This document shows, in pieces, positions 1 through 64,000 of a stretch of 64,000 nt of DNA. The stretch's first letter is position 1. The number at the start of each line of letters is the position of its first letter. Source of the DNA: Alphaproteobacteria bacterium (GTDB lineage: Bacteria > Pseudomonadota > Alphaproteobacteria > JAAEOK01); contig JAAEOK010000085.1 in assembly GCA_024244705.1 (NCBI GenBank), positions 1 through 64,000 of the forward strand. Reading direction: 5' to 3'. A program made the position numbers and the translations under genes. The notes below the pieces were generated by a model. The model had not been told where the DNA came from and did no database searches. It worked only from the letters and a program-made list of their open reading frames with translations.

Positions 1-45
1 AGTCCGGCCGCACCAAAATCGTCTCGAAGTGAAACCGGAGAACCC

Positions 46-162
46 ATGGCAAACCTCCATCCGTTTGCCATCTTGAATCAGAAAAACACCGTTCCGGAAA
101 GCCCCTATATGAGTCCCACTCACAGAGACTTGGTATTAGCGCAACGTCCGCCGCTCAACTAA
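46..162 (+). CDS. 38-codon ORF with a good ribosome site, unrecognised
   Basis: A short open frame begins at an ATG preceded by GGAGA five to six bases upstream, which is what makes it notable. The 38-residue product is hydrophilic, with a central NTVPESPYMSP stretch and no membrane segment. I do not recognise a family. It could be the truncated start of a longer protein or a chance ORF; nothing downstream continues it in frame. Confidence 0.25.
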   Translation: MANLHPFAILNQKNTVPESPYMSPTHRDLVLAQRPPLN

Positions 163-548
163 CATTCAACTCGGCCCACACAATGGGGACCGATAGAGCG
201 ATCAAAGCTATCTTGGATCTAAGCGCACATCGCCCGGCTGCGTACGCCGCCGGTGCCGGCTTGACCCAAGCGGCGGTCGGCGTGGAGAGGAAAACCACCG
301 GAGACGTGTGCCTGACTGATGGGGAATACGGCCATCAGCACTAGGAGGCCACCGTTGGTGCCGGTATTGGGGCTACGCGAAGCGCAATGCCCACGCACAT
401 CGAATTCCAAATTGCCATTGAAAGCCCAAATAGCTACCGTAATGGCCAGAACCGGCGGTCATCCGGGAGATATCGGACTATGGTCGTTTCTTCCCGGGGA
501 ACACTGGTATCTCGCTTCCACGCGGATTGAGGATGGAAGGGCCATGCA
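163..548. other. Intergenic stretch with no convincing gene
   Basis: About 390 bases between the 38-codon ORF and the next credible gene. Small frames exist on both strands (for example around 219-410 and 319-552), but they overlap each other, lack convincing ribosome sites and resemble no family I know. The only useful signal is the GGAAGG at 535-540, which belongs to the following gene. Confidence 0.4.
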
Positions 549-791
549 ATGACATTCAAAAAGACTTTCAATCTGAATCCGTCGGATATCGACGTCATCG
601 AACTCTGCTTAAGGAAGGAATTGTCCATTCGTTCGGATAGTTACCGGGAATCGGCAGAGCGGGAAAACGCAGAGGAGATGGAGAGCTTCAAGCAAAACAT
701 TTCGGAAATCACGGAACTCCTCGGCAAAATCCATAACCAAAAGATCTGGTTCGGTGGCGATCCCGCTAAGCCCTGGGTGCCGAAAGGATGA
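549..791 (+). CDS. Hypothetical 80-aa protein upstream of the FDH operon
   Basis: The ATG is preceded by GGAAGG (535-540) with eight bases of spacing. The product is hydrophilic and probably helical, rich in Glu and Ser between residues 30 and 60, with no signal peptide, membrane segment or Cys motif. No family is recognised. It lies 131 bases upstream of the soluble FDH operon on the same strand, so it could share a transcript, but no functional link can be read from the sequence. Confidence 0.5.
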   Translation: MTFKKTFNLNPSDIDVIELCLRKELSIRSDSYRESAERENAEEMESFKQNISEITELLGKIHNQKIWFGGDPAKPWVPKG

Positions 792-922
792 GAACGAAGA
801 ATATCCCCACTCAACTCTTTTTCAAACGAGCTTTTAAGAATTCGCAGATTGAACTATGAAACCGCGAAGATCCTGCTGACCATCGACGGCCAAATGGTCA
901 CTGCCACAAAGAGAGGAAGGCA

Positions 923-2863
923 ATGCAAGATGACCGAGTGGGTGAGAAGCGCACGCGCGACGCTGGGATCGACCAGGACCATGCGGGCGAACCCGAGGTG
1001 AGCCCTGAGCCGTGTCGGCTGGAAATCGACGGTAAGTCGGTTGAAGCGATGGCGGGCGAGACCATCCTGGCGGCGGTCCGCCGTGCGGGCATCGATATTC
1101 CTGCAATGTGCGCCGATCCTCGAATAAAGCCCACTGGCGATTGCGAATTGTGCAATGTCGTCCTTGACGGCCGGGCAGACCTTGTGAAGGCCTGCATGAC
1201 CGTGGCCAAAGAGGGCATGACGGTCCAGACCGAAAATTTGGAATTGAAGGCGCTACGCAAGGACAGGCTCAATACCTATCTCGCCGATCACAACGCCTAT
1301 TGCCAACCGCCCTGCACGGCGGCTTGCCCCGCCGGGATCGACGTTGCCGGTTATATCGACCTCATCCTCCAGAAAGACTATGCAGGGTCAACGGCTCTCA
1401 TAAAGGAGATGCTGCCGTTGCCGGGCGTGCTTGGGCGCGTGTGCCCAAGACCTTGCGAAGATCCGTGCAGGCGCGTTCAGATTGACGGCAAGCCGGTCGC
1501 AATCTGCGCCTTGAAACGCTTCGCGGCGGACAAGGCTGTGGAATCAGGATTGCCAACGCAACCCGAGCCAAAACCTGCCACCGGCAAACGCGTCGCCGTC
1601 ATTGGAGCCGGCCCGGCGGGACTCTCTGCGGCTTACTATCTGGCGCTTGCCGGACACAAGGTTACGCTGCTTGAAATGGAAAAGAAGGCGGGAGGCCAGT
1701 TGCGCTTCGGCATTCCGCCCTACCGCCTGCCCACGCATGTCCTTGACCAGGAGATCAACGACATCCTGTCGCTCGGCGTCGAACTAAAGACGGGCCAGGC
1801 GATGGGCCGTGAATATCAGATCGAAACACTCAAGGATCAGGGGTACGACGCTGTTTACCTGTCCATTGGTGCTACGATCGCCAAACCGACGGGTATTCCT
1901 GGCGAGGACGCCAAAGGTGTTATACCGGCGATCAAGTTTCTCGCCGACGTCAACTGGAGCCAGACCGTCGATATCGGTAATCGCGTCATCGTCATCGGCG
2001 GAGGCTTTACCGCAGCAGACGCGGTGCGCACGGCACGCCGTGTCGGTGCGTCCGATGTGACCATGATGTATCGACGTACGCGCAAGGAGATGTCAGCGGC
2101 CGCACACGAAATACACGAATGCGATGTCGAGGGCATCAAGCTCGAGCTCCTCACAGCCCCCGTTTCCGTGAAGGTCGAGAATGGACACGCCGTTGGCTTA
2201 ACGTCACAGCGCATGGAGCTCGGCGAACCAGATGAAAGCGGCCGCCGCCGCCCGGTCCCAATACCGGGTTCGGAGTATTTTACGCCTGCAGAAACGATTA
2301 TCATGGCGATCGGGCAGGACGTCGACGTCGCCTCGCTCAAAGAGGATGACCTCGGTCTCGACACAAGATGGGGCACCATCGTCGTGGACGAAACAACGTT
2401 GAAGACCAACCTGCCCGGCGTTTTCTCTGGTGGTGATTGCGTTACCGGTGCAGCCACTGTCGTTGAATGCGTGGGGGCCGGGCGTCTGAGTGCCCTCGCT
2501 ATCAATGCTTACCTGAACGGTGCCGACGACGCTGGCATTGCCGCCGCGATCTTCCAGTACAAGCCCGAGTTTTTCGACATCGGCGCGAAAGCCGCATCAG
2601 CGGCACCGATGGCCGAAATGCCGGTCCTAGATAGCGAGGATCGCTCCAGGACGTTCGAAAATTCACAACACGGCGGCGACGTGGACAATGACGAAGCCTT
2701 CAAAGAGGTTGAAGTCGGTTTTTCAGAGGAAGTGGCATTGCAAGAAGCCGGTAGGTGCCTCATGTGCCGTTGCCCGGCGGCCGGCGTGTGTACGTTGCAG
2801 AGCCTGTCCATCGAATACGGTGCTGGAACCAAGACTTACCTGGGTAAGGATGCATGGAAATGA
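923..2863 (+). CDS. FDH-associated flavoprotein: 2Fe-2S domain plus GltD-like NAD(P)H oxidoreductase
   Basis: A 646-residue electron-transfer subunit predicted to pass electrons between NAD(P)(H) and the formate dehydrogenase encoded next. Residues about 35-110 form a 2Fe-2S domain like the NuoG N-terminus (AMCADPRIKPTGDCELC and a later Cys). A GltD-type cluster motif follows (PPCTAACPAGIDVAGYI, then CPRPCEDPC). Next come an FAD-binding GAGPAGLSAAYYLA near residue 228 and an NAD(P)-binding GGGFTAADAVRTARR. The C-terminus has a further Cys cluster (CLMCRCPAAGVC). The start is supported by GAGAGGAAGG at 911-920. The stop overlaps the start of the next gene, so the two are translationally coupled. 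The product should be cytoplasmic, as it has no export signal. Confidence 0.88.
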   Translation: MQDDRVGEKRTRDAGIDQDHAGEPEVSPEPCRLEIDGKSVEAMAGETILAAVRRAGIDIPAMCADPRIKPTGDCELCNVVLDGRADLVKACMTVAKEGMTVQTENLELKALRKDRLNTYLADHNAYCQPPCTAACPAGIDVAGYIDLILQKDYAGSTALIKEMLPLPGVLGRVCPRPCEDPCRRVQIDGKPVAICALKRFAADKAVESGLPTQPEPKPATGKRVAVIGAGPAGLSAAYYLALAGHKVTLLEMEKKAGGQLRFGIPPYRLPTHVLDQEINDILSLGVELKTGQAMGREYQIETLKDQGYDAVYLSIGATIAKPTGIPGEDAKGVIPAIKFLADVNWSQTVDIGNRVIVIGGGFTAADAVRTARRVGASDVTMMYRRTRKEMSAAAHEIHECDVEGIKLELLTAPVSVKVENGHAVGLTSQRMELGEPDESGRRRPVPIPGSEYFTPAETIIMAIGQDVDVASLKEDDLGLDTRWGTIVVDETTLKTNLPGVFSGGDCVTGAATVVECVGAGRLSALAINAYLNGADDAGIAAAIFQYKPEFFDIGAKAASAAPMAEMPVLDSEDRSRTFENSQHGGDVDNDEAFKEVEVGFSEEVALQEAGRCLMCRCPAAGVCTLQSLSIEYGAGTKTYLGKDAWK

Positions 2864-5223
2864 ATGTAATTCCCAAGATCAATGAGATTGAACCGGTCGA
2901 TCCAGGCATCGCACCGCCGCTTGTGTCCTGGCCGTTTTTTCAGCTCGAATTCGAAAAGTGTATCAAATGCCTGCAATGCGTACGCATCTGCAACGAAGTT
3001 CAGCATCGTAAGGTCTATACGGTCGACCAGTCGGGCTACCCGGTACTCGTCAGCGGCACCAACGACTTCCGCGACACGCAATGCAACAACTGCGGTCAGT
3101 GTGTCGGTGTGTGCCCGACGGGCTCATTCAAGGATCTATCTGACACCGGCGTTCTACCCAAGAACCTGCGCCGGAAAACCACGACGACTTGTTGTTATTG
3201 CGGTGTCGGCTGTGCCATCGAGTTGGAAACCGAAATGGGGCAGGTTGTCGCCGTTAATCCCTCGCCCGTCTCGGACGCCAACATCGGTAATCTGTGCGTC
3301 AAGGGCCGTTTCGGTATGGATTTCATTCATCATCCCGATCGTTTGACGCAGCCGCTGATGCGCCGTGGCGGCAAGGATAGCCCTCTCGAACCAGCAAGTT
3401 GGGACGAAGCAATCGCCTTTACGGCAAAGCGCCTCAATGAGGTTAAGGCCAAGCACGGCGCCCATGCTCTTGCTGGCCTTACTTCGGCGCGGGCCACGAA
3501 TGAGGAGAATTTTGTTTTCCAGAAGATGATCCGGTGCGCCTTCGGCACCAACAACATCGACCACTGCGCACGGCTTTGTCATATGGCCTCTGCCGTCGCC
3601 CTAAAAAAGGCAGTCGGCTCCAGCGCCCCTTCCGCTTCAAGTCCCGATGTGCGTATGGCAACGGCTTTCATCGTGTGCGGATCAAACACGACTGTGACGC
3701 ACCCTGTTATTTCAAGCCAGGTGTTCAAGGCCAAGTATGAGAGCGGGGCAAAGGTTGTCGTCATCGACCCGCGCCGCATCGAGATGGTCGACCATGCCGA
3801 TGTGTGGCTGAGGCCGAAGAACGGCACCAATGTCGCCGTGCTGAATGGCGTTGCGCATATCATCTGGAAGGAGGGACTGGCCAACGACGAATTCATCGAG
3901 GCGCGAACGGAAAACTGGCAGGCCTATATCGAGAACCTCGAAAGATATACGCCTGAGTATGTTGAAGAGGTTTCCGGCGTGCCACAGAGCCGGCTGCGCG
4001 AAGCAGCACTGATATATGGCAAGGCAGCGCGCGGCATGCTTTTGTGGGGCATGGGCATCACCCAGCACCTGACCGGCGTCGATGGCGCTCTGGCAATGGC
4101 CAATCTCTCACTGATCTCGGGTCACGTCGGCCGTCCCGGCACCGGCTTTATCCCGCTGCGCGGCCAATCCAATGTGCAAGGCTGTTCCGATATGCAGGGC
4201 CAGCACAACAACCTCCCCGGCTACCACGACATCAAAGACCCCAAGGATCGCGCCAAGTTCGAGAAGGCCTGGGGTGTGCCGATGCCTGAGGACGAATTCC
4301 TGACGGTGGTCGAGATGGAGGAGGGTGCGGGTGAAGGCAACATCAAGGCCATGTACATCATGGGCGAGAATCCGATGGGTTCAAGCCCTGACATAACAGA
4401 GGTGGAGCACGGCTTGAAGAAGCTCGAATTCTTCGTCGTGCAGGATCTGTTCCTGTCCGAGACGGCGGCGCTGGCCGACGTCGTATTCCCTGCAGCGAGC
4501 TTCGCTGAAAAGGATGGCACATTCACCAACACGGAGCGGCGCGTGCAACTCGTCCGCAAGGCGGTCGAACCGCCCGGTGAGGCGCGTGCCGACTGGGAAA
4601 TCATTTGCGACGTGTCGACCGCCATGGGCTACCCGATGAGCTATCCGGGCGCCGCAGGAATCATGGAGGAGATTGCTTCTCTGGTGCCATCCTACGCCGG
4701 CATGCGCCACGAGCGACTCGGCGGTAGCGGCCTGCAGTGGCCCTGCTTCGATACCGAGCACCCCGGCACCCGCTTCCTTTATGAGGAGAACTTCCCGACG
4801 CCCTCTGGCAAGGGTCTGTTCCATGTCGTCAACCAGGACTACGCGGGCGAGGACGTGGCCGATGATCACTATCCGTTGAACCTCAACTCGGGTAGGTTGC
4901 TGGAGCACTATCACACGGGCACCATGTCGCGACGTTCGCGCGGACTAGATCATATGCGGCCCGAGGGTGAGGTCGAGGTGCACCCTGAGGACGCGCGACG
5001 CTACGATCTAGAGGACGGCTGCATGGGACGCATCGTCACCAAACGTGGTTCGATCGAGGTCAAGGTCTTTGTGACCGATCGGACACCGGAGGGAGCAATC
5101 TTCTACCCGTTCCACTTCGCCGAAGCACCCGCAAACCGGTTGATCAGCGGCACGTTCGACAAGGCCTCGCAAACCCCGGCCTACAAGCGAACCGCAGCAA
5201 GGGTCGAGCGCATCGAAGCGTAG
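2854..5223 (+). CDS. fdhA: Formate dehydrogenase, catalytic subunit with N-terminal ferredoxin domains (soluble type)
   Basis: A 789-residue molybdopterin oxidoreductase that oxidises formate to CO2. Two [4Fe-4S] ferredoxin motifs (CIKCLQCVRIC and CNNCGQCVGVCPTG) occupy residues about 30-90. The catalytic-core cluster motif CCYCGVGCAIE and NLCVKGR follow. The metal ligand is a Cys near residue 242 in HCARLCHMAS, where Sec sits in some FDHs. The C-terminal molydopterin-dinucleotide domain contains NSGRLLEHYHTGTMSRRS. There is no Tat signal, so it is cytoplasmic and differs from the second FDH at 52 kb. The start overlaps the upstream gene; an ATG at 2860 is nine bases after AAGGA and is an equally good start. 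NAD(P)-linked activity is inferred from the neighbour. Confidence 0.9.
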   Translation: MEMNVIPKINEIEPVDPGIAPPLVSWPFFQLEFEKCIKCLQCVRICNEVQHRKVYTVDQSGYPVLVSGTNDFRDTQCNNCGQCVGVCPTGSFKDLSDTGVLPKNLRRKTTTTCCYCGVGCAIELETEMGQVVAVNPSPVSDANIGNLCVKGRFGMDFIHHPDRLTQPLMRRGGKDSPLEPASWDEAIAFTAKRLNEVKAKHGAHALAGLTSARATNEENFVFQKMIRCAFGTNNIDHCARLCHMASAVALKKAVGSSAPSASSPDVRMATAFIVCGSNTTVTHPVISSQVFKAKYESGAKVVVIDPRRIEMVDHADVWLRPKNGTNVAVLNGVAHIIWKEGLANDEFIEARTENWQAYIENLERYTPEYVEEVSGVPQSRLREAALIYGKAARGMLLWGMGITQHLTGVDGALAMANLSLISGHVGRPGTGFIPLRGQSNVQGCSDMQGQHNNLPGYHDIKDPKDRAKFEKAWGVPMPEDEFLTVVEMEEGAGEGNIKAMYIMGENPMGSSPDITEVEHGLKKLEFFVVQDLFLSETAALADVVFPAASFAEKDGTFTNTERRVQLVRKAVEPPGEARADWEIICDVSTAMGYPMSYPGAAGIMEEIASLVPSYAGMRHERLGGSGLQWPCFDTEHPGTRFLYEENFPTPSGKGLFHVVNQDYAGEDVADDHYPLNLNSGRLLEHYHTGTMSRRSRGLDHMRPEGEVEVHPEDARRYDLEDGCMGRIVTKRGSIEVKVFVTDRTPEGAIFYPFHFAEAPANRLISGTFDKASQTPAYKRTAARVERIEA

Positions 5224-5388
5224 CAAGATGCGCTCGCGTCCTCGATTGGTTTGCCGCCACTCACCCGCCTTGCCTCCGGTCGGCTCTTCGGCAACCTTCA
5301 ACTCGAAGCTGCTCAGCTCCAGGCGCTCAGGAGCCACAAACATGAGCTGGTATTCGTCGGATTCCGGCCCATCTGGAAAAAGCTGCTG

Positions 5389-5438
5389 AATCCCTTGGCC
5401 TTCGGGCCGTCCGGGTTCGAGTCCCGGAGCGGGCACCA
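5389..5438 (+). pseudogene. 3' half of a tRNA gene (tRNA-Leu-like), possible attachment-site remnant
   Basis: The sequence holds the 3' part of a class II tRNA: a long variable arm GGCCTTCGGGCC (5398-5408), a T arm CCGGG-TTCGAGT-CCCGG (5411-5427), an acceptor strand AGCGGGC, discriminator A and an encoded CCA (to 5438). The matching 5' acceptor strand (GCCCGCT), D arm and 5' anticodon stem are absent upstream, so this is not a functional tRNA. The A discriminator plus long variable arm fits tRNA-Leu better than tRNA-Ser. Such 3' halves are typical scars of tRNA-targeted integration, but no integrase gene is visible here. Confidence 0.6.
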
Positions 5439-5483
5439 TAGATTTGGCACCCACGACCAAAGCAATTGGGCGCGCGAGGGCCG

Positions 5484-5730
5484 CGGACACCGACTCAAGC
5501 GGCGGCGGTTCGTACAGCAAATAGGGCGCCCGATCGCGCGCCCACTCGGCCTCGTCGGGCGTGAGGCGGTCGTCGAATTCGGCCACGCCCGCCGCCGCGT
5601 CGTCGACCCACCGGCGGAGGAAGGTGCCGCCGCTCAGCAGGTCGATGGCGAGCCGCTCGGTCTCGTACTCTTAGGGAAATTTGCGCCAGATCCCGTAGTC
5701 GGGGTGCTCCGCCCGAACCCTTGCGTCGAG
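5484..5730 (-). pseudogene. Broken C-terminal copy of the namZ-like gene
   Basis: Reading the minus strand gives AEHPDYGIWRKFP, a TAA stop, then EYETERLAIDLL and AEFDDRLTPDEAEWARDRAP. This is clearly related to the C-terminus of the intact namZ-like protein at 7102-8304 (AEYPDYEIWREFP, AEFDDRLAPDEAAWAGDRAP). A Tyr codon has become TAA near 5672, and the natural stop after LLY is lost. Only about 80 codons remain and no N-terminal part is found, so it is non-functional. The nucleotide match to 7105-7318 is high by eye, nearly gap-free over more than 200 bases. Confidence 0.75.
5512..5726. repeat. Direct repeat, left copy (partner 7105-7318)
   Basis: This 215-base stretch aligns, by eye, almost without gaps to 7105-7318 in the same orientation, with roughly one mismatch per eight to nine bases. 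It corresponds to the namZ C-terminal coding region. Together the copies bracket the glycosidase gene at 5858-6976. Confidence 0.7.
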
Positions 5731-5857
5731 ACAAACGGTATCGAACCGGAAGGTCCAAAGACCAACTCGTTCATTTTGCCCTGAGGTACTTGATCGGCTA
5801 TCGTCGATCTTAAGTCTACCAGGGTTGGTTAGGTCGGCCACAACGAGGGCCATATCC

Positions 5858-6976
5858 ATGACAAAATACACGACCGACGGCTACAGAATACTCCGCGATG
5901 GCTCGAATGTATGGGTGAAAGGATTCTGCTATTCACCCGTTCCCATCGGCGCCAGTTTTGACTGGGAGCCTTTCGGCGACTTTTTCATTCCATACTGGCA
6001 ATCCATCTACCGGCGCGACCTGCCCCTGATTCAAGCCGCGGGCGCGAATTCGCTCCGACTCTATACGACCAAACCCTACCGCATACCCGACGATCCCAAT
6101 TCGGGTACGGTCGATCACAGCGATTTTCTCGATGCCTGCGAAACGCACGGGATCAGCGTGTGGGCGGCCTACCCGATCAACAACACGGCTTTCGATAACC
6201 CCGATCTCATGCGGGTCACCGAAATCGGAACCAAGCTGATGTGCCAAGACATGGCGAATCACCCCGCCGTTATGGGGTTCATCATCGGCAATGAGCTCAA
6301 CTCGAAGACCAACATCGCCAATTCTGCGTGGTGGGCGTGGATGAACGAGTTGGGGTCGATCGCGAAGACGGCGGCGCCGGAAAAACTGACCATGCAGTGC
6401 TTTATCGATGACAGATTGGAGGCGCCGCAAAAGGCTCGGTCGGTAGGCAATGGTGTTCCCGCGATTGACGTTTTCGGAATCAATTCCTATCGCGGGACCA
6501 TCAGCGCCGGGTTTGACATCCTTTTCGACTCCTACGGTGACGCAAGCGACAAGCCGCTGCTCATTACCGAATACGGATGTCCGGCGTCAAGCCACCAACC
6601 GAACGAAGCTTACCCCGCGGGGCAACCCGTTGAGCTACCGGGTAGGGCGGCCGATCAAGCGAAATACATCGAGGTCCATCATGCGGATATGCTGAAGCAC
6701 GACGCCAATCACGGCGCTGCTACGGGCAACGTTTGCGTTGGCGGCTACGTGTTCGAATGGTGCGATGAATGGTGGAAACAGGGGCCGCCGGTATTCGAGC
6801 ATAGAGGGACGACGGCGCGGGTCGGCTCGTTTCCCGGTGGTTGGGGGGATGAAGAGTGGTACGGGGTGCACTCGGTGGCCGTCGATGGGCGGTCGGCCAA
6901 GCAGCCGGTGCCCGACAAGCCGGACAAGCTGACGCAGCGCGCCGCTGTCAAAACTTTGACATCGATGTGGACGTAG
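5858..6976 (+). CDS. Clan GH-A glycoside hydrolase / glucanosyltransferase-like protein
   Basis: A 372-residue TIM-barrel protein. The two catalytic Glu residues can be placed: Glu146 in GNELN (acid/base) and Glu238 in ITEYGC (nucleophile). These positions and the N-terminal pattern (VKGFCYSPVPIG, then RDLPLIQAAGANSLRLYTT) recall GH72/GH17/GH2-type barrels acting on beta-glucans; the exact family is uncertain. No signal peptide is evident, so it may be cytoplasmic or the export route is not visible. The ATG at 5858 is chosen because GAGGG lies at 5845-5849. The gene stands alone, flanked by direct repeats of namZ sequence, which suggests acquisition or rearrangement. Confidence 0.7.
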   Translation: MTKYTTDGYRILRDGSNVWVKGFCYSPVPIGASFDWEPFGDFFIPYWQSIYRRDLPLIQAAGANSLRLYTTKPYRIPDDPNSGTVDHSDFLDACETHGISVWAAYPINNTAFDNPDLMRVTEIGTKLMCQDMANHPAVMGFIIGNELNSKTNIANSAWWAWMNELGSIAKTAAPEKLTMQCFIDDRLEAPQKARSVGNGVPAIDVFGINSYRGTISAGFDILFDSYGDASDKPLLITEYGCPASSHQPNEAYPAGQPVELPGRAADQAKYIEVHHADMLKHDANHGAATGNVCVGGYVFEWCDEWWKQGPPVFEHRGTTARVGSFPGGWGDEEWYGVHSVAVDGRSAKQPVPDKPDKLTQRAAVKTLTSMWT

Positions 6977-7101
6977 ACGGAAGGGCGTTCAGGCAAGCGT
7001 GATCAAATGGCGCCAAAATGCGTCACGAGGCCTATTGGCTGGTAGGCGGGAAGAGAGGAGCGAGGTACCCGCGAGCCCGGTGCCTCCACGAGCGGCGTCG
7101 G

Positions 7102-8304
7102 CTAATACAGCAAAAAGGGCGCCCGGTCGCCGGCCCACGCGGCCTCGTCGGGCGCGAGGCGGTCGTCGAATTCGGCCGCGCCCGCCGCCGGGTCGTCGAC
7201 CCACTGGCGGAGGAAGGTTCCGCCGCTCAACAGATCGATGGCCAGCCGCTCGGTCTCGTACTCGTAGGGAAACTCGCGCCAGATCTCGTAATCGGGGTAT
7301 TCCGCCCGGATCGCCTTCAGAATCAGCGCCGCCACCCGATAGGGGCGAAACGCCGCGGGATCGTAACCGGCGTAATCGGTGTGGATCTGCATCCCGGCAC
7401 ACATTTCGCCGGCATGTTTGTGAAAGGTGGGCTCGAAGGAGCAGGGCCGCAGACGGCACCCGCCGAGCCATTCCGGGGCCAGCGCACGCATGCGTTCGAG
7501 GATGCGCTCGAAGTCGAGGTCCGGCGCGCCGACGACTTCGAGGGCGGTCGTCGTGCCGCGGCCTTCGGACAGCGTGGTGCCTTCGAACAGCACGGTTCCG
7601 GGGAAACAGCGCGCCATGTTGAGGCTCGACGCATTGGGGCTCGGGTTGACCCAGGGCAGCTCGGCGAGGGGCCAGCCGAAGCCGGGCGCGGCGGTTGGAT
7701 CATAGCCGCTCATCGCGACGACCCGCAGGTCGAGGTCCAACTCTTCCCGCGCGACGAACCATTTGGCGAGCTCGCCGAAGGTCAGCCCATGACGCATGAT
7801 CAAGGGCGCCGCGCCGACAAAGCTCCGCCACTCCTCCTCGAGGATGGTGCCTTCGACTTTCCGTCCCGCCGGGTTGGGCCGGTCGAGCACCCAAACCGCC
7901 TTGGCGTGCGCCACGCACGCTTCGAGGACATAGAGCAATGTCGTGACATAGGTATAGATGCGGGTGCCGATGTCCTGCAGGTCGACGAGGAGGACATCGA
8001 AGGATCGCATCATCTCGTCGCTCGGGCGCCGGACCTCGCCATAGAGGCTGAACACCGGGATGCCGTGCCGCGGGTCCTTGTAGTCGGGCGACTCGATCAT
8101 ATTGTCCTGCTTGTCGCCGCGCATCCCGTGCTGCGGTCCGAACGCCGCCGACAAGGCGATTTCGGGGCATTCCGCCAGGGCGTCGAGAGTGTGGTGGCCA
8201 TCACCGGTCACCGAGGCCGGGTGGCCGAGGATCGCGACGCGCCGACCGGTCAATTCCCGCCGCAGATCGCGGTCCTCAAGCAAGTTGTCGATGCCGAGGT
8301 TCAT
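7102..8304 (-). CDS. NamZ-like exo-beta-N-acetylmuramidase (DUF1343)
   Basis: A 400-residue protein with the features of the DUF1343 family, whose studied member NamZ removes terminal MurNAc from peptidoglycan fragments. Seen motifs include AAFGPQHGMRGDKQDNM near the N-terminus, SLYGEVRRPS, VDLQDIGTRIYTY, VLDRPNPAGRKVEG and TTLSEGRGTTTALEVVGAP. The start MNLGIDNLL is preferred because GAGGAAAAT precedes it. Family members in Bacteroidetes are secreted; this one has no signal peptide, so it would act on cytoplasmic muropeptides during recycling (inference). It converges with the glycosidase. A broken copy of its 3' end lies at about 5484-5730. Confidence 0.82.
   Translation of the reverse strand: MNLGIDNLLEDRDLRRELTGRRVAILGHPASVTGDGHHTLDALAECPEIALSAAFGPQHGMRGDKQDNMIESPDYKDPRHGIPVFSLYGEVRRPSDEMMRSFDVLLVDLQDIGTRIYTYVTTLLYVLEACVAHAKAVWVLDRPNPAGRKVEGTILEEEWRSFVGAAPLIMRHGLTFGELAKWFVAREELDLDLRVVAMSGYDPTAAPGFGWPLAELPWVNPSPNASSLNMARCFPGTVLFEGTTLSEGRGTTTALEVVGAPDLDFERILERMRALAPEWLGGCRLRPCSFEPTFHKHAGEMCAGMQIHTDYAGYDPAAFRPYRVAALILKAIRAEYPDYEIWREFPYEYETERLAIDLLSGGTFLRQWVDDPAAGAAEFDDRLAPDEAAWAGDRAPFLLY
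7105..7318. repeat. Direct repeat, right copy (inside namZ-like gene)
   Basis: This is the intact counterpart of the repeat at 5512-5726 and encodes the last 70 or so residues of the namZ-like protein. The intervening 1.4 kb carries only the glycosidase gene. Confidence 0.7.
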
Positions 8305-8490
8305 ATTTTCCTCGTGGTCGCTAGGGCACCGGCACAATCGGGATAACGGCGGCCGATGTCCAGGGCCGGTTTGACGGCGGCCGGGGCGGTAACCTTGTCG
8401 GCGGCCCATCTTCGGGCCTACCCTTCGCGCGGACCGGCGTGCATTTCCCGCCGCTCGAATGACGGGACCGACCATGACAAGAAGCGTTTC

Positions 8491-9903
8491 ATGACCAGCA
8501 GCGAGCTGTGGCGCCTCGGCGCCGTCGAGGCGGTGGCTCTGTTGCGGCGCCGCGAGATTGAACCACTCGATCTGATCGACGCAGCAATTGAGCGAATCGA
8601 GGACGTCGACCCAGTCGTCAACGCCTTGCCGATCCGGTGTTTCGATCGCGCCCGGGCGCAGGCGAAGGGGTTACCGCTTGCGTCCCGGGTCGACGATCCA
8701 CGCTACCTTTGCGGTCTGCCGATCGCGGTCAAGGACTACAATGATGTGGCCGGAGTTCGGACCACCTATGGGTCGCCGCTGAAAGCCGATCACGTTGCTG
8801 CGGTCTCGGATGCGACGGTGGCGCGGCTGGAAGCGAACGGCGCCATCCCGATCGCCAAGTCCAACGTCCCGGAATGGGCGGGCGGCCATACCTTCAACCC
8901 AGTCTTCGGCGTAACCCGCAATCCCTGGGATACGGCGCTCAGCGCGGGCGGATCCTCGGGTGGTTCCGCCGCCGCCCTGGCCGCGGGTCTGGTCTGGTTG
9001 GCAACCGGCAACGATCTCGGCGGCAGCCTGCGCACGCCGGCCGGCTTCAACGGAGTCGTTGGCCTGCGCCCCGGGCCGGGTCGGGTGCCGCGGGGCGCGC
9101 GCCTGTTACCATTCGACACACTTTGGGTCGAGGGGCCGATGGCGCGGAGTGTCGCCGACGTCGCGCTGATGCTCGACGCCGGGGCCGGCAGCGTGCCCGG
9201 CGACCCGCTGTCCTTCGATTCGGCTGGTCGGACCTTCGTCGACGCCCTGGAAGGGACCGAGTTGCCGCGCCGGGTCGCTTTCAGCGCCGATCTGGGCATT
9301 GTTCCGGTGGACCGGGAGGTCGCAGAAATCTGTCGGCGCGGGACAGAGGGATTCGCCGAAATCGGCGCCGAAGTCACCGACGCGGTCCCCGACTTCAGGG
9401 GCGCGCTCGATGCCTTTCAGACCCTCCGCGGTGTTCTCCTGGCGACGATGATGGGGCCGCTGCTGGAGCGCCACCGCGCGGAGATCGCGCCCGAGATCGT
9501 GGGCAACATCGAGCGCGGCTTTGCGGTGACGCCACAGGCGCTTCACGACGCCGAACGCGTGCGCCAGGACCTGTTCGGCCGAATGACCGACTTCTTCGCG
9601 CACTGCGACGTGCTGGTTTGTCCCGCGGCTTCTATTCCGCCGTTTCCCGTCGAACAGCGCTACGTCGAAGAAATCGATGGCATCGCCTGCAAGACCTACA
9701 TCGACTGGTTCGCTATCACCTTCGCCTTGACCCTAACCGCTTGTCCCATTGTCGTCATTCCGTCTGGCATGACTTCGGCGGGGCTGCCGGTCGGCATCCA
9801 AATCGTGGGCAGGCCGCGCGGCGAGGCGGCCTTGCTGCGTGCCGCCCATCGCATGGAGGAAGTCCTCCAGATCGCGCCGCGCCTACCGATCGATCCCCGC
9901 TAG
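8491..9903 (+). CDS. Amidase signature family hydrolase
   Basis: A 470-residue amidase of the Ser-cisSer-Lys family. The catalytic Lys lies in LPIAVKDYNDVAGVRTTYGS, and the Gly/Ser-rich signature AGGSSGGSAAALAAG with the downstream Ser in TGNDLGGSLRTPAGF gives the cis-Ser and nucleophile. Length is normal for the family (GatA, indoleacetamide hydrolase and nicotinamidase-like relatives). No gatB or gatC is adjacent, so it is a stand-alone amidase with unknown substrate rather than the tRNA amidotransferase. An upstream in-frame extension to 8356 is rejected because it runs antisense through the namZ promoter and has no family match. The gene is divergent from namZ. Confidence 0.88.
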   Translation: MTSSELWRLGAVEAVALLRRREIEPLDLIDAAIERIEDVDPVVNALPIRCFDRARAQAKGLPLASRVDDPRYLCGLPIAVKDYNDVAGVRTTYGSPLKADHVAAVSDATVARLEANGAIPIAKSNVPEWAGGHTFNPVFGVTRNPWDTALSAGGSSGGSAAALAAGLVWLATGNDLGGSLRTPAGFNGVVGLRPGPGRVPRGARLLPFDTLWVEGPMARSVADVALMLDAGAGSVPGDPLSFDSAGRTFVDALEGTELPRRVAFSADLGIVPVDREVAEICRRGTEGFAEIGAEVTDAVPDFRGALDAFQTLRGVLLATMMGPLLERHRAEIAPEIVGNIERGFAVTPQALHDAERVRQDLFGRMTDFFAHCDVLVCPAASIPPFPVEQRYVEEIDGIACKTYIDWFAITFALTLTACPIVVIPSGMTSAGLPVGIQIVGRPRGEAALLRAAHRMEEVLQIAPRLPIDPR

Positions 9904-9909
9904 TGGCGC

Positions 9910-10467
9910 TCAATCGGGATCGGTCCGCTCGAGTAGGCGGATCAGCGGCAGGTAGCCGTGTTCGGCCAGCATTGGCCCACGCTGCTTATACATGGCTTCG
10001 TGGCCGTGGACACCATGGCCTTCGAGCATGCGGTTCATGAAATTGAAGCAGCAGACGACCATGATCGTGTCATGCAGGGACTGCTCGTCCCAACCCGCGT
10101 CGAAGACCGATTGGGCGTCGCCGTCGGTCACGCCGGCGGGGTCTTCGGTGAGCTTGCGCGCGAGTCGCAGCAATGGTTTGAGCTTGTCGTCGACCCCGGA
10201 TGCGTCGATGTCGTCGATGATCGTGTCGACCGCCGCCGCGGCGATGCCGAGAGCCTTGGCCGTCTCCGCATGGACGCCGTGGCAATAGCTGCAATCGTTG
10301 AGACCGGAGACGTAGGCGGCGATTAGCTCGCGCTCGCCGGGGGAGAGCGGCGACGGCGCGCGCATGATCGATTCATGGACCTCCATCAACGCCTTTCCGG
10401 TGCGCGGGCTCATTTTCAGGATATCGGGAACGGTGGCGTCTTCGCCCAAGGTCCGGAAGCGCGGCAT
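9910..10467 (-). CDS. AhpD/carboxymuconolactone decarboxylase-like peroxidase-related protein
   Basis: A 185-residue alkylhydroperoxidase D-like protein. The redox motif CSYCHGVH, with a His three residues after the second Cys, matches the AhpD core, where the Cys pair reduces peroxides using a protein donor. It contains the usual helical repeat with LRLARKLTEDP. The start has a strong CCGAGGAGAA eight bases upstream. It converges on the amidase with six bases between stops. No AhpC partner is adjacent. A cytoplasmic antioxidant role is inferred from the family. Confidence 0.82.
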   Translation of the reverse strand: MPRFRTLGEDATVPDILKMSPRTGKALMEVHESIMRAPSPLSPGERELIAAYVSGLNDCSYCHGVHAETAKALGIAAAAVDTIIDDIDASGVDDKLKPLLRLARKLTEDPAGVTDGDAQSVFDAGWDEQSLHDTIMVVCCFNFMNRMLEGHGVHGHEAMYKQRGPMLAEHGYLPLIRLLERTDPD

Positions 10468-10508
10468 CGTGGTTCTCCTCGGATTTCGTATTGTGACGCG
10501 ATCGCCGC

Positions 10509-12455
10509 TTATTCCGGCAGTCCGGCGGCACGCAAAGCGTCAGTGTAGCGATCCAGATCCTCCTTGGAACGGAAGGGCATGCCCCGGGTATAGGATCGGA
10601 TTGCGAAATCAGGTCGTATGTCGAGAATTTGCTGTGCTGCGCGCTGGGCGTCCGCCGTCCGACCGGCGTCCTGATAGGCGAATGCGATGGTGACTGTGTT
10701 CGACGACCGCAGGGTATCGTTTTCGGCCCGCTCGATGCCGTCCTGAGACCACTCCACGGCGAGCTTGGCTTCCCCTTTGAAGGCATAGTTCCGCGCCATG
10801 TAAAGCGAATACCAGCTTGGATAGACCGGACTCAGGTGCATTGCCTTTTGCAGAAGCCCGATCGATTCGTCGTAATTGCGATCGTAAAATTGGATCAAGG
10901 CATTGATCGCCAGCAGGTTCGCATTGTTGGGGCCGAGCGCCGCGGCCCGGTTGCCGGTCCTTTCAGCGACATCGAAATCGCCCCGAATCTGATAGATGTA
11001 GGCTTCGACCATCAGCAATTCGGCCTTTTCGGCATCGGTCATGACGCCATCCATCGCGGCGGCTTGGCGAAGGATATCGGCCGCCATTTCGAGCGAGGCT
11101 TCCTTCGATCCCGATAACCCCCACTGAGCGTCGATGATATGGGTCTGGGCCTCGAGCAGCAGTGCCTGCCGATAACCCGGATCGAGTTTGAGGATCTGTC
11201 GGACCAGACGCCGGGTCTCGACCATCGCCCCCCTGGTGAATCGGCGATATGTGCCCTCGGCCTGCAACAGCAGAAGATAGGCATCGACGTTGGTGGTGCC
11301 GGTTCCCCTCACCACTGCCTGATCGCCTTCGGTCAATTGAACCTGGAGCGACACCAGCACCTTGAGGGCGATCTCATCTTGGATCGCGAATATGTCGTCC
11401 AGAGCGCGGTCATAGCGCTGGGTCCACACATAATTCCCGGTCGTCCCATCGATCAACTCGACGGTAGCGCGCACACGCCCGTTCGATTCCTGCAGCGTGC
11501 CGTCGAGGATATAGCGAACGCCCAACGCCTTGCTGGTCTCCCGGGGGTCGGTCCTTTCGCCCTGATAAGCGTGGGTCGCACTGCGATTGATGACGAACAG
11601 GGTCGGCACCTGACCGAGGGCGGTGATAAGGGCCGCCGTCATGCTGTGGGCGAGCATGGCGGTATGTTCGCCCGGCGTGAGGCTCTCGAACGGCATCACT
11701 GCGATCGAAGGCTGATCGGGGAGTGGAAGTTCAGCGGTGGCTCCGGGGCCGCGCCCTTCTGTGGGTGTCCACGGTGCCCACCAAACGAGGCCTCCGGCCA
11801 GCAACAAGACGATGACAATGCCTGCTGCCGCAACCCATGTTGAAAGGGACCGCCGAGCGGTCGAAATCCCCGTTTTCGGCGTGACCTCGGAGGCGGGCGT
11901 GGAGACCCGCTGGCTTGCCGTAGCAAACGCGGCGGCCTTGTCATCGAGTGCGATACCATAGCCGTCCGTTGGCGCCGGCTCGGCATTGGTCCTCGGGCCG
12001 GTCAGGGACGACAGATTGAGGTCGGAGTTTTCGGCGATGTCGTCACGAACCCGCCCGGATATGGCGATTCCTCCGAGATCCGCCAGTTCGGTCAGGTTCT
12101 CGGCCGTAGTCACCGGCTCCCCCTGAACGGTGCCGCCCGCGTCCGAAATGTCGCCGTGATCGATACCGATTCGGTATTGGAGCTGCCGGTCCTCGCGCAA
12201 GGGCCGGTTGCGAACCCGCATCGTCGATTGCATGTCGATGGAGAAAGCGACAGCATCTTCGGCCGACTTGAATTCGATCAACACGCGACCGTCGAGCATC
12301 CGAGCAATCCGACCATGAAATTTCGCGGCGCGGGGTTCGATGACCTCCAATTTGCACGCCTTCAGAGATTTCATCGTACGACGGGGCTCCACTCGCACGA
12401 GACGCGAATAGCCCAAAATATTGGCGGCAAGAATCGTGGCGTGCCGAGATTGCAA
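10509..12455 (-). CDS. Degenerate class III cyclase domain, membrane segment, TolB-like and TPR protein
   Basis: A 648-residue membrane protein. Residues 5-140 resemble a class III nucleotide cyclase domain (ILAANILGYSRL; RMLDGRVLIEF; YRIGIDHGDI), but the first metal-binding Asp is Asn12, so catalysis is doubtful. A membrane helix spans about 206-226. A TolB N-domain-like region starts near residue 250 (IAVMPFESL) and includes LGVRYILDGTLQ. TPR-like helical repeats fill residues 380-620. This layout is common in alphaproteobacterial orphan cyclase-like proteins. It is divergent from the kinase/TolB/TPR protein, with which it shares the last two modules, suggesting joint function or duplication. 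It may bind nucleotide as a sensor instead of making cAMP (inference). Confidence 0.78.
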   Translation of the reverse strand: MQSRHATILAANILGYSRLVRVEPRRTMKSLKACKLEVIEPRAAKFHGRIARMLDGRVLIEFKSAEDAVAFSIDMQSTMRVRNRPLREDRQLQYRIGIDHGDISDAGGTVQGEPVTTAENLTELADLGGIAISGRVRDDIAENSDLNLSSLTGPRTNAEPAPTDGYGIALDDKAAAFATASQRVSTPASEVTPKTGISTARRSLSTWVAAAGIVIVLLLAGGLVWWAPWTPTEGRGPGATAELPLPDQPSIAVMPFESLTPGEHTAMLAHSMTAALITALGQVPTLFVINRSATHAYQGERTDPRETSKALGVRYILDGTLQESNGRVRATVELIDGTTGNYVWTQRYDRALDDIFAIQDEIALKVLVSLQVQLTEGDQAVVRGTGTTNVDAYLLLLQAEGTYRRFTRGAMVETRRLVRQILKLDPGYRQALLLEAQTHIIDAQWGLSGSKEASLEMAADILRQAAAMDGVMTDAEKAELLMVEAYIYQIRGDFDVAERTGNRAAALGPNNANLLAINALIQFYDRNYDESIGLLQKAMHLSPVYPSWYSLYMARNYAFKGEAKLAVEWSQDGIERAENDTLRSSNTVTIAFAYQDAGRTADAQRAAQQILDIRPDFAIRSYTRGMPFRSKEDLDRYTDALRAAGLPE

Positions 12456-12625
12456 ATCGGACCTCCCTTGCGCCGGAGATTATCGAAGCGCGGCGAAATA
12501 ATCTATCCGCGCCGGATGGTGGCCAGGCTACTGAACAGGCCGCGCGCGGCCCGTGCCGACCCGCGGTCGGGGCCGGCCGTTGGCCGATTTGGCCGATCCC
12601 GATGTCCACCCATGTGTAATCTCTT

Positions 12626-15328
12626 TTGCCATATGAGCGGGCTTTTCGGTATAACCCCCACTCGGCGGGCCGGGCGTCCGTAACAAGGCTTTTCGAACCG
12701 AATCCGCGGCGGGTCGCCGCCGCGTGCAATCGAGAACGCAGGCGGGTCGAGTTGAAGAGACAGAAAACATCAAGCCAATCCGGCGACCGGTCGACTCTTC
12801 CCTGGCCCGAGGAATACCGGGCTTTCGAGCCCGTCATCCGCGACCAATGGGGCGTTCAGGGCGAGATCTATCTGAATCGATTGTTGAGCGGGAAATCCGG
12901 TGCCGCGGTCTATTCGGTTGATATTACGGCCAAGGATTTCGCCGGCCAGGCCATTCTCAAGTTCGACCGCGTATCTTCCGCGGATTGGTCGGAAGAGAGG
13001 GAATTCGAGCGCCATCGGCGGGCTTTCGAGGTCGATCCGGACTACGCCCAAGAGCATTTGCCGCGAGTCGTGCATGCCCTGCACCATGGCGAGGATACGG
13101 CCATCCTATCGACCATCGCGGCGCGCGGGCTCGAATACGCTACGCCGTGGGCCGACTGCGCCCACAAACCGCAAGTAAACATCGCCCGACGCCTATCCGC
13201 GGACCTGCTGGAGTGCTGGAACCCGAACTACCGGCTCGATCCGGAGATGCTGGAGCCGGTCAATCTCTTGGAGAGTTGGCTCGACTATCGCCTCGATTCG
13301 GACGAGGGCGGTAAGATCCACGAGTTTCTCGGCGAGGATTGCGGCCTGCCGCCGGAGGAGCCGACTTACATTTTCGAGGGCCAGTCCTATCCCAACCCAT
13401 TGGCCTTCGCGAAAAACGTCGTCCCGTTGAAGCGCGAAACTATTTGCATTCGCGGCATTCGCGGCAACTTTCATGGCGACTTGCATGGCTACAATATCTT
13501 GATTTCCAAGCCATCCGCCGCCAAGCCCAAGTACTACCTCATCGATCTCGACTTCTATCGTGACGATGGGTTCCTCTTTTTCGATCATGCCTATCTCGAG
13601 CTGACCTATTTGATCCAGGGACGGGCGCAGGCTACGCCGGATCACTGGGCGTCGATCCTCGGCAATCTGAGCCGGCAGCGGGCGGCCGCCCAAAGGGCCG
13701 GTCTCACCGGCGACGATATGGGTCTCGTTCAACTGGTCCACACGATCCGCCGGGAGGTCGGCGGCTGGATCGACCGTCATGAACCCAATCGGCTCTCCTA
13801 TCTAGAGAGCCAATATTTGCTCGCGCGAATCGCCGCGGGCTTGGCTTTGGTGCACCAGAAGCGGCCCCACGCCAGCCGTTGCATGGCATTGACCTATGCG
13901 GCGGCGAACGTCGCCGACTATTTGCGGCTTCATCGCCTCGATTGGCCAAAACATGGGCCGGAACTCTCGTTTCGACCGCCGGACAGCGGCATGGATACCG
14001 AAGGTTCGCGCGCGGGTGCGACAGCCGCCGGTCGGCCCGGTTCCGGTTCCGCCGCCATTGCGACGGCGGAACCATTGCCTCTTAAGCCGGCGGTCGCGGT
14101 GCTACCCTTTGAATTTCTCGGTGCCGAGACCGACCACGAGTACATCGCCGATGGCATAGGCGACGAGTTGATTGCCGAGCTTTCCCGTATCGATTGGTTG
14201 ATGGTCATCGCGCGTACCTCCAGCTTCGCCTACAAGGGGCGGGATCTTGGCGTGAAGAAGATCGGGCAGGAGCTCGGCGTAGACTACATTGTCGAAGGAA
14301 CGGTTCGCGAAACCGGACGCCATCTTCGGGTGACGGCACAGCTTAGTGGGGCTCATGATTCGCGGCAGATCTGGTCGGATCGCTACGACCTGGACCTCGA
14401 TGTCGACGACATCTTCATCCTGCAGGATGAAATCGCACGAGCGGTCGCCTACACCATCGACAACAGGATTTGGGATAAAGAAAGCGACCGCGCCCGGCGC
14501 AAGGCGCCAGAGAACCTAGACGCCTGGGAACTTTACATGCGCGCCGCATGGCATTTCTATCAATTTACCGACGACGGCGATGCGGAGGCCACGAAATTCG
14601 CCAACGACGCCGTCGCGCGTTGGCCGCAATACGCTCCGCCATATGCGCTGCTCGCCTTTCTCGCTACGCGAGCGGTGCTGAGAGGCAAGGCGGAACATCC
14701 TGTGAAAAACATGATGCGGGCGAACGAATATGCCTTGAAAGCAGTCGGGCTGGATCACGACAGCAGCGTTGCTCACAACGCCCTGTCCCGCGTCTATATG
14801 ATGGAGGGGCGGCACGATTTGGCGGTCACCGAGGCGGAATCGGCCGTCGCGCTCGATCCCAACTCTTCGAGCGCCTATCTCAGCTTGGCGGCCGTGTTGC
14901 TCGTTGGTGGAAGGGCGGCCGAGGCGCTGCCAACGCTCAATATGTCGATCCGCCTGAGCCCCAAGAGTCCACTACAGCCGGTCAAGCTTTTCATCAAGAC
15001 GATGTGTCTGTTCATGCTCGGCAAATATGAGGAGGCCGAGGAAGCGGCGCGCCTTGCGATCAAGGAACGGAATGTATTGCCGGTCGATTACCTCGGTCTG
15101 GCGCTCGCCCTTGTCGGACAGGACCGGCTTGCCGAGGCCCATGCCGCCATAGACAAGGCGCGAGAAATGCGGCCCGAATGGAGCATCGCCCATCTGACTG
15201 CGAGTGTGGAGAGCTTGGACAAGGAGTACGTGGCCACGGTGATCGAAGGGTTGGAGAAAGCCGGATTGCCGGCCAACAGCCCGTCGCCGGGCGGCCCGGT
15301 ACAAGACGAGCCCGCGAAACGGTCGTGA
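12626..15328 (+). CDS. APH-like kinase domain fused to TolB-like and TPR modules
   Basis: Up to 900 residues. The region about 65-440 looks like an aminoglycoside-phosphotransferase/TCAD-type kinase fold: a nucleotide-loop region GKSGAAVYSVDI and a Lys in QAILKFDR; then a catalytic HGDLHGYNILI at residue 283 and a metal-binding LIDLDFY near 308. From about 487 a TolB-like domain begins (VAVLPFEFLG, LGVDYIVEGTVRE), followed by TPR repeats to the end. No membrane helix is visible. The start is uncertain: ATG 12626 gives 42 residues of low-complexity Arg-rich sequence before the conserved part, and a TTG at 12752 could be used instead. The gene is divergent from the cyclase-like gene sharing the same C-terminal modules. 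I know of no named protein with this exact order. Confidence 0.75.
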   Translation: MPYERAFRYNPHSAGRASVTRLFEPNPRRVAAACNRERRRVELKRQKTSSQSGDRSTLPWPEEYRAFEPVIRDQWGVQGEIYLNRLLSGKSGAAVYSVDITAKDFAGQAILKFDRVSSADWSEEREFERHRRAFEVDPDYAQEHLPRVVHALHHGEDTAILSTIAARGLEYATPWADCAHKPQVNIARRLSADLLECWNPNYRLDPEMLEPVNLLESWLDYRLDSDEGGKIHEFLGEDCGLPPEEPTYIFEGQSYPNPLAFAKNVVPLKRETICIRGIRGNFHGDLHGYNILISKPSAAKPKYYLIDLDFYRDDGFLFFDHAYLELTYLIQGRAQATPDHWASILGNLSRQRAAAQRAGLTGDDMGLVQLVHTIRREVGGWIDRHEPNRLSYLESQYLLARIAAGLALVHQKRPHASRCMALTYAAANVADYLRLHRLDWPKHGPELSFRPPDSGMDTEGSRAGATAAGRPGSGSAAIATAEPLPLKPAVAVLPFEFLGAETDHEYIADGIGDELIAELSRIDWLMVIARTSSFAYKGRDLGVKKIGQELGVDYIVEGTVRETGRHLRVTAQLSGAHDSRQIWSDRYDLDLDVDDIFILQDEIARAVAYTIDNRIWDKESDRARRKAPENLDAWELYMRAAWHFYQFTDDGDAEATKFANDAVARWPQYAPPYALLAFLATRAVLRGKAEHPVKNMMRANEYALKAVGLDHDSSVAHNALSRVYMMEGRHDLAVTEAESAVALDPNSSSAYLSLAAVLLVGGRAAEALPTLNMSIRLSPKSPLQPVKLFIKTMCLFMLGKYEEAEEAARLAIKERNVLPVDYLGLALALVGQDRLAEAHAAIDKAREMRPEWSIAHLTASVESLDKEYVATVIEGLEKAGLPANSPSPGGPVQDEPAKRS

Positions 15329-15338
15329 ACAACGCATT

Positions 15339-15836
15339 CTACTTTGCCGCCAGATCCGCCCATGTCTCCCAGTCGATCGCGCGGCCCGGAAAGGCGGGGC
15401 GGGCGAACGGCCACGCCGTGGCGAGCCAATCCCGCACCGTCACGTAGAGATGATCGTCGAGGCCGGTATCGGCCTCCGACTGACGCACCCACAACATGAC
15501 GTCGACGTCGTGCGCGGCCTTACGCGAGGGATATAGGTAGACGCTACCAAGAACCCAGCTCTCGTCCAAGCTGACCACCGTATAGGCGAAGGAAGTGCGG
15601 TTGCGGAACTCGGTCTGATGCCAAGCCAGTTCGGTCAAATTCTGCTCCAGGGTCAGGCCGTCGGGCCAAGTGTCCTCCGGCCCGAAGACGATTCCGCGCA
15701 GCCGGTCGGCGCTGGTCATGACCGCGTCGAAATCCTTGACCGCGTCGTGGATTGTCAAGGGGCGTAGGCAAAGGCGGTCGGTCTCGAGTCGTTCCGGCAC
15801 GTCGAATCCCTCGGGAACCAGGGGCAGAGCATACAT
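15339..15836 (-). CDS. GNAT-family N-acetyltransferase
   Basis: A 165-residue protein opening with the ETDRLCLRPLTIHDA strand typical of RimJ/L-like GNAT enzymes, followed by the substrate-site region and VLGSVYLYPS, the beta4 strand of the fold. The C-terminal half is less typical: the pyrophosphate-binding Q/RxxGxG/A loop is not clear, so activity is uncertain. The start at 15836 is preferred over an upstream ATG at 15944 because AAAGGAA precedes it by seven bases and the upstream extension overlaps the next gene. It converges on the kinase-TPR gene. Confidence 0.68.
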   Translation of the reverse strand: MYALPLVPEGFDVPERLETDRLCLRPLTIHDAVKDFDAVMTSADRLRGIVFGPEDTWPDGLTLEQNLTELAWHQTEFRNRTSFAYTVVSLDESWVLGSVYLYPSRKAAHDVDVMLWVRQSEADTGLDDHLYVTVRDWLATAWPFARPAFPGRAIDWETWADLAAK

Positions 15837-15942
15837 CGGCGTTCCTTTCGCAGTGTTCCGGTCGCGGGAGACTGGCACAGCGGGTTGCCAGGCAATAGGG
15901 TGAAACGGCTTACCGATCGGCGACAAGAGGATCGCGTTTGTC

Positions 15943-17103
15943 ATGCCTCAGTGCAACGAACGGCTGCGGCCGGAAACCATCGCCGCCAAAGCGGCCAGCC
16001 ACATCGATGCCGCGACCGGCGGCCTGGTGCCGCCGATTCAACCATCGACAACCTATGCCCGCGACGATGCTTACCGGCTGTTGAACCCGGACCACATTTA
16101 TGGTCGCGACGATCTTCCGATCTATCGTATCGTCGAGAATGTGATCGCCGCGCTCGATGGCGCCGCCGCCGCGCTTGTGCTGCCCTCCGGCATGGCCGCG
16201 ATTGCCGCCTTGTTTCGAACCGTCCCGGACGGCGGCGCGGTGGCGGTGCAGCGAAATATCTACTTCGGCACAACGCAATGGGTGCGCGCGCATTGTGGCC
16301 GCCATGGCATCACGTTCGCCGAATTTGACGGCACGGATGCGGGGCATGTCGCCACGGTCGTAGATCAGGCCCGCCCCGATCTGGTGCTGATCGAAACGCC
16401 ATCCAATCCCTGGCTCGAAATCGTCGACGTTGCCCGCGCCGCGGAGGCGGCCCATCGGATTGGAGCGCAGCTCGTCGTCGACTCGACGGCGGCGACCCCG
16501 GTGCTGTCGCGGCCGCTCGAATGGGGCGCCGATTATATCGTCCATTCCGCGACCAAAGCCCTCAACGGACACAGCGATGTTTTCGCCGGCGCAATCGCCG
16601 CGGCCGCGGAAGACGACCGCTGGGCGGCGATCAAGGCGGACCGGCGAGAGACCGGTGCGCTTCTCGGACCGTTCGAGGCCTGGCTGCTGGTGCGCGGTCT
16701 GCGCACTCTGGCCGTGCGCGTCGAGCGGGCAAGCGCGAATGCGCAGGCCATCGCCGACTTCCTTGCCAGTCATCGCAGGGTCGGGGCGGTCCATTATCCG
16801 GGCCTGCCGGGTCACCCCAACCACGATGTCGCGAAACGCCAAATGACCGGCGGTTTCGGCTATCTGTTGTCGTTCCAAATCGATGGCGATGGCCCGGCGA
16901 CGGTGGCGGTTGCCAATAATCTGCGCACAATCGTTCGAGCGACCTCGCTCGGCGGAGTCGAAACGATGATCGAGCATCGTCACACCATCGAAGGCGACGT
17001 CAGCGACATGCCCGAAAACCTGCTTCGGCTGTCGGTCGGCATTGAGCATGTCGACGACCTGATCGACGATCTGCGGCAGGCGCTCGACGGGCCCGTGGGC
17101 TGA
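15943..17103 (+). CDS. Cys/Met metabolism PLP-dependent enzyme (cystathionine gamma-synthase/lyase-like)
   Basis: A 386-residue fold-type I PLP enzyme. The Schiff-base Lys is Lys205 in HSATKALNGHSD; other family marks are the early YGRDDLPI, LPSGMAAIAAL, ETPSNPWLEIVD and the C-terminal RLSVGIEHVDDLIDDL. These place it in the cystathionine gamma-synthase, beta-lyase, gamma-lyase and homocysteine synthase group; substrate cannot be assigned from motifs. No met or cys genes flank it. It begins just upstream of the divergent GNAT gene and is followed by a hairpin region. Confidence 0.85.
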   Translation: MPQCNERLRPETIAAKAASHIDAATGGLVPPIQPSTTYARDDAYRLLNPDHIYGRDDLPIYRIVENVIAALDGAAAALVLPSGMAAIAALFRTVPDGGAVAVQRNIYFGTTQWVRAHCGRHGITFAEFDGTDAGHVATVVDQARPDLVLIETPSNPWLEIVDVARAAEAAHRIGAQLVVDSTAATPVLSRPLEWGADYIVHSATKALNGHSDVFAGAIAAAAEDDRWAAIKADRRETGALLGPFEAWLLVRGLRTLAVRVERASANAQAIADFLASHRRVGAVHYPGLPGHPNHDVAKRQMTGGFGYLLSFQIDGDGPATVAVANNLRTIVRATSLGGVETMIEHRHTIEGDVSDMPENLLRLSVGIEHVDDLIDDLRQALDGPVG

Positions 17104-17192
17104 CCCGGAGACGGGGTTTGTGTCGCGTGCCCCGCCCAAAGCGGCGATTTCTTGATATTTTCTAAACTTTTCGGTGTTACCGTTTTCAAGAG

Positions 17193-17264
17193 ATGTTGCG
17201 GTAGCGGAGCTTTCGTCACGATGGCGTCGGCTCTACCTCACACACCCGATGGTTGCCGCAACAT
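17193..17264. repeat. 13-bp inverted repeat between convergent genes
   Basis: ATGTTGCGGTAGC at 17193-17205 can pair with GGTTGCCGCAACAT at 17251-17264, with two G-T wobbles and a loop of about 45 bases. It lies in the 232-base gap between the PLP enzyme and the GTPase gene, upstream of a second, terminator-like hairpin. It may form an RNA structure, but no ORF or known RNA family is apparent. Confidence 0.45.
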
Positions 17265-17300
17265 ATCCGAGACAAGACACCTCCCTGTTCTTGTAAACTT

Positions 17301-17331
17301 GCCGGGGCTTCGGCCCCGGCATTCTCTCTTT
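17301..17331 (+). terminator. Hairpin terminator
   Basis: GCCGGGGC-TTCG-GCCCCGGC is a perfect eight-base-pair stem with a stable TTCG tetraloop, followed by ATTCTCTCTTTC. The pyrimidine-rich tail is only moderately U-rich. It sits between converging genes and could serve either strand. Confidence 0.65.
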
Positions 17332-17335
17332 CAAC

Positions 17336-18724
17336 TCAAGCTCCCAGATTAATCCCGAGGCGAGTCGCCAGCCTTTCTTCCGCGGCGATGCGACCGCTTT
17401 CGGCGAGCGCGCCGTCCGGGTTCGCGAACCGCGACCATGCGCGGTGGAGACGCGCTTTTTGCAAGATCTCCAGCAAATCCGCGGCGAGTAGCTTGGGGTC
17501 GGTGGCACCATCGCCTTCCGGCGACCGAATCTTACGCTCGCTGGCATGGCCGCGGCGCAGCAGCGCATTGACCAGGGCTGCTTGACGGACCGCCAGCAAT
17601 GCCACGGTCGCGTCATCCACTCTCAGTTCGGTGTGCCCGCGGATGGCGCCGAGAACCGCCTGGCCCTTGTCGTAGACGGCGCCGACGATGGCCCCGACCA
17701 CGGCCCCCGTCGCCGCGGCAGCACCCAGGGTAAGACCCCCGGTCATGGCATCGACGGCAAGGCCGGCAAGCGCGCCGGTGGCTGCGCTGCTGCCCGTGGT
17801 GACGCCGAATTCCATCAATGCCTCGGGGCTGAACAAGTCGGTGCCCCACCGACCGTTCGCGATCGGCAGGGCGCTCGCCGCGTAATCGTCGTGACGAAAG
17901 CGAAACAGCTCAAGCAAGTCGTCGACACAGCGTTGTTCACCGTCGCGCACTATTCGCCTTAGTGCCTCGAGCGCGGAATCGGAACCTTGATCTTGACCCG
18001 CCACGGTGACCGAGTAGGCCGCGGTATCGATCAGCAGACCGGCGACTATCCTCGCGGCCGCATGTCGAAGCTGATCTCGCCGCCGTTCCGCGTCGGCGAT
18101 CAATGCGTCGAGGCTGGGTGCGAAGCGGTCCATCAGGCTCCGCATCTTCTCGAACAACTGCCGCTCGCCGGCTTCGTCGAAGACAACCGTGTCAAAAGCG
18201 ACGATCGCATGCATGTTGGCGCGGGCCAACTGCTCGCGCCACAGGTCGGACCGCGCCTCGGGGTCGGCGACGAAGTTCAGCACCGGAAGTATCGGCCGGG
18301 CACAGCTCCCGAGTATTTCGAGCTCGTCGCGATGCTTGCCGAGAACGCGCTCGCGCGCGTCGATCACGTAAAGCGCGATGTCGCACTGCGCGACTTGGCC
18401 GAGCGCCTTCGCTTCCTGGTTGAAGCCGGCGGGATCCCCGTCGAGAAATGCATGAACGGCATCGGTGGCATCGCCGCCGCGTGTTTTCGACAGCGTATTT
18501 AGGTGAGCGAGGAGGCCGCTGGAATCCTCCAGCCCCGGGGTATCGAAGAATTCGATGACGGGGACGCCGTCGATGAGCAACGACGAGGCCTCGACGTGAC
18601 GTGTCGTCGCTGGGCGGCTGGAGACAATGCCGAAATCGACGTCCCGGGTCAGCGTCCGCATCAGTGACGTCTTGCCGGCATTGGTGTGGCCCACCACCGC
18701 CGCCTTGAGCACCGGCGCGGTCAA
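17336..18724 (-). CDS. GTPase with DUF3482 domain
   Basis: A 462-residue protein with a P-loop GHTNAGKTS (residues 12-20), a G3 motif DTPGLED and a G4-like NFVAD position, typical of Era/HflX-related GTPases. The C-terminal half (from about residue 280) is the DUF3482 region with a Gly/Ala-rich hydrophobic stretch (GALAGLAVDAMTGGLTLGAAA) that may insert in membranes. It overlaps the upstream DUF2868 gene by four bases (ATGA), a pairing seen across many proteobacteria, so the two products probably act together. The cellular role is unknown. Confidence 0.85.
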   Translation of the reverse strand: MTAPVLKAAVVGHTNAGKTSLMRTLTRDVDFGIVSSRPATTRHVEASSLLIDGVPVIEFFDTPGLEDSSGLLAHLNTLSKTRGGDATDAVHAFLDGDPAGFNQEAKALGQVAQCDIALYVIDARERVLGKHRDELEILGSCARPILPVLNFVADPEARSDLWREQLARANMHAIVAFDTVVFDEAGERQLFEKMRSLMDRFAPSLDALIADAERRRDQLRHAAARIVAGLLIDTAAYSVTVAGQDQGSDSALEALRRIVRDGEQRCVDDLLELFRFRHDDYAASALPIANGRWGTDLFSPEALMEFGVTTGSSAATGALAGLAVDAMTGGLTLGAAAATGAVVGAIVGAVYDKGQAVLGAIRGHTELRVDDATVALLAVRQAALVNALLRRGHASERKIRSPEGDGATDPKLLAADLLEILQKARLHRAWSRFANPDGALAESGRIAAEERLATRLGINLGA

Positions 18725-20232
18725 GGCGTGTCGGTCCCGAGGAGACGCGCGAGCCGGGCCCGATCATCTTTGCTCGGCGCCGAAAGCTCATATTCGATCA
18801 CCCAAGCGCCCGGAATACCGGTTCGTTGGGCAAGCCGGCGCCAATCCTCGAGCCTTTCATCGGCATCCGATGACCCATATCGGCTGCGCAAACGACCGCC
18901 GTCCGACAACAATATCGCAAGCGGCCCGGTTACCGCTCTCCCGACGTTGGCCAAGAACGCGGCGACACCCCGATCCGGTGTCGTCAGCGACGACGCGGCA
19001 ACGAGCACCAGGCCCGGCGCCAGTTCCGTCACTGCCGAAAGTGCCTTTTCCGCGTCTTCCCGGTTGTCGACATTGCCGAGATCATGCCATGCGTCGCCGG
19101 GGACTGCCCGCGCCTCATCCGTGCCGGACCGTTCGAGCTCGAGCCCGACGACGGCGATCGCACCGCTGAATTCGATCGTCTGTATTTCGGCTGGCGAGAC
19201 GGCCGTGTGGTCGAAGAGCGCTTGGTCTTGATCGACGATGCCGCCGTGCCGCACCGACGGCATCAGCCGCTCCTCAAGGCGGGCGTATTCAGGGTGGCGG
19301 AGATCGAGACGGAATCGGGTTGCCGCGCGAACGCGGGCGAAAAGGCACACCAGCAGCAGAAGCACGCGTGGCGCCAGTCCGTAGACAACCAATGCGCCCA
19401 CCAGAAGGCCTGCCCATGCGCCGGAGGCATTCGTTGCCGGGCTTTCGGCTCCGGTCCAACGGCTGTCGTGGATCTGTTCCGCGGTCGGCGTCACGAACCC
19501 GGCCGCGCGCGGCAGGACCGCCAATGCCTCGGTCACCGGGATGTAGGTGGCTTCGGAAAGGATGGTGGTCTGCCACGCGAAGGTGACCTGCTTGGCGCTC
19601 AAGATCAGCAGCGTCATGGCCAAGGCGCCAGCGACAAACGACAGCCACAAAGCGTGGGTGACGATGCCCAATGTCCATCGTGCTATCGCCCCTTGGCTCA
19701 TGATCGCAGCGACCGCGCGAATCATGGCGACACTCGCGGCATCGCGGTGCAACCAACCGGCCATGCGCCGCCCGACAGCGCTGATCGCGCCGCCGAGCGA
19801 GAACGATGCCGTCGCTCGGGAGCTGAGGCTCGCCATGATCAGCCACAAGACCAGCGTCACGGTCTCGACGCCGAGTAGCGCCAGGACCGCCCAATGGAAA
19901 TTAACCGGCGCACCGGATTCGGCCGATAGAGCGGCGCGTGCGGTTGCCGCGCCGGCGGCGAGCGCGATCAGGGCGCCAATCACAGTCGCGATTTTGGTCG
20001 CTATCCGAATGCGGTTCAGCGTATCGACGAGCTGTGATGCCGGGCCCAGCCGGCGTGCGCGCAGGATAATCTTGTCTTCGAGATCTCCGGCAAGTGCCTT
20101 GGCCTCGGCTTCGGCCGCGGCGTCGTCGAAGGCGTGCCCCTGGCTTCCTTCGAGGACCCGCACGGCTTCGGCAATGATCCGCCCTTCGAATCTCTCCCGG
20201 TCCGCGCTGCTGTTTTCACCGGGTGGGGTCAC
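18721..20232 (-). CDS. DUF2868 membrane protein
   Basis: A 503-residue protein with several hydrophobic helices: around 80-100, 112-135, 185-215 and 270-300, flanking a soluble C-terminal region. It matches the DUF2868 partner that precedes a DUF3482 GTPase. The first 60 residues are charged and cytoplasmic. Its stop overlaps the GTPase start, and its start lies inside the end of the upstream membrane-protein gene, so all three form one transcription unit. No catalytic motif is evident. Confidence 0.8.
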   Translation of the reverse strand: MTPPGENSSADRERFEGRIIAEAVRVLEGSQGHAFDDAAAEAEAKALAGDLEDKIILRARRLGPASQLVDTLNRIRIATKIATVIGALIALAAGAATARAALSAESGAPVNFHWAVLALLGVETVTLVLWLIMASLSSRATASFSLGGAISAVGRRMAGWLHRDAASVAMIRAVAAIMSQGAIARWTLGIVTHALWLSFVAGALAMTLLILSAKQVTFAWQTTILSEATYIPVTEALAVLPRAAGFVTPTAEQIHDSRWTGAESPATNASGAWAGLLVGALVVYGLAPRVLLLLVCLFARVRAATRFRLDLRHPEYARLEERLMPSVRHGGIVDQDQALFDHTAVSPAEIQTIEFSGAIAVVGLELERSGTDEARAVPGDAWHDLGNVDNREDAEKALSAVTELAPGLVLVAASSLTTPDRGVAAFLANVGRAVTGPLAILLSDGGRLRSRYGSSDADERLEDWRRLAQRTGIPGAWVIEYELSAPSKDDRARLARLLGTDTP

Positions 20233-21832
20233 GAATCCATAAGTCCATCATGGTTTTCTTGCGTTGTCGGGCGCGGCCGAAGTTCGCCAGGTAATAGGCA
20301 ATTTGGCTGTCGCCCAGCGACCACAGGCGATGACGGTTTTCGGGCCGGTCGATATCGAGGCGAACCGCCTTGAGCTCGGAACCGTGCACCAGCCGCAGCC
20401 GTGCGATTTCTTCGCTATCGACAACCGGCGTCGGCTCGGTGTCCCCGGGCAGGAACACCGCCACCCGGTCGTTCCAGCCAACGATATCGTATGCGAAGGC
20501 GCCGATATACTGGACGCTGACCGACCACAGGAGAGTCGCGGCAAAGGCCATCCGGATCCAGATGCGGCTGGTCAGGATGGTATCGATGGCCGGCAGCAGG
20601 AGCACGGCGAGGAGCGGCATGGTATCGACTATGGGGCGATAGCCGAAGCTCCACCCGCCCCACCAATCGAACCATTTGAAGGCGATGATCCACATCAGCA
20701 TGAGCGCCGCCAGAACCGGCTTTAGCCAGCCCATCGATGGTGCGTGCCACATGCGGACGACGCCCCAGGCCGCGAACCCCATGACCGGTGAAAAGATCAG
20801 CAGGCCGCGCGAGGGACTGAACAACAGGCCGGCCGCGCCGAGCCAGAGCGGGGTCTGCCAGACGTCGGCCGACCCGGTCTTGGACGCCGCGATGCCGGCG
20901 CCCTGAACGAGCTGGCCGAAATCCAACGGCGACCCGAAATAATGGTAGTTGTAGGCGAATAGAAGAATTGCGATCGGCAGGCCGCCGACGATGAAGCGCC
21001 ACAGCGCGGCGCGATCGATCATAAGAAGATAGAGGCCGACAGTCACCGCCAACGGTGCGCTGGTCGGCCGACATAGCACGGCGGCGGCGAGCGCGAGGCC
21101 GCAATAGTAGCCGAAGTTTCGCCGTGCGCCGATGCGGCTTAGAAAATAGATCCCAAGCATGACGAACAGCTCGGTCGGTCCATGCTGCCACAGCGCCTGG
21201 CTGCTGATACTCCAGACACAGGTCCCGAAGGCATAGGCGCCGGTGACGATCAGCGCGCCCTTTCGGCTGACATGGCGCTGCGCGATGAAGAAAAGGATCA
21301 ACGCCGACCCGGCCACCGCCAGGGCGGCGACGACTTTCGACAGGTACCACAGCAACGCCATGTTTTGTCCGGCCAGCCCACCGTTGAGGACATAGCCGGC
21401 GGTGACCAGGGGCAGCGCGAACAATCCGACACCCGGCCCGAACGTGCTGACATAGACGCCTTCGTGGCGGGTCGGCGTTATAAAATAGCTCGGCGCGACA
21501 GGCCACAAATCGCCGCGGTCGCGCATCTCGCGTGCGGTGCCGCCGCGAAACTTGTGGGCAAAATTCGCAATCCGCACATTGCGTTCGTTGCCGGCCGGGC
21601 CGCGCGCTCTCCAGACGAACATGAACGGTGCTTCGTCGGCGGTGAACGACAAGTTGCCTTCGCTGAGGATGCTCACCGGGAGGAAGGTGTTGGACTTGGC
21701 GTCGTTGCCGATAAGGACATCGTAATTCACGATGTAGACGAGGAAAACGGCTAGGAACACGCAGACCGGATAGGCCGCGCTCTGGACGAGGCCATGGCTC
21801 CGAAGGGTCGGGTGACGTCTTTCCGCGTTCAT
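20216..21832 (-). CDS. Polytopic membrane protein, glycosyltransferase-39-like
   Basis: About 538 residues with ten or more predicted membrane helices, beginning with VFLAVFLVYIVNYDVL. An acidic pair in IGNDAKSN follows the first helix, as in GT-C glycosyltransferases, and a long periplasmic C-terminal segment follows the last helix. I consider a polyprenyl-phosphate-sugar-dependent transferase most likely, but the substrate is unknown and no glycan cluster surrounds it. The first in-frame start is a TTG at 21874; the ATG at 21832 is preferred. The end overlaps the DUF2868 gene by 17 bases. Confidence 0.62.
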   Translation of the reverse strand: MNAERRHPTLRSHGLVQSAAYPVCVFLAVFLVYIVNYDVLIGNDAKSNTFLPVSILSEGNLSFTADEAPFMFVWRARGPAGNERNVRIANFAHKFRGGTAREMRDRGDLWPVAPSYFITPTRHEGVYVSTFGPGVGLFALPLVTAGYVLNGGLAGQNMALLWYLSKVVAALAVAGSALILFFIAQRHVSRKGALIVTGAYAFGTCVWSISSQALWQHGPTELFVMLGIYFLSRIGARRNFGYYCGLALAAAVLCRPTSAPLAVTVGLYLLMIDRAALWRFIVGGLPIAILLFAYNYHYFGSPLDFGQLVQGAGIAASKTGSADVWQTPLWLGAAGLLFSPSRGLLIFSPVMGFAAWGVVRMWHAPSMGWLKPVLAALMLMWIIAFKWFDWWGGWSFGYRPIVDTMPLLAVLLLPAIDTILTSRIWIRMAFAATLLWSVSVQYIGAFAYDIVGWNDRVAVFLPGDTEPTPVVDSEEIARLRLVHGSELKAVRLDIDRPENRHRLWSLGDSQIAYYLANFGRARQRKKTMMDLWIRDPTR

Positions 21833-22127
21833 CCTGAATCCGTGGTGTGGCGGCAAATTGGGTGTGGTGAGCAAATCAATTGATGCACCGGCGGCGCCAC
21901 CGTAGCCAATGGAGCGGCGAGGGACAACGGCTCGATAGCGGATAGCCTGAGCCGTTCCCCAACAGCGGTCGCCGGCTCGCTTTCGACCTGGTATGGGCGG
22001 TCCCGATCGACCGGGCCGTGCGCGAGATTTTCAAAAACGATCGCCGAAATTCGGACGCCGGCCGGGGCGGTTCGGACCGTGATGGTTGGGGTGCGCCGCC
22101 GGCCGCTGCTCTTGCTCTTTCAGTCGC
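21833..22127. other. Intergenic gap of 295 bases, nothing recognised
   Basis: This stretch lies upstream of the polytopic membrane protein and downstream of the VOC gene stop. Short open frames exist but are GC-rich shadows without ribosome sites. No hairpin with a T run or clear promoter was noticed. Confidence 0.4.
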
Positions 22128-22529
22128 CTACTTGGCTGGTTGGTTCAGTTCGACGACATTGCCGTCCGGGTCGCGCACGAAGATGGCGCGCGCTCCGCCG
22201 GGGAAGGTGACCGGCCCCTCGGTGATCGTCACGCCGGCTGTCTCGAGCGCTGCCATGGCATTTTCCACGTCGCGGACGGATAGGGCAACGTGCGTGTAGC
22301 CGGGATATTTGATGTCGCGGTCCATGAGAATATTGTCGTTCGAACCGGCGGCCGCGTTGAGAATCAGGTTTATCTCGACTCCGGCGGGATGCCTTAGAAT
22401 GGCCACCGGCTCGGGCCCGACCGGCCCGACGACGAACTCGAACCCCAACAGTGCGTAAAACTCCCGCGATCGATCGAGGTCTCCTACGCGGATACCAATA
22501 TGGGCAACGCCAGTCAGTTCGGCTGTCAT
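22128..22529 (-). CDS. VOC-family (glyoxalase-like) protein
   Basis: A 133-residue protein of two beta-alpha-beta-beta-beta units. Candidate metal ligands are His in VAHIGIRV, Glu in GVEINLI, His in YTHVALSV and Glu in DGNVVELNQ, consistent with a glyoxalase I or dioxygenase-like metal site. The ATG start at 22529 is chosen because the longer frame would begin with TTG. It lies downstream of the FAD oxidoreductase on the same strand, with about 125 bases between them, and may belong to the same catabolic locus. Confidence 0.8.
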   Translation of the reverse strand: MTAELTGVAHIGIRVGDLDRSREFYALLGFEFVVGPVGPEPVAILRHPAGVEINLILNAAAGSNDNILMDRDIKYPGYTHVALSVRDVENAMAALETAGVTITEGPVTFPGGARAIFVRDPDGNVVELNQPAK

Positions 22530-22653
22530 CGGCAAAGCTCGCTCATAAGTCACGGCGACATGGGTCAAGCGAGATATGTATCAGATGATGGGCATTGCGT
22601 GCCATGGTCGCAACTCGTCGTTCCGGGGTCCGTGCGAAGCAATGTCCCATCGG

Positions 22654-23973
22654 CTAGGCTTCGGCACGGTTGCGCCAGATTTCCCAGGCGAAACGGGCGC
22701 GGACACCCAAATCGAGAAACGGCCGCGGCGGCAGTTTGGTGGGCGCGCCCAAACTCTCCATATCGGCGATTAGGGGATTGTCGCGCCCGGTCGCCATGTC
22801 GGCGGCCAGAGTCCCGCCTATGGTTCCCTTGGTGACGCCAACCGCATTCTGGCACACCGCGGTATAGATGTTCGGCGCCACGCGCCCAAAGCCCGGCGCG
22901 TGATTGCGCGACAGGCACAGGAATCCGGTCCAGGTATGTTCGATCGTGACCTTGGGCAGCATCGGGAAGCGTTCAGCAAATAGGCGCTGGTGGGTGCGGG
23001 AAGCGTCCGTGCGCTGGGCATCGGAGACGCGGAAATTGGGTTGAAAGTGGACATTCTGGCGAATCAGGATGCGCCGGTCCGCGGTCAGCCGCATGGTAAT
23101 CCCGGCGAACGCATTGGCCGGTGTCAGCCCCCAATTGTCGACGCCGCCGAGCGCTTGGCGCTCGTCATCGTCGAGGGGTCGGGTGAGGCTGGCATGGGAT
23201 GCGAAGACCAGCAGGCGTCCTTTGAAAAAGCCAAAATGCTGGGCGAAACCGTTGGTCGTCACGATCATCTTGGGCGCCGTTACGGCGCCGTTCGGGACCG
23301 ACAGGCGGACCGTATTTCGGTAATCGGCCTCGGTCACGGGACAATGCTCGTAAAGGGTGACGTTCGCGGGCAACGAGTCTGCCAGGCCCCGGGTCAGCGC
23401 GGCCGGGTTCATCAGAATGGTGCCCGGCGTATAAACGGCGGTTTGGAAATGCGGCGTGCCAACCGCGCCCACCAGCGCTTTCCTATCGACCCAGCGATAA
23501 GGCTCGCCCAGAGCCTCCAGCTCCTTGACGAACGGGTGAAGTACCTCACTTGCGCCCCGTTCGGTGACCGCCGCGTGAAATTTCCCGGTTTGTGTCCATT
23601 GGCAGTCGATGGCGTGCGCTTCCACCAGCGCCCCCAGTTGACTTACCGCGGCGCGCGCCAAGCGGATGAATCGCTCCGAGGCCTCGAGCTCGGCCAACGA
23701 ACTGCCGACATTGTGGGGGACGTCGATGGCGAATCCGGAATTGCGCCCCGAGGCACCTTCGCCAACTTCCTGGGCTTCGATAAGAACGATCTTGTCTTGC
23801 GGACGGTTCTCGGCCAAGCGGCGCGCAGCGGCGAGTCCCGCGAACCCGGCGCCAACGACGACGTAATCCGCGTGAATTTCACGCTCCAACGGCGGACGCG
23901 GAACGCGACGCGCCAGAATGCGACTCCACCCGTTGGTCGCGTCGTCCGCCGGCAGGACAGCGATCTTGGTCAT
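22654..23973 (-). CDS. FAD-dependent amine/amino-acid oxidoreductase (DAO family)
   Basis: A 439-residue flavoprotein with the dinucleotide motif DYVVVGAGFAGLAAARRLAE near residue 37 and the second FAD signature EGASGRNSGFAIDVPHN, typical of the DAO family that includes gamma-glutamylputrescine oxidase and sarcosine- or dimethylglycine-type oxidases. The C-terminal GFLCLSRNHAPGFGRVAPNIY and NAVGVTKGTIGGTLAADMATG complete the FAD site. The start at 23973 has AAGGAAG upstream. It is divergent from the TetR gene and shares its operator region, so it is probably repressed by that regulator. An N-methylated amine substrate is inferred from the MttB-family neighbour. Confidence 0.83.
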   Translation of the reverse strand: MTKIAVLPADDATNGWSRILARRVPRPPLEREIHADYVVVGAGFAGLAAARRLAENRPQDKIVLIEAQEVGEGASGRNSGFAIDVPHNVGSSLAELEASERFIRLARAAVSQLGALVEAHAIDCQWTQTGKFHAAVTERGASEVLHPFVKELEALGEPYRWVDRKALVGAVGTPHFQTAVYTPGTILMNPAALTRGLADSLPANVTLYEHCPVTEADYRNTVRLSVPNGAVTAPKMIVTTNGFAQHFGFFKGRLLVFASHASLTRPLDDDERQALGGVDNWGLTPANAFAGITMRLTADRRILIRQNVHFQPNFRVSDAQRTDASRTHQRLFAERFPMLPKVTIEHTWTGFLCLSRNHAPGFGRVAPNIYTAVCQNAVGVTKGTIGGTLAADMATGRDNPLIADMESLGAPTKLPPRPFLDLGVRARFAWEIWRNRAEA

Positions 23974-24095
23974 GGTTGAAATTCTTCCTTCAAATTGCCC
24001 CTGGCGGCATCCGCTCACCGCGGCAGTCGGACCGTTTGCACGGCGAACGGATTCCACAGTCGCCTGGAGCTCGCTTTATTGCCGCTTGAGCTTCT

Positions 24096-24133
24096 CCATA
24101 CAATACTGTATGGAGCCATACAAGGGTGTATGG
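24096..24133. promoter_or_regulatory. Two tandem 18-bp palindromes, probable TetR operator
   Basis: CCATACAATACTGTATGG (24096-24113) and CCATACAAGGGTGTATGG (24116-24133) share identical seven-base arms, CCATACA and TGTATGG. Their centres are 20 bases apart, two helical turns. They lie in the divergent interval between the FAD oxidoreductase and the tetR gene, 16 bases before the chosen tetR start, exactly where a TetR dimer pair would block transcription in both directions. Confidence 0.85.
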
Positions 24134-24149
24134 AGACATCGCCGAAAGG

Positions 24150-24869
24150 ATGGGTCGAATAGTGATAGACCGGCCGGGAACTACCGATAACCGTCTCGAC
24201 GACCAGGGCAGCGAACGCCCCCTTGGTCGCGGGGACTGGATCGACACGGCCCTGGCGATCCTGGTCAGCGACGGCATCGATGCGGTCAAGATCACGCGGC
24301 TCGCCGATACCATGGGCGTCACGCGCGGCAGCTTTTATTGGCATTTCGAGAACCGCGCCGACCTGCTCGACGCGCTGATTGGACGCTGGGAAGCGAAGAA
24401 CACGTCGGCCGTGGTGGCCGCGGTCGAGACCGCGGCGGATCTGACCGAAGGCATTCTCGCCCTGTTCGACGCCTGGATGGATGTCGGACGGTTCGACCCG
24501 GGCCTCGATTCGGCGATGCGCGATTGGGCGCGACGTTCGTCACGGGTCAGGGCGACCGTCGACGATGCCGACAAGCGTCGCGTGGACGTCATCGCAGCGT
24601 TGTTCGAGCGCGCCGATTACGACCCGGCCGAGTCGATAATCCGCGCCCGTGTCATCTATTTCTCCCAGGTCGGGTACTACGCCCTCGGGATCGAAGAGAC
24701 CCTGGGCCAACGTGTCGCCCACATCGAAACCTTTTACCTGACATTCACCGGGCGCCAAATGGACCGGGACCTAGCCCAGGCTTATCGCCGCCGGCACGGC
24801 ATTGGCCCGGGACGGGAGCAGCGCGGATCGCAAACGAGAAAGACGGCGCCGCGGCGGAGGAGAGGATAG
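24150..24869 (+). CDS. TetR-family transcriptional regulator
   Basis: About 239 residues. The N-terminal helix-turn-helix is clear: IDTALAILVSDGIDAVKITR then LADTMGVTRGSFYWHFENRA, as in the TetR family. The C-terminal domain (about 75-200) would bind a small effector. The tail is Arg-rich. The ATG at 24150 is preferred because the annotated alternative GTG at 24126 lies inside the operator; the ribosome site is poor, so leaderless translation is possible. Its stop is three bases before the MttB-family gene, hence an operon. Autorepression and control of the divergent oxidase are inferred from the operators. Confidence 0.87.
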   Translation: MGRIVIDRPGTTDNRLDDQGSERPLGRGDWIDTALAILVSDGIDAVKITRLADTMGVTRGSFYWHFENRADLLDALIGRWEAKNTSAVVAAVETAADLTEGILALFDAWMDVGRFDPGLDSAMRDWARRSSRVRATVDDADKRRVDVIAALFERADYDPAESIIRARVIYFSQVGYYALGIEETLGQRVAHIETFYLTFTGRQMDRDLAQAYRRRHGIGPGREQRGSQTRKTAPRRRRG

Positions 24870-24872
24870 CCC

Positions 24873-26438
24873 ATGGTCGCTGAACCCGCGCCGGCCCGTC
24901 GTGGCCGACGAAGGCGAAATCGCACGGAGGCCGGCGGGAAAATGTCCCGCAGCGCCGACCTCGTGAACCTGAATTATGTTCGCGTCAGAAATCCCTACCG
25001 GCCGATCGAGCAGTTCTCGGCCGATCAGATCGAAGCCATCCACGAGGCTTCATTGACGGTTCTCCGCGAGATCGGAATTCGGGTTCTTAGCGACGAAGCT
25101 TTGGCCATATTCAAGGGCGCCGGGGCCGCCGTGGATCCGTCGAGTCAGCGCGTGCGTTTCGATGATGAGATGGTTCTCGAAGCGGTGGCCAAGGCATCGC
25201 CGACGGTCAAGGTTCGTGCCCGCAACGCGCTGCGCGACATGGAGGTCGGCGGTGACAATGTCGTTTTCTGCACTGTCGGCGGGCCGCCCAACATTTCCGA
25301 TCTGGAAAATGGACGGCGGTCCGGCACGCTTGCCGACTTCACCGATTTGGCTCGGCTCGCCCAATGTTTCGACGTCATCCATTGCCACGGTGCGAGCGTC
25401 GAAGCGATGGATATCGAGACTCGTTTCCGCCACCTAGAGATCACCCGTGCTCTCCTCGTCGAAACCGAGAAGGTTCCATTCGTCTATTGCCGCGGTCGTG
25501 AGACGGTTGCCGACGTGATGGAGATGGTGCGGATCGCTCGTGGGATCCCAACCGACCGGTTCGATGCCGAACCGAGTTGCTACACCGTGGTCAACATGAA
25601 CTCGCCGCTGCAACTCGATATCCCGATGTCCAAGGGCATTATCGACTTCGCGCGGCGCGGGCAGTTGATGATCCTGACACCGTTTACCCTGGCCGGCGCA
25701 ATGGCGCCGGTGTCGATCGCCGGCGCCCTGGTACAGCAAAATGCCGAGGCGCTAGCAGGGCTCGCGCTCTCACAATTGGTACGCCCCGGCGCGCCCGTTG
25801 CCTATGGCGGCTTCACTTCGAACGTCAATATGAAAAGCGGTGCGCCGGCCTTCGGCACGCCCGAATACGTCAAGGCCGCCTTCGCCAGTGGCCAGCTGGC
25901 TCGGCGCTATAACCTGCCGTGGCGATCCTCGAACGCCAACGCTTCGAACGCACCCGATGCCCAGGCGGCCTATGAATCGCAGATGGCCCTATGGGGTGCC
26001 CTGATGGGCGGCTGCAACATCGTGATGCATGGTGCCGGGTGGCTTGAGGGCGGGCTTACCGCATCCTTCGAGAAATTCATCATCGACGTCGAAATGCTGC
26101 AAATGTTCGCCGAGATGTTCCGGCCCGAGCCCTGCGATGCCGGGGCACTCGCCCTCGATGCCATGCGCGAGGTCGGGCCGGGAGGCCACTATTTCGGCGC
26201 AGCGCACACGTTGGAACGCTACGAGAATGCGTTCTATTCGCCGTTGCTGTCCGATTGGCGCAACTTCGAGACTTGGAATGAGGCCGGCTCGGTCGACGCC
26301 ACCCATCGCGCCCACGCGATCTACAAGGACGCGCTCAAGAATTTCGAGCGGCCGCCGATGGATTCGGCAATTCGAGAAGAACTCGATGCCTTCGTCGAGC
26401 GCCGCCAAGCCGAGGGCGGTGCAAATCTGGACGATTGA
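24873..26438 (+). CDS. MttB-family (trimethylamine methyltransferase-like, non-pyrrolysine) protein
   Basis: A 521-residue member of the MttB superfamily, which transfers methyl groups from quaternary or tertiary amines to a corrinoid protein. Seen features include the N-terminal LTVLREIGIRVLSDEAL, the VFCTVGGPPNISDLENG segment and the barrel region GGFTSNVNMKSGAPAFGTPE. There is no in-frame amber codon, so it is a non-pyrrolysine homologue; these include glycine-betaine and related demethylases. The start has GGAGAGGATAG six bases upstream. No corrinoid protein or methyltransferase partner is adjacent. The oxidase across the operator fits an N-methylamine catabolic locus (inference). Confidence 0.85.
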   Translation: MVAEPAPARRGRRRRNRTEAGGKMSRSADLVNLNYVRVRNPYRPIEQFSADQIEAIHEASLTVLREIGIRVLSDEALAIFKGAGAAVDPSSQRVRFDDEMVLEAVAKASPTVKVRARNALRDMEVGGDNVVFCTVGGPPNISDLENGRRSGTLADFTDLARLAQCFDVIHCHGASVEAMDIETRFRHLEITRALLVETEKVPFVYCRGRETVADVMEMVRIARGIPTDRFDAEPSCYTVVNMNSPLQLDIPMSKGIIDFARRGQLMILTPFTLAGAMAPVSIAGALVQQNAEALAGLALSQLVRPGAPVAYGGFTSNVNMKSGAPAFGTPEYVKAAFASGQLARRYNLPWRSSNANASNAPDAQAAYESQMALWGALMGGCNIVMHGAGWLEGGLTASFEKFIIDVEMLQMFAEMFRPEPCDAGALALDAMREVGPGGHYFGAAHTLERYENAFYSPLLSDWRNFETWNEAGSVDATHRAHAIYKDALKNFERPPMDSAIREELDAFVERRQAEGGANLDD

Positions 26439-26466
26439 CGAACTTGCGGCCTAGTTCCAATCGTTT

Positions 26467-26724
26467 CTAGTAGGGCTCGCAATCGCCGACGACCACGCGG
26501 CACATTTCCGCATTGCTGTCGTGCCTCCTGCAGCTCTCGAGCGCATTGTTGACGGCGACGGTGCGGTTGGTGTCGTGCCAAGAGTACAGTCGATTGGCGC
26601 CCAAATTGTTCTCGGCGAAGGCGGTGCACTGCCAAGCCGACGCCGTCTCGGTCATCGGGTTCTGCGAGCAACCCAGAAGAATCGCCCCAAGGGCGGCCAG
26701 TGCCAAGGCTCGGTAATGGTTCAT
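26467..26724 (-). CDS. Small lipoprotein, DUF4189-like
   Basis: An 85-residue precursor with a signal peptide and lipobox AILLGCSQ, so the Cys near residue 18 would be lipidated. The mature part has four Cys residues and a repeat-like AVNNALESCRRH, similar to DUF4189 domains, which are small secreted Cys-paired proteins of unknown role. The start at 26724 is preferred because GGAG precedes it by about nine bases. It converges with the MttB-family gene. Confidence 0.7.
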   Translation of the reverse strand: MNHYRALALAALGAILLGCSQNPMTETASAWQCTAFAENNLGANRLYSWHDTNRTVAVNNALESCRRHDSNAEMCRVVVGDCEPY

Positions 26725-26861
26725 TCGAATTCTCCACATCGACTTCAAGGGACGCCCATGCCCGGTCCGCTAGGGGAAATCTCAAACTACCAACATTCAG
26801 TCCACTCCGGGCGCCAACCGTATCCACAGGAGCGGCGGCGGACAAGGGGGCGAAATTCGCC

Positions 26862-28271
26862 TCAGTCGTAAATTGGAAGACCGCTCGGCACTTCCGACGG
26901 CACGAGATGGCTCAGATCCACGCTGGACGGATCGGTCAACGCAGCGAGAAAGGCGACGAGATCGGCGACCTCGAAATCCGTCAATCCTATCGGCGACAAT
27001 TCATTGGCTTTCGCGACGCCCGCCCAATCGCTGCTGTCTGCATCGGCATCCTTGGCGGCGAGATCGGCGCGATCGGGCAACCGCGCCTGGCCGATATCGT
27101 AGTTTGCCGCGGCGGCAACGGGGTCCAAGTGGTGACGGACCACCGCCTCCAGGCTCCCATAAGCGCCGCTGTGGCCCCACGGACCGGTCAGTGCCGCGTT
27201 GCGCAGGGGAGGCGTGCGAAATCGGTAGCGATCGGCATCGAGATCGGTGACCCGGCGACGGCCGAAATCGCCCTTTCCGCCTGTGCCGTCACCTTTGCCG
27301 GGTCCGATCTGCGGCATGGCGATAGCGTGAAAGCCCTGGTCGGAAAGGAATGGTCCCGCATGGCAGGTCGAACAGCCCGCCTTGCCGTAAAACAGGCGAG
27401 CGCCGCGCCGTGATTCGGCATCCATGGCGAAGGCGTCGCCCCTGAGCCAGCGGTCGAAGGGCGAATTGTCGGCGCGGAAGGCCGCGGTCTCGAAGCCGGC
27501 GATCGCGTTGGCGGCGTGGACGAACGTAATGTCGTTCGGACCGGCCAACGCGGGATAGACCTTCATGAACAGATCGACATAGGCCGGGATCGTCCGCAGC
27601 CGGTCGGCGAGCAGCGTCCAGGCGCCATTCTCGCCGGCAAGGTCGCCAGTCGCGACGGCGCTTGCGATCGAGTTCTCCCCCGGATGACCGGCCATTTCGT
27701 CGGCCGTCGCAACCGGGAACATCGCCTGGACCGCGAGCACCGAATCGAGTCCGGGAGGAAGTTTGTCCCCGGCCGGGCTCCTGAAGCCGGCCGGATGCGA
27801 CGGATCCCGTTCGACACGGCCATCATGGAACAAGACCGTTACCGACTTGGCGCCCAGGTTGAACAATCCGGGGCTGTTCCGTGCCACCCGGTTCTGCACG
27901 CCGGTAAACGCGTTGCCCGGATGGCGGGTCACGCCGAGGCCGGCAGCCCCTTCGCCGAGCGGCAACGACAGTCCGTCCGTGGTATGAGCGAGGGGGTGAT
28001 GGCAGGTGGCGCAGGCGATATTGAGATTGCCGCTCAGCACCTTGTCGAAGAACAAGAGGCGGCCAAGCTCGATCCGGGCGTGGTCGTCGGGCCCCAGAAT
28101 CGGAAAATCTTCCGCCGTCAAGGGCGGTGGCAACCCGGCGGGACGGATTTCGTCGGTCGGTTGCGCGACCCGCGACTCGGCCCACGCCGCAGCCGCCGCG
28201 AGCGCGAATGCGATACCGAGGAGAAATACTCTCAGCACAGGAAGATCCCGGGTCACGTCTTGCCGAACCAT
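26862..28271 (-). CDS. Di-haem cytochrome c peroxidase family protein (CcpA/MauG-like)
   Basis: About 470 residues with a signal peptide (VFLLGIAFALAAAAAWAE) and two haem-binding motifs, CATCH in ACATCHHPLAH and CSTCH in AGCSTCHAGPFL. It has the usual calcium-bridged two-domain layout and the axial-ligand candidates in TPPLRNAALTGPWGHSGAYG. Periplasmic peroxidases of this family reduce H2O2 with electrons from cytochrome c; MauG-like members modify proteins instead, and the sequence alone does not settle which. It is divergent from the thioredoxin-like gene. The start is the Met before the signal peptide. Confidence 0.83.
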   Translation of the reverse strand: MVRQDVTRDLPVLRVFLLGIAFALAAAAAWAESRVAQPTDEIRPAGLPPPLTAEDFPILGPDDHARIELGRLLFFDKVLSGNLNIACATCHHPLAHTTDGLSLPLGEGAAGLGVTRHPGNAFTGVQNRVARNSPGLFNLGAKSVTVLFHDGRVERDPSHPAGFRSPAGDKLPPGLDSVLAVQAMFPVATADEMAGHPGENSIASAVATGDLAGENGAWTLLADRLRTIPAYVDLFMKVYPALAGPNDITFVHAANAIAGFETAAFRADNSPFDRWLRGDAFAMDAESRRGARLFYGKAGCSTCHAGPFLSDQGFHAIAMPQIGPGKGDGTGGKGDFGRRRVTDLDADRYRFRTPPLRNAALTGPWGHSGAYGSLEAVVRHHLDPVAAAANYDIGQARLPDRADLAAKDADADSSDWAGVAKANELSPIGLTDFEVADLVAFLAALTDPSSVDLSHLVPSEVPSGLPIYD

Positions 28272-28484
28272 GGGCGATTGAAGAATCACATTGTGGCAGG
28301 TTGACGGCGCGATAGTAAAGTACACTTCGGTTGAAGACAGCGTTATCGCGGGTGGCGGCACACCGCTATTCCCTTAGCCGCGCATTTTTGAAGCCGGAGG
28401 CACCGCCGGGCCGATCACCCGGTTCCGCCGGCGCCGGGATCGAGCGGAACAAGCTTACCGCAAGACAGGACGGAGTTGCCGGCC

Positions 28485-29063
28485 ATGGCCGTAACCGAAT
28501 CGACGAAACTGCCGCTCGGCACCGCGGCGCCCGATTTCTGCTTGCCCGACACCGACGGGAGCGATCGCACGCTTTCCGATTTTGGCGCCGCGCCGGCGCT
28601 GTTGGTCGTCTTCATGTGCAATCACTGCCCCTATGTCATCCATCTGAAGGAGGCCCTGGCCCGGTTCGCCGCGGAATACAAAGAGCGTGGACTTGCGGTC
28701 GTGGCCATCAACGCCAACGATCCCGAGCACTATCCCGCCGACGCGCCGGATAAGATGGCCGAGGACGTCGCCGCCTACGGCTATTCCTTTCCCTACCTGT
28801 TCGATGAATCGCAGGATGTCGCCAAGGCATATCGCGCCGCCTGCACGCCGGACTTCTATTTGTTCGATGGTGACCGCAAGCTGGTCTATCACGGCCAGTT
28901 CGACGACAGCCGGCCGGGGGCCGATCTGCCGGTGACAGGGGCCGATTTGCGGGCGGCCTCCGACGCGGTGTTGGCCGCCAGTGAACATGATGCAACGCAA
29001 TCGGCCAGCGTCGGTTGCAGCATCAAGTGGAAGCCCGGCAATACGCCCGACTATTTGGGCTGA
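28485..29063 (+). CDS. Thioredoxin-fold / AhpC-TSA family protein
   Basis: A 192-residue peroxiredoxin-like protein. The redox motif CNHCPYV follows the beta strand LLVVFM, as in thioredoxin-family proteins with an AhpC/TSA fold. The region PAPDFYLFD with a cis-Pro-like CTPDF supports the fold. No signal peptide is present, so it is cytoplasmic. The start is supported by GGAG at 28472-28475. Its position opposite a peroxidase gene hints at oxidative-stress defence, but the partner is not known. Confidence 0.82.
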   Translation: MAVTESTKLPLGTAAPDFCLPDTDGSDRTLSDFGAAPALLVVFMCNHCPYVIHLKEALARFAAEYKERGLAVVAINANDPEHYPADAPDKMAEDVAAYGYSFPYLFDESQDVAKAYRAACTPDFYLFDGDRKLVYHGQFDDSRPGADLPVTGADLRAASDAVLAASEHDATQSASVGCSIKWKPGNTPDYLG

Positions 29064-29129
29064 GAAAAACCCGCGGGCTTCATTTTTTCCCATCCCGAAC
29101 ACGTCGCCGGCCTTTCCGGCGTGATGCGA

Positions 29130-29267
29130 TCACCGGTTCTGAATGCGTTCTTCGGTGCGCCGTTCGAACCATCCGTCGGGTGACGACACCGGGTAGAGGT
29201 AGCCCAACACTGCGAGCGTCGCGAACAGGGCGGCAAAAACCAGCAGAAACCAGCCGCGCTTGTTCAT
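29130..29267 (-). CDS. 45-aa single-pass membrane micro-protein
   Basis: This frame runs MNKRGWFLLVFAALFATLAV and continues for a further 25 residues to Arg and a TGA. Residues 5-25 form one hydrophobic helix with a positive N-terminus, so it should be anchored in the inner membrane with a periplasmic tail. It begins 21 bases after the LOG gene stop on the same strand, so it is probably cotranscribed. No strong ribosome site is seen. Small frames like this can arise by chance, but the balanced membrane-protein composition argues for a real gene. Confidence 0.5.
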   Translation of the reverse strand: MNKRGWFLLVFAALFATLAVLGYLYPVSSPDGWFERRTEERIQNR

Positions 29268-29288
29268 GACGCCGATCGTGACCCGGGG

Positions 29289-30116
29289 TCAGAGATAGGC
29301 GCCGGGATGGCGCAGGGCGTAATCGGCCAACTGCTCGGTGATGTAGTGGTAGGCGTCATCGATCGAGTCGGTGCGGTGAATGAGGCTCAGGTCGTCTTCG
29401 CTTATCGTGCCGAATTTCGCCATCGCCTCCAGATTGACGACTTCGTTCCAAAACGCGCTGCCGAACAATACGATCGGCAAGTGCTTTCGAATCTTCTTGG
29501 TCTGAAGCAAGGTCAGACACTCGAACAATTCGTCCAATGTGCCGAATCCGCCGGGCATGATGACCATCGCCTTGGCCAGGTAGAGGAACCAGAACTTGCG
29601 CATGTAGAAGTAGTGGAATTCGAACGACAGGTCGTGGGTGATATAGGAGTTGATGCTTTCCTCGAAGGGCAGCGAGATGCCGAGGCCGATATTGATACCC
29701 TTGGCCTCGCTGGCGCCACGATTGGCGGCTTCCATGATGCCGGGGCCACCACCCGAGCAGATGACGAACCGGCGCTGACTGTCTTTGAGCCCTTTGGACC
29801 ACAGGGTCAGGCGATGGGCGAGTTCGCGGGTCGCTTCGTAGTACTGGGCCATGGCGACCCGCCGCTCGGCGACGGTCGTGTCGCCGCCGGCCGCCTGCAC
29901 CGCTTCCAATTCGGCGTGAGCAGCCTCGGCCGAGACGATCCGCGCCGAACCGAAGAACAGAATGGTATCGGAGATCGACCGCGCTTCGAAGCGTTCGAAT
30001 GGCTCGAGATATTCGGCCAGCATGCGCAAGGGACGAGCGCTCACGCCGTCGACGAAGTCGCGATTGTGGTAGGCTTTAACCGGGCCCTGGGGAGATGCAG
30101 CCTTTGAAGGTGCCAT
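29289..30116 (-). CDS. LOG family protein (TIGR00730-like nucleotide hydrolase)
   Basis: A 275-residue Rossmann-fold protein with the LOG signatures CSGGGPGIMEAANRGA and MPGGFGTLDELFE. Plant-type LOG enzymes release free cytokinin from its riboside monophosphate; bacterial relatives hydrolyse nucleoside monophosphates such as AMP, and this longer form with an N-terminal extension of about 45 residues is common in proteobacteria. The start is supported by AGGG upstream. A micro-protein gene follows it at once. Confidence 0.85.
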   Translation of the reverse strand: MAPSKAASPQGPVKAYHNRDFVDGVSARPLRMLAEYLEPFERFEARSISDTILFFGSARIVSAEAAHAELEAVQAAGGDTTVAERRVAMAQYYEATRELAHRLTLWSKGLKDSQRRFVICSGGGPGIMEAANRGASEAKGINIGLGISLPFEESINSYITHDLSFEFHYFYMRKFWFLYLAKAMVIMPGGFGTLDELFECLTLLQTKKIRKHLPIVLFGSAFWNEVVNLEAMAKFGTISEDDLSLIHRTDSIDDAYHYITEQLADYALRHPGAYL

Positions 30117-30190
30117 GAATTGCCCTGCGCTTCAGTGAAATCGAAGGCAATCGTACGTCATTGATGAGGGGCAGGCGAGTCGTGCCGCCT

Positions 30191-31675
30191 TCAGCCGTCG
30201 TCGATCATCGTCAACCGCGCCGACAGCTCGCGTTTTAACACTTTGCCATTGGTGTTCCGCGGCAGGTCGTCGACGAGAAATATGTCTCGGGGCAGTTTGG
30301 CAGCGCTCAGCTTGGTGCGGCAGAGCAGCATCAGGTCCTGCTTCGACACGTCTGCCGAGAGGACGACGAAAGCGGCGATTTCCTCGCCCAACAACCGAGA
30401 AGGCCATGGCACGACGGCGGCGTCCTTGACCGCCGGATGAGCGGTTAGGACGGCCTCGATCTCGCCCGGGTAGAGGTTGGCGCCGCCGCGGATGATGATG
30501 TCGGAGGACCGTCCGAGAAGGTGGATGAACCCGTCTTCGTCGAGCCGAGCGATATCGCCCGAATAATGCCAGCCGTCGCGGACCATTTCCGGCGGCAACG
30601 CGTCATCGGGAGTTTTGTCTTGAAGGAAGATCGTTTCCGAGGGGAGAAACCGTAGTGAGCCTGTTTCACCCGTCGCTACCGGACGATCGCTTTCGTCAAT
30701 AATTTCAACGACCACATGAGCCGCGGGGCGGCCCACGGTCTCGGCATGGGTCGCTATCGCGTCGGGCGGCAGAACACTGATCAAACCACCCGAACTGGTG
30801 CCATAGAGATCGCAGAATGCCGAGCTGATATGGGCGAGCGCCTGCCGCTTTTCCTCGCTGTGAAGAACAGCACCCAGACATATGGTGGAGCGCGCATTCG
30901 GCAGCAGCAAGCCGTCGGACGCCGGCAGTGCAATCAGATTCCGAACCATCGGCGGGACCAGGGCGAATTGGTTGGCCGAGTAGCGTTCAGCCACCTCGAG
31001 AAACTGTTGGGGATTGAACATCGATCCGAGGACATAGACGGCGCCGCCGGCGATCAGGACATTTGTACAATAGGAACGGGCGACGGAAAACTGAAACGGC
31101 AGCACCGAAACATAGACTGACAATGCCCCCCAATTCCCTTCGATATAATTTATCACAGCGCGGGCGAGCAGGCGGCTATGCGTCATCGGGATAGCTGTCG
31201 GCTCGCCCGTCGTTCCAGACGACATGTTGAAGTAAGCGATCCGATTTGCCGTTCGCTGGTATGGCCCCAAGGGCGCCGATCGGGCAACGGATTCATGCCA
31301 CACCCCGTCGACAACCGACGCCGGATACCCGCTACCGTCGGGCGCCAGCCGATGTTCGAGCACGAGGGAAACGTCGAATCGCGCCGCGAATGCCGCCCGC
31401 TCGGCACCCTTGCCGCGCCAGTCCATGGCTACGGCGGTAGCGTCGATGCGCCAGACGGCGAACATTGCGATTAGAAAATCCGCATTGTCATGGAGGCAGA
31501 GCCCGACCCGGTCGCCAGGCGCCACGCCCAGCGTGAGCAGATGCGATGCGGTGCGGTCGATGAGGTCGTCGAGCTCGCCATAGGTCAGCGCGCGGTCCTG
31601 GTCGATCAAGGCGGGCTTTTCGGAATGTATCCGCGCGATGGTGCGGAGCAGGTCGGAAAGATTTACGGCGGGCAT
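30191..31675 (-). CDS. AMP-dependent adenylate-forming ligase (stand-alone adenylation enzyme)
   Basis: A 494-residue class I adenylate-forming enzyme. Motifs in order are the P-loop-like MSSGTTGEPTAIPMTH, the A5-like CDLYGTSSGGLISV, the A7/A8 core HYSGDIARLDEDGFIHLLG then RSSDIIIRGGANLYPGEIEA, and A10 with the catalytic Lys in NTNGKVLKREL. It could make an acyl-CoA or load a carrier protein. A carrier-protein/thioesterase didomain is encoded at 34858, beyond a TRAP transporter, and is a plausible partner. It is divergent from the transporter, so shared regulation is possible. Substrate not predictable by eye. Confidence 0.83.
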   Translation of the reverse strand: MPAVNLSDLLRTIARIHSEKPALIDQDRALTYGELDDLIDRTASHLLTLGVAPGDRVGLCLHDNADFLIAMFAVWRIDATAVAMDWRGKGAERAAFAARFDVSLVLEHRLAPDGSGYPASVVDGVWHESVARSAPLGPYQRTANRIAYFNMSSGTTGEPTAIPMTHSRLLARAVINYIEGNWGALSVYVSVLPFQFSVARSYCTNVLIAGGAVYVLGSMFNPQQFLEVAERYSANQFALVPPMVRNLIALPASDGLLLPNARSTICLGAVLHSEEKRQALAHISSAFCDLYGTSSGGLISVLPPDAIATHAETVGRPAAHVVVEIIDESDRPVATGETGSLRFLPSETIFLQDKTPDDALPPEMVRDGWHYSGDIARLDEDGFIHLLGRSSDIIIRGGANLYPGEIEAVLTAHPAVKDAAVVPWPSRLLGEEIAAFVVLSADVSKQDLMLLCRTKLSAAKLPRDIFLVDDLPRNTNGKVLKRELSARLTMIDDG

Positions 31676-31859
31676 TTGAGATGAGGCCTCGGCAGTCGGG
31701 GGGAGCGCAGCTAGAGATTACTTGACGACGGCGGCAACGCAATTGCAGTGTTCGGGCAACTTGTCGGAAAGGCGAATCGGCAGCGTTTAAGGGAAGAGCC
31801 GGCCGGGCGCCTGGTCCGCGGGTCCAAAAGTGGTTTAATTTGCAGGAAAGATATCTGTG

Positions 31860-32819
31860 ATGTGGCAGCGTCTTGCGGTCAGTCTGGTTTTTGCCGTCGT
31901 CGTGTCGTCGGTGGCGCGTGCGGAACCGATCACGGTTGGGGGATCTCCCACCGGGCAGCCCTTGAACGCCATGGCGACGGCGATCGCCAAGGTGGCCAAT
32001 CGGCACGAGGGCCTCGATATTCGCGTCCAGCCGTTTCGCGGCTCATCGCAATACGTGCCGCTGGTCAACGCGGGGGAGCTCTTGGGCGGCGTCGCAAACG
32101 CGCTCGAACTCGGTTTTGCCTATCATGGGACGGGCACGTTTGACGGTCACCCCAATCCCAATATTCGCTTGATCACGGCGACCTATCCGTTTCGTGTCGC
32201 GTTCGCGGTCATGGCCGATAGCGGTATCGGTTCGGTCGCGGATCTCAAGGGAAAGAGACTTCCCAGCGGGTATGGGGCGGCGAAAATCGGTCCGGTCTTG
32301 CAGGACGGCCTGCTGGCCAACGCCGGACTGACGATGGCCGATGTTACCGCCGTGCCGATCACCCATTTCAGCGAGGGCCGTGATCTTTTCGGGCGCGGTA
32401 TTATCGACGCGATCATCGCCGTGATCGGTTCCTCGGCGTTGATCGAATTCGAGCGTCGCTACGGCGACTTGCGCGTCCTGCCGATTAGCGACGCGCCGGC
32501 GGCCATGGAGGCCTTGCGCCGGTTCATTCCGGTCGCGGAGATAGCGACCGCCGAGCCGGGTCCGCGGATGGCCGGAGTTCTCGAGCCGATCAATGTGCTG
32601 GGTTACAAGTTCTTCTTCTTTGCGAGCGAATCGATGCCCGATGACGTTGCCTACAAGATCGCCAAGGCGACCTATGGAAACAAGGCGGATCTTGCGGCGG
32701 CGGTGCCGGCTTTCAACGGATTCGACCCGGAGCAAATGGCGCCGGATATCGGCGTGCCGTACCACCCGGGGGCGATCAAGTTCTATAAGGAAGTTGGTTT
32801 GTGGCAGGACCGGAACTAG
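31860..32819 (+). CDS. TAXI-family TRAP transporter solute-binding protein
   Basis: A 319-residue periplasmic protein with a signal peptide (cleavage probably after SSVARA) and the TAXI-family opening ITVGGSPTGQPLNAMATAIA. It should capture a substrate, usually an organic acid such as a C4-dicarboxylate or an amino acid, for the fused permease next door. An ATG at 31860 is chosen over GTG 31857; GCAGGAAAG lies ten bases upstream. It overlaps the permease gene by 19 bases, so the two are coupled. Confidence 0.87.
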   Translation: MWQRLAVSLVFAVVVSSVARAEPITVGGSPTGQPLNAMATAIAKVANRHEGLDIRVQPFRGSSQYVPLVNAGELLGGVANALELGFAYHGTGTFDGHPNPNIRLITATYPFRVAFAVMADSGIGSVADLKGKRLPSGYGAAKIGPVLQDGLLANAGLTMADVTAVPITHFSEGRDLFGRGIIDAIIAVIGSSALIEFERRYGDLRVLPISDAPAAMEALRRFIPVAEIATAEPGPRMAGVLEPINVLGYKFFFFASESMPDDVAYKIAKATYGNKADLAAAVPAFNGFDPEQMAPDIGVPYHPGAIKFYKEVGLWQDRN

Positions 32820-34753
32820 ACGATACGGAACCTGCCGAGCCCGCTCTCCCTGCCACAGAGGTCGCGAAGTCACACGGTCCTTGGGCTGCCCTGCTGGCGG
32901 CGTGCTTTCTGGTCTTGTTGGTTGTGTGGGCGCTGGAATTGCCGCGCCGAATTGGCGTGCCCTTACTGCCTGAGCAACTGGCGGCAACCTGTCTTGCGAT
33001 CGCATTCATCCTAATCTTCCTATTCGTGCGGCCGTTCCGCTTTAGAGGCCGGCGCATCATCTGGCCGGACGCCGTTTTGGGTGCCGTGGGCGCCGCCGCG
33101 GCGCTGTATGTTGCGGCCGACTATTCGAATTTGGTCGAGAACCTCTACAATCGGCGCGTTGAGGCCGCAATCGTTGGCGGCCTTATGCTGGTGGTCGTCC
33201 TCGAAGCGATGCGTCGAACCGTCGGGACCGGCTTGGCGATACTCCTCGCCGTCATGATCATCTACGCGCTCTTTGGGCACTATCTCCCGGGCGCGATTCA
33301 GGCGCTGTCAACATCCGCGGACATCTTAGCCGGCTACCTTTTGCTCAGCCCGAATTCGTTGGTTGGCCGCCCCCTGGTTATTGTCTCCAGTATCGTCGTG
33401 CCGTTCGTATTCTTTGGCCATGTATTCACGACCGGCGGCGGCGGCGCATTCATGACCGATCTTGCCGGTGCCATTACCGGACGGCGCCGGGGCGGGGCGG
33501 CGAAGGTCGCGGTCCTGTCCTCAGGCCTGTTCGGCTCGGTTTCGGGGAGTGTCGTCTCGAACGTGATGACGACCGGGGCCTTCACGATCCCTATGATGCG
33601 CCACGCGGGGTTTCCGGCGCGCACGGCTGCCGCCATCGAAGCGGTGGCGTCGACCGGCGGCCAATTGATGCCGCCGGTGATGGGAACGGCCGCTTTCTTC
33701 ATGATCGAATTCCTCGGTGTATCCTACACCGAGGTTGTCGCGGCCGCGGCAATTCCCGCGGTCCTCTATTTCGTAGCCCTGTTCATTCAGGCCGATCTCA
33801 TCGCTGCGCGCCTCGGCATTGGGCGACCGCCCGAAAGCGGAAGCCGCAATGTCGGTGCCATTCTTCTCGATGGCTGGCATTTCCTTGTTCCGCTGGCGAC
33901 AATCATTACCGCACTCGTCCTATTCAACCGCAGCCCACAATGGGCCGCATTGACCGGAACCGTCGTTCTGATTGTTCTTGCCCGCATCTTTGCGTATCGG
34001 GGCCGGCGAGCGACCGTCATAGAAATCCTGAAGTCATTGACTTCGGCCGTCTACCAATCCTTGCCGATCATCATCGTCGGCTGCGGCGCCGGTGCCGTCC
34101 TGGGAACCCTGGATGCCTCGGGGCTTTCCTTTTCGTTCGGCATGTACCTGTATAATTCGGGGCCCGACAATTTACCGCTACTCCTAATTCTCACGGCGTC
34201 GGCTTGCATCTTTCTCGGCATGGGGTTGCCGACCTCGGCAATATACATCCTGCTTGCAACGTTGATCGCACCCGACCTCGTGGCACTCGGTGTCGAACCG
34301 ATCGCGGCGCATCTTTTCGTGCTCTATTTCGGCATGATGTCGATGATCACGCCACCCATCGCGTTCGGCGCTTTCGCCGCCGCTAGCCTCGCGGGCACGA
34401 ATTTCGTTCGCACGGCCTTGACGGCGATCAGGTTTGGCTGGTCGGCTTTCATTCTGCCGTTCGTCTTTGTCTTGACGCCGGCGCTCATTGGCTATGGGAG
34501 CCCAGGTGAAATTATCTTTGTGGTTGTTTGCGCGACCGCCGGCATATGGTTGATCTCGGCCGCGATGGCGGGCTATCTCGGCGGGCGGCTTGGCTACACA
34601 AGCCGCATTTTCTTGCTCGTTGCCGGAATTCTTGCCCTTTATCCGGATTTCTCGTCGCTACCCGGCATCGTGGCAAGCGTTGCCGGGGTCTTGCTCGGTG
34701 CGGCGACATTCGCCTATGAATATCTCGGGACGTTAAGGGGATCCTCGGCGTGA
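32801..34753 (+). CDS. TRAP transporter fused permease (small plus large membrane subunits)
   Basis: A 650-residue polytopic inner-membrane protein. The N-terminal third (four helices) corresponds to the small TRAP permease and the rest to the large DctM-like permease, with FVFFGHVFTTGGGGAFMTDL, SGSVVSNVMTTGAFTIPMM and LGMGLPTSAIYILLATLIAP as typical loops. It starts with GTG, supported by AAGGAAG about eight bases upstream, inside the solute-binding gene. This fused form normally pairs with TAXI binding proteins. It uses the Na+ or proton gradient; substrate unknown. Confidence 0.88.
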   Translation: MAGPELDDTEPAEPALPATEVAKSHGPWAALLAACFLVLLVVWALELPRRIGVPLLPEQLAATCLAIAFILIFLFVRPFRFRGRRIIWPDAVLGAVGAAAALYVAADYSNLVENLYNRRVEAAIVGGLMLVVVLEAMRRTVGTGLAILLAVMIIYALFGHYLPGAIQALSTSADILAGYLLLSPNSLVGRPLVIVSSIVVPFVFFGHVFTTGGGGAFMTDLAGAITGRRRGGAAKVAVLSSGLFGSVSGSVVSNVMTTGAFTIPMMRHAGFPARTAAAIEAVASTGGQLMPPVMGTAAFFMIEFLGVSYTEVVAAAAIPAVLYFVALFIQADLIAARLGIGRPPESGSRNVGAILLDGWHFLVPLATIITALVLFNRSPQWAALTGTVVLIVLARIFAYRGRRATVIEILKSLTSAVYQSLPIIIVGCGAGAVLGTLDASGLSFSFGMYLYNSGPDNLPLLLILTASACIFLGMGLPTSAIYILLATLIAPDLVALGVEPIAAHLFVLYFGMMSMITPPIAFGAFAAASLAGTNFVRTALTAIRFGWSAFILPFVFVLTPALIGYGSPGEIIFVVVCATAGIWLISAAMAGYLGGRLGYTSRIFLLVAGILALYPDFSSLPGIVASVAGVLLGAATFAYEYLGTLRGSSA

Positions 34754-34857
34754 GGCATTGCGAAACTCCACAAGGAAGCTTGCCGCCGGCTGTGGCTGGC
34801 TGTCGCGTACAGCCGATCCTTTCCGTCGGCCAGCGCATCTGCCGAGGTTTCTGAGCT

Positions 34858-35964
34858 ATGGTGATCGAAGCGATCGAATCATCAGATCCGGCGGTCCTCC
34901 CGCGGCCGGATTTCTTGCCGCCCCACGAACTTCCGCGTACCGATATCGAGCGATGGTTGGTGATGGTGTGGGAGCGCCTGCTGAATCTCGCGCCGATCGG
35001 AGTCGCCGATAATTTTTTCGACCTCGGCGGCGATTCGTTCATGGTGGTCACGGTATTTGCCGAGATCGAGAATACCTGGGGAATCGCATTGCCGCCGTCG
35101 TTGATTGTCGAGGCGCCGACGCCGCGAGAACTTGCCCGGCGCCTGGAGCGGCCCGATGCGGAATCGGCGCATCCCGGTCTCGTCTTTTTCAATGACAGCG
35201 GTTCCAAGCCGCCCTTGTATTTCGTTCACGGCCGGGGCGGCGAGATCATCTTCGCAATGCCGATCGCCGGCCTGCTCGATCGCGATCAACCGTTCTTCGG
35301 AATCAGATACGCGCCGGGGCGGGATTCTTGGCCGCGACCGCTGATCGTCGAAGACATTGCCGCGACATATGCGACGATGATGCAACAACGACATGGCCGT
35401 GGTCCGTTTCGCATTTGCGGATACAGCATAGGCGCGGTCATTGCCTTCGAAATCGCGCAGTGTCTGAGCCGTGCCGGTTGTGAAATCGATGGCCTCATCC
35501 TCGTCGATCCCGCCCAACGAGCCTTGTCGAGGCCCGCGGTCCTCAGATCGCATATGCGCGATGTTTTCAGCCGACCGCCCGGTGACGCGGCCAAGCTGAT
35601 CCAGACCCGACTCACAGGATTGATGCGGAGGAGCTTGGAGCGAGGTCTGTTGAGGAGCATCGGCCATAGGCTCGCTGGCCCACGGCCGGAACGAGATCCG
35701 ATGTGGGATCAGCTGAGGATTGAGTTTGCCCAGGCATCTCGGCTTTACCGGCCGCAAGTTTTTCACGGTGATGCGGTCGTGATTACCAGCGAGGAAACGC
35801 GCCGCATCTATGGTGATGCCGGCCTTGGCTGGGGCGCCTTCGTGTCAGGAACCGTGCGTACCATTGAAATGGATGGCACTCACCATTCGATCATCGCTCC
35901 GCCATTGGTCGGTGAACTCGCGCAGCACGTCGCCGACGCGACGCGGGCCATGGATCGAGGTTAA
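34858..35964 (+). CDS. Carrier protein-thioesterase didomain (NRPS-like)
   Basis: A 368-residue protein. Residues 25-95 are an acyl/peptidyl carrier domain with the phosphopantetheine site Ser60 in DNFFDLGGDSFM. Residues 105-365 form an alpha/beta-hydrolase thioesterase with nucleophile Ser190 in CGYSIGA, an Asp near 217 in LVDPAQ and a His near 342 in DGTHHSII. It could release or cyclise a carrier-bound acid. The separate adenylation enzyme at 30191 and the TAXI-TRAP pair between them suggest a small A / T-TE pathway. No condensation or ketosynthase domain or phosphopantetheinyl transferase is visible. GAGG ten bases upstream supports the start. Confidence 0.85.
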   Translation: MVIEAIESSDPAVLPRPDFLPPHELPRTDIERWLVMVWERLLNLAPIGVADNFFDLGGDSFMVVTVFAEIENTWGIALPPSLIVEAPTPRELARRLERPDAESAHPGLVFFNDSGSKPPLYFVHGRGGEIIFAMPIAGLLDRDQPFFGIRYAPGRDSWPRPLIVEDIAATYATMMQQRHGRGPFRICGYSIGAVIAFEIAQCLSRAGCEIDGLILVDPAQRALSRPAVLRSHMRDVFSRPPGDAAKLIQTRLTGLMRRSLERGLLRSIGHRLAGPRPERDPMWDQLRIEFAQASRLYRPQVFHGDAVVITSEETRRIYGDAGLGWGAFVSGTVRTIEMDGTHHSIIAPPLVGELAQHVADATRAMDRG

Positions 35965-36094
35965 CCGTCCGCCGCCGCGCACCGGCTATCACAAGGCGCA
36001 TACGGGAACGTGATTTTCATTCGGCCGCGACCGCGCCATATCAGCGGCTAGGAGAGAAATCCATCGCTCGCCAACCTGTTCGAAAGAGGTAGAA

Positions 36095-36580
36095 ATGCGC
36101 ACGAATCCCGTCCCGATGATACTCGCCGCCGGCGCTCTGGCGGTTTCGGCTACGAGTTTTGCATACGCAGCAAATGATCCGGTCGTCATCGAGCTCACCC
36201 AGATCGGCTGCCAATTCGTCGAATCGGAAAACGGCGTCAATCACGGCTTCATGCCCCAGTCGGCGGACGATTGTAATAAGATCAACGCCCGCACCGGCGA
36301 CGAGCGCCTGGAAAAGGCCAAGGTGCTCGAGCTCAAGCCCGGCAAGTATGTCTTCCGCGTGACCAACAAGGACGTGCCCTACGAGTTGGGGTTCTGGCTG
36401 CGCGAGCACGACTACAACTGGGCCAACCCCTTGCACAAGCTGACCAAAGTTAGCGTTTCCGGCGGCGGATTGGCGGTGGGGACGACGAAGGACTACGTGG
36501 TCGAACTCGAAGAAGGCGACTACGTCTATTCCTGCCCGCTCAACCCGACCCCCGACTATCGACTCATGGTTCGAAGTTAA
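36095..36580 (+). CDS. Periplasmic protein with a cupredoxin-like C-terminal motif
   Basis: A 161-residue secreted protein with a signal peptide ending near SFAYAA. The fold may be an all-beta cupredoxin: the C-terminal strand EEGDYVYSCPLNPTPDYRLM resembles the copper-loop region of such proteins, with one Cys, but the usual His ligand after it is missing. Two further Cys (GCQFVE and DDCNK) could form a disulfide. It stands alone on the strand, followed by a strong hairpin. Function unknown; binding of copper is only a possibility. Confidence 0.6.
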   Translation: MRTNPVPMILAAGALAVSATSFAYAANDPVVIELTQIGCQFVESENGVNHGFMPQSADDCNKINARTGDERLEKAKVLELKPGKYVFRVTNKDVPYELGFWLREHDYNWANPLHKLTKVSVSGGGLAVGTTKDYVVELEEGDYVYSCPLNPTPDYRLMVRS

Positions 36581-36604
36581 GCTCCCAAATCCGATCGCAA
36601 GAAT

Positions 36605-36637
36605 CGCGGCCCGCCGAAAGACTTCTGGCGGGCCGCG
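36605..36637 (+). terminator. Strong GC hairpin after the periplasmic-protein gene
   Basis: CGCGGCCCGCC and GGCGGGCCGCG form an 11-base-pair perfect stem with a loop of 11 bases. No U run follows (TCGCATTG), so it may act as a Rho-dependent or mRNA-stabilising structure. It separates the periplasmic-protein gene from the SDR gene. Confidence 0.55.
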
Positions 36638-36689
36638 TCGCATTGTATCCTCTCGTCGATATTGAGAACGGAAAGGCCGCAGAGGACAC

Positions 36690-37487
36690 ATGGGACGGGT
36701 TCAGGACAAAGTGGCGTGCGTTGTCGGCGCCGGGTCGGTGGGTGCCGGCTGGGGCAATGGAAAGGCCGCCGCCGTACTCTATGCGCGGGAGGGCGCCAGG
36801 GTTTTCGCGGTCGATCGTAACCTGCAAGCGGCCGAGGAGACCTGCTCCATCATTGCCGATGAGGGCGGGGAATGCGCGGCGCATTGCGCCGACATCGCTG
36901 ACGACGAACAGATCCGCGCCATGGTCGACGGCTGCATCGAACGCTACGGTAGGATCGATATCCTGCATAACAATGTCGGAATCGTCGAGGTCGGCGGCCT
37001 TGAAGAAGTAGAGAGCAATGACTGGGACCGCGTGATGGCGGTCAATTTGCGCGGCATGTTCATGACCTGCAAGGCGGTGGTGCCGCATATGGTGGCGCAA
37101 GGCGGCGGCGCCATCGTCAACATATCGTCGGTGGCCGGGATACGATGGGCCGGGATCCCCTATCTGACCTATGCGACGAGCAAGGGTGCGATCGTCCCAT
37201 TCACCCGCAGCATCGCGCTCGAGTACGCCGACCGAAACATTCGCGCCAATGCGATCCTGCCGGGCCTATTGGACACGCCGATGATCCGTGAGCCGCTCAA
37301 GGACATCTACGCTGGCGGCGATATCGACGAAATGTTGCGGGTCAGGAACGAACAATGTCCGATGGGCCGCATGGGTGACGCATGGGATGTCGCCTACGCG
37401 GCTTTGTTCCTCGCGTCGGACGAAGCCAAATACGTGACCGGGACCGAGCTCGTCGTCGATGGCGGATTATCGGTAAAATGTGTATGA
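36690..37487 (+). CDS. Short-chain dehydrogenase/reductase
   Basis: A 265-residue SDR enzyme. The cofactor loop GAGSVGAGWGNG near residues 13-24 is an altered TGxxxGxG, and Asp42 after the second strand favours NAD over NADP. The catalytic Ser146 lies in NISSVAG and Tyr161/Lys165 in YATSKGA. NNVGIVE is the NAG-type stabilising motif. The C-terminal ending GTELVVDGGLSVKCV is typical of the oxidising SDR group. Substrate cannot be inferred. Confidence 0.86.
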   Translation: MGRVQDKVACVVGAGSVGAGWGNGKAAAVLYAREGARVFAVDRNLQAAEETCSIIADEGGECAAHCADIADDEQIRAMVDGCIERYGRIDILHNNVGIVEVGGLEEVESNDWDRVMAVNLRGMFMTCKAVVPHMVAQGGGAIVNISSVAGIRWAGIPYLTYATSKGAIVPFTRSIALEYADRNIRANAILPGLLDTPMIREPLKDIYAGGDIDEMLRVRNEQCPMGRMGDAWDVAYAALFLASDEAKYVTGTELVVDGGLSVKCV

Positions 37488-37533
37488 CCAGGGCGAAGCG
37501 AATTTGGTGTGACGTTTTGACGATGCATCGGCG

Positions 37534-38313
37534 ATGAGGATATGGGCCCTCGTTCTGTGGCTGGTTGCGACGGCCGCCTTGGTTGCGCCGGACTTCTATC
37601 GCTTTGCCGAGGAGAAATCGCGTATCGATGTCTTGGCCGTGGACCTCGCCAAGGGATCGGCGACGGCGTCGGAGCTCGCGCGCGCCTACAGCGATGCCGT
37701 CCACCGCCGTTTGACCATCGACCGCAGCGCCGAATCCTACGGCGCGCGGGACCGCCCGTTTCTGCGCGAGACGGCGTGGGAGACGTGGTCGAAGGCACGC
37801 GGATTTTGCGGCGAGGCGTCGCGTGTCATCGTCAATATGCTGATCAGCCAGGGTGTGCCGGCGACACGGATCAATATGATCGGGCCGAAATTCGTGCATA
37901 CCGCCGTCGCCTATCGGGACGGCGAGAAGTGGTACCTCGTGGACAGCATCGGGGCGCCCGGCGATTTCCGTGAATGGAGCCGGCAAAACGCGAAGCCGGT
38001 GTCCGAGCTGGTTTCGATGTCCTTCCACTTTGGCGGTGGGACCCCGATCCGGATCGATAACCCTTATTTCACGCGATACAGCTTCTTCAACTGGGGCCGT
38101 GTTATCGATTGGGCCGAAGTCAATCAGCGGGTGCCGTTTCCAATGCCGATCACCATGGTCATTGAAAATCCGCCTTTGCTAACCGGCATCCTGAAGCTCT
38201 GCGGGGCGATATTTGTCCTGTTGATCGGCTGGGCGTTCTTTCGCTATCGTGACCGGTCGCTGCGTCGACGCGCTAGCGAAGCGTCTTCGCCGGATACCGT
38301 GCACCGCACCTAG
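37534..38313 (+). CDS. Membrane-anchored transglutaminase-like protein
   Basis: A 259-residue protein with an N-terminal hydrophobic segment (residues 3-19, signal anchor) and a second membrane helix at about 213-235 followed by a short Arg-rich cytoplasmic tail. The core has a transglutaminase/protease-type triad: Cys92 in GFCGEASR, His122 in FVHTAVAY and Asp137 in YLVDSIG. The catalytic domain would sit in the periplasm between the two helices. Function could be peptidase or protein cross-linking; no partner identified. Confidence 0.72.
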   Translation: MRIWALVLWLVATAALVAPDFYRFAEEKSRIDVLAVDLAKGSATASELARAYSDAVHRRLTIDRSAESYGARDRPFLRETAWETWSKARGFCGEASRVIVNMLISQGVPATRINMIGPKFVHTAVAYRDGEKWYLVDSIGAPGDFREWSRQNAKPVSELVSMSFHFGGGTPIRIDNPYFTRYSFFNWGRVIDWAEVNQRVPFPMPITMVIENPPLLTGILKLCGAIFVLLIGWAFFRYRDRSLRRRASEASSPDTVHRT

Positions 38314-38326
38314 AACACTTGGCGCT

Positions 38327-38779
38327 TTAAACCGGCTCGATTTTCAGCACGGTACCGTCGGCCCCGGTGACGCGGACGCGCGCGCCGGCCTCCACGTCCT
38401 CGCCGCGCACTTTCCACGTCGTATCGTCCACCCGGAGTCGTCCCTCGCCGTTGCTGACCGGTTCGGTCAGGGTGAAGGTGCGGCCGACATATTGTTCGCC
38501 ACGGCGATTGAGCGCCGGCTGCTCGGTTTCGATGGGATGGCGCCGGATCCATATTCGGGAGGCGACAACGGCGGCGACGGACACGATGGCGAACAGAGCG
38601 AGTTGCACCTGCCAGGCGAGATCGGGGAGAACCAGCACGACAACGCCTACTACGCCTGCCGAGATGCCGAGCCAGAGCAGGTAGGTGCCGGGCACCAGCA
38701 TTTCGAACCCGACAAGAAGGAAGGCGAGTATGAACCAGTGCCAAAATCTTGTCTGTTCAAACCAGGCCACGAGCTCCAT
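38327..38779 (-). CDS. NfeD-like membrane protein
   Basis: A 150-residue protein of the NfeD family: two to three N-terminal helices (about 14-75) followed by a soluble OB-fold region (about 90-150) containing GRTFTLTEPVSNGEG and ARVRVTGADGTVL. It overlaps the upstream SPFH gene by one base and is its standard partner in bacterial stomatin operons, where NfeD associates with SPFH assemblies at the membrane. Confidence 0.87.
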   Translation of the reverse strand: MELVAWFEQTRFWHWFILAFLLVGFEMLVPGTYLLWLGISAGVVGVVVLVLPDLAWQVQLALFAIVSVAAVVASRIWIRRHPIETEQPALNRRGEQYVGRTFTLTEPVSNGEGRLRVDDTTWKVRGEDVEAGARVRVTGADGTVLKIEPV

Positions 38780-39711
38780 TACGCCACCTCGCGCTTGGTG
38801 AAGGTCTCCTTGGCGATCTCGGCGATGCCGGCGAGCGAACCAATGATGCTCGACGATTCGACCGGGAGTATCAGCAGCTTCTCATTGGGCGAAGCGGCAA
38901 AACTTCCCAACGCCTCGACGTATTTCTGCGCCACGAAGTAATTGACCGCCTGGATGTCACCTTCGGCGATCGCCGACGATACGACCGACGTCGCCATGGC
39001 CTCGGCCTGAGCCTCACGTTCGCGCGCTTCGGCGTCGCGGAACGCCGCCTCGCGGCGCCCTTCGGCCTGCAGGATCGCGGACTGCTTCTCGCCCTCGGCG
39101 CGCAGGATCGCGGCCTGGCGATCGCCCTCGGCATCGAGAATCTGGGCACGCTTTTCGCGCTCGGCCTTCATTTGCCGCGCCATCGCATCGACCAGGTCGG
39201 TCGGCGGCGCGATGTCCTTGATCTCGATGCGCGTCACCTTGACCCCCCACGGCGTGGTCGCGTCGTCGACCACGGCAAGCAGGCGGGCATTGATTTCGTC
39301 GCGCTTGGACAACAGTTCGTCGAGATCCATAGACCCCATGACGGTGCGCAGATTGGTCATGGTCAGATTGAGGATCGCGAACTCCAGGCGGCGCACTTCG
39401 TAAGCCGCTTTTGCCGCGTCCAAGACTTGGAAGAAGACGACTCCGTTGGCGGCGACCATCGCGTTGTCCTTGGTGATGATCTCTTGCGTCGGCACGTCGA
39501 GGACGTTCTCCATCATGTTCATCTTGGCGCCGATGCGGTCCATGAACGGCACGATAAGATGGAACCCGGGCCGCAATGTTCGCGTAAAGCGGCCGAATCG
39601 CTCGGCGGTAAATTCGTGACCCTGGGGCACAATCTTTACCGCCATCGCGATCAAAACGATGGCGAAGACAACAAGAACGAGAACGAAAATTGTGGCACCG
39701 TCTAGGAACAT
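38779..39711 (-). CDS. SPFH/stomatin-like membrane protein (QmcA-type)
   Basis: A 310-residue protein with an N-terminal membrane anchor ([18 protein letters not shown]), an SPFH/Band-7 domain ([17 protein letters not shown] through [15 protein letters not shown]) and a long Ala/Glu-rich helix (about 185-245) that would form a coiled coil. It likely oligomerises at the inner membrane as a scaffold for proteases or transporters. It precedes the nfeD-like gene and is coupled to it. Confidence 0.9.
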
Positions 39712-39849
39712 GTCGAACCCTCCGATGTTATGATTTGACGCCGTGATCCAAATTCGGGTTGCGGCGCAATTTGACTACATATGGGAAAAATGGTGCCGAA
39801 AATCTACTATATTTTGATCGCAGCATTGAATCAGAAGAGTGTTTTTTGC

Positions 39850-41016
39850 CTACACGGAACCCACGCGATCCATCAACCGGTCGAGAAATTGGTCACAGCG
39901 GGCGACCTGTTCGAGGCTCACGAACTCGTCCGGCTTGTGGGCTTGCTCGATGCTGCCGGGGCCGCAGACGACCGCTGGGATTCCACTGTCGCTGAACAAG
40001 CCTGCCTCGGTTCCGAAAGATACTTTGCGGGTATCGTTGGCGCCGGCGAGCGCTTTTGCGAGGAGGGTGATTTCCGCATTTTCCGGCGTATCCAGCCCGG
40101 GAAATCCGGAGAGCGGCTGCCATCTGAATCCGGTATCCGGGTCGACGTCACGCATCGCGGGTTCGATTTCCTCCTCCACGAACTTGCGGATTTCGGCCAT
40201 GAGGGCCTGTGGGTCGTTGCCCGGCAGATTGCGGAACTCGAATTCGAACATGCAATCCTGTGGGATGATATTGAGCTGTGTGCCGCCGTTTATGATCCCG
40301 GTGTGAACGCTGGTATAGGGCGGATCGTAGCCCTCGTCATGCGGCCCCTCACGCCGCAATCGCTCGGCCATCGCGCTGAGATACCCGACAACGGCGGCGG
40401 CGTTTTCGATGGCGTTGACGCCGTGCTCGACCAAAGACGAGTGCGCCGCCAGTCCGCGCACATGGCACTGCATGCTGAGCTTGCCCTTGTGACCGCGGAT
40501 GACCTTCATGTCGGTGGGTTCGCCGACGATGCAACCGGCCGGGCGAATCGGCAATCGTTCCAACCCGGCGAGCAGCGACCGCACACCCAGGCAGCCGATT
40601 TCCTCGTCATGGGAAAAAGCGAGATGGATGGGGGTCTCGAGTCCGCGGGCGAGAAAATCGGGAACCTTGGCCAGGACAACGGCGATAAAGCTCTTCATGT
40701 CGCAAGTTCCGCGGCCATAGATGCGGCCGTCCCGTTCGACGGCGACGAAGGGATCACTCGACCAATCTTGCCCGGCAACCGGAACGACGTCGGTATGGCC
40801 CGACAACGCGATGCCGGGGCGGTCGTCCGGCCCCAGAGTGGCATAAAGGTTGGCCTTCTCACCCGTCTCGTCCTTATAGAGCGTGCTGTCGATGCCGCTT
40901 TCCGCAAGGTAGTCACGAATGAATTGAATCAATTCCAGATTCGATTTGTGGCTCGTCGTATCGAAGGCAATCAATTTCTTGATCATGTCGAGCGACGTCG
41001 AACTCGCGGTGTTCAT
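39850..41016 (-). CDS. argE: Acetylornithine deacetylase
   Basis: A 388-residue M20-family metallohydrolase. Zinc ligands can be placed in SGHTDVVPV (His, Asp), GRGTCDMKSF (Asp), HDEEIGCLG (Glu pair) and the C-terminal EQAHKPDEF (His). Length and motif spacing fit ArgE, which hydrolyses N-acetylornithine in arginine synthesis. Close M20 relatives (succinyl-diaminopimelate desuccinylase) are a possible alternative. It is followed downstream by no hairpin. It sits 13 bases after the nadK stop, so both may be cotranscribed. Confidence 0.85.
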   Translation of the reverse strand: MNTASSTSLDMIKKLIAFDTTSHKSNLELIQFIRDYLAESGIDSTLYKDETGEKANLYATLGPDDRPGIALSGHTDVVPVAGQDWSSDPFVAVERDGRIYGRGTCDMKSFIAVVLAKVPDFLARGLETPIHLAFSHDEEIGCLGVRSLLAGLERLPIRPAGCIVGEPTDMKVIRGHKGKLSMQCHVRGLAAHSSLVEHGVNAIENAAAVVGYLSAMAERLRREGPHDEGYDPPYTSVHTGIINGGTQLNIIPQDCMFEFEFRNLPGNDPQALMAEIRKFVEEEIEPAMRDVDPDTGFRWQPLSGFPGLDTPENAEITLLAKALAGANDTRKVSFGTEAGLFSDSGIPAVVCGPGSIEQAHKPDEFVSLEQVARCDQFLDRLMDRVGSV

Positions 41017-41029
41017 GTCTTTGGATACC

Positions 41030-41797
41030 CTAGGCCAGAAATTGCTCGTTGAGGATACGTTCCTCGAGATTGTGCTCCGCGTCGAAAAGGAGCGTTATCG
41101 CTACCTCGCGATCTTCGCGGACCTCGACCTCGGCGACGTCGCGGACTTCGGTATAATCGGCGGTCGCGCTGACCGGCCGCTTGTTGCCTTCGTGGATCCG
41201 AAACGTCACCCGTGCCAGGTGCGGGATCAGGGCGCCGCGCCAACGGCGGGGGCGGAACGCGCTGATCGGCGTGACCGCCAGCAGCCCTGCACCGATCGGG
41301 ATGATCGGTCCTTGTGCGGAGAAATTGTAGGCGGTGCTGCCGGCTGGCGTAGCGACGATCACGCCATCGCAGACCAGCTCGTGCAACCGTATCACGCCAT
41401 CGATCTGAATCTCGATCTTTGCCGCCTGTCGGCTCTCGCGGATCAGCGAGACCTCGTTGAAGGCAAGTGCATCGACTGATTGGCCGTCAATCGTGGTGGC
41501 GATCATGCGCAGCGGATGCAGCACGACCGGCTTCGCCGATTGGATGCGATCGGGCAGGTCTTCGAATTCGTACTCGTTCATCAGGAAGCCGACGCTGCCA
41601 CGATGCATGCCGTAGATCCGAACGCCCGCATGGAGGTTCGCGTGCAGCGTTTCGAGCATGAAGCCGTCGCCGCCGAGCGCGACAATGACGTCCGCCGCGG
41701 TCGGCTCGGCCTGCCCGTACCGCGATACCAATTCCTCTAGGGCGCGCTGGGCCGGCTCGGCCTCCGACGCCACGAAGGCGATAGTCGTTTCTGCCAT
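41030..41797 (-). CDS. nadK: NAD kinase
   Basis: A 255-residue cytosolic kinase that phosphorylates NAD to NADP. The diagnostic GGDG motif is in [14 protein letters not shown] in AFNEVSLIR and the Gly-rich substrate loop in [17 protein letters not shown]. Length is normal for alphaproteobacterial NadK. It has the same strand as argE and is the upstream gene of the pair. Confidence 0.92.
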
Positions 41798-41951
41798 GTT
41801 CGTTTCGGACGTTTGAGACGCTGCGACCGTGGTTAGGATGAAGTATAGCGCCGATGCCGGCGAGCGCCAGCGTCGACGGTTTTCGATTTTTTGTCGTCGA
41901 GCGGTGGGCGGGCCCGCTATAACCCCTTTAGGATGAACTCGGATATTGGTG

Positions 41952-42443
41952 ATGGCAATGAAACCGATTTTCTCGACGATAGCGCTCGCGGTCGTTTTTC
42001 TTGTTGTGACAAGTGCACCTGACGCGGTCGCCGCCGATCGCCACGCCGGCTACTACTACCCTCCGGCCCAGACCGAGGAGGAATACGTCGCCCGTTCGCG
42101 CACTCTGCTCAATGCGGATCGGCATATGCGTCTGGAGTTCGTCAATACGGTGACCGCTGAGCAATATGGCCAAACCTACCCGCCGCAATATGCGATGTTC
42201 GCGAAAGGCGAGGAGGGCGAAAAGATGATTATCGTCAGCCTCTATGAGGGTGCGTTCGACACTCTCTATCGGGCTCGCGGATTGCTCGCCATGTTGTCGG
42301 CCGTCGCTCGCCGGACGCCGTTTTTCCGCGAGCACAAGGTCGAGGACATCTTCACCTTCTTCGATCTCCTCAAATTGCTTGGCTACAGCCAGCTGACAAT
42401 TTCGGACGGAAGATCGTTTTCCCACCGCGTGTTGATCAAGTAG
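41952..42443 (+). CDS. Periplasmic or secreted hypothetical protein
   Basis: About 163 residues with a signal peptide ([20 protein letters not shown]). The conserved-looking segments are [29 protein letters not shown] and [20 protein letters not shown]. Homologues are sometimes labelled molybdopterin-guanine dinucleotide biosynthesis protein A, as I recall, but there is no nucleotide-binding motif and an exported protein is unlikely to do that, so I treat the label as an error. The Met at 41952 is used; the upstream frame begins with TTG/GTG. Function unknown. Confidence 0.65.
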
Positions 42444-42469
42444 CCGCCTCGAACCTGCCGCGCCGATCT

Positions 42470-42931
42470 CTACAGCGGTATTCGGAGGCCGACCTTGACG
42501 TTCTGAATGGCGACGATGGTGTGGAATTTTTCAATGTTGGTATTTTCGAAAAAGACACCGCGGGTCAACCGGTCGTAATCGGCCATGTCCTTTGCGGTAA
42601 CGATGAGGACGAAGTCGTACTCTCCCGTGACGTAATAGCATTGCTGGATTTCAGGGATCCCTCGTACGTCGCGCTTGAACGCGTCGACGGTATGAGCGCC
42701 GCCGCGCTTGAGCACGACTTGGACGATGACCGTCAACATACCGCCCAACTTTTCGGGGTCGAGGACGGCAAACTCGGCTGCGATGACGCCGGAGTCCCTG
42801 AGCCGCCTGATCCGCCGTTGGCAGGCCGTGGGCGACAGCGCGACGGCATTCGCAATGGCCTCCGATGTCAGACGATTGTTGGCCTGCAGGAGATTGAGGA
42901 TCTTGGTGTCATATTCGTCTAATGCGTCCAT
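42470..42931 (-). CDS. Lrp/AsnC-family transcriptional regulator
   Basis: A 153-residue regulator. The N-terminal winged helix-turn-helix has LDEYDTKILNLLQANNRLTS and ATACQRRIRRLRDSGVI; the C-terminal ligand-binding RAM domain includes CYYVTGEYDFVLIVTAKDM. Such proteins sense amino acids. It is divergent from an EamA-family exporter, a classic arrangement in which the regulator controls an amino-acid exporter, so it probably regulates that gene (inference). Confidence 0.9.
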   Translation of the reverse strand: MDALDEYDTKILNLLQANNRLTSEAIANAVALSPTACQRRIRRLRDSGVIAAEFAVLDPEKLGGMLTVIVQVVLKRGGAHTVDAFKRDVRGIPEIQQCYYVTGEYDFVLIVTAKDMADYDRLTRGVFFENTNIEKFHTIVAIQNVKVGLRIPL

Positions 42932-43101
42932 TTGCGCAGTATATATGCGTTATTGCGGTAAATCGCGCTGAAAATAGTCGAATTTCTGATGATTTGTAAC
43001 TACGAACGGATCGATTGGAGAGCTATGTTTCGATGCGGCCGCGGGCCGCTGCGGGACGGCGTTTTGGCCGCCCACGCATGCTCAGCTAACAAGGACATGC
43101 C

Positions 43102-44046
43102 ATGACAGTGGCAACAGGATCGAGACGGGATGGCGACAAGCACGAGCCGATATTCGAGCCCGATCGACGCGCGGTCGTAACCGCGGTCGTTTATGGCATT
43201 ATTGCCGCGATCATTTGGGGTGCGTGGCCCGTGCTGTCTCGGCTCGGTGTCGAACAGAGCCTGAATGCCTACGACATCACCGCCCTTCGGTTCGTCGTTG
43301 CGGGCATCCTCTTGCTGCCTTTGTTCTGGCGCCGCGGCATCGCCGGTGTTGGCTGGACCGGCGCATGTTTGCTCACTTTTGGCGCCGGCGCCCCTTACGT
43401 GTTGATCGGCGTCGGCGGTTTCTCGTTCGCCCCCGCCGGTCACGGCGGTGTCATCATTCCCAGTTTCATGTTAAGCGCCGCCACTATTGGTGGCTGGCTG
43501 GTGCTGCGCGATCGGCCCGATGCCGTACGGCTGATCGGATTGGCGGGGATTATGGCCGGTGTCGTTTTAATCGGATGGGACCGGTGGGGCGCCGGAGGCG
43601 GCAGCGAAGAATGGATCGGACACCTGATGTTCGGGATTGCGGGGCTGCTGTGGGCCATCTACACCGTCGGCACACGCCTTTGGTCCGTTGACCCGCTGCA
43701 CGCGACAGCGCTGGTGTCGGTTTTGTCGATGGTGGTCTATCTGCCGCCCTATCTGATCTTCGGCGCCACCAATCTCTTTCAAGCGCCGCTGTCCGAAATA
43801 CTTTTCCAAGGCGTATTCCAGGGCGTCGCTGTCGGCATTCTGGCGCTGCTATTCTATACGCGGGCGGTGGCCGTGTTTGGCGCCGGGCGCGGCGCGGTCT
43901 TCGCGGCGCTGGTGCCGGCGCTCGCTGTCTTGTTCGCGTTTCCAATTCTCGGCGAAGTGCCGACATGGCTCGAGATCGCCGGACTGTCGACCGTGACCGG
44001 TGGCATGGTGTGCGCACTCGGTCTATTCCGGCGCGGCCGCCGATGA
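43102..44046 (+). CDS. EamA/DMT-family transporter
   Basis: A 314-residue polytopic membrane protein with about ten helices in two EamA repeats (YGIIAAIIWGAWPVLSRLG; GIAGLLWAIYTVGTRL), as in drug/metabolite and amino-acid exporters. It is divergent from an Lrp-type regulator. Its stop overlaps the nudC start (ATGA), so the two genes are cotranscribed. Confidence 0.88.
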   Translation: MTVATGSRRDGDKHEPIFEPDRRAVVTAVVYGIIAAIIWGAWPVLSRLGVEQSLNAYDITALRFVVAGILLLPLFWRRGIAGVGWTGACLLTFGAGAPYVLIGVGGFSFAPAGHGGVIIPSFMLSAATIGGWLVLRDRPDAVRLIGLAGIMAGVVLIGWDRWGAGGGSEEWIGHLMFGIAGLLWAIYTVGTRLWSVDPLHATALVSVLSMVVYLPPYLIFGATNLFQAPLSEILFQGVFQGVAVGILALLFYTRAVAVFGAGRGAVFAALVPALAVLFAFPILGEVPTWLEIAGLSTVTGGMVCALGLFRRGRR

Positions 44047-45017
44047 CAGTGACGAAAGCGACACGCGAGCGATTGAGTTATGCCGGTGCGCGGCTCGACC
44101 GCGCCGCCATCTCACGCAAGGACCCGACCTGGGTCTCGGACCGGCTGTCCCGGCCGGATACGGTCTTCGTACCGGTTTGGCGTGATCGAAACCTGGTCGC
44201 CGGGATGGATAACGACGCGACCCCTTCCGCGGACTTCCGCTCGGGACCCCTTGCGGCGGCGATCTTGAAAGCATCATCCGTGACTGTGTTCCTCGGCCTC
44301 GACGGCGATACCGCGGTCTTTGCCGTCGACATCGACGTTCCGCACGAGCACCAGGCGGTCGACCTGGTGGGCACCGGGGCGTTTGTCGATTTGCGCCAGG
44401 TCGGGCCGCATCTGAGCGGGTATGATGCCGGGATCATGGCCTACGCGCGGGCGATGGCGTATTGGCACCGGCGGCAACGGTTCTGTGCGTCGTGCGGGGC
44501 GGTGATGAAAAGCCGGGACGGTGGCCACATCAGAGCGTGCACCAACGGGGATTGTGGCCGCCAGACCTTCCCGCGCACCGACCCGGCGGTCATCATGCTG
44601 GTCGAGCACTGCCCCCTCGATGGTGGCACACCGCGCTGCCTCTTGGGGCATCATGTGCGTCTGCCCGCTGGTCTTTACTCGACCCTGGCCGGCTTCGTCG
44701 AACCCGGAGAGAGCCTCGAGGAAACGGTGGTCCGAGAGGTCTTCGAGGAGACCGGGGTGGTCATCGGCGATGTCGCCTATCAGGGCTCGCAGCCGTGGCC
44801 GTTCCCGGCTTCGATCATGTTGGGCTTCCGCGCGCAGGCCGCATCGACGGCGATTCGCCTCGATGACGACGAGCTCGACGAGGCGCGCTGGTTCACGCCG
44901 AAAGAGGTGCGGAATTTTGGCGAGTGGGGTGACGACGGCGACGGTCCGAAGCTGCCGCGTCGTGATTCGATCGCGCGGTTTCTTGTCGAATCCTGGCTCG
45001 ATGCCACGGATACCTAG
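44043..45017 (+). CDS. nudC: NAD(+) diphosphatase (NudC)
   Basis: A 324-residue Nudix hydrolase that splits NADH and can remove NAD caps from RNA. Seen features are the zinc ribbon CASCGAV then CTNGDC, the Nudix box GFVEPGESLEETVVREVFEE followed by TGV, and the NudC-specific SQPWPFPASIML. The start at 44043 overlaps the EamA stop; an upstream extension is unnecessary. It is cytoplasmic. Confidence 0.93.
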   Translation: MTVTKATRERLSYAGARLDRAAISRKDPTWVSDRLSRPDTVFVPVWRDRNLVAGMDNDATPSADFRSGPLAAAILKASSVTVFLGLDGDTAVFAVDIDVPHEHQAVDLVGTGAFVDLRQVGPHLSGYDAGIMAYARAMAYWHRRQRFCASCGAVMKSRDGGHIRACTNGDCGRQTFPRTDPAVIMLVEHCPLDGGTPRCLLGHHVRLPAGLYSTLAGFVEPGESLEETVVREVFEETGVVIGDVAYQGSQPWPFPASIMLGFRAQAASTAIRLDDDELDEARWFTPKEVRNFGEWGDDGDGPKLPRRDSIARFLVESWLDATDT

Positions 45018-45116
45018 ACGAAACGGTGTCCGCGCCCTGTTCGCGACCGCGTCAAGCAGGCATACTGTCGGGGATCATGGCGGGACCCGCCAAGGAACCG
45101 ATTTGAAGGTGCAAGA

Positions 45117-45542
45117 ATGCGTATCTTCGCGTTGACCGTAGCCGTGTTGTGTATTGCCGCCTCGCCAGCCGCCGCCGAAAAATCTTGCGAGGCGTTCTTT
45201 TCGTCGATTCCCGGCTCTTACGTCGCCAGCGTCAATCATCATCTCGAAGTGCCGGCGGTGGCATGGCTGAAATGGGGCGGCGAATATGGCCGTGGCGTCG
45301 CTTCGGTCTATCAGGTCGAGGTACCCGACCTCAACCTGGAGACGCCGATAACCCGCCTGCTGTGCGCCCGGCTTGAGGAAGGGCGGTATGACAGCCCCGG
45401 TCTGTCCTACGACCTCAAAATCGGTATCGATGGTCTCAAGCTGACCGGGTTTTCGAAAAGCGTGGGTGCTCTGACCAACCAAGACTATTTCCGCTGCCTC
45501 GATATCGACCGCTGCGCGATCGAGGTCAAAGGTGGCGAATAG
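45117..45542 (+). CDS. Small secreted hypothetical protein
   Basis: A 141-residue precursor with a signal peptide (FALTVAVLCIAASPAAA) and four Cys residues in the mature part that could form two disulfides. No family is recognised and no membrane helix follows. The end converges with moaA, with about 20 bases between stops. A periplasmic location is predicted. Confidence 0.62.
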   Translation: MRIFALTVAVLCIAASPAAAEKSCEAFFSSIPGSYVASVNHHLEVPAVAWLKWGGEYGRGVASVYQVEVPDLNLETPITRLLCARLEEGRYDSPGLSYDLKIGIDGLKLTGFSKSVGALTNQDYFRCLDIDRCAIEVKGGE

Positions 45543-45562
45543 TCGTCAAGGCGGAAAACGGG

Positions 45563-46573
45563 TTAGCCGCCGGTCACGCTCATGTGGCGACCGACCGCGG
45601 GGCCGGTGTGGCGCCGGTCGATGACGAAATCATGGCCCTTGGGCTTGCGGCCGATTGCCTCGTGAATCGCCGACACCAGAATATCGTCGCCCTCGCTGGC
45701 GCGCAGCGGGGTCCGCAAATCCGCCGCGTCCTCTTGTCCGAGGCACATATATAGAGTGCCGGTACAAGTCAATCGCACGCGGTTGCACGATTCGCAGAAG
45801 TTGTGGGTAAGCGGCGTAATGAAGCCGATCTTGCGGCCGGTCTCGCCGACGGTGACGTAACGCGCCGGCCCGCCGCTGCGGTAGTCGATGTCGGTGAGAG
45901 TCCACGACTTCTCGATCTCGGCGCGTACCATCGACAGCGGCAGGTACTGATCGAGCCGCGATTCGCCGCCGATATCGCCCATCGGCATGACCTCGATGAA
46001 GGTGAGGTCAAAACCCTCGGCACCGCACCACTCGATGAGTTGGTCGAATTCCATGTCGTTGACGCCCTTGAGCGCCACGGTATTGATCTTGACGCCGAGC
46101 CCGGCCTCCTGGGCCGCGGCGAGACCCTCGCGCACCTTGTCGAGTTTGCCCCAACGGGTGATTTCGGCAAACTTGGCGTCGTCCAATGTATCGAGCGAGA
46201 CATTGATCCGCCTTACGCCAGCGTCGTAAAGATCGCCGGCATACTTCGACAATTGGCTGCCGTTCGTCGTCAGCGTCAGTTCTTCGAGTTTACCCGTGTC
46301 GAGGTGGCGTCCGAGATTGCGGAATAGGGATGTGACGTTGCGTCGAACCAACGGCTCGCCGCCGGTAATGCGCAGCTTGCGAACGCCCAAATGGACGAAA
46401 GCGGTGCACATCCGGTCCAGTTCTTCCAATGTCAGCAGGTCCGCCTTGGGCAAGAACGTCATGTCCTCGGCCATGCAGTAGACGCATCGAAAATCGCACC
46501 GGTCCGTCACCGATACACGCAAATACGTGATTGGGCGTTCGCAAGGGTCGATAAGTGATACGTCGTCGGCCAT
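45563..46573 (-). CDS. moaA: GTP 3',8-cyclase
   Basis: A 336-residue radical SAM enzyme of molybdenum cofactor synthesis. The SAM cluster Cys residues are 26, 30 and 33 in [10 protein letters not shown]; a second C-terminal cluster is supplied by [19 protein letters not shown] is the SAM-binding GGE. The protein ends in the Gly-Gly pair needed for catalysis (VTGG). Its product leads to molybdopterin, required by both FDHs in the window. No other moa genes are adjacent. Confidence 0.93.
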
Positions 46574-46692
46574 ACCCTCTCCGCGGCGCGCTTCAACAAT
46601 TCTTACCGGTTCGAAGGGCCGGCCATACCTGACTTGTGCCCGGCGGGTCGCGCTGTCACCCCGGTTTCCGATTAGATATAGTGCGCAGCATC

Positions 46693-47001
46693 ATGGGGCA
46701 AGCGGATAAGGTCGGTTTTCTCGATACCGGATGGGCACGTGGAACCGCCGTGCTGTGCGCCGTGGCGGCGGCGGGCGCGCTGGCCTATATCCACCGCGCG
46801 GATCTGTGGCCGGCGGAAGACGTCGGCGCCCTTGAAGACGTCGCCTATCGCCAATGTTTCACCGAACGGGCGGTGGACATCGATTCCATGGCCGCCGAAG
46901 GGACGATCAGCGGCCGCCAAGCGCTTCAGTTCAAGGCCCGCGCCGTAGCGATGTGCCGCGACCTCGCCGGCGGCAACAACCAGACACCTCCCGGGCAATA
47001 A
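46693..47001 (+). CDS. Small membrane-anchored hypothetical protein
   Basis: 102 residues with one N-terminal hydrophobic helix (about 16-35, ARGTAVLCAVAAAGALAYIH) and a soluble remainder carrying two Cys (YRQCFTE, VAMCRDL) in what look like two helices. No family recognised. The chosen ATG gives a short charged lead before the helix; no strong ribosome site is visible. It converges with the AlaX gene, nine bases apart. Confidence 0.5.
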   Translation: MGQADKVGFLDTGWARGTAVLCAVAAAGALAYIHRADLWPAEDVGALEDVAYRQCFTERAVDIDSMAAEGTISGRQALQFKARAVAMCRDLAGGNNQTPPGQ

Positions 47002-47010
47002 TCGAGACTC

Positions 47011-47658
47011 TCAGATCGGGTCCTTGACGTAGATCTCGATGCGCTCCTTGCCCCGGCCAATGTTCTTGCGTTTGAGCGATATTTCACCGACTTCGCTTGT
47101 TCGCCTGAGGTGTGTGCCGCCGCAGGCGACCGGCGGGAACTCGCGGATCTGCCAATAGCGCCGTTCGGTCGCCGCATCGCTGAACGCGCTGACGATTGCT
47201 TGATCGGACATCACGATTGCCGCTGCCTGTTCGGCGAGCGTCGCAAGGTCCATGGACAGGTTATCGTCCCAAGCGAAATCGATGCGTGCCTTATCGGGCG
47301 CGATGTGGGCGCCAATTTTTTCGATTGCCTCGAATCGCCGGTAAGCGAGCTCCAATACAATTTCAGCCGCGAAGTGCAACCGCATCAGCCGGTAGCGCCG
47401 CGCCCACTCGATCTCGATCGTGACCGGGTCGCCGACGCGGAGGCCGTGATCGCTGTCGAGCGTGTAGACGATGTCCCGGTCACGCCTGCGGGCGCGGGTA
47501 ACGCGGTGGCCGGCGATGGTACCGGCATCGCTCTCCTGACCGCCGGACTCGGCGTAGAAATTGGTCGCGGCGACCGTCACGTCGAGGTCCTCGACGCCGG
47601 TGACCCGCGTCTCGAGCCGCGTCAGATAGGGGTTCTGCCAGAAAATTTCCTCGGTCAT
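47011..47658 (-). CDS. Alanyl-tRNA editing (AlaX-like) protein with a variant metal site
   Basis: A 215-residue AlaX-type protein, related to the editing domain of alanyl-tRNA synthetase, which hydrolyses Ser- or Gly-tRNA(Ala). The N-terminal NFYAESGGQ and the C-terminal CGGTH (Cys179, His183) are standard. The first metal motif, normally HxxxH, reads HFAAE (His95, Glu99), so one His ligand is Glu here. Activity therefore needs checking. Coordinates end just after the FDH cluster's minus-strand gene. Confidence 0.82.
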   Translation of the reverse strand: MTEEIFWQNPYLTRLETRVTGVEDLDVTVAATNFYAESGGQESDAGTIAGHRVTRARRRDRDIVYTLDSDHGLRVGDPVTIEIEWARRYRLMRLHFAAEIVLELAYRRFEAIEKIGAHIAPDKARIDFAWDDNLSMDLATLAEQAAAIVMSDQAIVSAFSDAATERRYWQIREFPPVACGGTHLRRTSEVGEISLKRKNIGRGKERIEIYVKDPI

Positions 47659-47688
47659 CGATTGATCGCACGATCGGAAACGCGATCC

Positions 47689-49761
47689 CTAGTCCCCGTC
47701 CTCCCCCGCTTCGTCCTTGCGCTGCGAGAGCAGGTCTTGACGCGCCTTCTCGATTTCGGGTTCGCGGAGATAATCCTCGGTGGTACGCACGCGCGGCCGC
47801 GGCGCCCCGCCGAACGGGTCGTCGCCGGCCTCGAACTGCACGATGACCCGGCAATCGTCGCACATTTTAAGCCGTTCGGTCGCCTGCGCGTCCTTGAACA
47901 TGGCGTGGCGGCCGCCGAGCTCTTCGACGATGCGTTCGATCGAACTCTTGGTGCCGAAGGGTTTGCCGCAACGGACACAGTTAAAGGGCTCCTCTTCCTT
48001 GACGACGAGGGCACGCCGGGCCTCCTCGGTGAAGTTGAACCGCGGTTGCAGCGAAATTACCGATTCGGGGCATGTCGATTGACACAAACCACACTGGATG
48101 CAGGCCGCCTCCTGAAAACTCAGCTGCGGCCTATCCGGGTTGTCGATAAGCGCCCCGGTGGGGCAGGCGCCGACACAGGCGAGGCACAAGGTGCAGCCTT
48201 GGGTGTCGACCGAAACGTGGCCGAACGGAGCGCCGTGGGGTAGTGGCAGCAGATCGATCGGTTCCGGCGCATGCTTGTGAAGATGGTCCAACGACAGCGT
48301 GATGACGTTGCGCTTGTTGCCCATGGCAAGGAACGTGCCCGGTGTCATGGGCGCCATTTGCGGCTGCGCATAGAGCGCCGCCTCAACCGCATCGGGGTCG
48401 GTTTCATCGAGAACGGCGACCCGCCCGCCGCCGTAACCGAGACCACTGGCCGCCGCTTCGGCAAGGCCGATCTGGCCCGCCAGCCCGCTGAGTTCGTCCC
48501 GCCGTCGCGGCGGCACCAGGATGAACACCCGCTCGGCACCATAGGCGAGTGCTGCCGAAAGAAACTCAAAGCCGATCTGAGTCACTTCGTTGACCGCGAA
48601 GGGAATAACGCGCGCGGGCAGACCGCGTCCGAACCGCGACATCATCGAAATCAGTTCGCTGCCGTATTCACCGTCATGGACCAAAAGAGCCGGGCGCTCG
48701 CCGCCTGCCTTATGATAGGCGGAGAGCATAGTCCGCAGCCGCTCGAGCACGATCTCGAGCGGCGGCAACGCATAGGAAGCGGCTCCCGTCGGGCAAACGC
48801 TGTGGCACCCACCGCAGCCGCCGCAGATATAGGGATCGATTTCGACATGATCGCCGTTTGGCGCAATGGCGCTCGCCGGACAAACGTCGAGGCAGCGCGT
48901 ACAGCCGGTCTTCTCGCTGCGTGAATGGGCGCAGATTTCGGGTGTGTAGGTGACGTAACGCGGCTTCTCGAATTCGCCGACCATGTCGGTGAGTTCGAAC
49001 AGCACCCGTTGCACAGCGACCGGGTCATTCGGGTCCGGCCGGAAATAGCCGTCTCGCTTTTCCGGCGCCGGGAACAGTGAATCGCCGCCACTCAAGTCGA
49101 GGATCAGATCACAATTCGAGGCCGCGCCGTCGCGCGAATCATGAAACGCCAATTCCTGACGCGAAGAAACGATCATTGGCGCGTACGAATTGACGACGAT
49201 TTCGAAGGCGCCGAGATGGCCGCGGGCGGATGCGATGGTGCCGGCAAAGATGGGAATGTCCATGATTGCCGGTGGAATCACCGCGCCCGGTTTCGACAGC
49301 AGCAGGGTGACGTCGAGCCGGGAAGACAGCTGGCGCGCCGCCGCCAAAGCGACCTCGTCACGGCCATAGACCAGGCAAACACCCTCGGATGACATCGATA
49401 CCGACGGCGCGCCCGGTACCGAAATGGTCGCCTCGGCCAGCAGCGCCGCGATTTTCGGCGTCGCCGCGCTTGCTTCCGCCGACCACCCGGCGTTTTCGCG
49501 GATATTGGTGAAGGTTATCGGCGTTTCGCTTTTGCCCTCCATCGCCGTCTCGCGAAAGAGGGGCGATTCCTGGGTGCAAGCGACGACCACGCCGCCGCCG
49601 TCGCCCAGCGCGTACTCGAAATTTTCGATCTGTGCGCGGCACAATTGGGTATGGATCGTGGCCGCCGATTGGGCACCACAGGCCTTGGCCAGCTTGTTTC
49701 CGTCGAGGGTCATCGTCGCTTCGCAGTCGCAGACGAGAACCTTCTTGCCGCCGATCTCCAT
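47689..49761 (-). CDS. Multi-[4Fe-4S] ferredoxin-like protein of the FDH cluster
   Basis: A 690-residue cytoplasmic protein with at least four cluster motifs: CTRCLDVCPASAI, CGGCGGCHSVCPTGA, CTLCLACVGACPTGAL and CIQCGLCQSTCPESV. A C-terminal Cys pair set (NCVRCGKPFG and CDDC) suggests a zinc finger. The N-terminal VLVCDCEATM region recalls HdrA-like proteins. It is the outward-facing first gene of the FDH cluster, divergent from DUF3305. I infer an electron-transfer or FDH-assembly role; similar proteins occur beside alphaproteobacterial fdh operons. Confidence 0.85.
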   Translation of the reverse strand: MEIGGKKVLVCDCEATMTLDGNKLAKACGAQSAATIHTQLCRAQIENFEYALGDGGGVVVACTQESPLFRETAMEGKSETPITFTNIRENAGWSAEASAATPKIAALLAEATISVPGAPSVSMSSEGVCLVYGRDEVALAAARQLSSRLDVTLLLSKPGAVIPPAIMDIPIFAGTIASARGHLGAFEIVVNSYAPMIVSSRQELAFHDSRDGAASNCDLILDLSGGDSLFPAPEKRDGYFRPDPNDPVAVQRVLFELTDMVGEFEKPRYVTYTPEICAHSRSEKTGCTRCLDVCPASAIAPNGDHVEIDPYICGGCGGCHSVCPTGAASYALPPLEIVLERLRTMLSAYHKAGGERPALLVHDGEYGSELISMMSRFGRGLPARVIPFAVNEVTQIGFEFLSAALAYGAERVFILVPPRRRDELSGLAGQIGLAEAAASGLGYGGGRVAVLDETDPDAVEAALYAQPQMAPMTPGTFLAMGNKRNVITLSLDHLHKHAPEPIDLLPLPHGAPFGHVSVDTQGCTLCLACVGACPTGALIDNPDRPQLSFQEAACIQCGLCQSTCPESVISLQPRFNFTEEARRALVVKEEEPFNCVRCGKPFGTKSSIERIVEELGGRHAMFKDAQATERLKMCDDCRVIVQFEAGDDPFGGAPRPRVRTTEDYLREPEIEKARQDLLSQRKDEAGEDGD

Positions 49762-49929
49762 AATCCTCCCTTCGGCCGATTTCTTTCTTTGGCCGTTGCG
49801 TCATGCGACGCGCCGCCTTAATTAAAGCGGGTCGCACCGGGAGTCCATCGCCGCGAAGCAGAATTGTCGGCACCAGCGGCGGCGACCGCGACCAGGCGAA
49901 ATGGCGAAGCGAAGCGGCCGGAGAATTGC

Positions 49930-50475
49930 ATGACCGTTGAACGCATGATCAGCATGCCAATCGGCATCGTCGTCGAGCGCCGCGAGCTCAATAACCGGTG
50001 GCAAAAATATGCGTGGCGTCCGGTTGCGATCATCCCCGGCGCGCCCGAATCCGAATATTGGAAGAGGCTGCGCAAAGGCGACGGTTGGGCCCATTATCAT
50101 GCCGCGACTTTGCCGCTGGAACTGCATCGCCGTGAAACCGAAGCCTACAAGGTTGCTCTGTCTGCCAACCCGCCGTCGGTTTATGTTGTCATGCGCGAGG
50201 CGCTGGAAGAGGCCGAGCACGATTTCTTCCCGTTTCTGGTCACGGCGTCTCCCTATGAGGCGCAGGATTATCTCGACAGCGGTGAGGACATCGTCGAAGG
50301 TGTGCCGATGGATCGTGGCTTGGTCGCCTGGGTGCAAGCCTTCGTCGATCGGCATCACGTCGACCAACCCTTTCATAAGCGCAAACGCAAACCTTACGAT
50401 CCGCGTAAGACGGGTTTCGATCGCCCGCCGACAACACCGGTGACGAGGGGCGGCGACGGGAGTGACGATGGTTGA
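49930..50475 (+). CDS. DUF3305 protein of the FDH cluster
   Basis: A 181-residue cytoplasmic protein of the DUF3305 family, found in alphaproteobacterial FDH loci. It begins VERMISMPIGIVVERRELN and contains WQKYAWRPVAII and WVQAFVDRHH. No catalytic motif is evident. GGAG at 49919-49922 supports the ATG. It overlaps the DUF3306 gene by eight bases. An FDH maturation role is inferred from its consistent neighbourhood. Confidence 0.85.
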   Translation: MTVERMISMPIGIVVERRELNNRWQKYAWRPVAIIPGAPESEYWKRLRKGDGWAHYHAATLPLELHRRETEAYKVALSANPPSVYVVMREALEEAEHDFFPFLVTASPYEAQDYLDSGEDIVEGVPMDRGLVAWVQAFVDRHHVDQPFHKRKRKPYDPRKTGFDRPPTTPVTRGGDGSDDG

Positions 50476-51055
50476 GGACGATGCCTTTGTCCGCCGTTGG
50501 ACGCGACGCAAGGACGCTGTCCGGCGCGAGGAAAGCGACCCGGCAACGCTCGAGTCACCGGAAGGCACCGCGCCGGCCGCCGGCGAGATCGATGAGAACA
50601 CCGCGAATTCGCAATCGGACGTCGCGCCCGAAGACTTGCCCGACATCGATTCGCTCGACGAACAATCCGACTACCGGGTGTTCATGAAAGAGGGGGTGCC
50701 CGAGGAATTGCGCACCCGAGCCCTGCGCAAGCTGTGGCGGAGCAATCCGATATTCGGCGAAATGGATGGCCTCGATGAATATTGCGAGGACTTCACCGAC
50801 GCCGCCCTCGCCGTCAAGGGGTCGCTGAAATCGATCTATAAGGTCGGGCAGGGCTACGCGAAGGACAAAGCGCCGGCGGTTGCGGATGCCGAACTGGAGG
50901 AGCCCCGGGAACCGACGATAGAGCAAGCCGATGTCGGTGCAACCGAGGCCGCGGAGGCCGATGAGGAAGCACCGACCGAAGTCGAAAACGCGACAGTAGC
51001 GGAGAATGCCGATACGGGAGAAAACGACGACTCGGACGCGATAGAAAAATCGTGA
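50468..51055 (+). CDS. DUF3306 protein of the FDH cluster
   Basis: A 195-residue acidic protein of the DUF3306 family. The conserved part is residues 3-130, including DDAFVRRWTRRKDAVRREE and a central LRTRALRKLWRSNPIF; the C-terminal 70 residues are low-complexity Glu/Ala-rich and probably disordered. It overlaps DUF3305 and is the last gene before the regulatory gap. It could act as an assembly factor (inference). Confidence 0.83.
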   Translation: MVEDDAFVRRWTRRKDAVRREESDPATLESPEGTAPAAGEIDENTANSQSDVAPEDLPDIDSLDEQSDYRVFMKEGVPEELRTRALRKLWRSNPIFGEMDGLDEYCEDFTDAALAVKGSLKSIYKVGQGYAKDKAPAVADAELEEPREPTIEQADVGATEAAEADEEAPTEVENATVAENADTGENDDSDAIEKS

Positions 51056-51246
51056 ACGATATTGCGATGCAATATGGGCAAAATGCACTCAATCTTTCAT
51101 GTGACCATACGTAAGTTTGATGTTTTTCCGAGCTGCCGATAACGCTCAGTTGTTCGCAGTTGCGCAATAATGTTGCGTTGCAATAGCCTAAGTTTGAATT
51201 AATTCTAGACCCCGCCCCAAGCCGTACTGTACCTTGTGAATCGCCG
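51056..51246 (+). promoter_or_regulatory. AT-rich regulatory interval upstream of the fdh structural genes
   Basis: This 190-base gap is visibly poorer in GC than its surroundings. It has a perfect inverted repeat ATATTGCGATGCAATAT at 51059-51075, right after the DUF3306 stop. It also has a nine-base direct repeat TAAGTTTGA at 51112-51120 and 51189-51197, and a TTGCGCAATAATGTTGCG stretch near 51154. Any of these could be operator sites or promoter elements for the following fdh genes; no known consensus was matched. Confidence 0.5.
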
Positions 51247-51303
51247 GTGAAAAAAAGACAAAACGTCGGCGAGAAGATGAATTTCTGGGAGGTAGGTACC
51301 CCG

Positions 51304-51915
51304 ATGACCAAATCGGGCAGCTCGGTCGCTCACGTCATAACAGAAGAAGACGCGCTACGTGTTCATTATTATCGGTTCCTGGGGCGCCTTTTGGCGATGC
51401 CAGCTGATCGTGACGTGCTCGCCGTGGCCGCCGGTCTCGAGGGCGACGATACCGATATGGGTCAGGCCCTCGGCGCGTTGGCGGCGATCGCGCGCGGGGT
51501 AACACCGTCCGACGTCAAGGACGAATACAACGCATTGTTTATCGGCCTCGGCCGCGGCGAGTTGATTCCCTTCGCGTCGTACTATCTGACCGGGTTCCTT
51601 CACGAAAAGCCGCTGGCGAAATTGCGTGCCGATATGGACCTGCGCGGGATCGCGCGCGCCAACAATGTTAAAGAGCCGGAGGACCATATCGCCGCGGTCT
51701 GCGAAATGATGGCGGGATTGATTGGCGGCGATTTCGGTGCGCCGGTCGATCTCTATGGGCAGCGAGATTTCTTCGTGACCCACTTGTCGCCATGGGCGGG
51801 GCGCTTTTTCGAGGACCTCGAGGCGGCGGAAATGGCAAGATTCTATATGCCGGTTGGAACCATAGGCCGGGTCTTTATGAATATCGAGGCAACTGCATTT
51901 GAGATGGTGAGCTGA
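51304..51915 (+). CDS. TorD-family FDH assembly chaperone
   Basis: A 203-residue cytoplasmic chaperone of the TorD/DmsD type that keeps Tat-exported molybdoenzymes folded and loaded before export. It is all-helical, with YYRFLGRLLAMPADRD, DEYNALFIGLGRGELIPFAS and a C-terminal DHIAAVCEMMAGLI motif. GGGAGG at 51287-51292 supports the ATG at 51304; earlier in-frame starts at 51247 and 51277 are possible. It precedes the Tat-signal genes as expected. Confidence 0.86.
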   Translation: MTKSGSSVAHVITEEDALRVHYYRFLGRLLAMPADRDVLAVAAGLEGDDTDMGQALGALAAIARGVTPSDVKDEYNALFIGLGRGELIPFASYYLTGFLHEKPLAKLRADMDLRGIARANNVKEPEDHIAAVCEMMAGLIGGDFGAPVDLYGQRDFFVTHLSPWAGRFFEDLEAAEMARFYMPVGTIGRVFMNIEATAFEMVS

Positions 51916-51990
51916 CGCGAGATCGTGGCGATCGCATCGGCTTATTCACTGTAGCCGCGTTTAGACGAAGGTGAGAGCAAGGTGGAACAA

Positions 51991-52188
51991 ATGAGCAAGA
52001 AAGAGATCACATCGATCAAGCGACGCGACTTCTTGAGAGCCGCCGGACTCGGCGGCGTTGCCGGCGCCGCGGCGGTGGCAACGGGGATTGGTTCGGCCGA
52101 GGCGGCGACGCCCGACGAACTCAGCGGCGGCGGCGGTTATCGAGAGACCGCGCACGTCAAGAAATACTATGAACTGGCGAAATTTTAA
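51991..52188 (+). CDS. Tat-signal micro-protein of the FDH region
   Basis: A 65-residue protein with a twin-arginine signal IKRRDFLRAAGLGGVAGAAA ending in a probable signal peptidase site near AEAA. The mature part is short (about 30 residues, GGGGYRETAHVKKYYELAKF). It belongs to the family of formate-dehydrogenase-region Tat targets that lie just upstream of fdhA. Its role is unknown, perhaps a periplasmic FDH subunit. AAGGTGG at 51979-51985 fits the start. Confidence 0.84.
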   Translation: MSKKEITSIKRRDFLRAAGLGGVAGAAAVATGIGSAEAATPDELSGGGGYRETAHVKKYYELAKF

Positions 52189-52216
52189 CGCCCGCGCGAA
52201 CGGTTAGGAGAGACCA

Positions 52217-55090
52217 ATGCTTACAAAAAAGGTCAACGGAACAACAGGCGGCGCGCGGTTGACGAAGTCGCTCGCGGGCCTGACCGGCGGTGCCATCGAT
52301 CGCCGCACGTTCCTCAAGCGCTCCGGCCTGGCGGCCGGTGGCATTGCCGCCGCTTCGACGCTTTCCGGCGGCATGGTTGCCAAGGCGCAGGACATTCCGG
52401 GTCCCGGTGCGCGGCCCAAGGAACTGATCAAGAGCGTTTGCACGCATTGCTCGGTCGGCTGCACGGTCATTGCCGAGGTCGAGAATGGCGTCTGGACCGG
52501 TCAGGAGCCCGGCTTCGACAGCCCGTTCAATCTCGGCGCCCATTGCTGTAAGGGCGCCGCGGTGCGCGAACACGCCCATGGCGAACGTCGCCTGAAATAC
52601 CCGATGAAGCAGGTCGACGGCAAATGGACCAAGATCACCTGGGAAGAGGCGATCAACGAGATCGGCGACAAGATGCTGTCGATCAAGGAGGAATCGGGCC
52701 CCGATTCGGTCTACTGGCTGGGCTCGGCCAAGCACAGCAACGAGCAGGCCTATCTGGTCCGCAAGTTCGCCGCCTTCTGGGGCTCGAACAATGTCGACCA
52801 TCAGGCGCGGATCTGTCATTCGACCACGGTCGCGGGTGTCGCCAACACCTGGGGCTACGGCGCGATGACCAACAGCTACAACGATATCCACAACAGCCGC
52901 GCGATTTTTGTCATCGGCGGCAACCCGGCCGAAGCCCATCCGGTGTCGCTGCTCCATCTGATGAAAGCCAAGGAGCGTAACAACGCGCCGCTGATCGTCT
53001 GTGATCCGCGGTTCACCAGGACGGCGGCACATTCGGATGAATACGTCCGCTTCCGTTCCGGCACCGACGTGGCGTTGATCTGGGGCATCCTCTGGCATGT
53101 CTTCGACAACGGTTGGGAGGACAAGCAGTTCATCAAGGCGCGCGTCTGGGGCATGGAACAGATTCGCGACGAAGTGAACAATTGGAACCCGGAAGAGACC
53201 GAGCGCGTCACCGGCGTGCCGGGCTCGCAGCTCAGACGTGTTGCCCGGACGATGGCCAACAACCGTCCCGGCACCGTGATCTGGTGCATGGGTGGGACCC
53301 AGCACACCAACGGCAACAACAATACGCGTGCCTACTGTGTGCTGCAGTTGGCCCTCGGCAACATGGGCGTCTCGGGCGGTGGCTGTAACATCTTCCGCGG
53401 CCATGACAACGTTCAGGGCGCGACCGACCTCGGCGTGCTGTGCAACACCTTGCCGGGCTACTACGGTCTTTCCGAAGGGGCCTGGAAGCACTGGTCGCGT
53501 GTCTGGGATGTCAACTACGACGACATGTTCAATCGCTTCGCCTCTCAGGAGCTGATGAACGCCAAGGGTATCCCGGTGTCGCGCTGGGTCGACGGCGTTC
53601 TCGAGGCCAAGGAGAACATGGACCAGCCCGACAATGTCCGGGCCATGGTCTTCTGGGGCCATGCGCCGAATTCGCAGACCCGCGGTCTCGACATGGTCGA
53701 GGCGATGAACAAACTCGACATCCTGGTCGTCATCGATCCCTATCCGACGGCAACCGCGGTCATGCACAACCGCACCGACGGCACCTACCTTCTGCCGGCG
53801 GCGACGCAGTTCGAGACCTATGGCTCGGTGACCGCGTCGAACAGATCGTTCCAGTGGCGCGACAAGGTCATCGAGCCGATGTTCGAGTGCAAGCCGGACC
53901 ATGAGATCGCCTATCTCCTGGCGCAAAAGCTCGGTTTTGCCGACGACATGTTCAAGAACATCGAAGTCAGCGGCACCGAGCCGCTGGTCGAAGACGTGCT
54001 GCGCGAGATCAACCGCGGCATGTGGACGATCGGTTATACCGGCCAGTCGCCGGAGCGCCTCAAGAAGCATATGGCCAACCAGCATACCTTCGACCGCACG
54101 ACCTTGCAGGCGAATGGTGGGCCATGCGACGGCGACTATTACGGGCTGCCGTGGCCGTCTTGGGGACCACCGGAGATGAACCATCCCGGGACGCCGAACC
54201 TCTACGACATGTCGAAGCCGGTGGCCGAAGGTGGTCTGACCTTCCGCGCCCGTTTCGGGGTCGAACGGGACGGCGAGAACCTGCTCGCCGAGGGCGCCTA
54301 TTCGGCGGACTCGGAGATCAAGGACGGTTATCCCGAGTTCACCATGGCGATGCTCAAGCAGCTCGGCTGGGACGGTGACCTGACCGATGACGAGCGGGCC
54401 ACGATCGAAGGCATTGCCGGCGACAAGACCAACTGGAAAGTCGACCTCTCGGGAGGTATCCAGCGGGTTGCGATCAAGCATGGCTGTGCCCCGTTCGGCA
54501 ACGCCAAGGCCCGTTGCGTGGTCTGGACCTTCCCCGACCCGGTGCCGACCCATCGCGAGCCGCTCTATACCCCGCGGCGCGATCTTGTTGCCGATTACCC
54601 GACCTATACCGACCGGCAGATGTACCGTCTGCCGACCCGCTATATGTCGATCCAGGAGCAGGACTTCACCGCCGACTTCCCGATGATTCTGACATCGGGT
54701 CGAATCGTCGAATACGAAGGCGGTGGCGACGAGACCCGGTCCAATCGGTGGCTCGCCGAATTGCAGCAGCACATGTATGTCGAGATCAATCCGTTCAACG
54801 CCAATAGCCTTGGCATCAAGGACGGTGACATGGTCTGGGTGCATGGGCCGGAAGGTGCAAAGGGCAAGGTCATGGCGATGGTCACCGAACGGGTCGCCCG
54901 TGACGTGGCTTTCATGCCGTTCCACTGGGACGGTCACATGGAAGGGGTCGATCTCCGCGACAAGTACCCGGCGGGAGCGGACCCCTATGTCCTTGGCGAA
55001 GCCAGCAACACGGTACAGACATACGGCTATGACTCGGTCACCAACATGCAAGAAACCAAGGCGACCTTGTGCCGCATCGAAAAAGCGTAG
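52217..55090 (+). CDS. fdhA: Formate dehydrogenase, periplasmic catalytic subunit
   Basis: A 957-residue molybdo/tungstopterin enzyme. Arg29-Arg30 lie in a twin-arginine signal IDRRTFLKRSGLAAGG, so the enzyme is exported folded. The cluster motif CTHCSVGCTVIAE and CCKGAAVREHAHGERR follow. Cys200 in HQARICHSTTV coordinates the metal, in place of Sec. SGRIVEYEGGGDETRSNRWL near the C-terminus marks the dinucleotide domain. It is cotranscribed with fdhB and belongs to a respiratory FDH that passes electrons to the membrane through cytochrome b. Confidence 0.95.
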   Translation: MLTKKVNGTTGGARLTKSLAGLTGGAIDRRTFLKRSGLAAGGIAAASTLSGGMVAKAQDIPGPGARPKELIKSVCTHCSVGCTVIAEVENGVWTGQEPGFDSPFNLGAHCCKGAAVREHAHGERRLKYPMKQVDGKWTKITWEEAINEIGDKMLSIKEESGPDSVYWLGSAKHSNEQAYLVRKFAAFWGSNNVDHQARICHSTTVAGVANTWGYGAMTNSYNDIHNSRAIFVIGGNPAEAHPVSLLHLMKAKERNNAPLIVCDPRFTRTAAHSDEYVRFRSGTDVALIWGILWHVFDNGWEDKQFIKARVWGMEQIRDEVNNWNPEETERVTGVPGSQLRRVARTMANNRPGTVIWCMGGTQHTNGNNNTRAYCVLQLALGNMGVSGGGCNIFRGHDNVQGATDLGVLCNTLPGYYGLSEGAWKHWSRVWDVNYDDMFNRFASQELMNAKGIPVSRWVDGVLEAKENMDQPDNVRAMVFWGHAPNSQTRGLDMVEAMNKLDILVVIDPYPTATAVMHNRTDGTYLLPAATQFETYGSVTASNRSFQWRDKVIEPMFECKPDHEIAYLLAQKLGFADDMFKNIEVSGTEPLVEDVLREINRGMWTIGYTGQSPERLKKHMANQHTFDRTTLQANGGPCDGDYYGLPWPSWGPPEMNHPGTPNLYDMSKPVAEGGLTFRARFGVERDGENLLAEGAYSADSEIKDGYPEFTMAMLKQLGWDGDLTDDERATIEGIAGDKTNWKVDLSGGIQRVAIKHGCAPFGNAKARCVVWTFPDPVPTHREPLYTPRRDLVADYPTYTDRQMYRLPTRYMSIQEQDFTADFPMILTSGRIVEYEGGGDETRSNRWLAELQQHMYVEINPFNANSLGIKDGDMVWVHGPEGAKGKVMAMVTERVARDVAFMPFHWDGHMEGVDLRDKYPAGADPYVLGEASNTVQTYGYDSVTNMQETKATLCRIEKA

Positions 55091-55101
55091 GGAGCTGAAC
55101 C

Positions 55102-55698
55102 ATGGCACGAATGAGATTCCTTTGTGATGCCGAGCGCTGCATCGAATGCAACGCTTGTGTCACGGCCTGTAAGAACGAGAACGAGGTGCCTTGGGGCATT
55201 AACCGGCGTCGCGTCGTCACGCTCAATGACGGCCAGCCGGGCGAGCGGTCGATTTCGGTCGCTTGCATGCACTGCTCCGACGCGCCGTGCATCGCGGTCT
55301 GTCCCGTCGATTGCATCTATCAGACCGAGGAAGGCGTGGTCCTGCATTCGAAGGACCTTTGCATCGGTTGCGGTTATTGCTTCTACGCGTGCCCGTTCGG
55401 CGCGCCGCAATATCCGCAGGCAGGCAATTACGGCAGCCGCGGCAAGATGGACAAATGCACCTTCTGCGGTGGCGGACCGGAGCCCGACAACAGCGCGGCC
55501 GAGTTCCAGAAATACGGTCGCAACCGACTCGCCGAGGGCAAGCTGCCGCTTTGCGCCGAGATGTGCTCGACAAAGGCGCTCTTGGCCGGCGACGGCGACA
55601 TCGTTTCCAATATCTATCGCGAACGTGTCGTGGCCCGCGGCTTCGGGTCCGGTGCATGGGGTTGGGGCACCGCCTATCAGCTCAAGGCCGGCGGTTGA
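55102..55698 (+). CDS. fdhB: Formate dehydrogenase iron-sulfur subunit
   Basis: A 198-residue electron-transfer subunit with four [4Fe-4S] motifs: CIECNACVTACKNENEVPW, CMHCSDAPCIAVCP, CIGCGYCFYACPFGAPQYP and CTFCGGGP with a later C-terminal Cys pair (PLCAEMCSTKALLAG). It shuttles electrons from FdhA to the membrane cytochrome. There is no membrane helix, unlike the E. coli FdnH. The start is 11 bases after fdhA. A strong terminator follows it. Confidence 0.94.
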   Translation: MARMRFLCDAERCIECNACVTACKNENEVPWGINRRRVVTLNDGQPGERSISVACMHCSDAPCIAVCPVDCIYQTEEGVVLHSKDLCIGCGYCFYACPFGAPQYPQAGNYGSRGKMDKCTFCGGGPEPDNSAAEFQKYGRNRLAEGKLPLCAEMCSTKALLAGDGDIVSNIYRERVVARGFGSGAWGWGTAYQLKAGG

Positions 55699-55719
55699 TC
55701 GCTACGTCTTAGCTAGAAA

Positions 55720-55751
55720 GGGGAGGCCCGAAAGGGCCTCCCCGTTTTCTT
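55720..55751 (+). terminator. Intrinsic terminator after fdhB
   Basis: GGGGAGGCCC-GAAA-GGGCCTCCCC forms a ten-base-pair stem with a GAAA tetraloop at 55720-55743, followed by GTTTTCTT. This is a textbook factor-independent terminator. It separates fdhA/fdhB from the cytochrome and accessory genes, so the downstream set either has its own promoter or depends on read-through. Confidence 0.92.
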
Positions 55752-55833
55752 GTGACATTGCTCGTTGGGTGGCGATATGTTTCGTGGGTGGGGCTCCATG
55801 ACGTAGGGCCGTCCGAGAGATGAGGCGTGGAAA

Positions 55834-56037
55834 ATGACGGCGACCGGAAGATCAACTCTCTTTGTAATTGCATGTCTGGTGACGGCCGGGCTCGCGCTTG
55901 CCGGTTGCCGGGAGGACGAGCAGAACCGAACGATTTCGCTCGAGAAGGGCGCCTACCCGGATGACAAGCCGGCGGCGCTCAGCGCCGAGCAGGTCAATGA
56001 ACTGCGCCATCGCGCGCAGAACCAAAATGCGAACTAG
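55834..56037 (+). CDS. Small lipoprotein of the FDH cluster
   Basis: A 67-residue lipoprotein with signal peptide and lipobox GLALAGC, lipidated at Cys24. The mature part is about 43 residues, acidic then Gln/Asn-rich, with no family recognised. It lies between the terminator and fdhC and ends 16 bases before the fdhC start, indicating cotranscription. It could anchor or stabilise the membrane complex (inference). Confidence 0.78.
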   Translation: MTATGRSTLFVIACLVTAGLALAGCREDEQNRTISLEKGAYPDDKPAALSAEQVNELRHRAQNQNAN

Positions 56038-56053
56038 ACGGGAAAGCATAACC

Positions 56054-57193
56054 ATGCGGCGCAGCAATAATTTCCGTAGGGCCCTCGGCATCGTCGGACT
56101 GATCATGGTCGTTGCCTATGCGGTAGCGGTCGGTGTCGGCGGTTCCTTGCTTCTCGATCCGGTGGCGCAAGCGCAACAGGGCGCCGTTCCCGGTGGATCT
56201 TCCGGAATCACCAGCGACGCCGAACTCTGGCGCGAAATGCGTCAGGGCAAGGCCGGCAACGTGTCCGTCCCCGACAAGAAAGCCGGCGTGCTAATCCAGT
56301 CCGAGGGCGAGAACTGGCGCGCGCTACGCAACGGACCGATCGCCACCTATGGTGCCTGGGCGCTCCTCGGGATGGTGATTGTGTTGGCGTTGTTCTTCGC
56401 GCTTCGCGGCCGAATCAAGATCGAGGCCGGCGCCAGCCCCAACCGGATCTTGCGTTTCAATGCGTTCGACCGCTTCGCCCATTGGCTGATGGCATCGACC
56501 TTCATCGTTTTGGCGCTGTCGGGTCTCAACATGCTCTATGGGCGCCATGCACTGAAACCGCTGATCGGCCCCGACTCGTTCGCCACCATCACGCTATGGG
56601 GCAAACTCGCGCACAATTATCTCGCCTTCGGATTCATGGCCGGTCTCGCCATGGCCTTCGTCCTGTGGGTGGTCCACAATTTCCCCAACAGGTACGACCT
56701 CATCTGGGTGGCGAAGCTTGGCGGTTTGTTCTCCAAGCATTCCCATCCGCCGGCCAAGAAATTCAATGCCGGGCAGAAACTGATATTCTGGATCGTCGTT
56801 CTAGGCGGGCTGTCGATAAGCTTGTCGGGGATCATTTTGATGTTCCCATTCCAGACTCACCTGTTCGCCGACACCTTCGCCATCGTCAACAGTATCTTTG
56901 GAACTCAGTTGCAGACCGATCTCACTCTGCTCCAGGAGCAGCAATTGGCCATGCTCTGGCATGGCGTGTTCAGCCAAGGGCTGATCGTAGTCATTCTGGG
57001 GCACATTTATATCGGCACAATCGGCATGCAAGGCGCATTCGATGCCATGGGTTCGGGCGAGGTCGATGAGAATTGGGCCCGCGAGCATCACAGCGTCTGG
57101 GTCGCCGAGGTCAAAAGCGAGCAGGCCGCTGCCGAAGAAGCCCGTCGCGGTGATGCCCCGGCATCGCCTGGCAAGGCCCCGCAGAGCGCCTGA
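56054..57193 (+). CDS. fdhC: Formate dehydrogenase cytochrome b subunit
   Basis: A 379-residue di-haem cytochrome b of the FDH gamma type that receives electrons from FdhB and passes them to quinone. It has an extra N-terminal helix and a periplasmic segment (to about residue 90), then the conserved four-helix core: FDRFAHWLMASTFIVLALSG with a haem His, LAHNYLAFGFMAGLAM and LWHGVFSQGLIVVILGHIYI with two more His. The chosen ATG follows GGGAAAGC. The tail is Ala-rich and cytoplasmic. Confidence 0.92.
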   Translation: MRRSNNFRRALGIVGLIMVVAYAVAVGVGGSLLLDPVAQAQQGAVPGGSSGITSDAELWREMRQGKAGNVSVPDKKAGVLIQSEGENWRALRNGPIATYGAWALLGMVIVLALFFALRGRIKIEAGASPNRILRFNAFDRFAHWLMASTFIVLALSGLNMLYGRHALKPLIGPDSFATITLWGKLAHNYLAFGFMAGLAMAFVLWVVHNFPNRYDLIWVAKLGGLFSKHSHPPAKKFNAGQKLIFWIVVLGGLSISLSGIILMFPFQTHLFADTFAIVNSIFGTQLQTDLTLLQEQQLAMLWHGVFSQGLIVVILGHIYIGTIGMQGAFDAMGSGEVDENWAREHHSVWVAEVKSEQAAAEEARRGDAPASPGKAPQSA

Positions 57194-57235
57194 GCGCCGC
57201 GCCATGACGCCGGCTGAACGCGCCCGATTGGGGCC

Positions 57236-58570
57236 GTGACCGGCTCCCGTCGTCGTGCCACGGTCGACCGCTGCTTCTTGGTGGCGGTACTGCTGGCGTT
57301 CTCGTGGTCGGCGGAGACCGGGGCCGACATGATCGGTCATGGCGGACCGGTCAAAAGCGTGCAGGCTATGCCGGACGGGCAGCGCGTGGTTTCGGGAAGT
57401 TTCGATTACTCTGTAATTTTGTGGGACCTCGGTTCCGAGCGACCGATCGAAACCTTCGTCGAGCATGACGGGGCGGTCAATTCGGTGGCCCTGTCGCCTG
57501 ACGGCGCACGCGTCCTATCGGCCAGCGACGACGGTACGCTCATGTTGCTGCGCCTTTCGGATGGGGCGGTTCTGCGGCGCTTCGAAGGCCACATCGGCAA
57601 AGTTTCCTCGGTCGCGGTATCGCCCGACGGCGCGCTCGCCGCGTCGGGGGGCTGGGATCGGATGGTCCGGCTTTGGGACCTGGCATCGGGAAAGGCGGTT
57701 GGTGAGATTGAGGGTCATGACAGCAACGTCAACGCCGTCGCGTTCTCCCCCGACGGCAGCCGCCTGTTGACGGGCAGTTACGACACCACCGTTCGCCTGT
57801 GGTCGGTCGAAGACGGCGCCCAGGTATGGAAGCAGCCCGGCCATGATTTTGCCGTCAACAGCGTCGTCTTTACGCCGGACGGAAAGTTGGCCGTCTCGGC
57901 GAGCACCGACGAAACCGTGCGCATTTGGTCGATCGAAACCGGCGAAGCCTTGGCCAAGCTCGAAGGGCATGAAGGCTCGGTCTTGGCGGTCGCGGTGGAC
58001 AAGGAAGGCCGCTACATCGCTTCGGCCGGATTTGGCGGCAGGATCTTCCTGTGGGATCTACCGCAACGCGCCTTTATTCGCGCCCTGCGAGGCCATCGCG
58101 GCCCGGTCTGGACGCTGACCTTCGCTGCCGACGGCGAACGCCTGATTTCGGCCGGTGCCGACGACCTGATCAAAGTGTGGGACGTCCGCAGCGGCGCCTC
58201 GTTGGGTCTCGAAGCCAAAGCGCCGGAAACATCCGATGCCGTCGCCGAAGCCGGACGCGGTGCCGCGCTGTTCCGAAAATGTGCCGCCTGTCACAACCTG
58301 ACCGCCAACGGAGGAAACAAGGCCGGTCCGCCGTTGCACGGGTTGTTCGGCCGTCGTGCCGGGTCGGTACCCGGCTATCGCTACTCCGAGGCCCTGCGCG
58401 ACAGCACGATTATCTGGTCGGACGCGACCATAAACGCGCTGTTCACCGAAGGTCCGCAGGAATACACACCCGGGTCGAAGATGCCGCTCCAGCGCATGCC
58501 AAATGACGACGACCGGATGGCGTTGATCGAATATCTAAGAGAGGCGACCGCCGTCGACGGCGCGCAATGA
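57236..58570 (+). CDS. WD40 beta-propeller fused to a c-type cytochrome
   Basis: A 444-residue exported protein. After a signal peptide (residues about 10-30) come seven WD40 repeats, each with GH..V..V..SPDG and a WD-like end, spanning about 33-320 and enough for a closed propeller. A cytochrome c domain follows with the haem site CAACH at residues 349-353 and a likely Met ligand in GSKMPLQRMP. It starts with GTG just after fdhC. It is predicted to bind periplasmic FDH subunits through the propeller and carry electrons on its haem. No characterised homologue is known to me. Confidence 0.85.
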   Translation: MTGSRRRATVDRCFLVAVLLAFSWSAETGADMIGHGGPVKSVQAMPDGQRVVSGSFDYSVILWDLGSERPIETFVEHDGAVNSVALSPDGARVLSASDDGTLMLLRLSDGAVLRRFEGHIGKVSSVAVSPDGALAASGGWDRMVRLWDLASGKAVGEIEGHDSNVNAVAFSPDGSRLLTGSYDTTVRLWSVEDGAQVWKQPGHDFAVNSVVFTPDGKLAVSASTDETVRIWSIETGEALAKLEGHEGSVLAVAVDKEGRYIASAGFGGRIFLWDLPQRAFIRALRGHRGPVWTLTFAADGERLISAGADDLIKVWDVRSGASLGLEAKAPETSDAVAEAGRGAALFRKCAACHNLTANGGNKAGPPLHGLFGRRAGSVPGYRYSEALRDSTIIWSDATINALFTEGPQEYTPGSKMPLQRMPNDDDRMALIEYLREATAVDGAQ

Positions 58571-58655
58571 TGTTTCATAGTGACACGAGCGGCCTTATCA
58601 TGGGCAACAAGGTACAATCCCGCGCCACGCGCCGGAGTTAGGGAGTGACAACAAC

Positions 58656-58784
58656 ATGAACGCCTTTATCGCCAGTATCTGCGCCGCGTTGCTTATCGCG
58701 TTCGGCGCCTATTTGACCCTCAACGATCTTCCGTCCAGTTCGGAGGATGTATATTCGGGCGGCAACGTGCGGCTCGACAACTAG
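58656..58784 (+). CDS. 42-aa membrane micro-protein of the FDH cluster
   Basis: MNAFIASICAALLIAFGAYL followed by 22 further residues, with one hydrophobic helix (3-21) and an acidic periplasmic tail ending VRLDN. GGGAG at 58641-58645 with ten-base spacing strongly supports translation. It sits between the WD40-cytochrome gene and the ligase-like gene on the same strand. It may be a small membrane subunit of the FDH complex (inference). Confidence 0.72.
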   Translation: MNAFIASICAALLIAFGAYLTLNDLPSSSEDVYSGGNVRLDN

Positions 58785-58925
58785 CCGCTGCGCCCGTCTT
58801 GTTGCGCATCCGTCGCATGTTTCCGCGGGTCCGCGATGGCGCTGACCGGTCGCAAGGCGACACTTCGTTTCTTCCGATCGAGTATTCCAATTGTGCTTCT
58901 CCGCTGAGCCGCTGCCGCGCAACCG

Positions 58926-59657
58926 ATGTCGCCGATGATCGATTCCCTGACATTGCCGCCGCTCTATCGGTTGGTTCGAATCGCTAGCGACGATTCGGCG
59001 ATGCAATGCGCCATTGCCCTTGCCAAGGATGGCGCCGATCCGGCGACCCTGGCTTGGTCCGATCGCGCGGATTGCCTCGATTGCGCGATCGTCCTCACGC
59101 CAACGGAGCCGTGGGCCAGGGCCGCGCCGGTCATGTTCTCCGGTGCGCTTGGCATGGGCGATGCGCTAGCCTCGATTTTACCTCCCGGAGTAGAGGTCGG
59201 CTTCGGTTGGCCGGGCGACATTCATGTCAACGAGCGCCGCGCCGCTTCGATCGAACTGCGAGCGCCCGAGAACATAACAGCGGAGGACATTCCCGAATGG
59301 TTGGTACTCGGTGCTGGACTATCGATTACCGGGCAGCCCCAATCGTCGAAACGGGATTCGATACCGCAGACGACACTCTCATATGAGAACTGCGTCGACG
59401 TGACCGCCGCGGCCGCGCTGGAATCTTTCAGCCGGCATTTCCTGGCCTGGGTCAATCGCTGGCAGGATGATGGTTTTGCGCCGCTCCGGGCGGCATGGTT
59501 GGCGCGTATCAAGGGAGGCGGCAAATCAATTTCGGTCGCGCTCGCCGGCCAGACGGTCATGGGAGAGTTTCTCGACGTTACCGCCGACGGCGACCTGCGA
59601 ATGGCGACGGAAAGCGGACTGCGGGACATTCTTCTGACCGATGCGATTGGACGGTAG
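58926..59657 (+). CDS. Degenerate biotin-protein-ligase-like protein of the FDH cluster
   Basis: A 243-residue protein that resembles biotin/lipoate ligases in fold: residues 50-110 parallel the BPL core, with VGFGWPGDIHVNERRAASIE standing where KWPNDIYVNGRKLAGIL-type sequence occurs. The catalytic Lys of KWPND is Gly94 and the GRGRxGR biotin loop is absent, so normal biotinylation is unlikely. A C-terminal SH3-like cap (about 190-240, GQTVMGEFLDVTADGDL) is retained. Its stop is five bases before the next gene. The start could be the ATG at 58926 or 58935. Role unknown; it may bind an FDH partner or another cofactor. Confidence 0.65.
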   Translation: MSPMIDSLTLPPLYRLVRIASDDSAMQCAIALAKDGADPATLAWSDRADCLDCAIVLTPTEPWARAAPVMFSGALGMGDALASILPPGVEVGFGWPGDIHVNERRAASIELRAPENITAEDIPEWLVLGAGLSITGQPQSSKRDSIPQTTLSYENCVDVTAAAALESFSRHFLAWVNRWQDDGFAPLRAAWLARIKGGGKSISVALAGQTVMGEFLDVTADGDLRMATESGLRDILLTDAIGR

Positions 59658-59662
59658 CGAAG

Positions 59663-60148
59663 ATGCGGTTCCCGCGAACCGTGCAGCTCGATATATCGGA
59701 TAGCCATGTCTATGACGCCGCGGCGGCGCCTGACGAGTGGGCTGTCTCGGGGTCGTTCGTTTTTGCCGGCGCTGATCCGGAATCCCTGATCGGCAAGCGG
59801 CGCCAAGCTTTTGCGCGGGCGTTTCTCGGCACGTCGAGTTTCGGCTGGTCGACTTTTGTCCGTGTCGCCGAAATCCAAGACGAAGAGTATCAAGGCGTGC
59901 TGCACGCACTGGCAATCTACGCGGTTGAGCGATTCGGTGCGCCCGATATCGAAACGGCACTGCCGGCTGCTCGCGAAGAGGCGGAATTTGCCGCCGGTCT
60001 CTGCGACCACAAGGTCAACACGCTGCTTTGCGTCGAGCGCGACTTCGAAGATGGCGATATTATCGAGCGCTTTCGTACCGTCGAACCGCCGCGAGAAGCC
60101 GCGCACGCCCGTATCTGGACGATCGTCGAGGACGATGGCAGTGTGTGA
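59663..60148 (+). CDS. DUF6505-like protein of the FDH cluster
   Basis: A 161-residue cytoplasmic protein. Family recalled as DUF6505 by neighbourhood and sequence style, to be confirmed. It starts RFPRTVQLDISDSHVYDAAA, has an acidic central region and ends RIWTIVEDDGSV. No catalytic motif or membrane helix. It starts five bases after the ligase-like gene. Role in FDH maturation or regulation inferred only from context. Confidence 0.7.
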   Translation: MRFPRTVQLDISDSHVYDAAAAPDEWAVSGSFVFAGADPESLIGKRRQAFARAFLGTSSFGWSTFVRVAEIQDEEYQGVLHALAIYAVERFGAPDIETALPAAREEAEFAAGLCDHKVNTLLCVERDFEDGDIIERFRTVEPPREAAHARIWTIVEDDGSV

Positions 60149-60197
60149 TCGATCGAAGCGTTTCAATTACGGGCCTCCCCGCATATCACAGGATTTG

Positions 60198-60338
60198 ATG
60201 GAATTGTCGGCACACATCATCGCCACCGGGGCCCGGCGCCCCGCATCGTCGAGCTTCTTCAGCCCTCGCTCGTCATGGTCGGAGGAGCGCCCACCACTAT
60301 TGGGGGGGTCGTGTCCCTTCGATCCGAAGGCGGCTTAG
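60198..60338 (+). CDS. 46-aa ORF with a CPFDPKAA ending, possible micro-protein
   Basis: A frame from ATG 60198 encodes 46 residues, Ser/Arg-rich and ending GGSCPFDPKAA. AGGA lies only four bases upstream, closer than ideal. It fills the 190-base gap between the DUF6505-like gene and the DUF6352-like gene, and ends three bases before the latter. It could be real or chance. No family recognised. Confidence 0.4.
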   Translation: MELSAHIIATGARRPASSSFFSPRSSWSEERPPLLGGSCPFDPKAA

Positions 60339-60341
60339 AAG

Positions 60342-61373
60342 ATGGCGGATTTTTGGCGCTCGTCCGGATATCACTTGCTGAACAAGGACAAGACCGGCCG
60401 CTTGGCGGTCACCCCGGAGTTCTTGCGTGCCTATATCGGCAGGCCGGAATTGGCGCCGGTAGAGGAATCCTGCCCAGCCGAGCTTCGACTCCATGAAGAT
60501 CTGATGGCCGATCCGACGATGGCCGTGGAAGCACGTCGCATCGAAGAGTTTGCCGATCCCGACGCCCGCGACAATTATCATGCGGTGTTGCGTTTTCGCG
60601 ACGTATTGTTGCGCGAGGGTACGCTGGAATCCGGCTACATAGCCCTGTTCCGCAATGGGGTGTCCGGTTTCCCGCCGCTGTTCTTGGATCAGCTGGTCCA
60701 TGCGATCATGCGGGGCGTTCTCGACCGTTGTCCGGACCCGCTCCGGGTCCGCGCCGGCGAGCTGTTGTTCCGCAGCCAGAAGGTCACGATCAAAGAGGAC
60801 ACGATCATGGTCGCCGATGAGGAAATCGTCGACATGCGTGCCACGCGCGATGCCCGAGATGGGATTGTGCATTTCGACCATATCGGCCAATTGTTGACAG
60901 ACTCCCAGCCCAGCGGCCGTGTCATCGAGCTCGATGTTCTCGACGAGGAGACCGGGGCCGTCTATTGGCGGCGCAGCGACAGCTTCGACACCGTGCTCGA
61001 TATCGGTTTTACCAAGCCGGGTCTCGACGCGTTCTGCCGGGCCCTCGAAGCCTGGGTGCGACACCTGCTGGCGATAGAGGTGACGATCTATCCGGTGCAG
61101 TCGATCAGCGATGAACGATGGGTGTGGCACGTTGGCTTGGACTCCGAGGCCACCGCGATGCTCAACGATCTGTACAACGGTGTGCCGCTTAACGACGACC
61201 GCCGCTACCGCTTGTTGTGCCTGTTTCGGGCTGAGTTCCCCGACCCCGACGCCATGCTGCCGAACGTCAAGGGTCGCCCCGTCTACATGGCGATGGCGAT
61301 GACCACCGACGGCGTCCTCCGCATCAAGCCGCAAAACCTGATCTTCAACCTGCCTCTGGCCACCGCGGCCTGA
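60342..61373 (+). CDS. DUF6352-like protein of the FDH cluster
   Basis: A 343-residue cytoplasmic protein recalled as DUF6352. The N-terminus (FWRSSGYHLLNKDKTGRLAV) and a repeated charged helical body give no catalytic site; GFPPLFLDQLVHAIMRGVLD is a hydrophobic helix but not a membrane segment. The C-terminal half has INT-like YRLLCLFRAEFPDPDA. It is cotranscribed with its neighbours. Its consistent place in FDH clusters suggests maturation or regulation. Family name not confirmed. Confidence 0.75.
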   Translation: MADFWRSSGYHLLNKDKTGRLAVTPEFLRAYIGRPELAPVEESCPAELRLHEDLMADPTMAVEARRIEEFADPDARDNYHAVLRFRDVLLREGTLESGYIALFRNGVSGFPPLFLDQLVHAIMRGVLDRCPDPLRVRAGELLFRSQKVTIKEDTIMVADEEIVDMRATRDARDGIVHFDHIGQLLTDSQPSGRVIELDVLDEETGAVYWRRSDSFDTVLDIGFTKPGLDAFCRALEAWVRHLLAIEVTIYPVQSISDERWVWHVGLDSEATAMLNDLYNGVPLNDDRRYRLLCLFRAEFPDPDAMLPNVKGRPVYMAMAMTTDGVLRIKPQNLIFNLPLATAA

Positions 61374-61396
61374 GTCATTCGATATAGGAGAGAAAT

Positions 61397-61603
61397 ATGG
61401 ACCAAGACACGCTCAACATGAGCATCCGGAAATTCCTCAAAAAAGTCGGTGTGACCTCGCAGCGTGAGATCGAGGGCGCAATCCGGGACGCTCTCGAGTC
61501 AGGCAAGCTGTCAGGCAGTGAATCCCTGCCGGTGAACGTGCAGCTGACGATCGGTGACGTCGGCCTCGACGTCGCCATCGGCGGAGAGATTGCACTCGAA
61601 TAG
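61397..61603 (+). CDS. DUF6494-like small protein of the FDH cluster
   Basis: A 68-residue soluble protein, recalled as DUF6494. Residues 1-35 form a helical region (NMSIRKFLKKVGVTSQREIE) and the rest a small beta region (VNVQLTIGDVGLDVAIGGEI). GGAGAG ten bases upstream supports the ATG. Too small for an enzyme; it is probably a structural or adaptor component. Confidence 0.78.
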   Translation: MDQDTLNMSIRKFLKKVGVTSQREIEGAIRDALESGKLSGSESLPVNVQLTIGDVGLDVAIGGEIALE

Positions 61604-61635
61604 AAGGCCGGCACCGTGTGCATCCGGGGGCCCGC

Positions 61636-62517
61636 ATGCCTGAAATGATGACGACCAAGGAGGTCGCCGAATACCTCCGCATCAAGGAGCGAAAGGTCTA
61701 TGACCTGGTCCGCGGGCGCCGGATACCTTGCACGCGCGTAACCGGAAAATGGTTGTTTCCCAAGGCCTTAATCGATCTCTGGGTGCTCGAGGGGAGCGAC
61801 GGTCCGGTAGCCGGAGAGCCCCCGGTCCCGCGGGTCGTTGCCGGCAGCCATGACCCCTTGTTGGAGTGGGCGTTGCGTGAATCTTCGTCGACCCTCGCCA
61901 TTCTGCCGGGCGGCAGCCTCGACGGCCTCGGACGGCTTGCACGCCGCGAGGCCATGGTCGCCGCGCTTCACGTGCTCGACGCAGAAAGCGGCGACTACAA
62001 CGTGCCGATGGTTCGCGCGGCGCTCGACCGCCAGCCGATCGTGGTCATCGAATGGGCAGGGCGGCAACAAGGTCTCATCGTAGCGCGCGGCAAAGCGAAA
62101 GGCGCGGCGGACCTGTCGGCCGCAACGCAGACAGGGATGCGTGTCATTCCACGTCAAAAGGGCGCCGGCAGCCAGATCCTGCTGGAGCATCTGTTGGTTC
62201 GCGAGGGTATCGATCCGGCGCGGCTGGATTGGACCGACACGCCGGCGCGTACGGAGACCGATGTCGGCCTGGCGATCCAGGAAGGCCTTGCCGATGTCGG
62301 GCTGGGTCTTGCCGCGGTCGCGGCGCAATACCAGCTCGACTTTGTACCACTGCACCGAGAACGCCTGGACTTGGTGATGACGCGCCACGACTATTTCGAA
62401 CCCGAAATCCAGGCGCTTTTCGATTTCGCGCATTCGAAAGCCTTCCGCACGCGCGCGTCAAGTCTCAAGGGTTATGGCGTGGGCGGTCTCGGTCGCGTGC
62501 ACTACAACGGGCCTTAA
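61636..62517 (+). CDS. Helix-turn-helix regulator with a periplasmic-binding-protein-like sensor domain
   Basis: A 293-residue cytoplasmic regulator. Residues 4-50 are an excisionase/MerR-type helix-turn-helix (TTKEVAEYLRIKERKVYDLV then GKWLFPKALIDLW). The remainder (from about 65) resembles a type II periplasmic binding protein, containing LAILPGGSLDGLGRLARREA and GAGSQILLEHLLVREGIDPA, but without a signal peptide, as in ModE-independent metal- or substrate-sensing regulators. Convergent with the TupA-like gene, so it probably senses tungstate, molybdate or a related anion and controls the cluster (inference). Confidence 0.82.
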   Translation: MPEMMTTKEVAEYLRIKERKVYDLVRGRRIPCTRVTGKWLFPKALIDLWVLEGSDGPVAGEPPVPRVVAGSHDPLLEWALRESSSTLAILPGGSLDGLGRLARREAMVAALHVLDAESGDYNVPMVRAALDRQPIVVIEWAGRQQGLIVARGKAKGAADLSAATQTGMRVIPRQKGAGSQILLEHLLVREGIDPARLDWTDTPARTETDVGLAIQEGLADVGLGLAAVAAQYQLDFVPLHRERLDLVMTRHDYFEPEIQALFDFAHSKAFRTRASSLKGYGVGGLGRVHYNGP

Positions 62518-62520
62518 GGG

Positions 62521-63348
62521 TTATTCCTCCCAATTCGATGCCGCCGGCCGGAAGGCAGGCGCGTCATCGATGCGATAGGCGGCGATCGCCTTCTGGCCCG
62601 GTTCCGATAGAAGCCAGTCGGCGAGGCGACGCGCACCCGCCGCATTGATGCCGTCATGGCGGTCGGGGTCGACGAGAACCAACCCGTAGACGTTCTTAAG
62701 CAACGGATCGCCGGCAAACAGGATGCGCAGCTGGTCCTTGTTGCGGAACGCCAGCCACGTGCCGCGATCGGTCAGGGCGTAAGCCAGCCGCGCCGATGCG
62801 ATGTTGAGGGTCGCCCCTTGGCCGCTACCGCTTTCGAGGTACCAGGCGTCGCTGCGGCCCTGGGGATCTCGGCCCGCGATCGCCCATAGCTCGCGCTCGC
62901 GCCGGTGGGTTCCGCTATTGTCGCCGCGAGAAATAAACATCGTACCGCTATCGGCGATCCGCTGCAGCGCCGTAGCGGCATCGGTGGCGGTTTTGACCGC
63001 GACCGGGTCGTCCCCCGGCCCGACAATGACGAAATCGTTGTACATCACATCGGCGCGGGCGCTTCCGCCGCCGTCGGCAACGAGATTTCTCTCCGCTTCC
63101 GTGTCATGGACCAGGATCAGGTCGACGTCGCCGCGGCGGGCGAGCGCAATCGCCTCGCCGGTGCCGCGCACGATCACCCTGACGGTCTCGCCGGAATCCC
63201 GAGCATAGGCTTCGAGCAGATTATCGAGCAGGCCGGATTCCTCGACCGTCGTCGTCGTCGCCAGGCGTACCGGGTCTTGTCCTGAAGCCTGTTCCGGCCC
63301 CCAGGCGATCGCCGCCGCCAGCAGGAGAATTCCGGCCAGTCTGTTCAT
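62521..63348 (-). CDS. tupA: Tungstate ABC transporter substrate-binding protein
   Basis: A 275-residue periplasmic binding protein. After a signal peptide (LAGILLLAAAIAWG, cleaved near ASG) come the anion-binding TTTTVEESGLLDNLL and, later, RGDNSGTHRRERELW, which resemble TupA-type tungstate-binding proteins rather than ModA. No permease or ATPase is adjacent on the minus strand. Its location beside an FDH and a PBP-type regulator fits tungstate or molybdate supply for the enzyme. Confidence 0.82.
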   Translation of the reverse strand: MNRLAGILLLAAAIAWGPEQASGQDPVRLATTTTVEESGLLDNLLEAYARDSGETVRVIVRGTGEAIALARRGDVDLILVHDTEAERNLVADGGGSARADVMYNDFVIVGPGDDPVAVKTATDAATALQRIADSGTMFISRGDNSGTHRRERELWAIAGRDPQGRSDAWYLESGSGQGATLNIASARLAYALTDRGTWLAFRNKDQLRILFAGDPLLKNVYGLVLVDPDRHDGINAAGARRLADWLLSEPGQKAIAAYRIDDAPAFRPAASNWEE

Positions 63349-63369
63349 CGGTTCCGCGGTCGCAGCCGA

Positions 63370-63525
63370 TCAATCATAGGGGATGGTGAAACTCACGACG
63401 CCGTCCTCGCCCGTGAACAGGCCAGGACCCGGCTTCATGCCATCCGGCTGCTCGTATTCGAAATCCTCACTGCCGGCGCAAGCCGCCAGCGACACCAGCA
63501 ATACCGCCACGATCAAATATCGCAT
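63370..63525 (-). CDS. 51-aa lipoprotein
   Basis: MRYLIVAVLLVSLAAC is a signal peptide with lipobox SLAAC; the mature part is 36 residues, acidic, ending VVSFTIPYD. AGGAGA eight bases upstream supports the start strongly. It lies between tupA and a porin on the same strand, so it may be in their operon. No family recognised. Confidence 0.72.
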   Translation of the reverse strand: MRYLIVAVLLVSLAACAGSEDFEYEQPDGMKPGPGLFTGEDGVVSFTIPYD

Positions 63526-63558
63526 GCCAAGCGTCTCCTATATCTCCGTGCCGGTGAC

Positions 63559-64000
63559 CTAGAACTTCTGCCGCACACCGACCATGCCGGTCCAGATATC
63601 CTGAAAGTCGTCGCCGGGGTTCTCCACCTCGAACACGCGACCGCCCGCATAAAGCTCGGTGTTGCTGGCATCGATGTTCTGAACCAACTGGAAGCCATAG
63701 GCGTCGGACGTGCTCCCGTCCTGCTCGTAATCCTCGCCGATGAAGGCATCCGCCGACAGCGCGGTCTTGCCGAAATCGAAGAGGTTACCTTGCCAGCCGC
63801 CCTTGAGGTAATAGAAATGCGGCTCGGTATCGCCGTCTGTGTCGAGAACTTGGCCGTGCGCGCCGGAGATGTTGAGGCCGGTGGGCACGTGCAGGATCGA
63901 AGCCGAACCGCCAAAGCCTTCCTTGCCACTGCCCGCCGAGTCCGTCCCATCGTACCAGCCCGCCGCCGCTGCCACTTTGAGGCCGCCGAGAGCCGGATAT
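63559..64000 (-). CDS. Outer-membrane porin, C-terminal part (cut by the window end)
   Basis: At least 147 residues of the end of a porin that continues past the right edge. The amphipathic beta strands alternate with turns (FYYLKGGWQGNLFDFGKTAL, then SADAFIGEDY), and the protein ends in Phe (VGVRQKF), as outer-membrane beta-barrels do for BAM recognition. General diffusion or anion channels of alphaproteobacteria have this style. Specificity cannot be read from the fragment. Confidence 0.8.
   Translation of the reverse strand, partial: YPALGGLKVAAAAGWYDGTDSAGSGKEGFGGSASILHVPTGLNISGAHGQVLDTDGDTEPHFYYLKGGWQGNLFDFGKTALSADAFIGEDYEQDGSTSDAYGFQLVQNIDASNTELYAGGRVFEVENPGDDFQDIWTGMVGVRQKF

What the first reader, a model, noticed from the sequence alone, without database searches (positions are those of the whole stretch)
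12626..15328. APH-like kinase domain fused to TolB-like and TPR modules
One protein carries an intact-looking HGDLHGYN catalytic loop and DLD metal motif, followed by the same TolB/TPR modules as the divergent cyclase-like protein. This resembles kinase-like domains in ternary-complex conflict systems (TCAD9-type), but the fusion is unusual. The pair could form a two-protein sensor or defence system.
Basis: partly seen in the sequence, partly recalled or inferred. Interest (0 to 1): 0.62.

Follow-up and report, generated by a model that had tools for sequence, protein, structure and literature searches.

The report
Conflict-type kinase fused to TolB-TPR module
One bacterial gene joins an intact small-molecule-type kinase, related to kinases that other bacteria attach to immune-like switch proteins, to a different kind of sensor module; it is rare but real and conserved in four genomes, although its job has not been tested.

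Summary
In detail: 12626-15328 (+), probably starting at TTG 12752, encodes an APH-fold kinase (about residues 58-445 of the 900-aa ORF), a linker, a TolB/HilA-like alpha/beta domain and TPRs. The whole architecture recurs in three other alphaproteobacterial genomes (37.5-39.5% identity over about 832 aa), under strong purifying selection among the three close relatives. All catalytic residues (K112, E126, D285, N290, D307) are invariant in ten diverse homologues. The kinase is not a generic APH. It forms one clade (96/96) with kinases fused to nSTAND/STAND-TPR, beta-propeller or trypsin-like domains, partly in defence islands. Its closest outside relatives pass Pfam's TCAD9 cut-off; the window protein itself just misses it (36.4 and 39.4 against 40 bits). 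The 'TCAD9-type' lead is therefore largely right by homology, but no vWA-MoxR ternary system is present. The 'pair' idea fails: the cyclase-like neighbour is not conserved beside the kinase, is one of about a dozen TolB-TPR proteins in the genome, and has the least similar TolB-TPR module of those compared. Most likely this is a single-protein, ligand-gated kinase in which TolB-TPR replaces the usual STAND chassis. It is a new variant of a known kind; defence or ordinary stress signalling is open.

The parts
12752..15328 (+). Kinase-TolB-TPR protein, 858 aa from the likely TTG start (ORF open from TTG 12626, 900 aa)
   Evidence: Full-length homologues in three genomes; start inferred from homologues; purifying selection
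12797..13960 (+). APH-fold kinase domain of the TCAD9-related clade; boundaries approximate
   Evidence: TCAD9 profile 39.4 bits; clade of ten homologues
12890..12913 (+). Nucleotide-loop-like motif GKSGAAVY
   Evidence: Conserved in the TolB clade and the nSTAND relatives; position
12950..12967 (+). AILKFD, with the invariant beta-3 lysine (K112 of the 900-aa ORF)
   Evidence: Invariant in ten homologues; position
13388..13408 (+). YPNPLAF: family-specific NP motif ahead of the catalytic loop
   Evidence: N and P invariant in ten homologues
13472..13495 (+). Catalytic loop HGDLHGYN (D285, N290)
   Evidence: Catalytic residues invariant in ten homologues; position
13538..13558 (+). LIDLDFY, with the metal-binding D307
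   Evidence: D307 invariant in ten homologues. The third residue of the 'DLD' triad is not: close relatives have DLA
14084..14515 (+). TolB/HilA-like alpha/beta domain
   Evidence: PRK12370 match over residues 479-837; predicted beta-alpha-beta-alpha-alpha-beta-beta-beta order at mixed confidence, about pLDDT 52-81; boundaries approximate
14530..15270 (+). C-terminal TPR superhelix
   Evidence: Pfam TPR families; mostly pLDDT 75-91 and TPR structural matches
10509..12455 (-). Divergent neighbour: degenerate class III cyclase-like domain, TM helix, TolB-TPR. Judged not a functional partner
   Evidence: Catalytic positions altered; TM 'TWVAAAGIVIVLLLAGGLV'; not conserved next to the kinase

Best explanation
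A cytoplasmic, single-protein, signal-gated kinase. Shown by sequence: an intact APH-fold kinase of the TCAD9-related clade at the N-terminus, a flexible linker, and a TolB-like plus TPR module at the C-terminus, with no transmembrane segment. Inferred: the TolB-TPR module binds a stress or invasion cue (protein, peptide or other ligand) and allosterically switches on the kinase, which phosphorylates a low-molecular-weight metabolite or a protein to change cell state. It would do this as STAND-TPR and beta-propeller regions are thought to do in its relatives, the TolB-TPR module having replaced the STAND chassis. The substrate is unknown. A conflict or defence role is the leading guess for the kinase clade as a whole and is not shown for this gene.
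For: The architecture is conserved in four genomes, with the kinase the best-conserved module (47% identity, against 36-39% TolB and 31-33% TPR, and 15-20% in the linker), and purifying selection on all three modules. K112, E126, D285, N290 and D307 are invariant in ten homologues. The kinase forms one clade (96/96), separate from nine generic APH-fold kinases, with kinases fused to nSTAND_NTPase5-TPR, STAND-TPR, beta-propeller or trypsin-like domains. hhalign gives E 5.5e-16 over 333 columns against the actinobacterial kinases; 12 controls give 2.7e-4 or worse over at most 79 columns in either direction. The relatives' contexts are defence-like: type I R-M plus DUF1016 nuclease (L053), an NTPase-TPR protein matching PDC-M54A (L054), an S-4TM effector (L042). 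The protein lacks a TM segment. Aminoglycoside-kinase-like small-molecule kinases are listed among effectors of MoxR-vWA ternary systems (PMC7159879, PMC8195603).
Against: No defence gene adjoins any of the four TolB-fused copies. The window neighbours examined are metabolic or of unknown function, and L017 sits beside genes that look like a PhyR/EcfG general stress response. In the same genome TolB-TPR is attached to cyclases and a SARP-like activator, which are signalling proteins. The kinase model was poor (pLDDT about 20-60), so the fold rests on sequence profiles. No PADLOC kinase model was hit.
Confidence: 0.55

Rival explanations
1. An ordinary stress or nutrient regulator. TolB-TPR senses an envelope or metabolic cue and the kinase phosphorylates a house metabolite or protein, parallel to the cyclase-TolB-TPR and SARP-TolB-TPR proteins of the same genome; it has no role in conflict.
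For: About a dozen TolB-TPR proteins in this genome, mostly with intact-looking cyclases and one SARP-like activator. The TolB-kinase genes are lone genes among metabolic or stress genes.
Against: The kinase belongs to a clade whose other members sit on STAND, propeller or trypsin chassis, partly in defence islands. Distribution is very sparse: 1 of 385 class genomes by profile and 1 of 394 in the Ruegeria family. At least one copy is plasmid-borne.
Confidence: 0.35
2. The kinase protein and the divergent cyclase-like TolB-TPR protein form a two-protein system.
For: The genes are divergent, about 300 bp apart, with C-terminal modules of the same type. Ruegeria SCSIO 43209 also has a cyclase 1.6 kb from the kinase.
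Against: No cyclase near the kinase in L017, nor upstream in L018 (contig ends just downstream). The Ruegeria cyclase is a different protein (23%). The two TolB-TPR modules are each other's least similar among the paralogues compared. The neighbour's cyclase is degraded.
Confidence: 0.06
3. A metabolic or antibiotic-modifying APH kinase that happens to carry a TolB-TPR tail.
For: APH-fold active site; PGAP names the Ruegeria copy 'phosphotransferase'.
Against: No APH hit for the window protein, and the one relative with a printed score is below the Pfam cut-off. Generic APH kinases score far higher on APH and align only around the catalytic loop.
Confidence: 0.04

Closest known systems
TCAD9 (Pfam PF19974, 'Ternary complex associated domain 9')
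   Same: Best Pfam match of the kinase (39.4 bits as a domain). Its nearest outside relatives, L053 and L054, exceed the cut-off (43.4 and 47.7).
   Different: The window protein is just below the cut-off. No vWA, MoxR or VMAP partners found nearby; TolB-TPR instead of NTPase chassis.
Kinase-nSTAND_NTPase5-TPR proteins (L053, L054), not matched by PADLOC models
   Same: Kinase 31-32% identical over about 410 aa with the same N-terminal position; C-terminal region with TPR matches.
   Different: A STAND NTPase in place of TolB; the L053 copy lies beside type I R-M genes.
Actinobacterial kinase-STAND-TPR, STAND-TPR-kinase and kinase-propeller proteins (Streptomyces sp. NBC_00690 plasmid, Nonomuraea gerenzanensis)
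   Same: Homologous kinase with shared WN, PNP and catalytic motifs; helical or propeller repeats as presumed sensors.
   Different: 22-24% identity; NTPase or propeller chassis; two of the Streptomyces proteins flank an S-4TM effector gene.
Cyclase-TolB-TPR and SARP-TolB-TPR regulators of the same genome
   Same: The same TolB-TPR module (26-37% identity for the kinase protein's module).
   Different: Their N-terminal output domains are cyclases or DNA-binding activators, not kinases.
APH-like effector kinases of MoxR-vWA ternary systems (Kaur et al. 2020, PMC7159879; follow-up 2021, PMC8195603)
   Same: Active APH-superfamily kinase in a multi-domain signalling protein.
   Different: Their sequences were not compared here; the ternary partners are absent.

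Membership tests
Pfam TCAD9 (PF19974) | Score at or above the curated cut-off of 40 bits | tested here: not met
   36.4 bits for the whole protein, 39.4 for the isolated domain
Pfam TCAD9 (PF19974) | Homology to sequences that do pass the cut-off | tested here: met
   31-32% over about 410 aa with L053 (43.4 bits) and L054 (47.7 bits); sister in the tree 98/97
Pfam TCAD9 (PF19974) | Closer to this family than generic APH-fold kinases are | tested here: met
   The TCAD9 profile also rings at up to 34 bits on generic APH-fold kinases, but the six scanned score better on APH or other families; nine controls fall outside the clade, support 96/96
MoxR-vWA ternary conflict system | vWA (with MoxR) genes beside the domain | tested here: not met
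   No vWA (PF13519) match on contig C85; eight flanking genes are not vWA or MoxR
APH (PF01636) | Score at or above the cut-off of 23.2 bits | tested here: not met
   No hit for the window protein; L016 20.1 bits
Catalytically competent APH-fold kinase | Beta-3 Lys, alpha-C Glu, catalytic Asp, Asn and metal Asp present | tested here: met
   K112, E126, D285, N290 and D307 invariant in ten homologues
Catalytically competent APH-fold kinase | Kinase fold | tested here: inconclusive
   AlphaFold models of the kinase were poor; no PDB sequence match below E 0.3
Two-protein cyclase/kinase TolB-TPR system | Conserved adjacency of the two genes | tested here: not met
   downstream of L018 not testable because the contig ends
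Anti-phage defence system | Protection against phage or plasmid | not testable with these tools
   No experiment possible; no PADLOC kinase model hit

The most novel reading that the evidence does not exclude
A conflict-type kinase effector that exchanged its STAND NTPase switch for a TolB-TPR switch: an NTPase-free, one-gene defence or stress kinase in which ligand binding by TolB-TPR gates small-molecule or protein phosphorylation.
Probability: 0.35. Interest if true: 0.7.

Novelty: new variant of a known kind. Interest (0 to 1): 0.47.

Why it matters
It shows one kinase clade riding on at least five different chassis (nSTAND-TPR, STAND-TPR, beta-propeller, trypsin-like, TolB-TPR). That suggests the kinase is a portable output domain and TolB-TPR a portable input module. 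The substrate of TCAD9-type kinases is not stated in the papers read here. A compact, soluble 833-858 aa version without an NTPase would be an easier protein in which to look for it.

Tried and rejected
Class-wide scan with the single protein found only weak fragments besides the window. Viral-contig scans and the phage collection found nothing, so no phage-borne copy is known. The genome-contig scan used only two peptide patterns, so its two hits are a lower bound. A TCAD9 profile hit alone was rejected as evidence, because the profile rings on ordinary APH-fold kinases in 50 of 142 genomes. AlphaFold on three-row alignments gave no usable kinase model, and fold searches with the full model returned TPR proteins only; absence of a kinase match there means nothing. 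Literature searches found no paper describing a kinase-TolB-TPR fusion in the library searched. A duplicated-pair origin of the two neighbouring genes was rejected.

Full report
Observation. The ORF at 12626-15328 (+) is real and intact: 900 aa from TTG 12626. The next in-frame start seen, TTG 12752, gives 858 aa and is the likelier one, because homologues carry only 6-9 residues ahead of the conserved WPEEY motif. Pfam finds several TPR families and, at 36.4 bits, TCAD9 over residues 245-330, around the catalytic loop. The middle and C-terminal region matches HilA/EilA-type regulators in NCBIfam (1.2e-14), the basis for calling it TolB-like; Pfam itself has no TolB hit. D307 of the latter is conserved; the second Asp of 'DLD' is not, since close relatives have DLA.

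Relatives. The fusion is not unique. A Ruegeria sp. SCSIO 43209 plasmid carries a full-length homologue (WP_223118376.1, annotated 'phosphotransferase'; 38% over 832 aa). The genome collection gave two more, in an alphaproteobacterial MAG (L017) and Ruegeria spongiae (L018). All four have kinase, linker, TolB-like domain and TPRs in the same order. Among the three close relatives dN/dS is about 0.04-0.08 in all three modules where dS is not saturated, and 0.3-0.5 in the linker. Against the window the kinase is best conserved (47%), then TolB (36-39%), then TPR (31-33%). The family is rare: 1 of 385 genomes of the class by profile and 1 of 394 in the family of R. spongiae; no viral or phage copy was found. 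The window genome had no closer relatives among the 96 searched: all were 'same class'.

What the kinase is. A TCAD9 hit alone is weak evidence, since that profile rings at up to 34 bits on ordinary APH-fold kinases in 50 of 142 genomes, none over the cut-off, and the six of these scanned score better on other families, mostly APH. Three stronger tests were run. First, a tblastn search of plasmids with the R. spongiae kinase found a Streptomyces plasmid protein. Its kinase domain is followed by a region with a weak PQQ/propeller-like match; next to it lie an S-4TM effector gene (PF18159, 1.6e-80) and a second kinase-STAND-TPR protein. From it a Nonomuraea STAND-TPR-kinase protein was reached. 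hhalign between the window family and these gives 98.6% probability, E 5.5e-16 over 333 columns; 12 control APH-fold kinases give no better than 2.7e-4 over at most 79 columns in either direction. Second, the seven-row profile found more members in Pseudomonadota outside the class. L053 and L054 are 1492 and 1467 aa kinase-nSTAND_NTPase5 proteins with TPR matches, and L055 is a kinase with a weak trypsin-like match. L053 and L054 pass the TCAD9 cut-off (43.4 and 47.7 bits) and are 31-32% identical to the window kinase over about 410 aa. Third, a maximum-likelihood tree puts all ten in one group (96/96) apart from nine controls, with the four TolB fusions together (99/99) and the two nSTAND proteins as sister (98/97). 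Invariant in all ten are K112, E126, D285, N290 and D307 (900-aa numbering), the NP of the PNP motif, and a C-terminal Q..L...A pattern; the WN motif is nearly so. The kinase is thus a TCAD9-related, catalytically intact clade member. It is not filed as a TCAD9 member because it misses the curated cut-off and lacks vWA-MoxR partners.

Context. L053 sits beside HsdR, HsdS and a DUF1016/YhcG nuclease gene, and L054 follows an AAA_16/NACHT-TPR protein whose N-terminus matches PDC-M54A. Such neighbours are typical of defence islands. The TolB-fused copies lack them. The window neighbours are amidase, NamZ, a carboxymuconolactone-decarboxylase-like protein, a Cys/Met-metabolism PLP enzyme, a DUF3482 GTPase and a DUF2868 protein, plus two without Pfam hits. 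L017 lies near genes that by eye resemble PhyR and EcfG, and a ParA/RepA-like gene.

The pair. The neighbour (10509-12455, -) has a degenerate cyclase-like domain (AADxxGYS to AANILGYS; VNVAARLE to VTTAENLTE) and a TM helix before TolB. No cyclase or TolB protein lies near the kinase in L017, nor upstream in L018, whose contig ends about 150 bp downstream. Ruegeria SCSIO 43209 has a cyclase 1.6 kb away, but it is a different protein (23%). Among the four loci only the kinase gene itself is shared; other cross-matches are TolB/TPR paralogues, out-of-frame or antisense frames of the kinase gene, or one pair of LysR-type ORFs. The window genome holds about a dozen TolB-TPR matches, and of the paralogues compared the neighbour's module is the least similar to the kinase's. 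The two-protein hypothesis is not supported.

Mechanism. Shown: domain order, intact active site, conservation, clade membership, no TM segment in the kinase protein (maximum 19-residue hydropathy 1.44 against 2.39 in the neighbour). Inferred: cytoplasmic location, gating by TolB-TPR, and phosphorylation of a small molecule or protein. Kaur et al. report active APH-superfamily kinases among effectors of MoxR-vWA systems and suggest low-molecular-weight substrates (PMC7159879); their 2021 follow-up again lists small-molecule kinases (PMC8195603). A CRISPR-mining paper names TCAD9 among domains of CRISPR-linked CARF/SAVED and vWA-MoxR-VMAP systems (PMC10910872). The defence role is a guess by kinship; a stress-regulator role is nearly as likely.

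Limits. Kinase structure models were poor because only three rows were allowed. The genome-contig scan was narrow, so the count of four is a lower bound. Functional claims need the bench.

Noticed in passing
window 10509-12455 (-): Cyclase-like domain with altered metal and transition-state positions (probably inactive), a TM helix, then TolB-TPR; its TolB-TPR part is therefore probably periplasmic, unlike that of the kinase protein.
   Followed up: partly
G000 contigs C53, C88, C9, C98, C82, C64, C75, C1, C23 (L004-L012): About a dozen TolB-TPR matches in one 4.5 Mb genome; most full proteins examined carry intact-looking class III cyclases and one (L004) a SARP/BTAD-like activator domain.
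   Followed up: partly
L042 3419-14880 (Streptomyces sp. NBC_00690 plasmid NZ_CP109010.1): Kinase-propeller protein, S-4TM pore-forming effector, and a divergently oriented kinase-STAND-TPR protein side by side: looks like an undescribed conflict system; no PADLOC hit for the kinase-propeller protein.
   Followed up: partly
L053 1910-11912: Kinase-nSTAND-TPR protein directly beside HsdR, a DUF1016/YhcG nuclease and HsdS: candidate defence gene not matched by PADLOC-DB 2.0.
   Followed up: partly
L054 1706-9654: AAA_16/NACHT-TPR protein with a PDC-M54A-like N-terminus followed by a kinase-nSTAND-TPR protein: a possible two-gene defence unit.
   Followed up: no
L056 2012-7255 (-): 1748-aa protein with an APH/TCAD9-like kinase region fused to a DEAD helicase resembling Hachiman HamB and PDC-M23B models: another unusual kinase chassis.
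   Followed up: no
L055 3260-6037 (-): 926-aa protein joining a TCAD9-related kinase to a trypsin-like peptidase domain; the catalytic loop reads HMDFHGDN instead of HGDLHGxN.
   Followed up: no
L016 399-1991 (-), WP_170683955.1: Hypothetical protein on the Ruegeria plasmid with TolB/TPR similarity to both window proteins, about 10 kb from the kinase gene; N-terminal domain not examined.
   Followed up: no
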